64,000 bases of DNA, taken from NCBI GenBank assembly GCA_002077065.1, contig NAJO01000008.1, forward strand, positions 1,171,145 to 1,235,144, written 5' to 3'. The notes under the pieces are model-generated. The model made no database searches. It saw only the letters and a list, made by a program, of their open reading frames with translations, and was not told where the DNA came from. Both the position numbers and the translations under genes were made by a program. Source of the stretch: Cryoendolithus antarcticus (Eukaryota; Ascomycota; Dothideomycetes; Cladosporiales; Cladosporiaceae). The number at the start of each line of letters is the position of its first letter. Position 1 is the first letter of the stretch. This document shows positions 1 to 64,000 of this stretch, one piece after another.

Positions 1-1987
1 ATGACTTCGCGGAGCTCCTCATCGTCCACGAGGTTTAGTCGGTTCTTCAGCAGCGACGGTATGGTCGGGAGAGTGACCAGCAGCTTGCTACGGGACACAC
101 TGCGCAGGAGGTCTGTTGCCCAAGCGCCCCAGGTCGGACGAGGTAGAGGAAGGTTGAGACGGCGTACTAACTGGTCTTCCTTTGACTGCCTGTCCGACAT
201 GGTTCTTGCCTCCTGCAAAGGACCGATGGCAGAGTGCACCAGTACGTCAAGCCTGATGTCATTGAAATGCATGTAGGAAAACATTTCCAGCAATTCAAGC
301 GCATGTTGGTATCTTGAATCTTGTGCCGCCCCACCGACGAGGGACTGATACAGGATTTCCGAGCTCCCGAATGCGGAAATCTCCTCGTTGTTGCTGACAC
401 CGTGACTTCGGCTCCGGCTACGATCTCGCCGTATGCGGCTTGCGTGTGTGTCGAAGAAGTGAATATAGTTACTGAGGTTACAGCCAAACACCTCTCTCGC
501 AATCGCCTTGCCAGCTTGTATGAGAGCGAGCGGTAGGTAGTGCAGGTGCTTGCAGATACTGACGGCCAGATCAACCGCATTCGTCTTCCACGGTCGCGGC
601 GTAGTAGCCGCCCGAAGCAGTAGTTCCGAGCCCTCGTTATCGTCCATTGGGCCTAATATCAAGCTCTCGTCGCCGTCGGCATTGAGCTTGGGATTCCTTG
701 TAGTGACAAGCACACAGCCAAAAGACCGCGGGGGCAATAGATCATTGAGCTCGATATCCTCCCCGTCGGCATTGTCGACGATCAGAAGCCACGGATATAC
801 TCGTCCAGACAGCCAGTGCTTGGCTGCATTCTCACTTGGGTCAACGCCGCCCTCGTACGCGATCTTTGCGTATGACTGCTTAGCATTCGAGCGACTGCTG
901 GCATCGACCCAGAACACACCCCTGCGAGTCTAAGTCATTTATTGTAGGCTTGAGACCACGCAATACATACTAGAGGCCACAGTCAGCAAGCGATCAGTGA
1001 TTGGCCCATTCAACAGGATCATACCCAATATGTGGATCTTTGTTCCTCAGCATACTTCAACGCGAGCTCAGTCTTGCCTGTACCCGGTCCTCCTTTAACG
1101 ACGAGACGTCTTTGTGTACGCTGAGTATGAGAAATGGCAGCACTCAAGACTTTGTGAACTGCTTGCAGCTGAGAGCGTCGACCGGTGTATACGTTGTTGG
1201 TCGAAGTCGGAACGAGATAGTGGCGATTCAAAGATGCAGCAGGGAGCATTTGAGACAGCGCTTCAGTGACTTGGACCGCGTCGCGTAGCTCGGTGAGTCC
1301 ATCGACGGTCGGACTTTATGAATACGTCAGCACTTGTTATATCTTGGAATCACATCAGTCAAAGCCATGCTGAGCGACTCGCCTGGTTCCATCAAGTCTG
1401 CGCTTGAGTACAGACTTCAGCGCGTGAAGAACAGACACAGCGTCTCGAGTTTCTGTAGTCAATACGCCTTGATCGTTGACATCGTTACTCAAGCGGGCAA
1501 GCCTAATGGCAGCCAGCAGCACCTGTAGAGTCTCGGCTTGGATTTCAAGAGACACTGAGAGACTTTCACATCGTGCTAGCTGTAAATCGCTCAAGGTGAG
1601 ATCGAAAGCAATCGATAGTCCATTCGCATACTGCTCAGCCCTATCACCCAATTCGCGGCGAACAGACTCGAGTACTCCTTCCCGACATAAGCTCGCTACT
1701 ATGTTAGCGCTGTGCCAGAGCCTCTCCCAAGTGAGAAGGCTTGCTGCTGAATGACCCGGAAATGTGGATCTCGCCAGAAATGCAACCCTCAGCTCCTTAG
1801 AAACTTCAAGCAATGTCAGCAATCCACCATTCAGGTCCAGAATCTGTTTCTGTGCATGTTGTCTAGTGAATGGATATAGGCTTGTTATAAGGCTATCCAC
1901 CTCGCGATTCAAGGCCTCCAGCGTGAATCTGGGTGTAGCAGTATCCTGATTGTTTCTGTCGGACACAGATGAATCTGATTGGGCCAT
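1..1987 (-). CDS. STAND NTPase with NB-ARC domain (NLR-like), 3' end outside window
   Basis: An NLR-like signalling ATPase runs off the left edge. The start is ATG at 1987; the TTG at 1996 has no better claim. The first exon (1987 to about 1360) encodes some 210 mostly helical residues that I cannot assign to a named domain. After an unresolved short intron, the second exon (about 1303 to 1025) carries the NB-ARC entry 'VYTGRRSQLQ' and the Walker A 'GGPGTGKTE'. A well-defined intron (930-1024) joins 'STYW' to 'TRRGVFWVDASS'. The third exon (929 to 1) continues with Walker B-like 'WLLIVDNAD', sensor 'CVLVTTRN', the GxP-type 'LHYLPLALIQAGKAI' and a winged-helix-like stretch, open to base 1. Fungal STAND proteins act in heterokaryon incompatibility and non-self recognition. 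Repeats or effector domains beyond the window are unknown. Two reverse-strand frames at 2039-2603 could be upstream exons, but nothing proves it. Confidence 0.75.
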
Positions 1988-2622
1988 ATGATGCAACGGT
2001 ACCCTTGGTATGTCGCGGCGTCATGGTTAGAAGAGAGACTAGACTTTACGGAAGCAAATACCCTGGCCAGCCATGGCAGTCGAGCACTGCTTCACGGGGA
2101 AGGACGAAAGCCTTGCAGTAGATTCGCAGATGAGCCCCCACACGCTATCACTTTGATCTGCTGCAAGTCCATAACGCAGTGCAGTCTGAGGCTGAGAGGT
2201 GATCTCATCGAACACCTCTAGACCGGTATGCAGATGCAGTGCAGGGATGGCGGCGGTAAGCGATTCGCTGGGAGGCTGCAGCCGAACTCGTGCCTCAGGT
2301 TTTATGGCAGACTGTGCCCGATTAGGCGAAACTAGCATGCACCTCTGCACCTTTATCGGGCGTATTGGGCAACAGCATGCCCGATCGTATCGTGTTCTCG
2401 ATGGCAGTGTTACGCGTGTGTGCTGCGGTTACGAAAGGTGTGGCCCTTTTCTGTAAGTCACTCGGCGCCTGTGGCTGCGCGTGATCAAGACACGCTGGAT
2501 TGGATCGGTATCTTCGACTCACATCCTCCACGTTCTCTACCATATGACTGTTACCCTCTTGCTTGTGGGCCGTTGATACAGCACATAGCTGAGGCTCTGA
2601 CACACACTACCGCTGTGGCGAG
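1988..2622. other. Divergent promoter region
   Basis: This 635-bp stretch separates the STAND gene (minus) from the P450 gene (plus). Short reverse-strand frames at 2039-2350 and 2322-2603 are open and might be 5' exons of the STAND gene. I see no domain in them and no convincing splice link. Confidence 0.4.
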
Positions 2623-4358
2623 ATGGAGTCTACTCTCCCGTCATCGCCAGCATCGAAGCTACAGAGCGTAAGGCTTGTAGCCATTACTTGTATAATCGCG
2701 ATTGTGGTGTATTGGTACGCCAAACGTGCAAGGCAGAGGAAGGTAGCGGCACACTTTGAGTGGACTATTCGTGCCATCAAGTCTCTGACATGCTGTTGCC
2801 ACAGGAAGATGAAGCGTTCGCTTCCGCACACGGTTGCCAGCCAGTACTGGCAACCCTGCCATATCGGTGGCCTTTCGCACTGGATCTATTGAAGAGGCAA
2901 TGGGATGCGTTACCTGCGAAGCGTCTTCTAGAGTTTCAGACTGCGTACATGGCTACTGCGCCGACTATCCGCATCAATGTTCTCGGTGAAGGCTATATCA
3001 CTACTGATCCTGGAAACATCGAGGCAGTGTTGACTACGCGATTTGATGACTTCGTCATGGGCGTCCGGCGACTAGGACTACTCACACTCTTGGGCGAAGG
3101 TGTGTTCACTCAAGACGGCTCCGCGTGGAAGCACTCAAGGGAGATCTTACGGCGTCAATTTGCAAGGCTCCGTGAGGATGGACTAGCTGCATTCACCCCA
3201 CACGTCGATGACCTTCTGGACAGCGTCGCGCGCGCCTCTGATGAATCTGCCACTGGGATTGTTGATCTCCAACCGCATTTCTTCGAGTATACACTCGCGA
3301 CTACGACTGATCTTTTGTTCGGCGAACCTCACTCAAGTTTGCCACAAGCCGACCGAGATGCCCTGCGCGACAATTTCGACTATGCTAGCCACATCTCGGC
3401 GATCAGACTGCGACTTGCGGAGTTTGCCTGGATATATCGGCCTCGAGGATATCGTGAAGCCTGTAGAGGTGTTAGACAGTGGGCTCAATTCTTTGCTGAC
3501 AAGGCTCTTGATTACATGGAAGAGCACGGCGAAGAAGCAGCAAGCGAACGATACGCATTCATCGTCGATCTGTGGAAGGGCATGCACGATCGTCAGCTTG
3601 TAAGAGATCAGCTCCTGCATGTGCTCATTGCTGGACGGGACACGACCGCATGTCTTTTGAGCTGGACTTTGCAAGTGACACCATCGCTGTCACCTCACAA
3701 GCCAAAGCTGACTCGCTCGACAGTTTCCACTTAGTCCGCAATCCTCATTGTATTGCGCGACTGAAAGCGGAGATCGTACAGAGTCTGACGATGGAAAGTG
3801 GTCACATTACACGCGCGCAGATACAGCAGATGCCTTACTTGCGGTGCTGTCTCAATGAGAGTAAGTTACCACTACAGACAGTACGACCACGTATTGATCA
3901 TACTCGCAGCACTTCGTCTATATCCCCAGCTGCCTGTGAATGTACGGTTCACCAGTCGTAATACTGTACTTCCCAGAGGCGGCGGTCCAGATGGCACGGC
4001 TCCAGTATTCCTGCGTAAAGGCACGGGCATCGGTTGGTCAACGTATCATATGCATCGAAGTGAGGCGCTGTACGGCCCCGATGCTCGGAAATACGTGCCA
4101 GAGAGATGGGAGTCTGGAGAGCTCATACGTAAGGTGGGCCTTGGGGCTGGCTTCCTTGATTTCCATGGTGGGCCAAGGGTGTGTCTGGGTAAGGATTACG
4201 CCCTGATGGAGGCGAGCCTTGCAATTGTTCGGATCCTACAAAGGTATCCCAACATTCGGCTGCCTGAGAGCGAAGCGAATTTACCCACTGGCTCGGAAAG
4301 GCAAAATCTGACGATCGTGTTGTCAAGTGCGGATGGGGCAAAGGTCGTCCTGGCGTGA
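2623..4358 (+). CDS. Cytochrome P450 monooxygenase, CYP52-like
   Basis: A membrane-anchored heme-thiolate monooxygenase, probably hydroxylating alkane or fatty-acid chains if the CYP52 resemblance holds. Exons are 2623-2742, 2805-3670, 3724-3860 and 3910-4358, giving 523 residues. The N-terminus has one membrane helix ('LVAITCIIAIVVYWY'). The I-helix motif AGRDTT lies near residue 316. The third intron assembles the K-helix ExxR as E-T-L-R. The heme loop is 'FHGGPRVCLG' with the ligand Cys near residue 466. CYP52-type signatures include 'FDDFVMGVRR', 'LLGEGVFTQDG' and 'LLSWTFFHLVRNP'. The second intron is GC-AG (GCAAGT at 3671, CAG at 3721): only this donor keeps frame and restores the usual LSWTF reading. 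It stands next to, and divergent from, the STAND gene. Confidence 0.9.
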
Positions 4359-4750
4359 CGCGACCAATAGCGCAGTCTCGACGGTCATATACTAAATAGT
4401 CGTTGCTTGCTTGTTCGATCGCATTCCCAGTGACACAAACATGTTATCTCAGTTGTGGCTGAAACGCGTGATGATGAAGGTGGCGCCGCGCATTTAGACG
4501 CCAACTTCCACTTCGAGCCTCAGTGCAGCCGCATTGCCTTCATGGCGGACTGCGTAATCAGCACTGCCTCTCTGACCATTCTTACCAGCAGTCACTCCGC
4601 GATATGCGGCACGCAGCCTCATACTACTTGCTTCAAGGCTACAGCACCGGTGAGGCTCATCTCTTACTCGACCTGCTGTTCACACGAATCTGATCTCTGG
4701 TACTCTTCTTCTTTGTCGCGTCGTGAAGACCCCTCATACCGGTGTTAGCA
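4359..4750. other. Intergenic, no gene seen
   Basis: About 390 bp between the P450 stop and the next ATG. An open frame at 4455-4748 has no family signature and looks like a chance frame over the promoter. Confidence 0.5.
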
Positions 4751-6357
4751 ATGGCCGACACTGCTGCTAACATTATCACTTACGTTGGCGTTCCGCTGGC
4801 AGTAGCTGGCGTCTTGCCGATTCTATATAATACTATTGCAACCCTCGTACTTCTCAGAAAAGTCAAGAAAACACTCGTGGAGTCAAAAGCCGAGACCCTT
4901 GCGATGCGCAGCGATGTAGTGAACCGAATCGTCGAAGTGGAGCTCCCACGGCACAGAATCACTCCTCTGGACCGAGATAATCATAAGTATTGGGAGCCTC
5001 AATCGACCACAAAGCCGTTAGCTGGAGGCACTTGGGCCTTGCTTGAGTGGAAGCGCAATAGGATGGGCAGCAAAGTTCAGCGCTTTCAGTACATTGATGA
5101 ATTGCGGATCCTTCAAGCAGAGATATCGCTCGGCGAGCTGGTGGCCTATCTACTTGATCTAGGTGCCAAGCCGCATCCGTTAGGCTGGAACGCTCTACGA
5201 TCGAATGGCCTATGGACGCCTGAGGATCAGTGTCTGATGTCAAGCCCAGATGGTCTCGCGAGCGTACTTGCTGTTGCATCATCAGACGACTCTGATGGCC
5301 ATCTCTCGCTCAAGCTTGCTTGGCCGGTGGGCCATTTCGACCCCGTACGTCAACGGTCTTCGCGTGGTTCTGGATGGGTAAGATTGCAATTTGTGGCATT
5401 CGTCGACCATACCGACGCAGTGGCGGAGAGTGCAGTTGTGGATGTCGAATCAGAGCATGCTTTAGTCCATGACGGTACTTCACCCATAGAGGAGAAACGA
5501 GAGGGCAATGCAGGCGATTTTCATGATTGCGAACTAGCGGCTAGTGGTTTGGGATGCGTTCTTGATAAGGGTATCGAAAAGATCGACATCAGTCATCTCA
5601 AGCACTCGGACAGCGCGGTCGAAGGTCTTTGGTTCGCGACAATACTATCAGCCTATGCCACCAAGACCGGTATGTTGCCTAGGTATGCGATCACTGACGC
5701 ATCACTGTTGCTCGTTAGCAAAGCGGTCGTACCTTGTGGGGTACTTGTTATCTTGGGCATGATTCCAGATTCCGAGGCTCCGGAGTGGTCACGGAAGCAT
5801 CAGTCGAGCACTCAGATTGGAGCGCAAAACGTCGATTCCATTGCGAATGACCGCGGTGGTGACAGGATGCAGCAAGCGAGACAGCAGTGGATGAAGTTTG
5901 GTAGACGATCTCAGCGTCCGCCGAGTGAACTCAGAGCACTAATACATGCGTAGAGCACGATCGTCAAGTGAACATCCAGTCAGCTCTCGACAGCAACCGC
6001 TGGGAAAGCAGCAAAGTAGCCCAGCACAGCTTCACGTGGCTACAGAGCAGATCGCCGGAGGCGAACCGCATTGCCCCCCGTATGGAATTGGTCGTCGCAT
6101 CTATACTGCATCAGATGATCCACGACGTCGCCTTTGCTCGCAAGCTATCTACGATGCTCGAGTCATGGAGAGCCTGGAGCTACAGCGGCGGTATGCAACA
6201 ACGGGATCTTGAGACCTTGCAGTCGGATCTTCCCCTGTTTACCAAAGCGGCTCTGCTCATCGGCTTCATCAAGTCATGCAGCGACTCGGATAACGGCAAG
6301 GTCACTAGAGACATTCACAAGTGCCTGGAGGCTCATCAGGTTGTCAGACTGGGTTGA
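4751..6357 (+). CDS. Fungal membrane protein of unknown function
   Basis: I do not recognise a named family. The start is ATG at 4751; the in-frame GTG at 4742 is not needed. A hydrophobic N-terminus ('IITYVGVPLAVAGVLPILYN') is followed by a charged segment and a long soluble part. A second hydrophobic stretch ('LLLVSKAVVPCGVLVILGMI') lies around residues 322-341. The long frame stops at 5953. A GT-AG intron at 5901-5968, with CTAAT as branch site, joins it to a coding-like frame ending at 6357, for 512 residues. Without that intron the protein ends 112 residues earlier. A GTATGT...TTAG pair at 5670-5718 was considered but would break the frame. The gene converges with the acyltransferase gene downstream. 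Confidence 0.55.
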
Positions 6358-6447
6358 CGTTGCGTGAACCCACTTTTTGAGAGGACTCAAGATGTTGCAG
6401 ATACGGAGGCGATAAGTCGAGATGACTACATGCTACGATCCTGCGTC

Positions 6448-7897
6448 TCACGGCTTGTACAGGAAACTGACGATAGCTAGGCCGCTACCCAGGAGATATC
6501 GCATCATCAGCCAGGCCGCTATCACAGCAATCACGCCCGTCAGGATATGCAGCATCTCGAACGGGCTGCGGAGCTCGACACTTGAGGTGATGCTCCCCTG
6601 GGTGTCTGGAAACCCACCATGAGCCCGGAAGTGCTCCAGCAGCTCAGCCTTCTCGGCCCATCGCTCCAGCAACCAGCGATCGAACTCTTCGGCGTCTCGT
6701 AGCGGTATCTTATTGATGGCGAACCGCCGCCAGTGCGCATGCGTGAATGGCGCTGGACGGCCCTGGGCGTACAGCGTCTTGAGGTTGTAGAGATCTTGGC
6801 CGTCTTGGCCGCGACTAGACTGTGGTGAGCGCGGCACCGAATTGGTCAATTGGGGGAAACTCACGGGATGCCATCATATGCGATAGTACAGTCGTATACC
6901 CACTCCACACTATGTTCTAGTCCTTGCAGGCAAGCTAGTAGACCCCGAGAGCGCGGCAACAGGGTTAGGTCAGAGCACGGTAGACCGTTCTTCTCGGCCC
7001 ATTTCTGACTTATTGCTGCAGACCTCTTCGTCAGGTTCGTGCCCTCGGGGAAGATCAGCAGCCACATCGGCATGCTAGCGTTGGAAAGATGGGCCAAGCC
7101 GCGCTCAAGACTCGACTTGTCGCTCTCCCAGCGCCGGCTCAGAAGGATCCAGCCGAAGAATCTGATGCCGCTACCGATCATCGGGATCTTTCCAAGCGCA
7201 TCTTTGAGCACAATGTAGAAATGGCCGTGGTGTCCGGCTGTGTATGCGCTCCACCAGAGGACAAGCCAGTCGGTGTAGAGCTACGGGTCCTGAGGTCAGC
7301 AAACACCATAGCGACAGGGACGTTATCAGCCGGCTACCTGGTGATTCGCGATCATGACGAGGCGCCGGGGGAAGTCGAAAGTGACACTACCTTGGGCTGT
7401 CTGGCGTATCTGACCGTCCAGGCTCGCATCCCAAGTATTTCTAGCAGAGACAGGTGCTCGCCATTGGTTCAGACCGACCAATAGCAGAGCAGTGCGGGCT
7501 TTCACAGCGGCTTGCCATGCATCTGACCACGAGGGACTGACAAGCCGGAGTGGCAGACCAAGCCATTGTTGCACATGGAGACTGGTTGTGAAACCTAAGT
7601 TCAGCCCTCCCGTCGGTAACAGCCCATACGGCAGAGACATGATAGAACTCACCATATGGTTACGGCGGCGGCGCAGAGCAGCACGACCGCGCACTGAACG
7701 CAGTCTGCGATGGTGGTGATCGCCGTATGCAAATCGCGAGTCTTGACATTGCGTGTGTCTGGTCCTCTGACCACACCATCTCCGACCGGTGGACCAGTCT
7801 TGCGAGGAGACCGCATGGCGGTGTTTCCGTCGACATCGATCATTGCAGGCGCTGTGAGAGTAATGCAGGTGCCAAAAGACGGATGCCGTCGGTCCAT
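6448..7897 (-). CDS. Lysophospholipid acyltransferase (CST26/LPLAT family)
   Basis: A membrane glycerolipid acyltransferase of the PlsC fold. Reverse-strand exons are 7897-7653, 7581-7338, 7280-6865 and 6814-6448, giving 423 residues. The HX4D catalytic motif is built across an intron as N-H-Q-L-Y-T-D-W. Further downstream are the acceptor-binding 'FPEGTNL' and the family-typical 'YDGIPRGQDGQDLYNLKTLY', also made by splicing. Hydrophobic segments sit near the N-terminus ('AVVLLCAAAVTI') and the C-terminus ('ILTGVIAVIAAWLMM'). The upstream GTG at 7954 opens the same frame, but a TAG lies upstream of it with no ATG between, so the first ATG, at 7897, is preferred. By analogy with yeast CST26 and YDR018C it remodels phosphatidic acid or phosphatidylinositol. 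It shares a 219-bp promoter with the PAQR gene. Confidence 0.85.
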
Positions 7898-7937
7898 CTG
7901 TGAGGCCGAGCCAAGTTTCCGTGCTAGCTCTTCTTCT

Positions 7938-7958
7938 ACACGTGGAAAACCCACGTGT
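7938..7958. promoter_or_regulatory. Perfect palindrome of two E-boxes in a divergent promoter
   Basis: ACACGTGG and CCACGTGT form a perfect 8-bp inverted repeat around the spacer AAAAC. Each arm holds CACGTG, the classic bHLH site. It lies between the start codons of the acyltransferase (7897, minus) and PAQR (8117, plus) genes, so both could be controlled by one regulator (inference). Confidence 0.5.
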
Positions 7959-8116
7959 TTGTCGTTCTAGGCTTTTGAATATTGACTCGCGGCTGTAGGT
8001 CCCAATTCGGGAGGTGCGGCCGTTCTGGGCGTGCGTCTCGCCAAGCGCGTGGTCAACAATACCACGTCGCTCAACTGAAGCCCTCCGTCTTAACATCACA
8101 AGTTTGCCAGGATGTA

Positions 8117-9150
8117 ATGACGAGGAAACCAATGACCACGCGGTCAAACCCAAGGGACCCGGCAAAACGACCAATCAAACCAAAACTCATCCACACCCGC
8201 TCCGAAGCCGCCTTCTGGCAACTCGAAAATAATGAACATATCATGGGCCACTACCGCGCGGTCTCGCAATCCTACACAGCCTGCTTCGCCAGTCTCGGGT
8301 ACCTGCATAACCAGACTTCGAACATCTACACGCATCTGATTGCATCTGTGGTGTTTCTGGGTTGGGCGGTGCAGACGTTCAATGACGTACTAACCCGGTA
8401 TTCGACCTCGGAGTTCAATGATGTGCTGGTGTTTGGGGTGTTCTTCGCTTGTGCAGCAGGCTGCTTCGGCTCCAGTGCACTGTTCCATTTGTTTGCGAAC
8501 CATTCAGCGGAGGCTAATGGCAAATGGCTGCTATTCGACTTGTATGGAGTCTTCGGCTTGATCAGTGCGACGATCGTGTCTGGCGCGTACTATGGGTTCT
8601 ACTGCGATAGAGCTTGGTGGTTGGCGTACTCTGGAGGGGTGCGTATTTCCTCTCGTGATCGAAGGTGCTTACTGATCTGAGATCTCCAGATCATCGTGAT
8701 CAGCGCTCTCTGTGGGCTATTCTGCACGCTACCCAGGTTCAGACATCACAGTTGGCGGAATGTAAGGGCCGTGTTGTTCGTACTGATCGGCTGCTACGGC
8801 ATCTTGCCAATGAACCACGTCGCGCAGAGATGGGGCCGACACAAGGTCAACGAGATGATCGGCTGGGAGATCTTGCGCTGGGAGGGTGTCAGCTACCTCG
8901 CAGGCGCGTTGATATATTGTGTATGTAACAGCGACGCCATCACATCATTACCCTCCCTGACTGTGCAACACCATAGTTCCGAATACCAGAACGCTTCACG
9001 CCAGGCACGTTTGACATCTTCGGCGCATCACATCAGATCTTCCACGCGTGCGCCGTGCTGGGAGCTGTGTTGCATTATCAGGCCTTGCTTGTCGGGTTCG
9101 ACTACAGTCACAACCCGAGCACGCGGCAATGTGAGTATAGTAGTGGATAG
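8117..9150 (+). CDS. PAQR/haemolysin-III family membrane receptor (ADIPOR/Izh-like)
   Basis: A seven-helix membrane protein of the adiponectin-receptor/Izh family. Family members bind zinc and affect sterol, ceramide and metal homeostasis. Exons are 8117-8638, 8690-8920 and 8977-9150, giving 308 residues; the ATG at 8132 is an alternative start. Family motifs are visible: 'GYLHNQTSNIYTHLI', the S-x3-H element in 'GSSALFHLF', and the C-terminal H-x3-H in 'GASHQIFHACAVLGAVLHYQ'. These histidines bind the metal in solved PAQR structures. Both introns are clean GT-AG with phase-0 junctions. The last exon ends soon after a GTGAGT, so an extra small 3' exon is possible. Confidence 0.88.
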
Positions 9151-9373
9151 CATGAGGTCAGTTGTATAGATACAGATACATGTAGACACAAGTCAGGTAC
9201 TGCTACGGGACGCTGCGGAAGTCATTCTGTTGTACCTGCCAAGAGAAAGTAGAACATGCGAATGCGACGTACACTACACACAAGTCTGCCTCGTAAGACA
9301 CCACATTCTAAGCTACATATGCCTCCCATGCTTCAATCATTTGAGCCAGTCCAGTGCGTCAATCCACAAGCCT

Positions 9374-9970
9374 TCACCACCTCGCATCCTCCTTCCTCTC
9401 CTCCCAAGTCATCTCCTCAAGCTCAAGCCAAGGACTCACCGGCCTAGTGCTCACTTGCGAACCCTCCCCTTCACTCTCTTCGTCCCCAAATGCCGCATCC
9501 TGCTCGCCACCAAACACTTCACTTCCGTCCCATCGGACGAGATGCTTCTTCCGGGCAGCTGACTGTGATCTGCGGAACCCTCCTTTGAATAAACCCCTGA
9601 ATACCTTCGACATGGCCTTGACAATACATGACTTGTGGTACCGACGTGGAGCGATGCTCTCAACTGAGGATCTAGCACGGCATCGATACAGCTCCAGTGA
9701 ATCGACGAGAGTAAGCGGGTGATCGTAATCGCTATCCAGATCCACGGCATCGCGGCGAGAACTGTTCGAGCGAATCTCGGAAGTGGTGTTGAGAGATATT
9801 TCGGAAGAGATTGAAGTCCTTGGAGTGAGGATGTCGAAACTCCTTGCTGGCGAGGGAAGGTTGAGCGTCGAGATCGAGCCGATGATTATGAGGGAGCTGA
9901 TGTCTGACATTGATAGTTGGGATGGGGAGAGGTATTCGAAGGTTATTGAGGGGGTGTAGGGTGATGACAT
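9374..9970 (-). CDS. Hypothetical Ser-rich protein, 198 residues
   Basis: One open frame starts at ATG 9970 and ends at 9374. The N-terminal half is rich in Ser, Thr and Ile. A basic patch ('SKVFRGLFKGGFRRSQ') is followed by an acidic stretch ('EESEGEGSQ') and a charged end. There is no signal peptide, membrane helix or domain I recognise. The order basic, acidic, aromatic looks like a real small regulatory protein rather than chance. It converges with the PAQR gene on its left. Confidence 0.5.
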   Translation of the reverse strand: MSSPYTPSITFEYLSPSQLSMSDISSLIIIGSISTLNLPSPARSFDILTPRTSISSEISLNTTSEIRSNSSRRDAVDLDSDYDHPLTLVDSLELYRCRARSSVESIAPRRYHKSCIVKAMSKVFRGLFKGGFRRSQSAARKKHLVRWDGSEVFGGEQDAAFGDEESEGEGSQVSTRPVSPWLELEEMTWEERKEDARW

Positions 9971-10665
9971 GGTTGTTGTTGACGAGGCGCACTGTCAGTG
10001 AGCCGTTTTGATGTTGAGTGGTCCTGTTGGTAATTCGGCTTATTGGTAAGTTGTACTGTTGTGGGGGTGTTGAGAGTGATGATGCTGAGTGGAAGTTACT
10101 TCAAGAGTGAGTACTTTGGGTGATGAAGGGAAGCGAGGGAAGGGACGCGAGAGTGGGCGATATGTAGGCCAGCCATCGACAGACATCCTCAGAGAACGCC
10201 ATCGACAGACATCCTCAGAGGACGCCATCCTCAGAATCGCTCTACTCACTGTGCTCAGTATTAAGGTTCGGTCAGCAGAAATGTGCCATTGCTCGTAAGG
10301 CATTGTGTCCTCGCCAGTCACGTGATTCGACGAAAACTTTACCTCGCAAACCTGTCCACCGTACACACTGGCTTCTCTGGGTGTCTGAGGCTGCCTGTGC
10401 TGATATACAGCTAGCCGAGAATCCAGGCGAGCAGCAAATACTGTTCATGAAAGGCCGAGCTCTGAAGTTCTCGAATTGCGAAGCCTTTCTTTCTTGCACC
10501 ACTAGCAGCAGTGCGACGACCGCCGTTCACAGTGCGATCGATAGCAGCTCAAGGTCAACTTGGTATTTGCAAAAGTAGCCGCTGCTGTTAGTCAACGTCG
10601 TGGATCTGTGTAATTGCGAGAACGACGTGCCAGGAATCGTATCGCGTTACCATCTATCATCAAAT
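9971..10665. other. Intergenic region with a short tandem repeat
   Basis: About 700 bp separate the Ser-rich gene from the YKT6 3' end. The only structure seen is the 26-bp repeat listed separately. Open frames on both strands here lack any signature. Confidence 0.5.
10173..10234. repeat. 26-bp direct tandem repeat, about 2.4 copies
   Basis: The unit starting CCATCGACAGACATCCTCAG occurs at 10173-10198 and 10199-10224 with one mismatch (AGAACG against AGGACG). A truncated third copy, CCATCCTCAG, follows at 10225. It lies upstream of the Ser-rich gene. Confidence 0.9.
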
Positions 10666-11398
10666 CTACATGACCGAGCAGCAGGAATTCTGCTTCTTGG
10701 CCTGGGTATAGAACATCTTGCTCTGCGCGCTCAGCCCATCAGACTTGGCAACCAGTGAATCGATCTTCTCGCCTGTGAAGCCGCCCCATAGTCAGCACAT
10801 CGCCCTCTGCGTTCGTCACGGGTCCACGCAGATGTAAGGACTCACCTCGCTCGAGCACACTCTCAATAGTCTTATGCAGCACAATCTTCGTCTCGTCCAG
10901 CTCCTTCTGAATCCGCATGATGCTGTCCGCCGCCGCGGGATCCTGGTACTTCTCAATATAGCCCCTCAGCTCCGGGAACACCAGCCCGCCGCCCTCCCTC
11001 GTCGCCTCTATCGTCTTGGCTGGGTACCGCGCTAGGAATTCATCCAGGATCTTTGATAGCAGTTGGTGTGCCACCAGTGCGGGATATTCGTGGTCCGATA
11101 TTATGATTCCGGCAACTCCCTCTGATCGGCCATAGGCGTGGAATGTGTACGACTGTTCCTCAATATCCTGTCGCTGTGATGCCTTCGTTCGCTCTGCAAC
11201 AGTTTTGCTGAAGAGGGACATAAATTCTGCGACCGAGGTACGGGTGAAGCGGGAGTAGGAGGAGAGGTCGCGTTCGGCGCAGAGTTCCAGGGCGGGTTTG
11301 GAGGTGTTTTTGAGGATCTGACGGGGGATTGTTAGTGAGGGGAGGGTGTGGGTTTAGGGAGGACGGGGAGGGCGCACGCCGATGTAGAGAATCTTCAT
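10666..11398 (-). CDS. YKT6: R-SNARE YKT6
   Basis: The R-SNARE that drives fusion in ER-Golgi, vacuole and autophagosome traffic. Reverse-strand exons are 11398-11378 (only seven codons, MKILYIG), 11317-10846 and 10772-10666, giving 199 residues, the usual Ykt6 length. An N-terminal longin domain is followed by an R-SNARE coiled coil ('[20 protein letters not shown]' and '[19 protein letters not shown]'). The zero-layer Arg lies in 'LERGE', at the second splice junction. The C-terminus is C-C-S-V-M, combining the palmitoylated Cys and a farnesylated CAAX box typical of Ykt6. There is no transmembrane anchor. Both introns are GT-AG. Confidence 0.97.
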
Positions 11399-11998
11399 GG
11401 TTGCGGTCGGTGGTGGTATTCAGCAGGGTAGGGGTGGAGCAAGTGTGTAGTTGAACAGGTAATCGCAGAGGAACACAGATGTCAGCTATGGCAATAATGT
11501 CATCGCCTAGAGGTGTCACTTCGACGTGGATTGCTTTGTCCCTGCGTCACCGCCCGTCAAGCCGCCCGCTCCCCGGATTGCCATGTGAGCAGAGCCTCAT
11601 CGATCACAGCACACCGACTCCTTCTAGAATATGACCTTCCCGAGACTTTGCCTACCAATCTGGGTAACTCGATAGGCCGCAGGAGCACTCGTGACAGTGA
11701 TGGTTCCACTGTTGGCTGATGCTCGCCGACCCATGGATACGGCCAATTCACGCCGTGCCCGCCGGGCACAAATGACCAATGGCACTGCTCCGTCTCTACG
11801 CTACCCGTGATCCCTGTCTCACATATTAATGAAGGACGGCCCACTGGAGATGCGCTCAACACCAACTCACCGGTGCTTTGGAGCATCGCATTGGCACCAT
11901 AATCATGGCCCCAACTGTACCAGTCGTCGTCATGTTCACATTTCCTCTGGATCCGAAGTTCTTAATTCACATCGACCAAAATCTGTATTCATTCCGGG
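11399..11998. other. Divergent promoter region
   Basis: 600 bp lie between YKT6 (minus) and the cell-surface protein gene (plus). A reverse-strand frame at 11557-11886 has Pro/Gly-rich text without a domain; I do not call it. No clear promoter element was seen. Confidence 0.4.
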
Positions 11999-12958
11999 AT
12001 GAACCACAACCTTTCTCCTCAATCGGCGTATCCTGAAGCACTGAGGTATTCCAATCTTCCCGAGACTGCTCAATACGATGGACTGGAACATGAGCAGCCA
12101 TGGAAGATCTTGGCCGCGTCTGACAACGTAGTACCCTCGCTGGAGGTCGATACGGATGGTGGCAAGGTCGAGAAGCATCATGCACCCGTCGATTTCGAGA
12201 CAGACCCTCAGCCTAGCCGGAACTCACGTCGCATATGTGGACTTTCATTGAGAGCATCCTGGGTTGCGCTTGCGGTTGTGGCAGCCCTGCTCGTTGGCGC
12301 GGGAGTCGGAGCCGGTGTAGGAGTCAGCGTCCGCTCGCGGCAGCCGTCACAGAGCGCAACCACGACCATTGTCACATCGAGCGTACCCGTGGAGTCAACG
12401 AGGTCCACGAGTCTACCCGCCCTGACAACAGCGGCTACAACACCGGACGCATCAGTCACGACGTCCACACCGTCACTAACGACGACCCAGGTGCCCGAGG
12501 GCACGAGTACCCTGCTTCGCGATTGCCCGTCTTCCAACAATACGCTCTACTCCTATCCCTCGCCAGAAGCTCCGATGGTGTTCCGCAAATTCTGTGAGAA
12601 GGCAATGTACGCTATTGCAGGCACCTTTGAAATTAATCAGCGGACTGCATCTCTAGATGAGTGCATCGGTCTCTGCGCCGAATATAATGTGCAGAACAAG
12701 GCCCAGATTGCGAAGAGCCAGAGTCCGATCTGCAACGCTGTGTGTTGGAGGAATGGCAACGCGCCCAACGACTTCCCTGGGCAGTGCTTCAGTGAGTATT
12801 GCTGCAATGGACTTGCTGATCGCTATGACGGTACGGTTTCGCTGACCCTTCGACCAGGCTGGCAAACCACGAACTCGAGCGACGGCAACTTCGCCTTCGG
12901 CGCAGGTAACCCGATCAACTGCGACAGTGGGACGTTGATCAATCAGCAGCTTGTGTAA
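11999..12958 (+). CDS. Single-pass membrane protein with Ser/Thr stalk and Cys-rich ectodomain
   Basis: A type of cell-surface protein common in Dothideomycetes. Exons 11999-12791 and 12858-12958 give 297 residues. A cytosolic N-terminus of about 85 residues is followed by one membrane helix ('WVALAVVAALLVGAGVGAGV'), a Ser/Thr-rich stalk likely to be O-glycosylated, and a C-terminal domain with spaced cysteines (including 'DECIGLC', 'PICNAVCW' and 'INCDSG') resembling apple/WSC-like lectin folds. The 66-nt intron has GTGAGT, a CTGAC branch site and CAG. It is a multiple of three with no stop, so an unspliced transcript would still be read through. No catalytic motif is seen; a sensor or adhesion role is inference. 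Confidence 0.75.
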   Translation: MNHNLSPQSAYPEALRYSNLPETAQYDGLEHEQPWKILAASDNVVPSLEVDTDGGKVEKHHAPVDFETDPQPSRNSRRICGLSLRASWVALAVVAALLVGAGVGAGVGVSVRSRQPSQSATTTIVTSSVPVESTRSTSLPALTTAATTPDASVTTSTPSLTTTQVPEGTSTLLRDCPSSNNTLYSYPSPEAPMVFRKFCEKAMYAIAGTFEINQRTASLDECIGLCAEYNVQNKAQIAKSQSPICNAVCWRNGNAPNDFPGQCFSEYCCNGLADRYDGTVSLTLRPGWQTTNSSDGNFAFGAGNPINCDSGTLINQQLV

Positions 12959-13956
12959 TGTGCCTGGCCTACGACATGCGAAAGCAAAACCACTTGGGAT
13001 GGACACGGGGTATGCTTGAGAGGGAAATAGTCTCGACTTCGCGTACCTCCGCACCCGGTGGAGCCTGATCGGACGCGCAGGCTCATGGAGTGTCCTCTCG
13101 AATTCTGTGGCATTCTCCTGGCGCACACACATCGTCGCGAAGCAAGCTCAAAGTGCCTTCTGCGTATGTTGATGGGCTCAAAAAGTGCGTCAGCAACGTC
13201 CGCCTCCTTGAGTTCCCCGCAGGAGAGATACGGTACTGATGCGTGCGCGAGCTACATAGTCTGCGTCGACCTCGATCACCGGAGAGGAACGGGCGGTAGT
13301 GATGGATGGTATCAATCTGTGTCGAGGAAAACATTCACGTGAAGATTGATCGTGGAGGTCCTCTCAGCTGCGAGGAGCACAACAGATGTGAGCAGAGGAT
13401 CGCCCACTGGAGCTCGTAGGAGTATATACAGTGCAGCATGTACATGCACAGGCAGTACTTCTCTTCTTCCACGCTTACATATTTGGCATCCATAACACTA
13501 CGCCAATGACATCTTGCATCCCCGTCTCAACTCCACTTGCATTCTTTTCAAGGTGGTATCGACTCCCCTGCCGCGGCGGGATTACTCAGTAACGAATGAG
13601 AGGCTTAGTGTGGAAGCACTGCTTCAGCTTCTCCAGGGGTTGTGAACGCGCTCAATGCTGCTGTGCGGATGGCTGCTGCAACAGGGTCAGAGTATAGCTG
13701 ACCTATGAGAGGCTCATATTCCTATGTCATGGGACGAGAGATACCTATGCTGTCTCTCAGCGAACTGTTACCATGTTTCTCGCTGCTGTAAATACATTGA
13801 TAGTAGCACGGACGAGGAGAGAGGATACGAGGTGCCAATGGAAGCAGCTAAAGGTCTCTCAGCGACAGTCTTCTCCAAAACCGGCTGCCGTGGGTACGTC
13901 CATAGACGCACAAGGAGATGTAAGATTCCTGTTAGAGACAGCTACTTCACACCTAT
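12959..13956. other. Long intergenic region, no gene seen
   Basis: About 1 kb between two converging genes. Forward frames at 13724-14266 are antisense shadows of the AFG2 3' end. No tRNA, repeat or splice-linked frame was convincing. Confidence 0.5.
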
Positions 13957-16290
13957 CTACGCACGCTTGCCGCGGGCCCCGAAGTTATCGTACAGTTCCA
14001 ACATCTCGTCCGTGATGCCGCGTGATGATGCTCCAATCGCAGCATTAAAGTCCGCCGTTGTCACGCATCTCTCGCCAGACCTACCAATAGCTCGTGCTAT
14101 CACAGCCTCCACTGTCAAATCACAGATACCCACCACCTCCGCCCCAGAGAAACCATCCATTGCTTGTGCCAGTACGGCCGTATTGAGCTCGCTTGACCTC
14201 TGTATACCCGTCAATTGCAACTCGATGATGTCGCGTCTTGCGCCCTCGTGCGGTGGCGCCAGGTAGAAGTGAGCATCAAATCGACCAGGGCGCAGCAAGG
14301 CCGGATCCAGCGATTGTGGCTTATTCGTAGCAGCCATGACCTGCACGCCCTTGAGTCTCGTGAAGCCATCCATTTCATTTAGAAGTGTGGTCAACACGTG
14401 CAGATCGCCGTTTCCGCCCGAATCCCGATTGGATCCAACAGCATCGATCTCGTCAAAGAAGATGATACTGGGCGCGGCTGCTTTAGCCTTGCGGAAGATC
14501 TCCCTGACAGCTCGCTCGGATTCTCCGACGTACATACTCAATAGCTCGGCGCCTTTGACGGCCAAGAAATTGAGCCCATACGTGTTTGCGACAGCTTGTG
14601 CTGTCATGGTCTTGGAGCACCCTGGAGGGCCATACAGGAGTACGCTTTTCTGCCAGTTGGTACGATTGAACTCCGCCAGAACGTCAGCGTGGTAAAGTGG
14701 CCAGCCAATGATCTGGTCGAAACGTGCTCTCAATGGCTCCGAGCCACCGATGTCGTCCCAGGTCACCTTGGGCACTTCAAGAATGATCTCCCGTAACGCT
14801 GTCGGACGGACCTCTGTCGAAGCGATATCGAAGTCTGCCAACGTGACTGTGGGACTACTGAGCGCTGAAGTCTGTTGTTCGTCCGTTGAGGCGACACGGC
14901 TGTGTGCGGTGCCGTCCACAAGTGTCGTGGCTGTGTCTTCGGATCGCGGAGACGGTCTTACGTCTACTGTCACCCAAGTCTCATCCGCCGGACGCACTAG
15001 CGCAGCATTGGCCGCAGCTTGGGCAAGCATACCCAGGTCTTTGCCCGTGAAGCCATGCGTACGTGCAGCAACGCTAGAGATGACATCTTCTGCGATACGA
15101 CCACCAAGCTCTATCTGCAGTATTTGCAGCCGGGCTGTGGCATCAGGTATCGGTAGTTCGTACGTCTTGGAGAAGCATCGCTTGGCGATCAATCCAGTAT
15201 GTACGCTAGAGATCGATGGTGCTGCAGCCATGACGAGCACAGTAGTTCCATAAGCTCCTTCAATCGCAGACTTGAGCGCAAGAGCAACTGGCTTGAGCAA
15301 CGGATCGCCAGCGCCTGCGACCTCGTGAAGATTGTCAATGAGTATCACGCTAGGGCGCTCCAGCTTGGCTTTCTGGAAGACCGATTTGACTGTATCGGAG
15401 TTCTTCGTACTGGTACTGAGCAGCTGAAGGGCATCGATCCTGAAGGTCTTCTGGGGGCCAAACGCGGTAGCGACCTTGTCTAGCAACAGCGTCTTGCCCG
15501 TGCCTTCGTAGCCGTGCACGAGAATTGCAGCGTTACGCGCCGCAGCGACCTTCGCGTTGGCATGTCTAGCTTGTTCGCAGATGTTGGACAATCGCTGATT
15601 CAGGTCTTGGATCTGTGCGTGCAGGCCACCGATTTGAGCAGCATCCAAGCAAATGCTGAGCTGACCAGGAACCTCAGTGCTGCGGCTCTCCGTGCCCTGT
15701 GTGAAGACCATTTCGGTGCTGTCGCCTACAGTGTACAATGCCGGGCCTGTTTGATGCGCTGGATCATGAGGTTCGATATGGTCAATAACGTAGCGCTTCC
15801 TAAGCCCCTTCTTTGCGGAAACATCGAATGTCATACCAACAGCAAGTGCCTCGCAGTTGTCGTCGACTGCATCATGTCAGTGAAGGACCTCCCATCATGG
15901 TGGAAGGCACGTACAAAGAGCCGTCCTGCACCGAGTTTTCCATGATCCATCGTCTGTTTCGTAATCCGATGGCGTGACATCAACGAGCTCAATCTTTGCA
16001 GCTTGCGAGATCTTCTGCGCTGTCTTCTGAATCACAACATTCTTGCCGAGCTCAAAGTTGAAGGTCTCTCGCATGATCTCGCTCATCTGAACCGGGGGGT
16101 TCTTGGGGCTATTGCTCGAATCTGAACCACGCCATGCGATACCAATTCCGACCAGATCATCCTGATGGACCTCACACAGCGCTCCCGTAGCGAGACCTAG
16201 CTTCGTAAGTGCACCGGCATCAAGGAAAACTCTGTAGGCCTCCCTGAGCCCAGCAGTTGCCTTGCGAACGGTGAACTGCTTGTGCGCCAT
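13957..16290 (-). CDS. AFG2: AAA+ ATPase AFG2/Drg1 (SPATA5-like)
   Basis: A type II AAA ATPase of the Cdc48 class, needed in yeast to strip Rlp24 from pre-60S ribosomes in the cytoplasm. Exons 16290-15915 and 15866-13957 give 761 residues. The N-domain occupies about the first 140 residues and ends in 'VGMTFDVSAKKG'. D1 has Walker A 'GYEGTGKT' (near 244), but its Walker B reads 'ILIDNLHEV' (near 303), with Asn where the catalytic Glu should be. D1 also lacks the usual 'RRPGRFD' arginine-finger segment. D2 is canonical: 'GPPGCSKT' (near 538), 'IIFFDEID' (near 597) and 'ALLRPGRFD'. The degenerate D1 suggests that hydrolysis is carried by D2. The 48-nt intron was placed by frame and branch site. 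Confidence 0.9.
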
Positions 16291-16729
16291 CTTACTTGAG
16301 TAGTCCCATGTGCATCCAGCGGAGAATATGAGATACGAAGAGCAAGTCTTCCTGATGAGTCAAGCTGCTAAGTTTTGCAATGAAAAGGCAAGAACGGTAC
16401 ACTTTCTCCGAATTTGATAGTTCCTCGACAACGCTCCTGTCAGCTTAGCTGCTGCGTCGTGGGACTATCTCGATCGGTCGCCGAGAGACTAATTTCATTT
16501 AGGCTTCACTGATTATGAAAACATCAACATTGCTCTGTGTGCTCTCGAGTGTCATCAATTGCAATGCCTCACTGCTGTGGTCATACTGATAGATGCACAA
16601 GAAAGTTTCAGCTGCCGGGGAGAAGCGCGCTAGCATAACTTTGTCTTGAGCTTATTCTCCTGCGACTTCACGTCCGCTTCGGGACGCTACAAGCAGACAA
16701 CAGCCACTGGTCATTGATGCTAGCAATTG
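16291..16729. other. Divergent promoter region
   Basis: About 440 bp between AFG2 (minus) and the next gene (plus). Reverse-strand frames entering from 16652-17036 are shadows of the neighbouring gene. No element recognised. Confidence 0.4.
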
Positions 16730-18013
16730 ATGCTCACCGCGTCGGTGCTTGGAAAGCGCAGTGTCTGTACTGCATGGCGCCGCTATGATGCAAATTGGCT
16801 GACACGCTGCCGAGCATTGCATGCAGGCGCGAGGAGCAATGCAGGAGCATGGGGAGGCACACCCAGGGGCGGAAACAGGCGCAAGGCGAAGCAGCGGGAG
16901 CCATCGCTGATCGAGCAGCTGTTTCCTGAGGAGAGTCGTCAACATGAAGTGGAGGGTGCGCCACGCGAGATTCCTCGGCTGCCACTAGAAGCCGCACCAC
17001 TGCCTCAGCGAAGCGTGGCCGACAATGCGGACGCACGACCAGACCTTGTTCAGACGCCGAGCCATCCTAGCCATGCCCGCGCCTACGAGATAGCACAATC
17101 GGCAACGAGCTACCTGCTCCTGCGAAACGCCAGCAAGCACCTCACCATACAAGATTTTCGGCGTCTGATCCCTCAGGGCAAGCACATCGAGGGCTGGGCG
17201 CTGGAGCAGGGCGATATTGAGCAAATCATCCCTGGGCGGAATCTTCATACGCTGGAGGCCAATGGGTTATACATTCTCAAGTTTTCATCTCCAATCAGCG
17301 CGTTTGCCTACCAAGGCCATGTCACGAGGATCGCGAAGCTGGTTGCCGAGCAGACGCCTACCTCGCTCTACTCTGGCATTACTCCACAGCCTGGCTACAT
17401 TCTCGATGGCATGGATGTGCATGCCGCGATCGAGGCCTACACTCTCAAGCCCGCAACTCAGCGCTTGACCTTGCGCCAACTCAAGCCTCCGCTCAGTCGC
17501 GCCATTGCGCCACAAGTGCGATTTGGCGGACATCCGGCCTTGACTCAACGGCCCGGTAAGATGCAGTTCGAACTGCGACTCACACTAGATGGTCCACAGC
17601 TGGCCCTACGCCGGATTCGGCACGTGATCTACGAGAGTGGTCGAGCTCGGGCGTTGTCATGGTCTGGAGGAGAAGAGATGAACGTACCAATCAGCGAGTG
17701 GGTAGCGCCTAAGCGGTATGGTGAGGTCGGTCCACCCAATGGGGAGAGCACAAAGAGTGAATTGGAGGCAGACGCAGTTACAGAGTCTGAGGAGGCAGTA
17801 GAAGAGGAGATCGAGCATACAAGTGAGCAGCACAAGCCAGCCGAGCTTAAGCGACGGAAGCCACACCCGGTGTTCATACTTGGCTTCCACACGGAGCACG
17901 CTGCGCAGAGCTTCAAGCGATACTGGCATCGAAGGACAATGGAGTGGGAGGGAGATCACGCGGATGAAGAGGGTGACTTGCCACCGATTGCGAACGTCGA
18001 GTTACTATGGTAG
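16730..18013 (+). CDS. Probable mitochondrial protein of unknown function
   Basis: One exon of 427 residues from ATG 16730 (the TTG at 16727 is not used). The first 40 residues are Arg-rich, lack acidic residues apart from one Asp, and end in 'RCRALHAGARSNAG', a good mitochondrial presequence with an Arg-rich cleavage region. The middle part has a fold-like stretch ('YLLLRNASKHLTIQDFRRLI' and 'GLYILKFSSPISAFAYQGHV') that resembles the RRM-like regions of fungal mitochondrial translation or RNA factors, but I cannot assign a family. A Glu-rich linker of about 50 residues precedes a basic C-terminal part. Matrix location is inference from the presequence. Confidence 0.7.
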   Translation: MLTASVLGKRSVCTAWRRYDANWLTRCRALHAGARSNAGAWGGTPRGGNRRKAKQREPSLIEQLFPEESRQHEVEGAPREIPRLPLEAAPLPQRSVADNADARPDLVQTPSHPSHARAYEIAQSATSYLLLRNASKHLTIQDFRRLIPQGKHIEGWALEQGDIEQIIPGRNLHTLEANGLYILKFSSPISAFAYQGHVTRIAKLVAEQTPTSLYSGITPQPGYILDGMDVHAAIEAYTLKPATQRLTLRQLKPPLSRAIAPQVRFGGHPALTQRPGKMQFELRLTLDGPQLALRRIRHVIYESGRARALSWSGGEEMNVPISEWVAPKRYGEVGPPNGESTKSELEADAVTESEEAVEEEIEHTSEQHKPAELKRRKPHPVFILGFHTEHAAQSFKRYWHRRTMEWEGDHADEEGDLPPIANVELLW

Positions 18014-18140
18014 CCAAACGCCTCGCTCAAGTATAATTCTATACCACAGTCAACCACTCGCTAGCGTCTGCCGGCGTACTCGATGCAGCTGATATAGCAT
18101 ATAGCACCACCAAGTAATCAAACATCACGCCCTCCTACCC

Positions 18141-18409
18141 TCACAGATTCTTCTCCATCAGGCGGAGCTCTTGTCGATACACCTGAGCAGAAAACTCGCC
18201 GTGGACGAACTGGAAGTATCTCTGACCAGCTGGAAAGACGGGTGAGACAGAATAGAAAGCACCAAAGTCATCCATGGATAGTTGGCTTGCGACGGCCGAT
18301 GCGGATGTCCCTTGGATGCTAGACGCTCTTTCCTCGCTCGCACTGCAGCTTCTAGTAGCTTGTAGACATCGGACGCTTGGTTTATGCATCTTTCTACTCC
18401 TTTCGCCAT
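18141..18409 (-). CDS. Possible small spliced gene, unknown
   Basis: From ATG 18409 one frame reads 'MAKGVERCINQASDVYKLLE', then coding-like text continues in another frame ('MDDFGAFYSVSPVFPAGQRY') to a stop at 18141. Joining the two needs an intron of about 50 nt near 18320-18370, but its donor (GTCTAC) is weak. The product would be roughly 70-75 residues with no domain I know. An indel pseudogene is the alternative. Confidence 0.25.
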
Positions 18410-18515
18410 GTTCACAACTGCTGAAGTACTTTAGACTCCTCCTGGTCCCAGAATATCGATCACCTACCTTTGCACAACGGATCAAGCACCGCAGAGTGAA
18501 GACCAAAGCTCGGTC

Positions 18516-19554
18516 ATGCTGCCCGAGAAGATCATTCTATCTGATAGCGGCGATGTGGTCCTCGTACTCCAAGACGAACGCGAATTGACCGTTTCCTCAC
18601 ATATCCCAAGCCGCGCTTCCACGACGTTCGAAGCGCTGCTAGGTCCCCATTTCTCAGAGGGCCAGCAGCCACGCAGCTCACAACAGCCTCTGACAGTACC
18701 GCTTCCAGACGACGATGCTGAGGCAATGCTCGATCTGTGCTCTATCATTCACTTCAAGTCGCCTCGTGACGCGCAGAACTCCGATGGAGATCGAGACATT
18801 ATTCTTCGCACTTTTGGGCTAGCCGTCGTCGCGGACAAGTATGACGCTATCAGCGCGGTCCAGCCTTCCGCGATCTGCTCGCTCTCACGCTTTTCACCCG
18901 CCACTGCTACAATCAAGCTCCCCATCAGCGATCTCGGCAATCTCGTTCTCATTGCCTTTCTGCTGCGCCTGCCGCGCCACTTCACTGCATACACGAGCTG
19001 TATAGTGCGCGATCGGGTGGAGTCATATGCAACTCTGCTAGACGCTCCCACTGCAGAGCGACTAGGTGCTGCCGCGTTGGGTAAGTCCATCTCAGACTAC
19101 ATTTGACTTGGGGAACGTGTGGGCCATTTTGCGCTGATTCCGTCCAGTGTACCTCAAAGAACAACGAGCGGTAGCGCGGAGGCTTTGCGCCAATCTTATT
19201 TGAGGGCTCGGCAGTAGGTCCTGCTTCACGGCTTCCGTGCGGTCGACCGACTTCCACGTGATCATTATACCGAAGGAACGCCCCTACCGCATCTCGACAG
19301 AACCGACGGGCGTTTTCCGCCCGCTTTCACAGATCATAATACGGCTGGTCGACTGCGAGGTTGTAAGCTACTCCGTGGACTGCCAGCACATCCCCAGCAA
19401 AGCAACGGTCGAGCAGCAGACGATCCGAGAGCTTGCGTCGAAAGTCATGGGCGTAGCACAGGGCTTTTGTCTGGAGTGCATCGACATAGCGCCGAGCAAG
19501 TGCACGCATGAGAGTGTGATGCTGCAGTACATCAAAGATGCAGGTGGCATGTAG
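18516..19554 (+). pseudogene. BTB/POZ-domain gene, tandem copy 1, interrupted by an in-frame TGA
   Basis: Copy 1 of a tandem BTB pair. ATG 18516 opens a BTB domain ('KIILSDSGDVVLVLQDEREL', then 'STTFEALLGPHFSEGQQPRS'). An intron at 19081-19147 joins it to 'VYLKEQRAVARRLCANLI', then TGA at 19201-19203. The same frame is open again from 19204 to TAG at 19552 and matches copy 2 along its length. Matches include the Cys pattern 'FCLECIDIAPSKCTHESVML' against copy 2 'VLCSDCVDCTLDKCTHQDVL'. At the stop, copy 2 has GAG in the matching Leu-Glu-Gly context. So either this is a recent nonsense allele leaving a 206-residue BTB-only protein, or the stop is read through or spliced out. No intron of normal size removes it. 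Confidence 0.65.
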
Positions 19555-19850
19555 CAAGCGCGTGATGTGAGACAATGGAAATAGGCTTGAGCAGCTGAAT
19601 GGGCGAGCGTCGGGAGTGGAAGCCGGTCGTAGCAGGGTAGAATCACAGCCAATGCTGACGCATTCACTTTGCTTGGGCATACCACAATTCACATGCCGCT
19701 GTGAGTCAGTAGTCATCATCTCACGTGTGTCGCACCTTCCCCATTATTTCACGTTAAATAGATTCTAGTTGACTAAGCCTGCTCTCTGCGCCGCACACGA
19801 CGCACGAAACACGACCGCCACTCACAGCACCAAGCGCAGAGATCATCGTA

Positions 19851-20891
19851 GTGATAGCTGACGGCACAGCACCGACCAAGATAGTGCTCTCTGGTGCTGG
19901 AGATGTCATACTCATACTACAAGATCAGACCGAAATAGTGGTATCGTCATGCTTCCTCACTCATGCGTCGACTACCTTCAGTGCTCTCCTGGGCGACCAA
20001 TTCGCGGAAGGCCAGCAACCACGCAGCATACAGAATCCTACCCGGATCTCACTGCCTGAAGATGACCCTCAATCGATGATCGATCTCTGCTCGATCCTCC
20101 ATCTCAAGCCTTTGCGCGCAATCAATTCTCCAGGAGAAAATCGGAAATCGATTGTTCGCATACTCGCACTAGCGATTACGACCGACAAGTACGATTGCAT
20201 CGTCGCTGTCGAGCTCTCTGTTACAGCTCTGCTATCACGATACATGCTTGCAGACGAAACCGACAACCTCGACATTGCGTTGATGAGCGCACTCGCGCTT
20301 GCTGCGTATTACTTGCGGCTCCCGTGCCACTTCACGATCTTCAGCAGCCGGCTCGTCAGGAACTACAATGGACCGTATTCCAAGCTGCTTGGCGAGCCTT
20401 TCACCGAGCGTGTAGGACTCGCTACAATATGTAAGTGCTCGTGTTTCGAGATTCGTGGCGAGCCCTGCTGACAAGACCTAGTTCATCTCGAGCAGCAGCG
20501 TAGTACAGCGAGGAACAGATGTATGTCGCTCCTCGAGGGCATGGGAAGGACTGTCTGCTTCTTCTGCACGAGAGGCACCAGACTTCTAGACTTCCATTGG
20601 ACAGCGACACAGGGACTGTTCGCACGCGAGGGAGGATTCCACAGCATCTATGTGAACTCACTGAAAACAACACTCGAACGCATTGCTAGTTGCGACATTA
20701 TCCGTTGCAATTTGGAATGCAACCATGCGCCTAACAGCGCAAGTATCGGCGGCGAGCAACTCAAGAGGCTTGTGACAGACGTGAAGGGATTCGCGTATGT
20801 GTTGTGCTCGGACTGCGTAGACTGCACATTGGACAAGTGCACACACCAGGATGTACTGTTGAGGCACATCAGAGAGAATGGAGGTGCTTGA
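19851..20891 (+). CDS. BTB/POZ-domain protein, tandem copy 2, no clear ATG
   Basis: Copy 2 of the tandem BTB pair. Exons about 19851-20430 and 20482-20891; the intron has GTAAGT and CTAG with a CTGAC branch site. The product has an N-terminal BTB domain ('KIVLSGAGDVILILQDQTEI') and a C-terminal Cys-rich tail ('CSDCVDCTLDKCTH'). In such fungal families BTB proteins may be adaptors for Cullin-3 or transcription complexes. The frame opens upstream without any ATG before the BTB core: the first in-frame codon usable as a start is GTG at 19851, and the next Met is past the first half of the domain. Translation must therefore use a near-cognate start or an upstream exon that I could not place, or the copy has lost its start. 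Confidence 0.6.
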
Positions 20892-21125
20892 TTAATATCT
20901 GCTCCGGAAAGCTGAGTGACAGCACCATGTTTCTCGACGGTCTGGAACAGGGTATGGTCGTCGATTGTGTTGTGTTTGCAGGCCCTGGAAGCCAGTTGGA
21001 TTAAGCGAGAGGCGCGAGTACCAGCAATCACTGTCTCGGTGGACAGTCATCTCATTGGCAGTGCTGCAGCGGCCCGGGGGTGTCCGGTCTGCGCTGGCGC
21101 AGCGTTAGCAGCCCAGTTGAGCACC

Positions 21126-22995
21126 TTACAAAGTGTACCTGAACTGCGGATTCTTCATATCCGTCGAATCATCCTCAAATGCGTGCTCATACCCTTCCAT
21201 CACACCACTAGCGTCCCGCTTCTTGTTCTCCCTCGCACATACCCATCGATAAATTAGCGCAAGCACGATGCAAGCCGCGCTCGTAGCCACCTAGTCACAC
21301 GTCAGCACCGTATGCCCCACCCCAGTTCCCTCCCCCTACAGGACAGTCTGACTCACCGTCACTATCCACCCCGTAGTATATAACGGCTTCTCACTTTGCA
21401 GAAACACGAGCGGCCCCATGAAATTCCCCAAACAATACCCCACAAACATGCCACTACTCCCCACGCTCCGCTTAGTATACCCGGCCGTGTTCGCAATAAC
21501 CATACTCATCAGCACCGCATACCCGCCGCCGTAACTCGCAAGTATATAGACCGCGAACAACTTCGCTCCCGTGGCTGATTGAGGGAGCTTCCAGAGCAAG
21601 AGGGAGGCGAGTAGCGTGCCGGAGACTGTTATGGCGACGAGGTAGGCGCGCATGCCTTTTATCTTCATCGCTATGAAAGGGGCGGAGAGCTCGATCGTGC
21701 CTATCACGAAGCCGGCGGGCATTACGAGGAGGAGGGAGTTGAGGCCGGAGAAGCCGAGGTCGTTTATGATGATGGGGGTGAATGTTGAGACTGCATGCTG
21801 AGATCAGCTCGGCAAAACTTGCAGTGGAAAGGGATTGAAGAGCAGACCTGGACCATTGGCTACGAGCATCGTCAGAGCCATGCCGAATGTGAGCCAGAAT
21901 TTGCCGTCCCCGAGCAATTCCCACACCTGCTCAATCTTGAAGTGGGTGTTTCGGACGCCGCTGTTATTCACCCGCATCCTGGCAACTGCAATATAGCGTT
22001 CCCGGTCCGTGAAGCCCTTCGCGCGGATAGGATCAGGAGGCATGAAGAAGAGAATAACGAAAGCCCACAACACTGTCACAGCGCCGGCGACGATGTACAT
22101 ATATCGCCATGGGCTCAGGGACCCGGAGATGTGGCCCAGCCCGTAGTTGATTAGGGGCGAAACGATGGAGACGTAGCCCGTCATGGAGTACCAGATGCCC
22201 ATGCGGAAGGCTTGTTCTTGTTTCTTGTACCAGCTATGCTACCTGTCAGCCATTACGATCGACAACAGCGCAAGCCTCGAGATTGACGAGAGCAAGGGGG
22301 CACTCACCTGCCGACCACCAACATCCACCCCGGACTCACACCCGACTCCAATGCTCCAAGGAAGAAGCGCTGAACATATAGTCCCTGATGATTCGTGCAA
22401 GCTGCTGTAGTCATGAGGCATAGGCCCCAGAGTAGCACGATGGCGAAGATGACTTTCTCGATGGGGTATCGCTGGGCGAGTAGGATCGCTGGGTAACTTC
22501 CAACGATGAAGCCAGGGTAGAAGATCGCAGCGCTAAGACTATACCTTAGCCCCACTGTCAACGCTAGATCAGTCCGCAGCCCGAAGAGTGCCTGTACTAA
22601 CAGTCAGCAACTATTGCCATCTGTTTCACTACGTGTCGCCCTCTGTCCCCGCTTCGCCCTGTCCCCTCCCCTCGTCCCCTCGTCCCCATCCCCCATCTGC
22701 CCCGCCCAACTTGGATAGAAGGAGTACTTACGGCCTGGCTCAACATAGCCTTATCATAATACTGCAGTCCATACGTCACACACAGTATACTCAACAACCT
22801 CCGATCAATCTTCTTGGTGAGCTTCTTCTCTTCCTCTGCCGTCCAGCTCTGTTCGCCTGTGTATGCCGAAAGGACTTTGAGTGCTTCATCATTGTGGATA
22901 GTATCGACTGTGATGGACTTCTTGAGCTCATTGAGTTCGTCGAGGTTGGAGGATTTGCCGATTGTGAGGTCTTCTTTCTCTCTAGGGCTGACCAT
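21126..22995 (-). CDS. MFS anion:cation symporter, DAL5/allantoate-permease type
   Basis: A plasma-membrane permease of the ACS branch of the MFS, which takes up allantoate, nicotinate, biotin precursors or similar acids. Reverse-strand exons are 22995-22732, 22591-22308, 22233-21848, 21790-21357 and 21290-21126, giving 510 residues. About 12 helices are visible. Family signatures include 'YGLQYYDKAMLSQAALFGLR', 'QRFFLGALESGVSPGWMLVV', 'WYKKQEQAFRMGIWYSMTGY' and 'AGYTKRSVGSSGMFVGYCLG'. A charged 75-residue N-tail and a charged C-tail lie in the cytosol. All introns are GT-AG and phases agree throughout. The 140-nt first intron is the longest defined in the window and is G-rich on the RNA strand. 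Confidence 0.92.
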
Positions 22996-23537
22996 GATCG
23001 ATGATTATTTCAAAGGAGAAAGGAAGAGAACGGTGGAGAGACAGGAATGAGACACTGCAGAAGCGAGGAAGTCAAGTGCAGAGTACCTCTCCAGAGCTCA
23101 CGAGGTTACCTTATACTTCTCACAGCCATGCGAGATACTCGTGGCATCTTTCACCCATCACTTCGTCTCTGCCAATGCGAGCTCTTGTTTCCGACGCAGT
23201 CACTCGCCTGTCGACGAATGATGGAAGGCAGCAAGAGGGGAAATGTCTTGGTATGTACCATACCCCAGCTCGCATTCGTGGTCGTGAAGGCAAGGGTATG
23301 TGAGCCAAGAGAAAGAAGCTGGGGAGCTGTGTGGGGATCTCGGCTATGGCTGCGTATTTGACCCGAGATGCTGCGAACGCGCAGTTGCAGTGTCGTGGGC
23401 TGCGAGATTGATCAGCAGGCATGAGTCGACGTGAATGCAGCGCTTTGCATGCTGCTCGCTTCGGTGTTCTACTTCGTCCGATGCAGTATTGTACACGCGC
23501 CTCTTCCTCTGCGCCGTCCATATCCCCGAACATTCTC
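22996..23537. other. Promoter of the DAL5-like gene and 3' region of RPT6
   Basis: About 540 bp. The part near 22996 should hold the permease promoter. No nitrogen-response GATA cluster was obvious to me. Frames here have no signature. Confidence 0.4.
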
Positions 23538-24763
23538 CTAATTCCACAGCTTCGCCAAACTCGTCTCCTTGTCATCATGCCTATTCAGCACCTTCGCTGT
23601 TGCCAGATCAAAGTCCTCCTGCGTGACATGCACTCTCCGCTCCCTCAGCGCAAACATCCCAGCCTCCGTACACACACCCTTCAGCTCAGCCCCGGAGCAC
23701 TGATTCATCTTCTCCGCGATCTTCGCTAGATCGATCCCTCTTGTCAGGTTCATGCTCCTGCTGTGAATGCGCAAGATGTCTGCGCGGGCTTCGGTGGTAG
23801 GTGGCGGGAATTCGATCTTCCTGTCGATGCGACCTGGTCGGAGGAGTGCAGGGTCGAGGATGTCGAGTCGGTTGGTGGCCATGATGACTTTGATGTTCTT
23901 TGTTGGCTCGAAGCCATCCAATTGGTTGAGTAGCTCCAACATTGTCCGCTGCACTTCGGAGTCGCCGCCTGAGTTGCCTTCCACACGTGATGACCCGATA
24001 GAGTCGATCTCGTCCATGAAGATGATGCTGGGCGCGTGCTCTCGTGCCATGACGAAGAGCTCGCGCACCATTCTGCTGCCCTCTCCGATGTACTTCTGCA
24101 CCAACTCCGAGCCACTCACGCGAATGAACTTACAGTCTGTGTGATGTGCGACTGCTCTTGCCAGTAATGTCTTGCCTGTTCCTGGAGGTCCATAGAGTAG
24201 CACACCCTTCGGCTGTGCGATGCCTAGGGACTCGAACAACTCTGGATGCTTGAGGCCAAGCTCGATGACTTCCTTGATCGCCTTGATTTGCTCGTCCAGC
24301 CCACCGATCATGTCGTATGTGCTGTCAGGTACTTTCTCGACCATCATGAGTGACACCAGCGGGTCGACTGAGGATGGCAGGAGTGATGAGAGTTTGTAGG
24401 AGTCGCTGAGAAGGGTGACGCGTTTCCCGGCTGTGAGTTTCGAGATGTCGATGTTATCGGCAATGTCCACCACTGATCCTGTCAGTCTGTCGCCTCTTTC
24501 CGCCATAAATGCCATCAACATCACTCACCATACTTCCCCTCGGGATGCACCTTGACCAGCACCTTCTTCGTCCCCATCACCTTGACCACCTCGCCCACGT
24601 AGCTGCCCGGCTGTTGCAGCAGCCCAAGTTCCTCTCGTAATAGCCGCACTCTGCTGTTGTACTCGTTCCGCTGTGCCTCTAATCGTCGCAGTACCGCCTG
24701 TCCTTGGATGATCTCGAGCTTCATGCTCTCGATCTTGTTGTTGAAGAACGTGTCGAGCGCCAT
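23538..24763 (-). CDS. RPT6: 26S proteasome regulatory ATPase RPT6
   Basis: One of six AAA ATPases of the proteasome base ring, unfolding substrates and opening the 20S gate. Exons 24763-24529 and 24472-23538 give 389 residues. An N-terminal coiled coil ('[20 protein letters not shown]') leads into the OB domain, with '[16 protein letters not shown]' and '[18 protein letters not shown]'; the last is formed at the splice site. The AAA domain has Walker A 'GPPGTGKT', Walker B '[11 protein letters not shown]', sensor 1 'MATNR' and arginine fingers '[11 protein letters not shown]'. The C-terminus, 'LAKLWN', is close to the Rpt6 tail. The inter-domain and C-terminal text separates it from RPT1-5. 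Confidence 0.97.
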
Positions 24764-25529
24764 GATTGCTGCCTGATGCTGGTATGAGGTGCTAGGGTGA
24801 CTTACTACGCCGGATGTCTGTTGTTGTAGAGTGTCACTATTCGCGGTGTGGTGTGTGGTTGTTGAATGATGTGTATACCTTCATGATTGACAGTTAGGCA
24901 ACTCGTGATGGCGTTTCCACAGAGCCCCATCATGACTAGCGCGCCGGAGCTCGGACCGCGCCCTCACTTCACCGATCCAGCTACAGCAAATCACAAAACA
25001 TGCTTCTCATCGCATTCCCTTCACCATTACTGTGCTTGATCGCAGTGTCAATTTAAGGACGCTCCGCTCGCATGTCTTAAGGGCGGAGCGGGCCAGTCCT
25101 AAGGCGTCGTCTTCATCTTGGGATGCAAGCACAGGCGTGTGGGAAGAAATTGCTCACAGACTGCCTTCGTGAGGCAGGCGCACTGGACCTCAATAAGGTA
25201 CCTATTCTGTGCTCCGACGCGTAGACAAAAATCATGCTCCATCCTCCGCCTGGCCGGGAGAGCTTGATAGAGGGGTATTGGCTTGCTGAAATGCGAAATC
25301 CGCCACGAAAGAGCGGACGCTTACGACGGACGCAGTTTCTTGTGTTCCTCGTCGTATGAGCGCATGGAACGAGACAGGGACTTCACTTTGACGGGAGTAG
25401 TCGGGGCTCACCCAATGTGACTGATCTGGGAACACAGGTAAATGCTGCTTCTCCTACTCCACGTTCTCCCATCATGACCACTTCCCCCCAATTTACCGAG
25501 TCGCTCGCTCGATCACCTGCCCGTCAACC
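24764..25529. other. Divergent promoter between RPT6 and an orphan gene
   Basis: 766 bp. It contains the nested inverted repeat listed separately. Nothing else stands out; no PACE-like box (GGTGGCAAA) was seen. Confidence 0.45.
25053..25102. promoter_or_regulatory. Nested inverted repeat (potential cruciform/hairpin) upstream of RPT6
   Basis: CGCTCCGC at 25060-25067 pairs with GCGGAGCG at 25083-25090. Outside it, TTAAGGAC (25053-25060) nearly pairs with GTCCTAA (25096-25102). It lies about 300 bp upstream of the RPT6 ATG. A paired binding site or a hairpin are both possible. Confidence 0.4.
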
Positions 25530-27131
25530 ATGTCCTCTTGGTGCGGGCTTGGCAGCTCGCACGACACTCACCTTACTGCCTCCTCCGCCATCACGGCTCT
25601 CAGCACAACCTCATCAGAAGACGCGCTTAGCAATTGGTATGGCGTGACGCTGCCCATCGGTCGCCAGCAAGCCGTCAAACTTCCGAGCGGCCGTCAATCA
25701 GCGACCACTTTTTTTACCGTCGTCATCGAAGATATATACCCTACGCCATTGCTCAGTGATTTGCAGACGAAGCTTTTCGTCCTACGCCCGGGCCGTGCTC
25801 ACTCGCGCATCTGCTTTCCCATTGGAACTGTTTATAGCAAGTGCTGGGGCATCTTTAACAAAACCACGCCAACTCAATACATCTTCGTCAAGGACGTTAG
25901 CAATGATACCTACTGGATCATGCTCGACGCTGTGACCGGGAAACATCCGTGGTGCAATACAGACTACCGTACGTCGAGGTTCGGATCCATCATCGATCTC
26001 GCATGCGCCGAGCTGCAGAGCGCGTGGCCAACGGTAAGTCGTCGAGAGTTTGAGCTCGCCTGCGGTCCTCTCGGCTTCAGTGTTGGTGGCGTTCGGCGCA
26101 ACAGTAGTTCACTCCTCGAGTCTGGTCTGCTCGAGGATCACTTCAACGAAGACGAGTACCATCGACTAGCGAGCGAGTATGCAGACGAGATTTCCAAGTT
26201 GAGGAGACCGCCGAAGTATGCACTCGACGACGACTCGGTCCTATCGATCATGCAACTTCTTGGACTGACGACCAGGGCTGATGCTAGCCGCTTCATTCAT
26301 CGTAGTTGGTACGGACCGTGCTGGTGGGGTCATGTCAACGCCAATACCCTGTTCCATGACGCTTCGCAGCTATCGAACGGACGCGCGACATTCTACGGGC
26401 TACAGCTGTTGGCCTCCAAAATCCGGAACGCCCCTAACGCACACATCATCGTAAACCGCGATCTTAACAGGTCACACAGCATGACACTTTCTCGAGGACG
26501 CTCTTTGATAGGCTATGAGGACGATGCCTACGTCGGGCAAGACCCGGATTGTTACGTCGCTCAGGAGAACCCGCCGCCGCCTTTCGACAACGGACGCAGA
26601 GTTCCAAATGACTCATCGCTTGTCGCAATCTCTCTAGTCGGCGACAAACCTCATATAACCATGCCACTCGGGCTTCTCAGACTGCACGGGAAGACGACTC
26701 GCTTCATGCTTGTCAAAGACGTCAGTGGAGATGCGAGGAAGTATATGATTCTGTTCAATGCATCATATCAGCGTACATGTATCCTTGAAAACGACATCGA
26801 TTACCCCCAGATTATCCGACCTGCTCGGCGCAAAGCATACATCGAAAAGGGTGAAAAGCGATTCACAGCGATGGAAGTGGACTTTGAAGGGGTCGATGAG
26901 GATGGCCAAGTCACCTTCACCGAGACGGGTATCTATCGACATGGTTATCACATAGCGCCTGTGGCATTGGTGGACGACAAGCTCATACATCCTGGAGACC
27001 TGCCTCCTCGTGAAGGGCAGGCGGTGTGGCTATCAGGGAGGTGGTCGCGTCCACCAGCCCCAAAGCTTTCAAGGAAGGAGAAGCGTTTAAGGAAGGAGAA
27101 GCTTTCAGAAAGCAGATATCTGTACAGGTAG
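25530..27131 (+). CDS. Orphan protein of 533 residues with an internal duplicated motif
   Basis: A single exon from ATG 25530. I do not recognise a family. Two stretches resemble each other: 'FVKDVSNDTYWIMLDAVTGK' near residue 130 and 'LVKDVSGDARKYMILFNASY' near residue 405. Each is preceded by a P-[IL]-G strand ('FPIGTVY' and 'MPLGLLR'), suggesting two copies of one beta-rich module. There is no signal peptide or membrane helix. The last 35 residues are strongly basic ('KLSRKEKRLRKEKLSESR') and come from an 18-bp DNA duplication at 27068-27103, perhaps a nuclear localisation signal. A GTAAGT...TTCAG pair at 26035-26081 looks like an intron, but its 47 nt would break the long frame, so I keep one exon. 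Confidence 0.6.
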   Translation: MSSWCGLGSSHDTHLTASSAITALSTTSSEDALSNWYGVTLPIGRQQAVKLPSGRQSATTFFTVVIEDIYPTPLLSDLQTKLFVLRPGRAHSRICFPIGTVYSKCWGIFNKTTPTQYIFVKDVSNDTYWIMLDAVTGKHPWCNTDYRTSRFGSIIDLACAELQSAWPTVSRREFELACGPLGFSVGGVRRNSSSLLESGLLEDHFNEDEYHRLASEYADEISKLRRPPKYALDDDSVLSIMQLLGLTTRADASRFIHRSWYGPCWWGHVNANTLFHDASQLSNGRATFYGLQLLASKIRNAPNAHIIVNRDLNRSHSMTLSRGRSLIGYEDDAYVGQDPDCYVAQENPPPPFDNGRRVPNDSSLVAISLVGDKPHITMPLGLLRLHGKTTRFMLVKDVSGDARKYMILFNASYQRTCILENDIDYPQIIRPARRKAYIEKGEKRFTAMEVDFEGVDEDGQVTFTETGIYRHGYHIAPVALVDDKLIHPGDLPPREGQAVWLSGRWSRPPAPKLSRKEKRLRKEKLSESRYLYR

Positions 27132-27663
27132 AGTGCAAGACGGTTCCGATGCAAGAAGGAGTAGGTATGGAGACTTGGAGGAGAGGTGTCAAAGGAGTTG
27201 ATCAGAGAGTGGACACGAGATTGGGTGTACTTGATTTATGCATCGCTGTGTTGTATTCTTAGGTGACGTCCAGATATGATCGACGCCAGGGTAGGGCTTC
27301 CCAAAGCTTGGTTCATGTGGCAGCATGCACGTCAGGAAGTGGAGAGCACCACCCGCACCTCTCCGTCCTCGCGATAGGCTGCACGTCTACATCATTCCAT
27401 ATTCGCTTGTGACATGTGAAACTCGACGATGACCTCCCTACAGTGACCTGAACTGGATATTGACCTGGAGTCGAACTCCGCTTCCTTCTACACTCCGCTC
27501 CGCCCATCGTTGACCTCTGTCAGAAGCTCATACGCAGCTGATCGCGTCTAGCTTCCACACTGCGTCAATCTACCCGACTTAATCGTGCATGAACGCCGTG
27601 TAATTCCGACGCTACCTACGCCCATGCCCACACTCCCTATGTAGAGCCCTCCTGCGGCAAGAC
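27132..27663. other. Intergenic, promoter of the exchanger gene
   Basis: About 530 bp. A tRNA B-box-like string on the minus strand near 27466 was checked and rejected. No gene seen. Confidence 0.45.
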
Positions 27664-30600
27664 ATGGTCCCTAAGAGCAACACCCACCGCCCAGACATGG
27701 CCGACAATCGACGCGATGGCGATAGCAGCCAGACAGACACGGATGTCGTCGACTATGCTGCAGCGACTCCCACACCTTCCACAGCAGCTAATCGGAGCCG
27801 AAGAACATCTACGAGCTCCACTGCAACGACAACGGGCAACGTCACAAGGGAGTCGAGAGATCTACAGAGTCAGGCCAGCATGCATGCAAGTCAGACGAGT
27901 CAACAGTCCGAAAGCACACGGAGACCGAGGCCGAGACCATTGGACTATGGTAGGGACATCGCAGCAGTATCATCTAGATGGCAGTACTGACAACACACAG
28001 GCTCCATGAACAACACTTCGGGCATCCGCTCCCCAGCCTCGCAGACACCACGTAGACCCGGTCCAGCCCGACGTCTTCCTTCCTCGAATAAACCCCATCG
28101 CGGCGCCGAATTCTCCGTAGACGACGACGTCTCCGAGATCGATCAAGACCTGGAGCTAGCCCGGCAACGGACACGGGAGAATGCACAACGGGACAGAGCA
28201 GCGGCTTTGCGGAGGAAGGACAGCACGATCAGACGTAGACCCACAGCCGCACAAGCTCCGACTTTACCGAGACTGGAAAGCGAAGATACCGAGGCTGGCG
28301 GAGCGCAGACGACCGGCAATGATGCGGCGACGGTCAAAGCAGCCTCGATCAAAGAGCAGGAGCCGAGCTCGGAGGAGACGCTGCAGGGCGAAGAGGAGGT
28401 CGAGGAGCCGATGCCAGAGTCTGGCGAAGATGACGAAGATGCTGATGACGCTGACGACGATGGGGATGTCAGCGATACTGAGAGCTTCACGTTACGTGAT
28501 CGGCAAGATGCGATCAACGAGACACACCCGTTTGGTATTCGGATTTGGAAGCCAGCGTTGTACAAGAAGAGTCGTTCTGCTGTGCGGAATGCTGATGGAG
28601 ACATACACTCAACGCCAGGGGCGGCGGTGAATCGATGGCTGTTCTTGTTCAATTGCCTGTGGACTGTGCTGTTCGGCTGGTGGCTGTCATTGGTCACCGG
28701 CTTCGGCGGAGTAGTATGCCGTGCTCTTGGTGTACTGGGTATCGACGGTTGCGACGAGTACGGCAGAGTGCTGATCAATCTCGCCCACTACCTCTTCTAC
28801 CCATTCGGCAAGTTCATCAAGCTGGAACACGACGAGACATACGAAGAGGAGGACCAAGGAGAGGGTCGCAGCATCGGCGAGTACGAGCGATGGCAGACTG
28901 GCGATTTGGAGGAAGGACGACTCTTCTTCGGACCAACTGGCATCAACCAGTCGATCATTGGTCGCAGACGTGAGGATCTTGTCGATGAGCCGGACGAAAC
29001 GGATAGTCTCCTTGGTCGGCACAATCGCAATTCCGCAGATCGAGCGCACTCGAGAGCAAAGAAGCGTCTATTCGGGCGTGGAAAGTGGAATGTCGGGAGA
29101 GTCATCTTCTTCTTGTCATTCTACTTCCTCATCACGCCATGCCTCTTCTTCGTGAGTGCCATCTGTTGGTTCCTGGTGTTCACAATTCCAATGGGCAAAG
29201 TCACACTCCTGCTATTCTACCACCTGCGACGGCATCCTCTCGCGATGAGCTTTCACACCGATGCACATCTCGGACGCGCGACATCTTCCGGCTCACACAG
29301 TATCCTGATGTGCACATACCGCGCCGTCGGACTGAAGTACTGGAAGTACACTATCGACGGCACCAATATCTTCCTCATCAACCTCCTCGGCCTCGTTGTC
29401 TTCGCCATCTTCGACTACTTCGTTCTCCACAAGACCCTCCAAATCGACTCATTCCTCACATCCGCGGGCTTCAACTTCGTTCTCGCTCTCCTCTCGATCA
29501 TCCCCCTCGCCTACTTCATCGGCCAGGCAGTCGCTTCCATCTCAGCCCAGTCCTCCATGGGCGTAGGCGCAACGATAAACGCATTCTTCAGCACCATCGT
29601 CGAAGTCTTTCTCTACTGCATCGCCCTCGACGAAGGCAAGGCACAACTTGTGGAAGGAAGCATTATCGGCTCCATCTTCGCCGGTATCCTCTTCCTCCCC
29701 GGTCTGAGTATGTGCTTCGGTGCTCTCAAGCGTAAGACGCAACGCTTCAACACGAGAAGTGCAAGCGCCACAAACACCATGCTTCTCTTCGCGGTGATAG
29801 GAGCTTTCGGCCCGACGTTGTTCTATCAGATCTACGGGTCGCATGAGCTGAATTGTCACGCGTGTGTGAAGCTGCATACGGATGAAGTCGAGCGGGATTG
29901 CAGACGATGTTACTTCGCGCAGACGCCGGCACTGGAGACGAGGTTCTACGCCGAGGCTGTGAAGCCATTCATCTGGTTCTGTGCTGTGCTACTATTCTTC
30001 AGCTATGTCATTGGGCTGCTGTTCACGCTTAGGACGCATGCGGCTGTGATTTGGAATAACGAGCCTGATGAGAAGAAGGAGGTCAAGGCTGAGCAGGCTG
30101 TGCAGCATGTTGAGAATCGGGAGACGAGGACTGGCAGTCTCACGGCTGGGACTACCTCTGCTTTCGACCCGCGCGAGGCCATGACACGGCACAGCACTGC
30201 TGCTACGCTGGGTGGGGAGAACATCAGGGAGAGTCAGATGTACAAGCGGATCCTGAACCAGAGCCTAAAGCAAGCTGGGATGCAGAAGGCGAAGCCCAGC
30301 GAGGATGTCACGACACCTCGAGCAGAGACGCAGATTCCGCACCTTGTCCCACCCAAGTCATCAGACGGCGATGCAATCAGTACTAACAGCGTCCGTATCC
30401 ACGGCCTTAGCGCAGAAGATAATCGTGTCCTCGTGCAGCAAGTCGCAGAGATCGCTGCCACAGCAGCCGCAGTGGCCACACGCGACGCAACTCGAGCGCC
30501 CCGCCAAGCCTCAATGATGTCCAGCACCCGCGCCGGCTCTATCTCACGACACCACGGCTCATCTCACTCAAAGTCAAAAGACTTCGGCCCTATCCCACGC

Positions 30601-31376
30601 ACCGGCAGCGGCGAAGCCGGCGGTCTCACAGGCGCCGAAACAACCACAAACGACAACGCCACTGCCGTAGCAACAGGACTCCACGAAGCCGCGCCCGCCG
30701 CTCCAGGCGGCCACGACGCCCCGAACTGGTCCCGAACGAAATCAGCCATAGTCCTCATGACCGCCACAGTAGCCTACGCCATCATAGCCGAGATTCTAGT
30801 AGACACTGTAGATGCGGTGCTAAGCAACATCGACATCGACGAAAAGTTCCTCGGCATCACGCTCTTCGCCCTCGTCCCCAACACAACCGAATTCCTCAAC
30901 GCCATCTCCTTCGCCATGAACGGCAACATCGCCCTCAGCATGGAAATCGGCAATTCCTACGCCTTGCAAGTCATGCTCCTGCAGATCCCCGCTTTGGTCC
31001 TCTTCTCCGCCATCTATGGAGCTTACATCGACCCGAGCGACGTGAGCGATCACACGTTCAGTTTGATCTTCCCGCAGTGGGATATGGTTACTGTTATTCT
31101 GGGGGTGTTTTTGATGGGGTATGTGGTTGGGGAGGGCAAGAGCAATTATTTCAAGGGGAGTAGTTTGATTTTGACGTATTTGGTTTTTGTGGTGGGGTTT
31201 TGGTTTACGGGGTATAATTCTTTGAATGTGAGTTCTGGTTGATTGATGGGGGTGATGGGATGATTGCTGACGATTTTCTGCAGACTTCGGGGGTTGATCC
31301 TACGGACACGCTTGCGCTGGGTACGAGCGAGAGGTTCTTGACTGTGGGAAGAGGATCAAGTGGGAGAGCGTACTGA
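27664..31376 (+). CDS. Vacuolar cation/proton exchanger, VNX1-like (CaCA superfamily)
   Basis: A large H+-coupled antiporter like yeast Vnx1, moving Na+, K+ or Ca2+ into the vacuole. Exons 27664-27949, 28001-31227 and 31284-31376 give 1,201 residues; MADN at 27697 is an alternative start. A disordered, charged N-terminal region of about 260 residues precedes the first membrane segments. The two CaCA alpha-repeats are visible: 'GATINAFFSTIVEVFLYCIA' followed by 'EGSIIGSIFAGILFLPGLSM', and 'ALVPNTTEFLNAISFAMNGN' followed by 'MEIGNSYALQVMLLQIPALV'. Each keeps the key Glu, but the usual GNAxE wording of Ca2+-selective CAX proteins is lost, as in the Vnx1 branch. A cytosolic loop of some 240 residues, rich in Ser, Thr and Ala, lies between the repeats. 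Substrate choice is inference. Confidence 0.9.
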
Positions 31377-31783
31377 GATGGAGCCCTCTACAGGTTCTGA
31401 AGCAGATGGGATGGAATCGACCGGGCGCATCACAAGTCCTAGCGTGGGTTTCGAAGTGACGGACAGACAGATGGGGGTTATCTTTGGTGAGGTAGTTCTT
31501 GAGCGCGGCGCTGGGTTATTGGGTAGCATTTCGAGGAAAAGGGCTTGGTACAACGCGTTTGCAGCTCTCTGCGGATCATATCTTGTTTCTGTCGCCAATT
31601 CTCAAAGCTGTTATCCTGACAGACATGGCCCGGCGAGGCTAGACACGATATGCAGTATGCATGAAGGCCCGTGCGTGCGTCGCCAACCGCTTCGCCACTT
31701 CGTCGAGGCTGGGAGGGTCATGACTCGATAGATCACATCTCTTGTGCACTATGTACTCATGAACCTGTGAACATCGGGGCAGC
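31377..31783. other. Intergenic, no gene seen
   Basis: About 400 bp between the exchanger and ankyrin genes. A forward frame from 31360 to 31731 overlaps the exchanger's last codons and has no signature. Confidence 0.45.
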
Positions 31784-33518
31784 ATGGCCTCCAAGCCCGT
31801 TGGTGCAAATTCGGGTGTCAATGTAGGCACCCTGAACGCTGACGGACATGCCAATACCCATGTCGGAGATATCTATAACAGTAGGTCGCACAGCACATTT
31901 CCCATGATAAGCACTGACGACTTCTCTCGATCATACCTATAACTATTCGATTCGTCAGCGGCAGTCAGATCAGATCCCAGATGGCAAAGCCAAGAACGAG
32001 CTATTGCTCCGTGCAATCACAAAGGGCCAAACCGCCCGGGTTGTCCATCTACTGGGAACAGGCGCCGATATCGACTACCAGGATCAAGAGGGCCAGGGCG
32101 TACTCCACTATGCCATCGCTTCAGGCCATGAACACGTTTTCGACGTCTTGGTACATCGCGGCGCGGACGTTGACCTCGAAAGCCCACTGCAAGGCACTCC
32201 ACTGTGCGCCGCAGCGCAATTGCAGCGATGGTCCATAGTAGAGAAGCTCATCGAGATGAAAGTCGATGTCAATTTAGCAACTGACCTGAAAGGCACACCC
32301 TTACATTGGGCGTGTAGGTGGGGCAATACGGACATCGTAGATCTGCTCCTAAGGCATGGCGCCCTATCTGGAGTCCTGATGGACATTTCGCTGGTCAAAG
32401 CTAGTTCGCTGCGAGTAGACCATGAACATGTCAAGGCCCTGGACCCCGAAAAGACTACAAGATTACAAGGTGTGCCAGTGTCTGATGTACGTACGGCGTT
32501 GCTACTAGCCGCACAATTCGGACACCAAGGCAGTCTTCTCTCGTTTCTCAAGTCATATACTCAGCGCAGTGAGATATTGACGTTACAAGCGGAAGGTCAG
32601 CTGGCGTTGCGTTACGCTGTCTGTCACGGCTCCCGCGACAGCGTGCGCATGCTTCTTCAACATCATATCAGTCCTGACAGCGACGAGGATCCCGAGGGTA
32701 ATCGCGCGTTGCTCGTCGCATTTGAGCATGAGCGCTGGGATCTGTTCGAAGAGCTACTAAAGCACAATGCTCGGACGAATGTTGTACAGCGCGACGATAG
32801 ATCTATGTTGCGGTTGCTTCTTTCAGCCAAGTGCGATGACACCAAGCGTGAGCACTCCAAGCAGTTCTTTCTTGCCCGGTGGCACTCGTTTACGCTTACC
32901 CACTATCCTGTGGCCCAGCTGATCAATAGCGATCGCGACCGATTCCTCCGCATGCTGCTCAAGGTCAGGAATGACTTCGCAAGCGCTCTGCGCAGGCAAG
33001 ACATCGGCACGCTGGAGATGCACTTCATTTACCAAGTTGCCTGCGTGGAAGACTACACGTTATTCAGTACCATGCAGAATTTGGGTGGCAACATCGACGT
33101 TACGGATCATCCGGGCAACACCGCTTTGTCCTTGGCCACGAACGTGGGCGATATTGAAGCTATGAAGCGGCTCCTCGCTGCATCAGTGAGTGCTGAATTA
33201 GCCTTTGAACCTGAACACCGCAGACCCTTGATACTTGCAGTCGAGAACCTCCATGTGGAAGCCGTGGAACTTCTCCTGTCCAAGGATGCTAACCCGAACG
33301 TCACTAATCCCGACGGCTGGACTCCACTGCATTTCGCCGCAGAGCATGGCCGCGTGGATATCATCGAGCTTCTCATCAAGGCTGGTGCTGGTATTGACGC
33401 GAAAGATGCCGACGGGTACACTCCCATCGAGGTCGCCCTCAACTGGCAGCAACGCAAAGCCATGAACGCGTTGGAAAGGCTTGGTGCAGCTCCAGTGGAT
33501 TCAAGTCTTTTGATCTGA
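31784..33518 (+). CDS. Ankyrin-repeat protein with a RHIM-like N-terminal motif
   Basis: Exons 31784-31880 and 31969-33518 give 548 residues; the acceptor was chosen by frame, and an AG 14 nt downstream also fits. The N-terminus is Gly/Asn-rich, with V-N-V-G-T-L-N at residues 12-18 and 'HVGDIYNN' at 26-33. This wording is close to the RHIM amyloid core [IV]-Q-[IV]-G-x-x-N and to fungal amyloid-signalling motifs. The rest is ankyrin repeats: N-terminal repeats such as 'GTPLHWACRWGNTDIVDLLL', a degenerate middle, and C-terminal repeats such as 'GWTPLHFAAEHGRVDIIELL' and 'LIKAGAGIDAKDADGYTPIE'. There is no membrane helix. A repeat protein fused to a prion-like motif would fit signalling with STAND receptors, but this is inference. 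Confidence 0.8.
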
Positions 33519-33718
33519 GCGAGCGTAACCCTATGCGCGCGCCCTGAATGTGCAACAGTGTGCACAAAGAGTACCTAGCGTATAATGCCGATCATGTATG
33601 ACAAGCAGACATGACATATGTATCCGCCGGCATTGCAGCAACGTTGTGAAACGTCAGCAGGAACATCAGCAACGACGGATCTTCGTGCAGTGCGTACGCT
33701 CTTGGGCCCTCAGCCCGT

Positions 33719-34952
33719 TCACACTGCGGTACTTCCGACCTTCACATGCTCAACCCTACAAGTCCCATGGAACACGCCACCAGCCCTGAAGCAATCCAAA
33801 CACAATCCCCACAACCTATCCTTCTGCAACTTCTTCACCAACTTCAGCTTCGCCTCGAACGCCTCTGTCAACGGAAGACAGAAATCGCATTTGTCGCAGT
33901 CATCGTAATCCGGCACTCTGAACTCACGGATCCTCTCGACTACATCGCCAATCTCATGTTTCGCCCAGGCTGAAGGCGGCCAGAGCTCAGCGTCTCGCAT
34001 AGCGGCGAGGTAGCTGGGAGCAGCCTGAGAGTCCACCGCACAGATGACGGCTGGATCTGACCCTGCCGGTGCTGGTTCGGGGTCAGTGTCGGGGGGGCAG
34101 TCGATGCAATGCTTCGACTCTTTGCCTAGCGCGACGGCGCAGAGCTCGAGCAGGAGGTCGATGTCGAAGCGCAAGGAGGCTTCTGCTGCTATGTGACGCA
34201 GACGCAACGCCCCAGCTATGTTATCGTCGGACTGCGAAGTTGCACCAACCTTCATCGGTCGCGGCGCAGTGAAGATATAGCGATTCGTGAAGCGTGTGAA
34301 AAAGACTGCGTCGTTGAGATGGTAGGCAGCTTGCACCATCGTAGCTGTATCGTCGAGCAGATTCGCGGCATAGATGTTGTCGAACCAGGGCGTGCAGGCG
34401 CGGGAGATCGCTTCCACGCATTGGTACTTCGCTGCTAGTGTGCCGACGTGGAGCAGCTTTTCGGGAGCGAGGCGAGCGGGGAGATAGAGGTTCTTGAAGT
34501 GGATGATGTTCAAGATGACCACCAGTGCGTCGCTATCTGGCTCGCGGAGCGGTACCTGTTTGCCTACTTCAGTGTTGGGACTTAGACTTGTCAGGGCTGA
34601 GTCTGTCGCCGGCGGCTGCGGTAACGGAGTGGCGATTGGCGTGGCGAGGATCGCTTTGAAGACCGGAGATGCAAGTGAGAGGGCGGCGGACGAGCATCGA
34701 AAGCCGGCACTGCGTGGAAGTCAGCACCAGCGCCGGCACATCGTTTCATTAGACCGACGTGTCGCGCGTGACCCAGCCACTCGTCACCACTAGTAACACA
34801 TCACCGTCCTCCGAGACGTCGATGATGATTTCGGGGACTGCAGGTGCAGCCGGGACGAGGTCGAGTGGTGGTGGCGCACTGCGACGCCGCTTTGGTTCGC
34901 GCTCGCCGTTGATGTGCTCGCTATTTGGCTGAGCGATGAGTGAGTCTGCCAT
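33719..34952 (-). CDS. BTB/POZ-domain protein with Cys-rich tail (third copy)
   Basis: Reverse-strand exons 34952-34759 and 34709-33719 give 394 residues. A basic N-terminal tract ('EREPKRRRS') precedes the BTB fold: 'EIIIDVSEDGDVLLVVTSGW', then 'SSAALSLASPVFKAILATP', then 'LVVILNIIHFKNLYLPARLA'. The C-terminal half has paired cysteines ('CDKCDFC', 'GLCLDCF'), a pattern related to the tails of the two tandem BTB genes at 18.5-20.9 kb. The donor that keeps frame (GTCGGT at 34758) is weak, so the exon join is uncertain by a few codons. The role is unknown; many such genes exist in Dothideomycetes. Confidence 0.75.
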
Positions 34953-35407
34953 GGTGCGATTGGGGCCGCGGTTACAGGTGATAGACAGTCAAGTCAAGAA
35001 GGGGGTGAACAGGAAGACTACTTAGCAACCAACAATGACAATACGAAGTGAAGCTGTGATTGTGAGGCTGGTACGAGAAGTCTCGGTCGCTCTTTCCTTC
35101 AGCGCCTCTAGACATTTATGGCGTTCTGAACCCTTCAGCGTACTGTCGAACAGACTATGTGGCACTCGTTGACAGAGCGTCGTGGGATCGTCCGCAACAT
35201 CGCTCCCCGACCTCTGGCTGCGCATGCCCGACCGAAGCGAGCGAAACTTTGCAGTCAAGGCTCCACTCTCATACTTGATGCAGACACGCTATTGCCAGGA
35301 GCCTGTACTGTCTGTGAGGCGAGGCTCTAGGAGCTCATAGTTACCTCCACCGCCAGCAAGCTGCTCATTTGCTTCTGCTGTCTGTAAGATCCTTGAGATG
35401 AGGAGCT
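34953..35407. other. Intergenic, no gene seen
   Basis: About 455 bp upstream of the BTB gene and downstream of the ChAPs gene. A small frame at 35022-35258 has no signature. Confidence 0.45.
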
Positions 35408-37730
35408 TCAGCCTTCTGTGCCGTCGCTTCTGAACGCTGCACACAAGCCAGCATACTGATGCGTCAAGTCCAGGATATGCTGTGGTAGGCTCGTCGCTTG
35501 AATGATACTCCGCACTTTGACGGCACCGTCATCTTCGATAAGCTTTCGTATCGCATAGTATAGATCAGGTGAGAACTGCGAAACGTCAGTATGGTTCACT
35601 CACTGTAGCACACAGTAGCAGCTTACCTCAGAGTACCACCGATACTGCCAAGCAATCAGCCTGATCAGCGCCCCAAGCACGCCTCTATTATCACCATGCC
35701 GTTCATACAATCTGAGCACTCCACGCATCGCCTTCGGACTGAATCGCATACTAAGACAAGCTTGCCACGCCTCCACAGCCTCATCAGGGTGATGCAGTCG
35801 CTCGGCCAGTTCACCCAAGATCTCCCACTCCTCAGAGTTCTTCTTATAGGCTAGCTGTTGCTGCTTGTACTGCGCTGCTTCCGTCCGCCATATGGTGTAA
35901 ATGCGGAGATCTTCGTATAGCACCATGAAGAGGTTGTCAAGCCAACGTTCGCAGAGTCGCTTGTGTTGGAACTGAACGTATTGCTGATGTGTAGGGTCGC
36001 TGCTGGGAGGTTGTGGTTGCGGTGTCTCGGCACCGGAGCGGACTGTGACCGAGCTGGACGGCTTCGATACATCAGGCTCGAGGTGTGATGCGGCGGCGGG
36101 TGGTTCTTCGCCGTCTTCTCCCTCTTCAGACGAAGAGGTGGAAGGTAGCGGTTCCGGCTCCCCATGCCCATTAGGTTTTGGTGTGTCGGTGCCACGTAGT
36201 GCGATCGTGCTGGCGTTCTGGCTCTTGCCACTGGGCACAGGCTGTCGCTCATTACGATACTCTTCCTCCATCACAAAGACCTGACTTCGGATCTTGAGCA
36301 GCTGATCCCAGCCGATCTTCTTCGTGATCTCCGTCAGAAGCATGTATGCTTTGTGGAACGTGCCCTTGTAGTTCCCTGCTGCTAGTCGTCGAAGAGTTGG
36401 ATGTACCTCTTGGTCACCCGGTGTAGCGCCTGCGTCGTCGATCTCGTCACACAAAGTTTCCGGCGCCAAAGGGAGTGAGATCCGTGATGGCTCAGGTAGT
36501 CGAGGTGCATCTTTGTCTTGGTATGTGAACATCGGACAAGAATTCAGTGTCAGCAAAGCCAACTCCCAGTTCTCTTGCGCCACGTAGATTTCTGCCAGTC
36601 GAGCCCATGTCCCAAATTCGCTGGGTGCTGAGACCACACCTCGCTTTGCGATCTCGAGAGCAAGCTCACTTCTGCCTTTCCGATTGCAGAACTCCGCTTG
36701 GCAGTCAAGTAATGAGTAGTCCATTGGCAGTTCCTCGATCGCTTCATGCAGCAGTGTGATGGCCTTTACCTCTTCATCGCCGGCGATGTAGACGCGGGCG
36801 AGTAGCGATGAGATCTCTGGGTCCTTTTCTCGCAGCTTCTGGAACAGATTGATACCGGATGCAAAACGCCCGGTGATGCGTATGTAGTGGAGCAGGCCAG
36901 ACGTCAAATGATTCGAGACGAGGTTAGGGACCTGTATCTCCGGGTCTGAGCCAAGTTGCCATCCTACACTGCGTCAGTGCTGCGTTTACTACCGCTGAGA
37001 TATGACATACCATTGAAGAACAGCTTCTCCGCCGCATCCAGGAAACGTTGCTCTTGTTCGGTGCTCGTGATCGGATTGAACCTCCGCACACCTATAATAC
37101 GCTTGATGGTATCGCCAGAACCGTTGTCCGCGTACGAGTATGCTCTCAGCACACTGCACAGGTATGTCTCCAGCCAATGTTCCTCAGTAGCCTCTAGCTT
37201 GTTCCCTCGCTCGTCAACACAGTAGCTCTCCACAGTCCCGGGTATTTGCACTTGAACGCGCATATCCACTCGTGAGAAGGCATTGTAGCAGCTGACGGAA
37301 TGCGATCAGCTACAAGCTCGCGCGGGCTACCATTTTAGAGACTCACTCACCAGTATAGACCGGACGTCACTCTGTTGATCTTGTCGGTTGGTGTGTAGGT
37401 CAAGGTGTTGATATATGCCGCCAAGCTTGCTGAGGAAGAGGCATCAATGCCTGTGACATGGTGGTATACCCCTACCTGCATCTCCACTTAGCCAAAGTCG
37501 AATCGTCCGCATCCTTCGATCCATCGTACCTGCCGCGTGGTCGATTTGTTGGGTTGCTTCACCAGATGCACTAGATCTGGTGGACCAAGCTCGCGCAGCC
37601 CTTGGAGACTGTCCGTCCGTATCTCCACGACGGAGTGTGAGTCGTCTTCGAAGAGCCTACAACATGTCTTAGCGTCGTTGCCCTTCGAGTGTTCCCCCTA
37701 CACGTACTCTGGCACTGCTGGCTGTGGCAT
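35408..37730 (-). CDS. BCH1: ChAPs family protein (BCH1/BUD7), exomer cargo adaptor
   Basis: Chs5-Arf1-binding proteins form the exomer coat that carries chitin synthase and other cargo from the trans-Golgi to the plasma membrane. Six reverse-strand exons (37730-37708, 37656-37530, 37475-37351, 37291-37011, 36963-35627, 35575-35408) give 686 residues, normal for ChAPs. Family text includes 'LRELGPPDLVHLVK', 'TGIDASSSASLAAYINTLTY', 'CYNAFSRVDMRVQVQIPG', 'LLHYIRITGRFASGINLFQK' and TPR-like helices such as 'FGTWARLAEIYVAQENWELA'. A Ser/Glu/Pro-rich insert of about 90 residues interrupts the C-terminal TPR part. The first exon codes for only about eight residues. At one junction the usual Trp-Cys becomes Cys-Cys ('GLYCCYNA'). 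BCH1 and BUD7 are close; the symbol is by family, not by proven orthology. Confidence 0.9.
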
Positions 37731-38160
37731 TTCCGCCCTGGCTTTTCACCTAGTACCCTTACAGTACCAATGCGGACTCGAGATGGATGTTGAAGTGTAC
37801 GGTGCCACGAGTATTGCGTTTTGGACGCGTGATCGAGCGAGAAGGCTAGACTTGACTGAAAGTAGATTATATGGCTGAGGAGTGTGAGTACACGCAGTAG
37901 AGACGACGCCGCAGTAGTGAATTCATGTACATAAGGCATAACATGTGGCAGCACTAGCTTTAATGCAGGGGAAGATCCCCGCGCTTCCCCGACGCGACGC
38001 GTTCCTTGTATGCATGTGTGAACGCCCGAGTTGCCTACTCCTAGCACCACCCCAGACTGCATGTGGCCCATCAAATCCACACTCCATTTACCAAGCCATC
38101 GACAGCTGGTTCCAATCATCATGATCATCATCCGTCGATGACAGCCATCAGGGAATCAAC
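37731..38160. other. Divergent promoter between BCH1 and HIR3
   Basis: 430 bp shared by two head-to-head genes. No specific element recognised. Confidence 0.5.
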
Positions 38161-41100
38161 ATGTCCGGCTTTCACGCGCTCAATATCGAATCAGATGATG
38201 AATCCGACATCGAGATCGATGACACCAAGGAGATCCAAATCGAGGAAGCCCTGAAGCTCTATCAGAATGCTCTAAAGTACCATGTCGAAGGACCCTCATC
38301 TTTCTCACAGGCTGCCGAGGCGTATCAGGAGCTGTTCGCCTCCGAGATCTTCGACTATCCAGAGTCCCAACCGGAACTTCGCCGCATCGAGTTGTACGGT
38401 CCCATCGTAGACTCAGACTCAGACTGGCGCGAAGGAGATGCTGTTGCGAGTTTCGCGCCCGTGTCCCTCGAGTCTGGCCCAAGCACATTACCTCAGATCC
38501 TGCACCTGTCGCACAAGAACTACGCCCAGTTCCGGCTCGACTCATTACTTGCAACCTTTGACGAGCTCAACGTGACCATTCGTACTATCCTGGCTGTTGC
38601 GAGCACGGCACTCGAGCACTTCGTGGAGGCGCTTGACAAGGACGACTCTGACACCGACCTTTGGAGCCGGACGGCCACGGTCGGAGATGTACTCGATAGT
38701 GAGCGTATCGCTCGCTTCTGCCTGGAGGCTGTGCTGGAGGGCGATGCCGAGAGTCTGGACAGTATGATGAGTCTTCCCGGACTTGAGGATGGTCTGGCTG
38801 CTGAGCACTTGCGCAATGTTATTGGTAAGGTGCAGGATGATGTTTCACTTCTTCAACTCCCGATACGAAGGGGCAAACGACATGGTCTTCTGCGGCTGTT
38901 GAAGAAGCGCCTGGATCCCTACGACGGCATTGTCTTGCGGAGTTTGGCGCTACGTGACACTTCACAATACTTGGTCAAGCATGTCACGGCAGCTCAAAGA
39001 CATGTGCTCGATGCGCCCGCTTCATGGGTGGATCTTGGCAGTCAATTGCTGCACCAGCTTGCGATACGCGACCACAACTCCAAGCAAGGGACTGCAATCA
39101 TGTTCAACGTTGGCCGAGATGCGATCCTTCGAGATGCAGATGTGGCAAGCTACGCTGCGTCGGCATTGCTTGGCGGAAGTACAGTAGTCGTTGACGCTCA
39201 AATACCAATGACGGTCGATGAACAATTTCCTGGCCTGGATCACGGGCTGCCAACCGTGCAGCTGCCGTCTTTCGCTGCGAGTATTGAGGACCAGGCAGTC
39301 GATGATGCAACGGCTGGCGTGGACTCCCGAGCAAGTGAGCCTACCTCTCTCAGTCTACCAACTCGGAAACGATCCGCAGACGCCGCTGCGTTGGGAGATG
39401 GCACGGAAGAGAGCCGCATTAAGAGCAGGCGCACTCGTGCGCGCGAGTCGCGAGGTGACTCTCTTCCCGATACTGCCGAGGGACGACAGGCTGCAGTCGA
39501 TGCGAACATACTCTGGGAGCAGGATCAGTCACTGAACGAGCGCCAGCTTGCCGATGTGTGGTTGTTTGAGACTATCGGCAATCTGTTCGAGCGTGTCAGA
39601 ATCTCTGGCTTTGGACACGGGCAACACATCAGGCAGGAACTTGAATCTGCTAAACCTCTATCAGACGATGATCAAAATGTTGAAGGCACTCCAGACCACG
39701 GGGCGATGAGAAGCGCTCGGGCAGACTTGTTCAGCTTCCTCAAGAACTTCAACGACCAGGACGCGCGCATGCTGCTCGTTGGTGGCGAAATTCCCGATCT
39801 GGAGACTGCCGCAGTGGCCGCGAGTGCCGCCAAGAACACACAGTCCAGTCAGTCACAGCTTCAGCTGTCCATGATCTCGATGCCAGAAGATGGCTTGGAG
39901 TCGTTTCTATGCAACGTGAACGCCGCGTGGCTGTCTCTTGGCGAGGTAGCCTATCGCTACATACAGCATGTATTGCTTCCACCAGATGCGACAGATCCGG
40001 AGGGCAACACATATGTCCAGCATACTTGGTCTGAGGAGCTCAAGGCGACCGTCGTGCGGACATTGGTCAAACTCGACGAAGAGATCACAGAACAAACGCT
40101 CACGGACCTGGAAACGGCAATAGCAGCCACGCGCGACAATGCCCATGACATTGCCGCAACCCGACTTCTCATGTTGGCTGCCATGGTTCAAGCCGTGTAC
40201 GAAATACATCTCGACATCTACTGCCTCATCTTACAGCCACTCAGTGGCATTGACACAGACACCATCTCTCAGCAAGGTCACCGATTACAACGCTGGGCAT
40301 CCATTGCACGGGAGGTTTTGTGGCATGCTAGCTCGGCTCAGCCTCCGAGCTTGGATCTCAAGACTCGGTTCATGTGGTGCACCACTCTACACGTCGCGGC
40401 ATCCCCAACTAGTGAGCAGCATCACGTCTTGGAGTGCATGCAAGATCTTCGGGCAGAGCTGGTCGTCAAAGACAGTCCTGTGATTCTATTGCACAACAAT
40501 GCCGTCATGCCAGAAATCTCGATCGCCGTTCTTGACTGCAAGATCTCGGAACTCTCTAACAGAGATTTCTTTGCTAAGCTGGCAGAGACGGGATCGGGGA
40601 ATCCTGTTGCTACTATTGAAAGCTTGGAGCCGTTGCTGGAAGCTTTACAGGAGGGCCCCACAGATTGTGACGATGGAGGAGAGCAGCCCGATGCTTCTGA
40701 GTCTGTTCCGAGTGCACTCCTGCAGTTCGTCAGCGACAGCAGTACCTCGGTCAAACTCGCGTTGTGGCAGAGACTGCGCGGTGCCTACCTTGCAATCGAG
40801 TACCCGCCTATGGCTGTCGGGTGTAGCTTCCGCATGTTACGTCTCGTGGTGGATGACCTACAAGAACTCGACTTCACCTCAACGACCACTCAAGATCGCC
40901 GCAGCACGGTCTTGAAGTGTGTACGCACATCACAAGTGCTCGTTGCAGAGCTCTTCGCGCATGTCAAGGACTCCGCTGCTGCTTTATCATGTCTTGACGA
41001 CGCCCGCTTGGCTGATGCAGTATCTGTGCTCGGCGAGCTCCTTCACCTCCTTCAAGTCTTCAATATCTTCGAGGACGGCATACAGGTAGGCAGGGCTCAG

Positions 41101-43947
41101 GCTCCTGGCGACGACACTGATGTTCGCACATTTGATGCAGTTGCCACTGGTGTACATGAGTGCCAGCTGCAAATCTGGATCATCCTGTACGGTATGCTGA
41201 ACGAGCTAATGAAGCAAAATGGAGAAGCGTACCCATCACCGGTGGAGGACAAATTCGACTTCCTGCGCACTCTACATCGCAACCTTGGCATCCGAGGCAC
41301 CTGCAGTGGACTGAACAGGAACTTCGTCCGGCTGCTCAAGGATGAGTTCCTGAGCATGACCCACGTCGAAGGGTACGACAATGAGCAAGCGCAAGTGTTG
41401 TATGATCTGTACGGCATCAATTGTTTCTTGAACCCTTCGTTCGAGCTCATCGAACATCACTGCATGCACGATGCATTCATTGACAAGGGCGCTGCCATGC
41501 AGGCTGTGGATCTCCTGTTGGTACAGGCTGACAAGCTGCCGATCCGGGAACTTGTCCGACACACTCTGAAGGATACCATAGAGAAAGTACATGGTTCAAC
41601 GACGCGCAAGAAGCCGACCGAAGCTATCCTCCGCAACCGCGCAATCATTCGCACCTTTCTCAATTCGCCGATCCGACCTCTCGATCTGTATGGCTGCCTG
41701 AAAGGCGAAGGCAGCGAGCTGGACGTGTCGCCGGTGCCTGAAGCCGACTCACCTCTTGCTGCTAAAGGCTGGTACTTCCTGATGGGCCACATCTCGCTCG
41801 TCAAGTTCAAGTCTCAAAAACGGACCGGTCCCAGTCCCAGTGAAGATGTCGAGATCGCCATCGCGTTCTTCAATCAGAGTCTTGAGTACAGTACGGATGA
41901 TTGGGAAGTGTGGTTTCGGCTGGCACAAGCCCACGACACCAAGCTTGAGGAGGCTCTGTGGCAGGCAGAAAAGCTCAATACGCACATGGCTGATATCGTG
42001 CAGCTCCAGCGTGCAGCGATTCACTGCTATGTTAAAGCCCTCGCATTGGCGAATCGGTCGGCCGACCTAGCCTTTGACACCCCAAAGAAGATGACTGAGT
42101 TGTACGCTGACTTCGGCATGCGCATGTATAGCTCCGCGCAGCCGCCATTCTCCATGCTGGCATTCGCAGCAAACGGCAACGAGCGATGGCTAAGTCTAGC
42201 AAGCGGCATGACGCAGATCGAGACCTACAAGCCGTTGCAGAAGTACACTGCATGGCGGTTCGCAAAGGAAATGCTCACACGGGCCACTCGAGGTCGGCCG
42301 CACGATTGGCATCTGCAGTACATGCTTGCCAAGGTCCTGTGGAAGATGCTGACTGCCAGTGAGGGGGATCGTCAACTTCGGATTGCACCTCCACCGAGCC
42401 CTCAAGCCGTCCTCAACGCACTCACTCGCGCCATCGAGCTTGTTCCAGGGAAGCGGGATAGCAGGGACACGAAGTTTCAGCCGATTTTGGAGCCGCACTA
42501 CAAGCTTGTTTCGATCGTGCACAAGATGCTTCGGATGAACATGATTGACGTTACCCAGACGAAGGCAGCGCTACAAGCTACGCCGTACATTCGCGGCGTC
42601 GACGTCCCTGCTGCCTATGACATGGCCTCGACCGCGTGGTCCGATTTCATGTTAGCAGTATCGAAGAATCTGCGCGCGGCCGACAAGTCGAATTGGCACC
42701 ATCGCATCAGTTGGCGCGTAGCACAGGTGTTATATGTGCGCCCGATCGATGTCGACGGGCTGGGTGGGGCGGAGGTCACGCAAATGAAAGCCGCTGCTGC
42801 GAAAGATGAGATGACGAAGCACATGTTCTCGAAAGTCATGGCCTTACAGATATGGCGTCCGGAAGCCGAGCGAGCTGGACGGCATTTCGTCTTCACTACT
42901 CGGTATGTTGAGTTCATCATTCAGTGTCTGGAGCAGCTTAAGGATCGGACAAGTATGGAGATGCTTGCTAAGCGCATCCGCAAGAGGACCGCCGAGTACT
43001 TCGAGCACACTGCGCTGTGGCAGAAGCTATGTAACGCTTACCTGCGTCTCATGCGCAGTCACGCAGCGCTCTCCGAAGGTCTCGAGACATCGACATTCAG
43101 CGCAGTCACGCACGAAGACTTCGACGAGCGCAAGGTCCCGCTCCAGGACTGGATGCAGGACACCGAAGCTGGAGTCTCCCCGGCACTGGACGTGCTTCGC
43201 GAAGTTCAAGAGCTGAAGAAGACAAATGGAGGTCTCGTCAAGGTGGCACCCATTGATGATCTCATCGGAGATGCTTACGCCTTCCTCTTCAACACCATTG
43301 GTAAGACTTTGTGGTTGGAAGAGCAGCGAGTGAAAGCAGAAGAACTGGCTCGACAGCCACCTAAAGTTCCGACACCACCGCCGAGGAACCCGGCCATGGA
43401 CTTCAGCCACATCATGAACTCTATCATGGGCGTTGACGGCGCGCTTGACCAGCCTACGAAGCCTGTGGTGCCCGCTCCGACTCCTGCACCGGCTGTGCCG
43501 GAAGCTCCGCCTCGTCGTAAACCCGGTATCGGCAGGCGCGAGATCAGAACTTGCGCTGAAGGCTGCTTCCCGAAGGCTACCGCGCAGAACGGCACACGCG
43601 TAGTGGGTCCGATCCCAGATCACCCGCGCGTGCAGGTAGTCATCAACAGCTCCCGGACTGATCTTGGCGGCGCGGTCTCGGCTGACACGAGTGCCCCACC
43701 GAGTGTGCATGATGATGCTGATGATGAGAGTGATCTGAGTGAGTTTGAAGAGGAGGTGCAAGAGGAGAGGAAGCCGATGTTTCCGGGTCTGGCTGTCATT
43801 GGTGCGGAAGAGAGTGAGGGGTTCGATACAGCGGAAGAGGGTGGTGAAGGTGAAGGGGGAGACGTCGCGATGGCTGAGGAAGCGGTCGAGCCTGAGGTGC
43901 TGGAAGTTGTCGATGCGAAGGTCGAGGAGGCGCAAGTCGGAGCATGA
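38161..43947 (+). CDS. HIR3: Histone transcription regulator HIR3 (CABIN1 homologue)
   Basis: The largest subunit of the HIR histone H3-H4 chaperone complex, acting in replication-independent nucleosome assembly and histone gene repression. It is a single exon of 1,928 residues from ATG 38161. The N-terminus has the Hir3/CABIN1 start ('MSGFHALNIESDDES') and TPR-like helices ('IEEALKLYQNALKYHVEGPS' and 'FSQAAEAYQELFASEIFDYP'). Most of the protein is helical repeat. A basic stretch near residue 410 ('RKRSADAAALGDG', 'ESRIKSRRTRARESRGD') suits a nuclear signal. The central 'KGWYFLMGHISLVKFKSQKR' and 'TDDWEVWFRLAQAHDTKLEE' are typical of the fungal family. The last 200 residues hold a Pro-rich linker and an acidic tail ('DDADDESDLSEFEEEVQEER'), likely to touch histones. 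No introns are needed. Confidence 0.9.
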   Translation: MSGFHALNIESDDESDIEIDDTKEIQIEEALKLYQNALKYHVEGPSSFSQAAEAYQELFASEIFDYPESQPELRRIELYGPIVDSDSDWREGDAVASFAPVSLESGPSTLPQILHLSHKNYAQFRLDSLLATFDELNVTIRTILAVASTALEHFVEALDKDDSDTDLWSRTATVGDVLDSERIARFCLEAVLEGDAESLDSMMSLPGLEDGLAAEHLRNVIGKVQDDVSLLQLPIRRGKRHGLLRLLKKRLDPYDGIVLRSLALRDTSQYLVKHVTAAQRHVLDAPASWVDLGSQLLHQLAIRDHNSKQGTAIMFNVGRDAILRDADVASYAASALLGGSTVVVDAQIPMTVDEQFPGLDHGLPTVQLPSFAASIEDQAVDDATAGVDSRASEPTSLSLPTRKRSADAAALGDGTEESRIKSRRTRARESRGDSLPDTAEGRQAAVDANILWEQDQSLNERQLADVWLFETIGNLFERVRISGFGHGQHIRQELESAKPLSDDDQNVEGTPDHGAMRSARADLFSFLKNFNDQDARMLLVGGEIPDLETAAVAASAAKNTQSSQSQLQLSMISMPEDGLESFLCNVNAAWLSLGEVAYRYIQHVLLPPDATDPEGNTYVQHTWSEELKATVVRTLVKLDEEITEQTLTDLETAIAATRDNAHDIAATRLLMLAAMVQAVYEIHLDIYCLILQPLSGIDTDTISQQGHRLQRWASIAREVLWHASSAQPPSLDLKTRFMWCTTLHVAASPTSEQHHVLECMQDLRAELVVKDSPVILLHNNAVMPEISIAVLDCKISELSNRDFFAKLAETGSGNPVATIESLEPLLEALQEGPTDCDDGGEQPDASESVPSALLQFVSDSSTSVKLALWQRLRGAYLAIEYPPMAVGCSFRMLRLVVDDLQELDFTSTTTQDRRSTVLKCVRTSQVLVAELFAHVKDSAAALSCLDDARLADAVSVLGELLHLLQVFNIFEDGIQVGRAQAPGDDTDVRTFDAVATGVHECQLQIWIILYGMLNELMKQNGEAYPSPVEDKFDFLRTLHRNLGIRGTCSGLNRNFVRLLKDEFLSMTHVEGYDNEQAQVLYDLYGINCFLNPSFELIEHHCMHDAFIDKGAAMQAVDLLLVQADKLPIRELVRHTLKDTIEKVHGSTTRKKPTEAILRNRAIIRTFLNSPIRPLDLYGCLKGEGSELDVSPVPEADSPLAAKGWYFLMGHISLVKFKSQKRTGPSPSEDVEIAIAFFNQSLEYSTDDWEVWFRLAQAHDTKLEEALWQAEKLNTHMADIVQLQRAAIHCYVKALALANRSADLAFDTPKKMTELYADFGMRMYSSAQPPFSMLAFAANGNERWLSLASGMTQIETYKPLQKYTAWRFAKEMLTRATRGRPHDWHLQYMLAKVLWKMLTASEGDRQLRIAPPPSPQAVLNALTRAIELVPGKRDSRDTKFQPILEPHYKLVSIVHKMLRMNMIDVTQTKAALQATPYIRGVDVPAAYDMASTAWSDFMLAVSKNLRAADKSNWHHRISWRVAQVLYVRPIDVDGLGGAEVTQMKAAAAKDEMTKHMFSKVMALQIWRPEAERAGRHFVFTTRYVEFIIQCLEQLKDRTSMEMLAKRIRKRTAEYFEHTALWQKLCNAYLRLMRSHAALSEGLETSTFSAVTHEDFDERKVPLQDWMQDTEAGVSPALDVLREVQELKKTNGGLVKVAPIDDLIGDAYAFLFNTIGKTLWLEEQRVKAEELARQPPKVPTPPPRNPAMDFSHIMNSIMGVDGALDQPTKPVVPAPTPAPAVPEAPPRRKPGIGRREIRTCAEGCFPKATAQNGTRVVGPIPDHPRVQVVINSSRTDLGGAVSADTSAPPSVHDDADDESDLSEFEEEVQEERKPMFPGLAVIGAEESEGFDTAEEGGEGEGGDVAMAEEAVEPEVLEVVDAKVEEAQVGA

Positions 43948-44173
43948 TGGTATGTGTATGCTATCGCTAATTTTCAGTACCCCGATGGTACATACGCTCC
44001 TTCCCTGTTGTTCACCTGATTTTTGTGCCTTCCTCAATATCGTCCTGATTTGGCATCTCATCGGAGCTCTCTAGTCTGCTTACGCTCTTATACCTTCCCT
44101 CAGTTCACGTTTGACGGCGTCGCCCCACCGTTGATCATCGGGGATCACTGGAGCGCCGCTCACCAGCCTGATC

Positions 44174-45043
44174 ATGGCGCAAGCCACTGCGATACAGCCT
44201 TCAGAGCACGCGCTTGCTCACCTCAGTATACAGACCACGGCGTCCACTGCTGCCAACAAAGTCTTCAACACGCCAGAGCTTCTGGAGCACATCCTGCTAC
44301 AAATGCCTCGCCTCGAAATCCTACTCCTGAAACGCACGAATTCGACGTTCCGCGACACTATCGATAGCCCAATACTGCTGGAACATACTTTGCTGGGTCA
44401 TGCGAGAGGTGTCAGAAGCGAACAACAACTCACCTGGTTCCACGCTGTCCATCTACAGCCAGAAGATAGGCATACATATCCAGACCTAACGAGTATCGAG
44501 CTAAATCGGGCACCTTTGCTGGCTCAGTCACCTTCGCTCACGGATGACTATCATAACCGTGCCCTGTATTGTCTCCGCCTCAACAGTGTGCACATCGAGT
44601 GTCCTTTTTGGTATCGGAACAGTACCCAACACGCCGAAGCTCATCTGGATCTCCCGGTGGTGGAACCTGCAGATTTTGATTACACGGAGGCTGGCCCAGT
44701 GAAAGTTCGACGAGTTGGTAGGCCAACGATGAGGAAGGTCGGTCTACAAGATAGATTTGGAACACAGTGGCAGCAGCTGAAGCTGCTGCGAGTAGCCTGT
44801 CCCGTCAAAATCGTCATTGCGTACCACTCGCGTGGATTGCTGTTCTCGCCGCAGCAGGACCCTCTGCGCCACTGGCACCGAGCCAATGGGGAAGTGTCAT
44901 GCATTCTCAGCGCGGAGGACGCGAATCTGGGGCAGCTGCTACTCTTCTGGGACCAGGTGATGAGTGAATACATTCGTGTCAATAGCGGAGAGAACTCGGC
45001 GGAGTACAGGAGTAAGCTGCGCAGGGAGGCAGAGGCTGCTTGA
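44174..45043 (+). CDS. F-box-like protein, copy A
   Basis: One exon of 289 residues from ATG 44174. The N-terminal part has an F-box-like helix set, 'VFNTPELLEHILLQMPRLEI' then 'LLLKRTNSTFRDTIDSPILL', which would bind Skp1 in an SCF ubiquitin ligase. The rest has no known repeat. A distal block, 'LKLLRVACPVKIVIAYHSRG' then 'LLFSPQQDPLRHW', is shared with copy B downstream. This family is greatly expanded in Mycosphaerella-type genomes. Substrates are unknown. Confidence 0.8.
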   Translation: MAQATAIQPSEHALAHLSIQTTASTAANKVFNTPELLEHILLQMPRLEILLLKRTNSTFRDTIDSPILLEHTLLGHARGVRSEQQLTWFHAVHLQPEDRHTYPDLTSIELNRAPLLAQSPSLTDDYHNRALYCLRLNSVHIECPFWYRNSTQHAEAHLDLPVVEPADFDYTEAGPVKVRRVGRPTMRKVGLQDRFGTQWQQLKLLRVACPVKIVIAYHSRGLLFSPQQDPLRHWHRANGEVSCILSAEDANLGQLLLFWDQVMSEYIRVNSGENSAEYRSKLRREAEAA

Positions 45044-45579
45044 GGGGCAAGGAGTGATGCATGCAGAGCAGGGCTGCTGGATTGAATTGGAGTCGCCACC
45101 GTGCGATCGTGCGATCATGCGCCTGTCGACTTCTCCGCACACAATAGGCCACTGCAAGGGCTGCGTTGAGGGGGCTGAGGTTGAAAATCAAGTTGGAGCG
45201 GAAGTTCTGCAGATCGTAGGGATGTTGCCAGGGTCGTCAAAACATCAAGTCTCTGTCATCCGATCGATAGCCACATGAGGAACGTCTCGTCGGTGCGGGT
45301 ATTGCCTACGAGAGATGCCGGAAAGGGACACTCTCACCGTAAGTTCAACTGCGCACATACTCTGACGGCGCGGCATATAAAAGCATTCTCGTTGATAGTG
45401 AAGCCCTGAAGCCACTGCATCAGTCGTGCCTTCCCTCAGTACACTCCTCTTTACACGCATCGAAGGATCTAGAATTCCCACCGCCGATCGATCCTCACTC
45501 GACGACATCACTCTGCGCTATAACTCTACTGCACCAACTGACATCCGCGGGTCACTCTATCTACCACACCGCCGCCGCA
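45044..45579. other. Promoter region of F-box copy B
   Basis: 536 bp. It contains a TATA element (listed separately) about 200 bp upstream of the ATG of copy B. No gene seen. Confidence 0.5.
45376..45383 (+). promoter_or_regulatory. TATA box upstream of F-box copy B
   Basis: TATAAAAG lies in a GC-rich setting 197 bp upstream of ATG 45580. It is one of the few good TATA matches in the window; a long 5' leader would follow. Confidence 0.4.
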
Positions 45580-46602
45580 ATGGCCACAGACGTCCGCAAG
45601 TCGTACGCCACGGCGCTCATCACGCCGCCGCCACCCACTCTCGCCGAGCGCAACGTTCACTTCAATGCGTGGACAGCGTCTTGCAGAGTGCTCAACACGC
45701 CGGAGCTATTAGAGAGGATCCTCATCAACATCGAGCCGATCCGGCTGTTCCCATTGCGGCGCACCAACAGCGTCTTTCGCGAAAGCCTCGACAGCCCTCA
45801 GCTGCGACAGTACCTATTCCTCGAACACGCCAGAGGGGTTGTGCACGAGAAGTCAATCGGGGACATCAACCGTCATGTCCAAAGTATGCGATCCCCCAGT
45901 TGGCACCCAGACTATCACAAGTACCGTTATATCTCTGTCGTGAGCTGCTACAATCCGCTTATCAGTACGTGGCATCCCGCGCTACATACCGATATGCTGG
46001 ACAAGAACGGACTTTGGCACGATGGCGATACGGAGATTTACCTCGACTTTGGGGAGTGTGCACCCGATCCAGGAGCACTCGCTTTCGGTGGCGTGCATGT
46101 CGACACGGTGACGAATGAGGTGGTATGCGAGATCACCAATTGGTGTTCTATGGCCTGCATCCAGTGTACACGCCAGGCACGGAAGCGCCCCGTTGGCATT
46201 CGCAATACCACACAGGCACGCGATGTCCAACACAAGGCCCTTCACCCGTACAGAGACAAGAAACCGGCCTCGTGGCAGAGTCTGAAACTTCTCCGAGTCG
46301 CCCTCCCAGTGCGGGTTATCATTCGATCGGGCTCTCGTGGTCTCCTCTTCAGCCCACAGCGGGACCCCAGCATGCACTGGGACTACGACAAGATCCGCAC
46401 GGACATCGTATTCAGCCCCGCGGAGGCCACTCTCGGTAACTTGTTCGCGTTCTGGGAGAAGGTGACGGATGAGCACATCCGAGTGAACGGCGGCGCGTAC
46501 GCTCCATTATGCAGGGCTATGTGTCGGAAGTGGTTGGGCCCAGGCGAGACGTATCTGGACGACGAGGAGTGGGACTATGCCAAGAACATGCCGCGAGACT
46601 GA
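45580..46602 (+). CDS. F-box-like protein, copy B
   Basis: One exon of 340 residues from ATG 45580, in tandem with copy A. The F-box-like region is 'VLNTPELLERILINIEPIRL' then 'FPLRRTNSVFRESLDSPQLR'. The distal block is 'LKLLRVALPVRVIIRSGSRG' then 'LLFSPQRDPSMHW', matching copy A closely. Copy B has an extra middle part with four cysteines ('CEITNWCSMACIQC') and a C-terminal extension that copy A lacks. The same order and phase show tandem duplication followed by divergence. SCF adaptor function is inferred from the F-box only. Confidence 0.8.
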   Translation: MATDVRKSYATALITPPPPTLAERNVHFNAWTASCRVLNTPELLERILINIEPIRLFPLRRTNSVFRESLDSPQLRQYLFLEHARGVVHEKSIGDINRHVQSMRSPSWHPDYHKYRYISVVSCYNPLISTWHPALHTDMLDKNGLWHDGDTEIYLDFGECAPDPGALAFGGVHVDTVTNEVVCEITNWCSMACIQCTRQARKRPVGIRNTTQARDVQHKALHPYRDKKPASWQSLKLLRVALPVRVIIRSGSRGLLFSPQRDPSMHWDYDKIRTDIVFSPAEATLGNLFAFWEKVTDEHIRVNGGAYAPLCRAMCRKWLGPGETYLDDEEWDYAKNMPRD

Positions 46603-46839
46603 GCCTGGCATGCAGCGCAAGTTGCGTTGAACGAATGCTCCTCGCAGGTGTCGGACTTCTTGAGGGCGTGACTACAGAGCCGGGAATCCGGAGTAGAGAG
46701 CGGCATTCATCTGGGTCGGGGCCACCAATGCCGATTGGGCCTACAAGTCGATCAAGAGTGCGAAGCGAGCGAGAGACTGTGGGAGATGTTTCAGAGGTCG
46801 ACAAGTGCTAGCGTTCGCCCCGCGACGTAGGTGTCCTTA

Positions 46840-48540
46840 CTACACCTCTTTCTTCGTTTGCGTCGACCCCTCCCCTGCAGCCACTTCTTCGCTCCCATTA
46901 GTTTCATTACTCGTACCTCTCATCAGCTCCATCCCCTTTACCACCACCGCGCCCTTCACAGCCCCAGCCCTCGCCTCATAGACTACATTCATCAATGCCA
47001 GACTCGCGACAAATACCAGCACATCTCCATTCTTGACACCCTTCCACCACCCCCTCTTCCTGCCGACCTTCCAAAGACTGTCAATACTTACCCTGAGACT
47101 GTACAGAAAGTTTCCTCGTTCCTTTTGCCTTGCAACGAAGGCCCACAGTCCGCCGAGAAAGCCACCCAGAAACCACCGCTGTGTTGGCAGGAAGGTCCGA
47201 GGGAGGATGTGATTGAAGAGACATATGCTTCCCCAGCTAGTCCCTATCGCACCAGTGATGAAGACACTGATCCGTAGTATCCTCGCTGACAGTCGATTGA
47301 GGAAAGGCAAGGGGGTTTTGAGCAGCGCTTTGTAGGCCAGCAGGGCGAAGGCGCCGTAGATGAGCGTGAAGAACTTCACGACGCTCGGGAAGGCTGAGGC
47401 GAAGTATTTGAGGTATGTGCGCGTGCAGTTTGGATCACTCGGATGCAAGACCGCGCAGCTGGTGTGCTTGATGCCTGGGTGGGCAGGGGAAGTTATCGAG
47501 CTTACTTTGGCCAGGGCTGGCGGGAGGACTGCTTTGAGGTCCGGGAAGAGGATTGGCGAGACGGAAGCTGGCCATTTGAGGCTGCTCAGAGAGGCTAGCG
47601 CATCGACTATATCGAAGGTTGATGGCCAGGGTTTGCCGGCTGGATAGCCTGTTGGGCGGAGCTGGATGTACTCTGGACTTCGCTGGAGTATGAACTTTCC
47701 GTACGACTCGGGGAAGCAGTCTCGGTCCAGGACGAAGGCGTGTAAGAGCTGGCCGCATGCAAAGGGCATGATAAGCCAGCTGCCGAACCACTTTGGTTTG
47801 CCGTTCGTCCAGATGTAGCGGCCTTCTTCGAGAGCGTTGTAGCCGAATTCGAGACTTCGGGAGAAGACGTAGATGGCTATTGTCATGCGGAGCTGATCCG
47901 CGGGACTTATGCCGAGACATGATCCGGCGAGTGCTGCGCCGAGGGCTGGGGTGTACTTCGATGTGAGAAGGAGTGCTATGGTGGGGTTGCGTGCGCGGAA
48001 TGGGTCTGCGGAGCTTTCGAGTAATGATGTGCGTAGTCTTCGGAAGAAGCGGTGGAGGAGACGGTGGAAGAGGAGGATGGTAGAGAGCGAGAGAGCGATA
48101 CGGGCATTGCGGTGTCGTAGTCCCGCTGGCTTGGGTGGTGCACTGTACTCAGTCAGCCAAGCGGCAATACACGAATATCTCTCCGCAACTTACACAACGC
48201 CTCGCCGTCCAGCCAGCTTCCCAAGTACAATCTCCCACCCCTTCAGCCCAGTATACGCAGCCACAAACACCCTCAGCACAGCGCGTAAGCTAGCAGCATT
48301 GTGGTCTCCAGCTGCACTCGTACTACGCGTGATCTTCTCATATCGTGGCGGATTGGGTGTCTGCTTCTGCACGCGTTCGGGTGCGCGCGATATCAAGTAC
48401 TGGTGTAGCAGTTCATACTCGCGTGGGCTTATCGTGTAGCGGAGCGCGGTCCGCGTGATGGGGTCGAGGGGGCGTTTGGAGAGGGAGCTGGCGGCGGAGG
48501 AGGATGTGCGGCGGCCGGAGGATGGGGTGGAGGAGGACAT
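46840..48540 (-). CDS. TMEM135-like membrane protein
   Basis: Exons 48540-48194 and 48142-46840 give 549 residues. The wording 'RSLEFGYNALEEGRYIWTNG' followed by 'WLIMPFACGQLLHAFVLDRD' and 'PESYGKFILQRSPEYIQLRP' is typical of the TMEM135 N-terminal domain found in fungal homologues. Several membrane helices follow, with a Gly-rich helix pair ('WFLGGFLGGLWAFVARQKER'). The N-terminal exon is Ser-rich and basic. In animals TMEM135 affects mitochondrial and peroxisomal dynamics; the fungal role is not known to me. The C-terminus is a charged tail. The intron (51 nt) keeps frame. Assignment rests on remembered family wording. Confidence 0.72.
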
Positions 48541-48835
48541 GGCATAGACACGGCGAGCTTACGGAAATATGAGACAATTTCTCAGTGGGAGGGTTGGTGA
48601 TGTTGTGTTCAGCTGATGTTGATAGCGAATGCTCAGGCGCATCTTGCTCAATTGGGACGAGCCTCGGCCCACAGTGATATATCCTGCCAAGCCTGCGAAG
48701 CAGTCTGCGAAGCAGCCCGAGTACCTCACATTTTTCACACTCGTGGTTCCCTCTCGATGGGTGGCGTCCCTCTGCACCTGCGACTTTCCACCAACTTCAT
48801 AAGGAGAGTAGTGTCCAGAATCGTAGTGGTTCTGG

Positions 48836-50113
48836 CTACCAGGACCCAAGAAGTTGATTATCCGCCACACAGTAAGGCGGCTTCCTCAATGCCCTTCTGC
48901 CAAGTGCTTGCAGCTCCCGAGCGAAGTCCAACATGGTCGCCCTTGGCTCGCCGCCAAAGAACGTTCCATGCCGTGTACTGCGGGGAGAAACTGATCTTCC
49001 CTGCAGAGTTGCGAACATGCTGATTGATTTGTGATGTGCGCCGTCGTTGACAGTGAAGTGGATTGAGGGCATGTAGGGGCAATAGGTCAGGGCTGTTTCG
49101 ATCCACGATCCTGTGAGATCAGACGCGACAAACCTATGGACGCGAAGCAGATCTCGATTCTTGTGCAATCGGACGCGCACATCGATATAATGTTTATACC
49201 CTGATCGCGTGATCTCGAAGGGATCGAACAGCGGTAGACGCTGTGACCAACTGAATGCCAGCGGATTGTCCTTGGAGCCATCACTTCGGGTCGCGAGGCA
49301 GACAAGGAACATACTCGCCTTCAGTGTCGTAAAATTGTCGATCAGGTTCTGGAATGACTTGCTCACCCGCCGCAGGAGAAACAGGCGACGCATGCTGACT
49401 TTGTAGAGAATGGCTTCGCCAAGTTCCACAATGCCAAAGACCTTCTCTCCGGCCGACAACTCTCTAGCTTCTGACTCTGGTCGCTTGTTTTCCAGTGACT
49501 GGCAGCCGTTCCCGATAGTGCCGTGCGGCGTCGGCGCGGCCCCGGAGTGCTCAGTCTTTGCGATGGCATTCTCCATCGGCGTGGTAACATTGCGTGAGAT
49601 ACCCGGTGGTCTAGATTGCGGCTCACTTAGAGAGATGCTTGCAGTATCGATGCTTTTCTTTGGACTGGCAGCAGCCTTCAGGTCGTTCCCGCGCTTGTCG
49701 ATTTGCTGGGAGGCCATATCCGGCTTGATGCGCAGTACCAGGTTCCGGGCCGTCGAAGCGATGAGCTCAGGCTTCGCATCATTGCACGTCGTGATGGGTG
49801 AGATCCCGGTCGTCTCGGTCATGACTTGCGTGAGTGCTCCAGCCCGCTCGGCACCTGTGGTGATGGGAGCACTTCCGCCATCGCTGGCAGCGTCCATTTC
49901 TCGCCTTGACAGCCATGCTTGCCTTTTCTCGCGTGCAGCCTTGGACTTCATTGGCCTGAGATTGCTGCGATGCAGGAAGGACGAGGTTGCTGGTAAGAGT
50001 CTACGAACATTTAGGGAACGTGAAATGATTTTTAGTGGTGTGACTTGGCCCAATCGTAGGGAAGGTACTTCCAGTCGCCTTGACTTCCGGGAAGTCACGA
50101 CCGAGACACACAT
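48836..50113 (-). CDS. F-box-like protein, divergent third member
   Basis: A single frame of 425 residues from ATG 50113. The first 200 residues are low-complexity, basic and Ser/Thr-rich. The F-box-like stretch follows: 'VFGIVELGEAILYKVSMRRL' then 'FLLRRVSKSFQNLIDNFTTL', where RRVSK takes the place of the RRTNS of the other two copies. The C-terminal region has no domain I recognise. The start may be further in (Met at 'MKSKAAREKRQAWLSRREM' is an option). SCF membership is inference. Confidence 0.65.
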   Translation of the reverse strand: MCVSVVTSRKSRRLEVPSLRLGQVTPLKIISRSLNVRRLLPATSSFLHRSNLRPMKSKAAREKRQAWLSRREMDAASDGGSAPITTGAERAGALTQVMTETTGISPITTCNDAKPELIASTARNLVLRIKPDMASQQIDKRGNDLKAAASPKKSIDTASISLSEPQSRPPGISRNVTTPMENAIAKTEHSGAAPTPHGTIGNGCQSLENKRPESEARELSAGEKVFGIVELGEAILYKVSMRRLFLLRRVSKSFQNLIDNFTTLKASMFLVCLATRSDGSKDNPLAFSWSQRLPLFDPFEITRSGYKHYIDVRVRLHKNRDLLRVHRFVASDLTGSWIETALTYCPYMPSIHFTVNDGAHHKSISMFATLQGRSVSPRSTRHGTFFGGEPRATMLDFARELQALGRRALRKPPYCVADNQLLGSW

Positions 50114-50144
50114 GCTACAGCGTGACCCACGACTGAGCGTTTCC

Positions 50145-51962
50145 TCAATCCCAGTACACCGCCTCCTGATCCGCCGGCAACTCCCTCACCTGTTCCAACC
50201 CAGTATACCTCCATCGACTCGCATACGTCGTGAAAGCACCCTCACCCCACTTACCGTTGCTCGTCGCATACACGCCCACGACCACACCGGAGTAGTACGG
50301 AATCAAGTAGTTCCCTCGCGTGTAGCCATACACAGTCATCTCGGTCTCCTCATCGCACCCACCACGTCCCGCGGAGAAGGCATAGTGCGTGGTATTCACG
50401 GCTTCGACTTGTAGCCTCACTTGCTGGCCGTACAGGTGCGCCGGCAGTGGGACGGCTTCATCAACATACTTGAACCGTTCTGGCAAGCGATATGTTATTG
50501 TGCTGATACCGCGGAAGCGGATATGCGGTGCTACTGCACCCGTGCCGTTTGTCTTCAGCATCGCGACGGAAATGTCGAAGTGCTGCGCCTGATCTTGCAG
50601 CGCCGTGACACCTACTTCGTTCTGCTCTCGCGTGAGAAGACCATGCCACTGGACATCCACGCTGAAGCGGAAGCGAGTATGCGACTGTCGGCGAGCAACG
50701 AAGGTCTGGCCTAATCCACGTGTGGAGTCGGCGTCGAAGCTAGTCAGGTTGAAGACTGATGAGCGGAGCATGAGAGTATTGTCGTGGCCTTGAGGTGACA
50801 CTGCGTAGTTCTTTGCTACGGGCAAGCGCCAGTGGAACACATGAGCTGGTAGACTACTGCCAGGCTCGAAGTTCACTACGTCGTCTGCTTGACTAAGGCC
50901 ACCTTCGCCTTGCTCTGGCACAGTGGATGGGTCTGGGTTCTGTGGGAGCACGAAGTCTCCAGTCATTATGCCAGAAACATTCTGGTATGTTGGCCATTCG
51001 TCGGTTGGCCACTTCACTGGAGTCAATTGCGCCTCTCGTCCCATGGGAAAGATGGAGTTGTAGGGATCAAAGTTGTAGCTGTACCCAGCACGGACTGCGA
51101 GGGCGATGGCCCAGTACTGACCCAGCGCATCTTGGAAGATATCCGAGTGTCCGACTGCTTGGAAGTAGGACTGGCTCAGATAGCCGCTAAGCACTGGATT
51201 TGCTGGATCTCCAACGTACGGGCCGTAAATGTTGCGAGAACGAGCGAAGTTCGAGCGATGCCGTTCCCTCGTGCCTCCTTCTGCTGTGAGTAGGTAGTAC
51301 CAGCCATCACGCTTGTACATGTGTGGTGCTTCCGGTGAAGGCAGGCCAGTACCGTTCCATATTGGGACGAGAGGCCCGAAGACCTCACCAGTGTCGAGGT
51401 CTATCTCAGCCTGCAGTATCGACTTGCCGTCGAAGGATCCAGTGAGGTAGACCTTGCCGTCATCGTCCCAGAACGGAGATGGGTCGATACCCGGGAAGTC
51501 GAAGTGGACTGGGTCCGACCATGCAGAGGAGTTGTACGGGTCATTCGAGGTTTGGATGAAGTTATCCCACTTGGTGTAGTTGGTAGGATAATAAGCTTGC
51601 GACGCTAGCGAAGTTAGAATGATGAGTTTTCCGTCACGATAGCGCAGCGTTGGTGCGTAAATCCCGCTGGTCGAACCTCGCACCAGGAATGCCAGTGCCG
51701 GGAGCTGATCTAGTCGGCTCAGTGCGTTGGAGACGAGCTTCCAGTTGATCAAGTCGCGACTTGCGTAGATGGGCAACCCTGGGAAGGTAAGGAAACTGGA
51801 GAACGTGCAGAAGAAGGTATTGTCGAGTTCTGGAACGAATGTGCAGGTCGGGTCGGGGTGGAAGCCAGTGATGATGGGGTTGTAGTAGGTTGAGACATTC
51901 TGGGCAAGGCTTGAGGAAGCCAGGGCGCCCACGACACCGATAGCCACAGTCTTCAGATGCAT
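50145..51962 (-). CDS. Secreted GH43 family glycoside hydrolase (beta-xylosidase/arabinofuranosidase type)
   Basis: A secreted enzyme acting on arabinoxylan or arabinan side chains. One exon encodes 605 residues. A signal peptide ('MHLKTVAIGVVGALASSSLA') is cleaved near residue 20. The five-bladed propeller has the three GH43 acids: base Asp37 in 'NPIITGFHPDPTC', the pKa-modulating Asp in 'GIDPSPFWDDDGKVYL' (about residue 160) and the acid Glu in 'LPSPEAPHMYK' (about residue 210). A C-terminal beta-sandwich of about 200 residues ('VFHWRLPVAKNYAV' onward) is the XylX-type C2 domain. Several N-x-S/T sites suit secretion. It sits with a transporter and a rhamnosidase gene. Exact substrate cannot be told from sequence alone. 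Confidence 0.9.
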   Translation of the reverse strand: MHLKTVAIGVVGALASSSLAQNVSTYYNPIITGFHPDPTCTFVPELDNTFFCTFSSFLTFPGLPIYASRDLINWKLVSNALSRLDQLPALAFLVRGSTSGIYAPTLRYRDGKLIILTSLASQAYYPTNYTKWDNFIQTSNDPYNSSAWSDPVHFDFPGIDPSPFWDDDGKVYLTGSFDGKSILQAEIDLDTGEVFGPLVPIWNGTGLPSPEAPHMYKRDGWYYLLTAEGGTRERHRSNFARSRNIYGPYVGDPANPVLSGYLSQSYFQAVGHSDIFQDALGQYWAIALAVRAGYSYNFDPYNSIFPMGREAQLTPVKWPTDEWPTYQNVSGIMTGDFVLPQNPDPSTVPEQGEGGLSQADDVVNFEPGSSLPAHVFHWRLPVAKNYAVSPQGHDNTLMLRSSVFNLTSFDADSTRGLGQTFVARRQSHTRFRFSVDVQWHGLLTREQNEVGVTALQDQAQHFDISVAMLKTNGTGAVAPHIRFRGISTITYRLPERFKYVDEAVPLPAHLYGQQVRLQVEAVNTTHYAFSAGRGGCDEETEMTVYGYTRGNYLIPYYSGVVVGVYATSNGKWGEGAFTTYASRWRYTGLEQVRELPADQEAVYWD

Positions 51963-52929
51963 CTTGAAGTGCGATGGACGGAGGAAGTGCTCGAGTAAAC
52001 CTTCTTACCTCGCGTGATATATCTACCTACATGTCACTTCATGATCTCGGAGGAGTGTCTCTGCGAAGAACGTCATGGCCAAGAGGCATTGATGCCGTGC
52101 GATGCTGTCAGTCGGGACTATGACAGCGCTCGTGTGGTGCCGAGTCAGTACGCCCACCCCGATTCTGTGAGGAGAAGTTATGGCAGGCGGGGTACGGATG
52201 GGGTCTCCAGCTTCTTGCCATGAGCTGATGTTGAACTCAGGCTAATCGTGACTCAAGCTGCTGCAGAACGAGAAGGCCAAGATGCTACGGTACCATCCTG
52301 AACTCGTCAGGAAGCTCGAGACAGATGTGGCCATGTGGGCTCCAACGCACGAGATGCACTTAGCATGGGCAATATTAAACATACTGAGCATCGGGGAGTG
52401 CTTGAACGGAGATGGTGGCTGCAAGGGAACCTGCGCTAGCGTCCTGTTGCAACGGAATCTGCCGACATGTCTCCAACAGTGACTCGCACGGCTGGAGATA
52501 GCATGCGATAAGCTGTGGAAGTCGTGAATAACCACAGTGCTCGCCGAGACGGAATATCACGAGAGGTCGGGGGCGGAAGTCCGGCAGCTGGAAGAAGGTT
52601 TGCTGAGATGCCAAGCGGCGCGGGGCGGCGGTGGGGAAGGCGAGGGTTCCACGTGCAAGTCCGGGACTTCGATTTGTTCCTGATGCGCCTTCTTGACTCT
52701 TCACTCACGTTTTCACCCTCCGCCTTGAGCGCGCGCCAGGTCTTCTACTCCCAATGCTCGCCAGAGAGCCGATCGCCTGTGACCTCGCCGGCAACGTCTT
52801 CACTACCCGAGATCGAAAGCGTACTTGAATTAGCTGGAAGCAGGTGGCGAAAAGAAAGATTGCATAGCAGGACGTATTACGGAGTGCTTTGGGAGGAGGC
52901 ATCGTAAGACTGGTCACATACTCCAAGAT
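51963..52929. other. Intergenic region with a gene remnant
   Basis: About 970 bp between GH43 and the MFS gene. Apart from the small remnant at 52258-52377 nothing is supported. Confidence 0.45.
52258..52377 (+). pseudogene. Orphan exon or gene remnant
   Basis: The frame reads 'NEKAKMLRYHPELVRKLETD' then 'VAMWAPTHEMHLAWAILNIL', strongly coding-like helical text. It reminds me of the C-terminal part of fungal phosphotransferase (choline-kinase-like) proteins. There is no start, no partner exon and no remaining domain nearby. It is best read as a fragment left by deletion. Confidence 0.3.
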
Positions 52930-54753
52930 ATGGCACTTACAATCCAAGGACCTCCATCGCCAGACCCAGACAAGTTCCCAGCATGGCAACTCTTCTTGCT
53001 TGGTGTGTGCGCAGACTGCCTGATATATGGTTGTGCTGCCGAGAATCTGTCTGACTCTACAACATAGCCCTGGTGCGCGTCTCCGAACCCATCGCTATCA
53101 CTTCCATCTTTCCCTACAGCTGGAAGCTTGTGCTCCACTTCAATGTCGGTGACAAGAGCAGCGCATCCTTCTACGCCGGCATTTTGATATCGAGCTTCTC
53201 ACTCGCGGAATCATGTTCGGGCATGTGAGTATCAGCGTGTGCACTTCCCCTGCCTGCGCCACTATCAGTGCTGATTCATGATGTGTTACAGGTTCTGGGG
53301 AGCAATGTCAGATCGCATAGGCCGTAAGCCAGTAATCATCTTCGGCTGTATTGGAACGATCGTGTCTCTACTCACTGTTGGTCTAGCGCCGAACATCTGG
53401 GTCGCTCTCGCTGGTCGCATCACCGGAGGACTGCTTAACGGCAATGCCGGGGTCATACAGACCATGGTTGGTGAGATCGTGATCAATCCGAAGCATCAGC
53501 CCAAGGCCTACGCAGTCATGCCGTTCGTGTGGTCTATTGGTACTATCCTCGGTCCATCCATCGGAGGCTACTTTGCAGAGCCGGTGGCCAACTTCGCCAA
53601 GCTCTTCCCTACAGATGGGCTCTTCACCAAGTTCCCGTACTTACTGCCCAACTTGATCTGCGCCGGGCTCATGGTCATCTCAATCATCTGTGGCTGGTTA
53701 TTTATCGAGGAGACCCATCCAGAGAAGCTGCGAGCGGGTGTGGTACAGCCACCGAACCAACATTTCAGGAAGTCGAGCATGGCAACGCAAGCTACCGACA
53801 ACTTTGCGCCTGCGGACTTTACGCGCGAAAGCTACGGCACTTTCAACGCGATCGAAGAGGAAGCTATCGACTGGGAGGAAGCCCAAGATCTTGTATTGGC
53901 ACAAGCGGATCCAGTCTCGCAGAAAGCATTCACAAGCCAGGTCGTCATGCTGGTCATCGCCTTGGGCATCTTCACGTACCACAGCATGACCTACGACCAT
54001 CTCTTGCCAATCTACTTGCAAGACGCTCGCTCTCCGCCTGGCGGACGAAGTCTCCTTGCAGAGGAGCCGCAAACCTCATCGTTCGCTGGCGGTCTTGGTC
54101 TCAGCGTTCATGACGTTGGGGTGATCTTATCGATCCAAGGGCTCATTGCGCTGCTCATTCAAGCCATCATCTTTCCGCTGATGGCAAGTTGGCTCGGGAT
54201 CTGGAAGTCATTCATCGTAGTCACGATGTGCCACCCGCTGGCGTACTTCGTGGTGCCTTGGCTGGCATGGCTTCCGGAGAAGTGGCTGTACCCTGGACTG
54301 TTCGCTTGTCTGACCATTCGCAACCTGCTCTCAATCGTCGCATACCCGGTGCTTCTGATCTTGATCAAGGAAGCTGTACCCAGCTCGAGCTCTCTAGGCA
54401 AGATCAACGGGCTCGCTGCTTCGACTGGTGCCGCATGCAGAACCATCGCCTCGCCCATCGCAGGCTATCTCTACGGTGTCGGCATACAAATGGAGTTCAC
54501 GCCCATAGCGTGGTGGGCCAGTGCAGCTGTTGCGGCGATCGGCGCAGTCCAAGCTATTGCTGTTCGTCAACGGACTGATGGCATACAGCATGAGGTGCAC
54601 GCTGTGGTGGAACCGATAGCTAGCTTGCTGCCGCACGATACGCCACGGAGGAGACACAGCAATATGATGAGGAGTAGTCTTGGTGCTGGTCGGACGTCAC
54701 TCGATGCACATGAGAGGACACCATTACGGCGGTCACGGGCGTCGAGTATGTAG
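52930..54753 (+). CDS. MFS transporter (YCR023C/ZIFL-like)
   Basis: A 12-helix transporter of the major facilitator superfamily. Exons 52930-53002, 53068-53224 and 53292-54753 give 563 residues. The first exons supply 'FPAWQLFLLALVRVSEPIAI' and 'YAGILISSFSLAESCSGMFW', spliced in frame to the loop 2-3 signature 'WGAMSDRIGRKPVIIFGCIG'. A central hydrophilic loop of about 90 residues ends before 'HSMTYDHLLPIYLQDARSPP'. The second half keeps 'SIVAYPVLLILIKEAVPSSS'. The C-tail is basic and Ser-rich. Relatives are vacuolar or plasma-membrane carriers of unknown or metal-linked substrates. Its place between two wall-polysaccharide enzymes invites a sugar role, but nothing in the sequence proves it. 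Confidence 0.9.
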
Positions 54754-54783
54754 TCTTCTTCAAGCGTACACTAGCTTCCTTGC

Positions 54784-55293
54784 TCAGTCGTCGATGTCAC
54801 TCTCACGTTCGTAGTACAGGGTCGGGAACGCACTGGAGTGATCCACAGTAGCTTGCATCACCGCAGGTTCGCCTGACGTAGTCCCTTTCCAGACCATCAA
54901 GGCTGCTGAAGCGTTGACCATGTCGGTCACTGAGACCGGCAACCACTGCACGACGATCATATTCGGCGTCATCTCCGCAACGATATCTCTGCCACTGAAC
55001 GGGATAGGCACGATGGTGACAGTTGTTAGCGCTCACGCGTGTGACAGTGGAAGCGGAGCTTTACCAATCCACCCTCTGTTGAGGCAAATGCTAATACATG
55101 CGACACCGTGACCGTGCAAACGGGTCTACAGTGTGAGCGAGAGTCCGACTACGTTGGCGAAGGTCTCTCCATAGGGCAGGACTGACAGTGTTTCGTCGTC
55201 ATGGTGCGATATAGCCAAGCAGCATCAACGATCAAGGTCCCCCGAATGGTCCGCTTCTTCTGTCACTCGCGTGGCGTTGCTTGGTACAGTCAT
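54784..55293 (-). CDS. Possible small spliced gene, unknown
   Basis: From ATG 55293 to TGA 54784 a single reverse frame reads coding-like text broken by three stops. Two stops fall inside good GT-AG introns that are multiples of three: 55076-55129 (54 nt) and 54995-55036 (42 nt, GTGAGC with a GCTAAC branch site). The third stop needs a weak intron (GTTGAT donor). Coding-like pieces are 'LPYGETFANVVGLSLT' and 'MTPNMIVVQWLPVSVTDMVN'. A TATA-like CCTATATAGG lies at 55319-55328, just upstream of the ATG. It could be a real gene of about 120 residues or a decayed one. Confidence 0.25.
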
Positions 55294-55476
55294 ACTGAAC
55301 TTGATAGGATGAAGACACCTATATAGGGCTTGAGTCGTACGCTATGCTGTGATGGTGATAGTGAGCTCGACAGGGACGAGGCTCTTCTCAGCTGTCACCA
55401 CAATCTGCCAGCTCTGGCGGTAGACTGGCTCATTCCCTCCCCGGTGAGGGTGAAACACGCCCAGGTAAGATGAACC

Positions 55477-58207
55477 CTACCAGTGACGTCCTCCTTGACC
55501 TCCGTGGCGGATATGGACGTCCGAGCGTCGCCCGCCATGCATTTGAACATGACCGCCGTGGTACTGTCGTCCTTCGCATTCCGCATTGCTTCCCGCAGGC
55601 AGAACCAAGGTTCCTGTAGTGCCCTTCGGCACCGTCGCCGACACGATCACGCCTTGTCCGTTGTCCACAATTTGCCACTCAGCATGGATGTTACCGTACG
55701 GTGTCACGACTGTGCCGTTGACTTCGGTCAGATCAAGACCTTGTAGGAGCGGCTGAAAGTTGAAAGTCTTGTACCCGGCGGAGGTCGGTGAGATGCCTAG
55801 GGCGTATTCTGGCAGCACGTATGTCGGTGCGGCACCCCATGGGTGGGCCAAGGAAGTGAAGAGCTGTATCCCGGGCTTTCCTACTGGGTTGAGGTACTCC
55901 CAGCTTGCGCCGCTGTAGTACACGTCCTGTGTCACCATCTTGGACCACATGTCGTCAAGCAAGCCCTTTGCGACAGTCAAGCTTGTGACGCCAAGATCGC
56001 GATGAGCTTTGAACAAAGCATCGAGCAGCATGCCTTGAGTGTTCGGAGATAGCTCGTAGTCGGGTGAGGAGACGTCGGCGCTGCTTGTCTTGTAGCCGAT
56101 ACCGAGCTTGAGCTCGGGCATCTTGGCCACCATGGACGCTGCCTGTGAGCTGTTCGCGGCGCCGGAAAGGATGGTCCAAGCTATCGCTGTGAGGGAGAAG
56201 TTCGATGGCGAAGCCAACGAGAGCGAGTACACTCCGAGCTGAGGGTTCCACAGCTTCGCATTCAGTGCAGCGTTAAGATCGTCAGCGGTCGTGGTGTAGA
56301 GAGCTGCTGCCGCATCGTCGTTCAGAGCCTTCGCAATCGGTACGAGTATACGGAGCGTGGCAGAGAACAGAGCTGTCGGAGCGCTACCATTGACGGGTCC
56401 CAGGAAGTACGATGCACCTGTTCCAGCCACCAAACCAGACACTGGATCGATGAATGCAAGTCGTGCAGTCACCAGGTTCTTGATCTGAGTCCAGTACGGC
56501 CTCAGGCCATCTAGGTCGGCCGTGTAGCGGTAGTATTCACCGATTGAGGTAAGGAACAAATCTTGGTAATCATTGAGACCGCCATAGACGCTGGTGAGCA
56601 AGTCCTTGTACTCTGGTCGGGAGCCCATGTAACCACTCTGTCTCTCCTGTTAGTAGTGATCTCGGATGAGGACCTATACATGGACTCACGATAGGAACCA
56701 GACCTTGGTAAGGTGGAGATGTCCTCTGCCAGTCCAACGCATATTTGATCGTTCCGAGAATGTAGTCGAAACGAGCACTCGAGGCCGGAATGACCTTGGA
56801 AGTGTCTGGAGAATGTCAGCATCCCGCGGTAGACCTCTGCGGACAGCGAAGGACTCACGGTAGAAATCGCCAACCCAGACTAAGCGATCACGCTTCGCGC
56901 CATCGAGACAGATCGAAGTACCCAGACTGTCAACACTGTATTCTGCAAGCGTGGCTGTGCTCTTCAGATCGTTCTGGTACAATGCAGTGCCATTTGCAGC
57001 AGCGACAGTGACATTGGTAAAGTAGGCGATCTGGTCCTCACTTGGCCCAAACCCAAAAGTTCCCTTTGTGGCCGACCCAGATCCAAAGCGTCCTCCCTGG
57101 GGAGTAGACACAGCTAGGGCGATCGGAACGAAAGCAATTGGAACATCGTTTAGGCTTACGTTATAACCGGCGCTACTGATCGTAGTACTGATCTTATGCC
57201 ATTGGCCTTCAGGAACGGGCGACGAGAGCGGATAGTACTGATTTGTACCCGTGATGACCGTGGTCTGGTTGAAGATGTTCCATGGCCAGTTGAAAACAAG
57301 CGTGCTAGGCGGGAGCAGGGTACGGTTGGTGTTGAGGAATGTGTTATCACTCGGGTAGTTGGACGTAAGGACAAATGTCGCACCATACGGCGTCGAGCCA
57401 GCAGCAACTTTCCAACCTGTTCCGCCTCGGACGATCTTGGTGAAGAATGTCATGGTATAGTTTGCGAAGCCCTGGCCCTTCACTGACTGTGCCGTGGCCT
57501 GACCGCGGATGAGCGCACCCTGATCAGTGATGTCCCACGTGGCTGGAGCATTACCAGCATCTATGCAAGCTGCCTGAACGACGCGAGCTCCGAGATCCCA
57601 GATGCCGTTGTAGATCGGGTTTGATGTCCTGAGCTGGCCTGGCACCTTGTCTGCTGCCAAGTGGGCTGAGGTTGCCCTCAGACCGATCGACGTGAACGTG
57701 ATGGGTTGACTCGTCAAAAGCCGGACCGTTTGCCATCTCTGTCCGCCCTGGACGAAGTAGGACTCGGTCAGGCCGGTGCTGGTCAGGTTGAAGGTCTCTC
57801 GTCGGAAAGTGTTCGAAAGGCCGTTGGAGAAAGTCCATGGTCCGTCACTCTGGGGTACGAGCAGGGCATCATACTCCTCGCTGTACTTCACTTCGATCTG
57901 AGTTGGTCCAGAGAGCGATGCTACGTCGAAGAACGGGAATCCAGCAACTTCGTTTGCGTAGTCGATTGTCAAGACAGGTGAGGCAGGCGACAGCGTGATT
58001 TGCTTCTTGGAGTAAGCGGTGTCGGCGTCGATGGTGGGTGCCGCGCCGATCGCGTACGAGGACGGGTACACACGTCCATAGTCGACGAACCTAGAGATGT
58101 GTGAGCGGGAGTTATATCGTAAGGAAAACCGCCAGATCAACCTACGCGGATGCGTGTAACGCAAAGATGGGGAGCAACAGGTGCTTGAGCTGCGTTAGGG
58201 GCGCCAT
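55477..58207 (-). CDS. Secreted alpha-L-rhamnosidase, GH78
   Basis: An inverting enzyme that removes terminal rhamnose from pectin (rhamnogalacturonan) or plant glycosides. Reverse-strand exons 58207-58146, 58090-56859, 56805-56690 and 56637-55477 give 856 residues. Exon 1 is almost exactly a signal peptide ('MAPLTQLKHLLLPIFALHASA'-like, cleaved near residue 20). N-terminal beta domains hold an inserted concanavalin-like module. The (alpha/alpha)6 barrel starts at 'CLDGAKRDRLVWVGDFYHTS', carrying the family D-G-A-K-R-D-R catalytic-site motif. It continues with 'GGLNDYQDLFLTSIGEYYRY', and 'SLAHPWGAAPTYVLPEYALG' precedes the C-terminal sandwich. The C-terminal 25 residues are Gly/His-rich and unusual, so a late intron or frameshift is possible there. 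Confidence 0.9.
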
Positions 58208-60299
58208 CGCGAACAGATGGTCCTGTCGAGACCAAGTCCCATCGGCGCCATCGCGTTCCCTTTTGACTTGGTGAAGTCGTCGCTGCTGTCCACATCCTCC
58301 GCAACCGAAGAATGCCCTTGTCATGCACCCCGCATGTACGTTGAAGTCAGTTCGGGTTCGGGCGATTTGCTACCGATCAGAACTCATGTCTTCCCCTCAT
58401 ATCACAAAGATATCGGATGCCTGACTCGCGATGAACGCAGCTACTGGCCGTGTATACGAGTGATCCGCGCTGTGATGATGCCAGGCAAGGCTCGTAGCTC
58501 ACACCGCTTTCGGGGGATTCGTGCGCGAGTGAACGGAGGCCCTGATATCAGCCCTCGCAAGCGGGAGCCTTGATGAGCCCATGCTGTGGTCGCGCTTCCA
58601 ATCACCCGCAAAAGATGCGGGCGGATAGAAAGGTAGAGAAAGAGCAGTCATGACAGAAGACGCGGACTTACATGAGAGCCGCGAGACGGTTGTTTTGAGC
58701 CCACTACAAAAGGGCACTGCTTGCTTGAATCGAGTATCGCATTCTCTGGTACCTGAGCTACAAGGTCCACGGGGCGCTCTGTGGTCCCTAGCCCGGGTGG
58801 TACCTGCAGCCGCTATGATGGAGGTAAGAGTGAAACCATGGGGATGATGGGGATGATGAGGATGACGGGAGTGTGTACTGTACAATCATCGCCAAGGCTC
58901 CCCCGCGCGGAGGTACCTATTTCCATGTGGTGGCACTATTCCACCGTTCCGTCTCACAACTGCACACCAGTGCATGGTATTGGCAACATAGCTGCTAAGG
59001 CGGAGAGGTGGAGCAGCGCCGAGCATGAGGCAAGCGGCTGTGTTGGACAGCGCAGCGTCAGAGTGTGGTAGCACAGAACATGCCCTATGCGACTATTCAC
59101 AAGGCGAGCCGATCGCGGCCAATCCAGCGAATGGCAGCAAGATCCGTCCTGAAGCCGATTATGGAGCGAGAGATATACTTAGGCGATATTGATGCGATGC
59201 TTCAGGCCGAAGTTGCTGGAGACTCGAAAGCAGAAGGCGCTACATTTGGACTGGCGCTACTCTCCGGGCTCTCCATCGCGCCCACGGTCCCGAATACATG
59301 GAGTCCGAGTAAGAGCGGACTGCAGAACTCAGTATCTCTTGCGAGAGGTTTGAGAGTCTTATACTGCACACCATAAGTGGCAATCTGCGCCTGCTCCGCC
59401 AGGGAGAATTCAGTCACGTGCAGCTCTCTGTGGTTCTCGCAAGTACTTCCATAGACTGTGAGCCGTTGTGGTAGAGCGCAAACACGCGCCAGCAACTAGC
59501 GTCTGCCATGGAAAGGGTCTACGGACTTACGCAAGAGCAGAGGCATTGATGAAGATGGCAGACGATATATGCTCGCTGATGTCGTGGGAACGTCTGGAGA
59601 TACGCAACAGACAGGCGACATCACGTGTAGACCGCAGGGTCTGCATACAAGCAGATTCTCCGCATGGCATGACCTCTCATAAGGTAAGTGATCTGGCGCT
59701 AGTCTTTTCGTTCACATTTACCTCTCATCTGTCGATGCTACGCTACGCTCCGCTCAGTACGACGTCTTCGTGTTTATCGTGTTGCCGATTTACCTGCGAG
59801 TGGTTCAGCTGCTGCGCCCCCGAAGGTTGAGAGTAGGCGAACCCCACATCCTTGCATCTGCTCGTCTTCCGCATCCTGCATCTAACACCCCAGCTCACCA
59901 CCTCAACACTAGCGCGATGATGTTTCTTCTCGGCCCCCTTCTTAACATTTAGACGAAAGATCTTATCAAGAGGGCAGAACGCCGTCTGAGTTCCAACAAG
60001 TCCGCCGTCTTCTCCAACGTTAAAGCCTGAAATACATCTCCCCTACCGAGAGGTAGCTGCTCGAAGTCCAATGCCAGCTGCACATTGATGCGTAAAATCA
60101 ATCGACACTAAGATCGTCCTCTTGGAGACCACATACAGTAACGGGATCGTCGAAGGCCTTAAGAAGATAACGAACTTCGTGGTTACCTCCTATTGACACA
60201 ACTTCCACATACAGGCGCTGGCCGACCTTACCACTCTCAACGCTGACGACGGCGGCACTCCCGGCGTCAGTCCCTCCGTCATGAAGAAACAGGATCATT
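58208..60299. other. Long gene-poor interval
   Basis: About 2.1 kb. Forward and reverse frames are short and show no family wording. Base composition still looks like the flanking genes. Probably the GH78 promoter plus degraded sequence leading into the pseudogene. Confidence 0.5.
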
Positions 60300-62836
60300 G
60301 CGGATGCACCCAAAATCTCCTTCGGCTAGGAAGACATCGATAGCATCCTCGCCGCGCTCTGCGGCAGCGAGGCTCAGCAGGATGTCAATGCCACTGCAGA
60401 TAGGGACGTCGAGGGCAAAGATACTGATACGGAGGCTCAGGACCAGGAGAGCACCACGCCGCAGCCCAAGACCAAGATCACAGTCAAGACTAATAGTAAG
60501 GCAGCGCCTAATGTGAACGAGGACGAAGACAATGTGGCGCACCGCAAGTCGCGCGAGACTACCCAATACCTGTGGGACAGATTTGGACGTGCACCAGGAC
60601 GCCTTCCACGACCATTTCTTCGCCTAGTTCGCGCCCAAGTCCGATGTTGCACACGCTCCAGCTCTTTTATTTGCTGATGACATCATACGCGCTGCCAGTG
60701 CCATGGAGGAGGGGATCGAGCATGCAGAGGTCGTGTCCCGTCTTATGACGCGGGACCCGATGTCGGCTATTACGTCGCTATGTTCGACCGCTTGTCAGAG
60801 TATTCAGGCGCCCAGGCGAAGGTTCTCAAGCGTATCAACTCAGCGCAGACTTCTGCACCCACTACTGATTCTCACGCATTTCAGCCATCGGAAGCTTAGT
60901 CTCTGGTGTCCCCGGCCGCGTGGTCTGCTTTGGCATCAGCGAACGTCAACCAGGATGTCCAGCTTAACGTTGTTAGTGTAGCCTTGAGTTCGGCATCGTC
61001 CTACATTGAAGGTAACAGCCACCCTGTGCACATGGCTCCAATCGTAAGCTGCAGTGTACCTCCTAGGAACCAGGAACATCGCGCCGCTGCGCGAGATTGA
61101 TCAAGGATTGAGAAGACTTTCAAGACTCGCCGTCGCTGACTCGCGGCCTCAGTCTACTCTCGCGACCACTACCCAGCTGCTCGACTCTGGCGCATCATCA
61201 TAGGGCGAAGAACTCGCTGTACTGTGTCACGCGGCTGACAAGAGAAGCGGACCTCTCGAGGGTGACGGGCGACCGGCACTGCTAGTGTGGACTGCACCGC
61301 GATCACGGAATGCTGTTGACGCTACCTGAGAGAGCTTCTAGAACACACTACACTCTCGCTGATAGCTTGGATATATAGACACCCTTGCGGCGCCGCATAT
61401 GCTAGCATTACCATCCAAGGTGAGCCGCCGAGATGTTCGCTCCTCTCATCACTCGCGTACATGTCAGCCAGTATCTGTTCTGCTTCAACCAGCTCGAGAA
61501 CGCTGAAGACCCAGGCGATACACGTCTCCCAGCCGCTGCACGCCGCTTCTGTCGCCACATCACGCGAGGCGATACCGACATTCGTAACGCGCTGCCGTTC
61601 ATTCGCTACCATGCTACTCCGGTCGCTCCTCTCAACGCCGGACTGCCCTGGCCTGATCAGCCTGTGCTTTCTGATATGCTCGACCTGTTCACCTTTGCCA
61701 ACCTCTCGGATCCCATGATCTCGACCACGCTGCGGGTTCTCATGACCCTGCGTACAGAAGTGCAAGTAGCTGATGCTAGCATCTTCCCCAAGCTCGACGA
61801 GCTGGCTTGAGTAAGCGACTTCCTCTCAGACGCATCTACGACCCATTTCCTCGCCCCGATTAGACTATCCAAGGCTCATTGGCTGCTCTGTCACGTCAAG
61901 AAGGACAACGACGAGACTGTCATTATGCACGTCGCGGACACTCGGAGACTTTCCTCCGAGTTTGACGAAACCTCCGCTGTCGACTCAGCAACCTCGACAC
62001 CCAAGTCGACTGCCTCAGACCCTATACCTCGAGAAGTAGTCTCAGCCTGCCGTGCAACTCGGGAGCTTGCATTCACAGCCGGTCAGAAGCCGGTCATGAC
62101 TTGGCTTTCCCACCCTCCGACTTATGCGCTGCAGCACCAGCATGACTACGACTTCGGCTTTGCTGCGATAGTCCTCGCAGTTGGCCGCCTTGCACCCGCG
62201 CTGCTCGAAGAATGGAAAGCGCATGGCACTAGCCTCGGCATCGTTCAACAGCTGCACAAAGGTTGACTGTAGCTCATGCTCTACGGGAAAGATTCCAACG
62301 CCAACCAATTGCAGCCGAATGTCACTCAACTTCCAACATCCCACCGTCAACCATAGAAGCGACCGGCGTCTGCTCCAGCCGTGCAGAACTCGAGACCGGC
62401 TCTTCCCACTGCAGCAATCGTCGACGCACCTCCGGAAGGCTTTGACGATCTGCCAGCTGCTCCCGCCATCGGCATTCCGCCTGCGCCGCCACTACCTCTT
62501 GTCGACCTCCATTCATCGTCTTCAGCTCCGGCAGAACCCCGAATCCCAATCGGCACCTCACCAGACGAGATAGCTGCTGCCCAACACGCCCACGTCCTCA
62601 CCTTCTACACCGAGGAGCAACTCGCCCAAGGTAATGCCATGTTTAAGTACGGTTCGGACAGCCGGAAGATCTTGCAAGCACTTATTGCCTGCCGAAGCAA
62701 AGCAAGGCGAGAAATTGCAGCATGGCTGGCCACCGCTGTCGATCTAGACGTAGCGTTTGGCCTGACCCTCCTCCCTACAAAACGGTTTCGGACGCTTCGA
62801 AGTTGCCCCGTTAACTCTATCTCGCGGTTTTTATAA
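60300..62836 (+). pseudogene. Decayed gene with a C48 (Ulp1-like) peptidase region
   Basis: Coding-like text is spread over more than 2 kb in shifting frames with stops. Frame 0 holds 'QYLWDRFGRAP' (about 60,550) and, after a frame change, 'GYYVAMFDRLSEYSGAQAK' (about 60,770), broken by TAG at 60,897. From 61,433 to the end one frame runs through TGA at 61,808, then TGA, TAG and TAG at 62,264-62,350. That part has the protease layout: 'FLAPIRLSKAHWLLCHVKKD' with the His-Trp pair, the Asp in 'MHVADTRR', and the Cys-box position 'QHQHDYDFGFAAIV', where Phe stands in place of the nucleophile Cys. Several stops fit CAG-to-TAG or TGG-to-TGA transitions. C48 domains are common in transposon-borne and repeat-linked fungal genes. 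The true start, intron map and family are unknown. Confidence 0.6.
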
Positions 62837-64000
62837 ATACCTCGTATTCCTACCTAGCGGAATTTTCTAAAAACCCCGAGAATACGCGGTTTTTACGATT
62901 TCTCTCCCGGGAGCCTTCTCTAGGGAATATTAGCTACTTCTATTAGGTTCTCTAGGCTTATTATAGTATATTATATTACTAGATATAGCTAGGAATATTA
63001 CTAGAGAGTCTTACTAAAGACCGCGTATTCTAGGAGAAAAATATTTTATAGGGTTTTTACGTATATCTCTTAAGGAGACTAGACTTATAGCTATTAATAC
63101 TAAGTATAGTAAAGGGAGAGACCTAGCTAATATTAGTAAGAGTAATATTAGATTCCTACCCTATAGGCTTACGAGGATTACGATCTATTATATAACTCTA
63201 CTAAGATCCTTTCTAGACTATCTTAGCTTTAACTATCTTAGTATTAGAGAGATAGAGCCTAAGCTCTTCCTAGACTATAGAGGAAATCCTATAAGCTCTA
63301 ATACTCTAAGTAGATTACTAAAGGAAGAGACTAAACTATATTTTAGTAGAGGCTTTAGTCTTCGACTCTATAGGCATTTAATTACCTATATTATTAAAGA
63401 GAGAATAGTTAGTAAAAGTACCTCTAACCTACTAACTCCTACTAGAAGAAATAAGAAGTACTATAACAATAAGATAGAGGATATTCTAGCTAATAGATCT
63501 ACGACGGTTTCTAATCTAAACTACGCTAGAGAGGCTAATCTATTTAGTAATAAGACGCGAGATATAACTACTAGATCTATAGAGTTTTCTAAGCTATACT
63601 TTACCTACTTTAATCTAAATAACTATATCTCTATAGAGGGAGTACTAGAAGAGGAAGATACTAAAGAATTAGAGGAGAACTCTAGTATTAATAAGGTAAA
63701 TACTACTAAGGACCTAGATACTAACTCTTCTAGTAACTCTAATAGTAGCGTTCTAGATCTAGATATTATATCCCTAGCGCCTACGTCTACTAAGCCTCTT
63801 ACTATTCTAGAGAGTAGTATAGACTCGGATAGTAGTAGCTCTAGTAATCCTATTCTAGAAAGGAGAGATACTAATAGAGTAGATAGTAGCCCTAGTATTC
63901 CTAAGTTTAGAAGACTAGATAAAGATAATATTAGTAGACTAGAAGAGCTAGAGACGCCTACTAAGAAGGATACTATACTAGAGTATATTAATACTATACC
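62806..64000. repeat. AT-rich, CA/TG-depleted block (RIP-like end state), left edge of a repeat island
   Basis: From the last TG at 62,804-62,805 to the window end (1,195 nt) a direct count finds no TG and only two CA (63,375 and 63,467). CG dinucleotides remain (for example in ACGCGG and GACGCGA), and TA is everywhere. This is the signature of repeat-induced point mutation acting on CpA on both strands, known from filamentous ascomycetes. It implies that the DNA was repeated in the genome. The change at 62,805 is abrupt. Short inverted motifs (AGAATACGCG near 62,878 and CGCGTATTCT near 63,022) lie near the edge. The right end is outside the window. Confidence 0.9.
63018..64000 (+). CDS. Long open frame without any possible start codon, within the CA/TG-free block
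   Basis: After TAA at 63,015 this frame is open for 327 codons to the window edge, although TAA and TAG are frequent in the other frames. ATG, GTG, CTG and TTG cannot occur because TG is absent, so ordinary ORF callers miss it. The product has no Met, Trp, Cys or Gln. Its only His, in 'GFSLRLYRHLITYIIKERIV', uses one of the two surviving CA dinucleotides. Around it are 'LSRLLKEETKLYFSRG' and a basic run 'TPTRRNKKYYNNK'. The last 120 residues are Ser/Asn/Asp/Glu-rich. The wording around R-H-L recalls a region of large fungal repeat-encoded proteins (helicase- or recombinase-linked), but I cannot assign it. The 5' start, introns and 3' end are unknown. Confidence 0.55.

Follow-up and report, generated by a model that had tools for sequence, protein, structure and literature searches.

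RIP is regarded as an irreversible killer of repeated sequences, which it disables by creating stop codons. It is described as a change of CpA to TpA (PMC10823647, PMC1805685, PMC2973834), and the routes of escape named in the literature include those of copies that are short, diverged or vegetatively active. In accounts of Podospora, NWD genes are CpA-mutated, a 750-bp CpA-free stretch lies upstream of NWDp2, and the RIP-saturated copies that stand beside working NWD genes are pseudogenes; in Leptosphaeria, all RIP alleles of AvrLm6 are described as carrying stops. Among the telomere-linked RecQ helicases (TLHs), UTASb carries an OrsD domain (PMC10532341), and for the FoTeR elements that neighbour TLHs, RIP is presented as decay (PMC12857005). 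Here we compare with these systems a locus at which DNA almost free of CA and TG holds a long open reading frame.

Results

The window, by which we mean the whole stretch of DNA analysed, makes up the final 64 kb of contig C128 in a genome of 47 Mb assembled in 149 contigs, with TTAGGG as its telomere repeat. This repeat, together with the OrsD and chromosome-end genes, marks the genome as probably fungal. Over the first 62 kb of the window GC content is 52-57% and CpA and TpG are near or above expectation; the final 2-kb bin alone deviates, and dinucleotide counts place the near-disappearance of CA and TG downstream of 62804. The 983 nt from 63018 to 64000 contain two CA (at 63375 and 63467), no TG, 16 CG and 193 TA. 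The forward frame that starts at 63018 has no stop in 327 codons, as compared with 37 and 76 stops in the other forward frames of the same segment and 12, 68 and 32 in the reverse frames. No codon for Met, Trp, Cys, Gln or His can be written without CA or TG, and the 327-codon frame has none of the first four amino acids and a single His, codon 120, written as CAT with the CA at 63375; the CA at 63467 is the junction of two Asn codons. These counts confirm the original prediction, made from the sequence of the window, in its claims of near-total CA/TG loss, of an open frame with no Met, Trp, Cys or Gln, and of one surviving CA within the His codon of the motif LRLYRHL.

Chance as the source of this frame was ruled out, because stop-free runs in any of the six frames reached at most 103 codons among 2000 dinucleotide shuffles and at most 112 codons among 2000 order-2 Markov sequences, so that base composition gave no frame of 300 or more codons. 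When every CA and TG was changed to TA in 16 ORFs of the window (ATG-started, at least 328 codons long, mechanically called and unchecked as to gene status), 327 codons held on average 18.5 stops and at minimum 8, over 136 overlapping windows. Two models of random synonymous coding, each simulated 5000 times (10,000 in all), gave the same protein 53-111 CA plus TG, where two are observed. Among 18 CA/TG-depleted blocks from 17 sources, which were chosen for matching the family described below or the chromosome-end repeat, every open stretch of at least 200 codons was the family frame or its antisense. Such antisense frames, of 245-258 codons, lie opposite the linker and AT-hook part of the copies on C60, C146 and C69 (L009, 4124-4900, forward; L010, 4955-5731, reverse; L011, 1690-2427, reverse). 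Antisense coding was rejected as an explanation, as related proteins match the sense frame, and a non-standard genetic code is unnecessary for a frame that has no stop.

The open frame begins in a chromosome-end repeat that is distinct from the gene (Table 1). Boundaries at 62773-62776 and 63072-63075 are common to eight of the 14 loci examined by blastn (C2, C60, C142, C117, C73, C1, C64 and C61), and on C80 the match is confined to 62775-62955 of the repeat. A search of the genome with 62850-64000 found 26 places, 20 of them matching the repeat part, and 17 of these 20 lie less than 2 kb from a contig end. Homology to the family begins at codon 19, at 63072, where the repeat stops, and extends to the contig end. 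The 327-codon frame had been taken as one coding sequence, which does not hold for codons 1-18: we exclude them from the gene because they fall in the separate repeat, which runs from 62774 to 63072-63075 and recurs at many contig ends. The puzzle of how a frame devoid of ATG could be started is thereby mostly dissolved, as the copy is truncated at its 5′ end at 63072 and long relatives (among them P0016, P0017, P0018 and P0021) begin with Met according to the gene callers that set their starts. The 3′ end of the gene, which the original prediction had sought to the right of the window, is visible only in the copies on C60, C146 and C69, because the window ends at the end of C128; in the C69 copy the first AT-hook reads DRPRK.

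Table 1. Features at the contig-end side of the window (positions are those of the window)
Feature	Position	Strand	Remarks
Chromosome-end repeat, ~300 bp	62774..63072	.	CA/TG-free from ~62805; separates the gene fragment from unique chromosomal DNA
Tyrosine-recombinase-like gene fragment, 5′-truncated, putatively RIP-saturated, open	63072..64000	+	Codons 19-327 of the frame from 63018; runs off the contig end
Lys of YSKGR, candidate K-beta	63111..63113	+	Lys in 19/19 covering members; role by position only
Arg-His of LYRHL	63372..63377	+	Putative second catalytic Arg in 20/20; His codon CAT with surviving CA
ANRSTTVSNLNYAR box	63489..63530	+	Candidate nucleophile Tyr at 63522-63524; Tyr in 20/20
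Ser/Asn-rich linker	63624..64000	+	In C60 and C146 the frame continues to paired AT-hooks (GRPRK...RGRPRR), then a stop

In addition to the window copy, 3′ parts of the family lie on C60, C69, C146 and C66, N-terminal parts that end soon after a PLRGEE motif lie on C70 and C86, and C2 holds a short family piece; no full-length copy and no complete element were found in this genome, where all copies found are fragments. TTAGGG/CCCTAA arrays occur within ~2 kb of the copies on C60, C69 and C86, and the window copy extends to the end of its contig. The original prediction had treated stops in other copies as a sign of a chance or relic frame, and on this point the copies divide. On C60, C146 and C69 the frame is open for 251-286 codons, and the C60 copy, which is 99.8-100% identical to the window over 454-455 nt, is open through the AT-hooks to the stop; on the other hand, matches that reach further upstream hold four stops in C66 and eight in C146, and in C146 the frame shifts near codon 174. 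At the DNA level C146 resembles the window from codon 141 onwards and C66 from codon 151, and since the stops lie upstream of the shared DNA, the DNA that carries them may be unrelated or more diverged.

The comparison of dN/dS across copies (Nei-Gojobori), proposed at the outset as a check, gave 0.27-0.91 between closely similar copies and 0.57-0.80 in comparisons with C66. These values are weak evidence of constraint, which is modest in this genome, as would be expected when fragments are aligned chiefly over their linkers; they are also the main finding that speaks against the copy in the window being a working gene.

Homologous proteins, which had been suggested as a check on the frame, do exist: five were found with the window frame, 11 with a profile of those five and 15 with a profile of twelve, making 20 distinct relatives of up to 1298 aa on contigs of up to 3.7 Mb. 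Our alignment of 20 members consists of the window frame and 19 relatives, P0006 being left out (Met, Trp, Cys, Gln and His together 2.28%). The longest members with AT-hooks, P0016-P0018 (1193-1298 aa), have in order two C2H2-like fingers recognised by motif, the recombinase domain, a Ser/Asn-rich linker and paired C-terminal AT-hooks; paired AT-hook-like motifs stand at the C-terminal end of 11 of the 20 aligned members, and P0006 and P0019 are helicase fusions. Identity of the window protein to the 19 relatives is 36-68% in the recombinase part and 11-36% in the linker, where the lowest value is based on 9 positions. With E-values up to 1, a Pfam search of the window, C60 and C70 frames and of P0002-P0006, P0007, P0009 and P0010 picked up the helicase domains of P0006, one match below threshold and nothing else. 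No Pfam recombinase family was matched by any of the 20 aligned members at E 0.1, two members had a DEAD match, and a PDB sequence search with the family profile gave no matches.

Assignment to the tyrosine recombinases was examined through individual residues and predicted fold. The putative first catalytic Arg, in the motif SPLRG.E, is Arg in all 18 members that cover it (the window copy and P0012 do not have this region), and the candidate Lys, second Arg and Tyr are listed in Table 1. The residue after the second Arg is His in 17 of 20 members, Tyr in P0004 and P0011 and Gln in P0021; the third recombinase His/Trp position, nine residues before the Tyr, is His in 12 of 20, Arg in seven, including the window, and Tyr in one. 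In tyrosine recombinases the position three residues ahead of the second Arg is His (HxxR) or, in some cases, Lys. In all 21 proteins this His is absent, with Lys, Arg, Asn or Ala in its stead as judged by eye, and the conserved His follows the Arg. The predicted structure of P0007 (mean pLDDT 53) gave weak Foldseek matches; that of P0004 (mean pLDDT 71, pTM 0.72) had recombinases as all of its top Foldseek matches, none with E below 0.5, and among the weak BFVD matches the first was a Tyr-recombinase protein at E 0.15. At these modest scores the predicted fold may be that of a tyrosine recombinase, and the protein may cut and rejoin DNA.

The five residues that require CA or TG make up less than 1% of 12 of the 20 aligned members and 1.08-3.55% of the other eight, compared with 11.49% of the long ORFs of the window. 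With the start Met excluded, they number 0 of 679 in P0011 and 2 of 706 in P0007, with one each in P0001, P0002 and P0004. Three or more of them recur in 14 alignment columns: eight are the Cys/His columns of the fingers, to which only 4-6 members extend, one directly follows the second recombinase Arg (a count that includes the Gln of P0021), one is the third recombinase His, and four (547, 685, 962 and 996) have no role that we can name. At the ten functional columns the five kinds account for 64 of 78 residues, as opposed to 152 of 14810 elsewhere, and in the 12 most depleted members the figures are 19 of 27 and 20 of 7393; this contrast is a description and not a test, and is partly circular because the ten columns were chosen after their recurrence had been seen and four of the 14 were left out. 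Across the alignment, residues needing CA or TG persist mainly at the putative zinc-finger and recombinase columns, and the DNA of the relatives is presumably as depleted of CA and TG as that of the window. The change of the recombinase His to Tyr in P0004 (residue 222) and P0011 is the same as the C-to-T product of CAT or CAC.

Several other features were seen around the copies. On C86 (L046, C86:397500-403564), a CA/TG-depleted, Glu/Arg/Lys-rich frame of 165 codons lies near the telomere at 5446-5943 on the forward strand; it had no tblastn match to the family, and is possibly a second chromosome-end gene of this kind. Just past the telomere array of C2 (L049, C2:1-4000), overlapping frames of 145 and 149 codons occupy both strands at 110-556, the first 18 codons of the forward one matching the end of the window frame. 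At 2-3149 of L010, on the forward strand, overlapping Gypsy-like pol frames of 253 and 840 codons have normal CA/TG content ~1.4 kb from the saturated block on C146, apparently an un-RIPed retroelement beside a saturated relic, its type having been read by eye. Six DNA methylase matches (PF00145; L057-L062, on C86, C106, C71, C57, C82 and C117) form three pairs of similar score, and in two of the pairs the frames are alike in length as well, a hint that the genome may be duplicated or hybrid.

Discussion

The locus probably belongs to a chromosome-end family of tyrosine-recombinase-like genes that selection has kept coding while RIP exhausted its targets. Selection on the protein during or after the loss of CpA, as originally claimed, is favoured because 20 relatives share the amino-acid deficit, the putative catalytic residues are invariant, and residues needing CA or TG recur at functional columns. 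Because the family is repeated, it would have been hit by RIP, with CpA changed to TpA and CAA, CAG and TGG turned into stops, and purifying selection would have weeded out copies that had acquired a stop at a codon the protein required. Gln, Trp, Met and Cys would have been replaced and synonymous sites shifted to target-free codons, leaving CA and TG mainly where they may be indispensable, that is, in the start Met, the zinc ligands and the recombinase His. Copies that had reached this end state could then multiply with little further RIP damage, their AT-hooks perhaps tethering the protein to AT-rich DNA created by RIP at chromosome ends, and the protein may spread the family from one chromosome end to another. 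More tentatively, at somewhat less than an even chance, the family would be a selfish chromosome-end recombinase made immune to RIP by target-free recoding, with Met, Gln, Trp and Cys all but given up and with AT-hooks for which the AT-rich product of RIP may serve as a landing site; a genome defence would then have moulded a eukaryotic gene family even in its choice of amino acids.

The same sequence pattern would be expected if the target-free code were a by-product, in which a gene with a host function, for example chromosome-end maintenance as proposed for telomere-linked helicases, was kept under heavy RIP and reached an equilibrium of mutation and selection with no advantage in spreading. 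Undepleted relatives with OrsD or helicase parts on C18 and C55, and the helicases of P0006 and P0019, fit such a host gene, whereas fragments scattered over many chromosome ends suit a repeated or spreading element; we consider the by-product unlikely, though a serious contender whose likelihood overlaps with that of the best explanation because the two share a core. It is a good deal harder to credit that the frame is a relic, a gene killed by RIP that stayed open by accident and was duplicated afterwards. The truncation of the copies in this genome, the upstream stops in C66 and C146 with the C146 frame shift, and a dN/dS of 0.5-0.9 in some pairs of copies are what a relic would show, but chance gives no such frames, saturating loss leaves at least eight stops in all 136 overlapping control windows, and relatives of ~50% identity keep invariant recombinase residues in open frames as long as 1298 codons. 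The window copy alone is possibly a recent fragment that is out of use.

We infer that the agent of depletion was RIP, and RID could not be picked out among the six PF00145 matches, which leaves some room for another CpA-directed process or an AT-rich replication niche. We regard either as very improbable, since the loss of CpA and TpG with gain of TpA is present in, and confined to, repeated chromosome-end DNA, as described for RIP (PMC10823647, PMC1805685, PMC2973834), and since C60 and C146 differ by 30 C-to-T or G-to-A changes against 11 in reverse, a direction that is not rooted.

If the proposed history is true, a family that is open after the loss of its targets has found a way past RIP, and RIP-saturated DNA, usually masked as dead in annotation, can hold living genes. 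The family would also offer a natural map of irreplaceable residues in a recombinase and its zinc fingers, because CA and TG persist at those residues. Among the matches listed in searches of open-access literature there was no description of such a gene family, and searches on fungal tyrosine recombinases with RecQ or telomere-linked helicases, and on OrsD helicases, returned context only.

In their place on the chromosome, TLHs (UTASa and UTASb of Ustilago and the TLHs of Fusarium) resemble the present family: they lie at chromosome ends, as established for the family from its copies in this genome, they have truncated copies, and they share OrsD-like fingers. They differ in their RecQ-type helicase, of which there is none in P0007, P0009, P0010 or the C60 copy, and we know of no TLH with exhausted RIP targets. 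C18, with an OrsD part, matches P0016 (2.9e-16) and C55, with a Helicase_C part, matches P0007 (7.8e-17); the genes concerned (L048 on C18, L013 on C55) are TLH-like, have no CA/TG-depleted blocks, and each contain two family-homologous regions with a few stops. With Xer-, lambda- and Cre-type tyrosine recombinases, fungal Cryptons and Starship captains the family shares the putative active-site Arg, Lys, Arg and Tyr and may share a recombinase-like fold. It is unlike them in its failure to match a Pfam recombinase, its OrsD-like fingers, its paired AT-hooks and its target-free code.

The closest described cases among those consulted are the Podospora NWD genes and AvrLm6. Their coding sequence is CpA-mutated too, with pseudogenes or stops as the outcome; here the frame is open. 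Phages avoid restriction sites, and so escape a defence by losing its target. In phages, however, a few short sites are lost, whereas here nearly all CA and TG have gone over hundreds of codons, at the cost of five amino acids.
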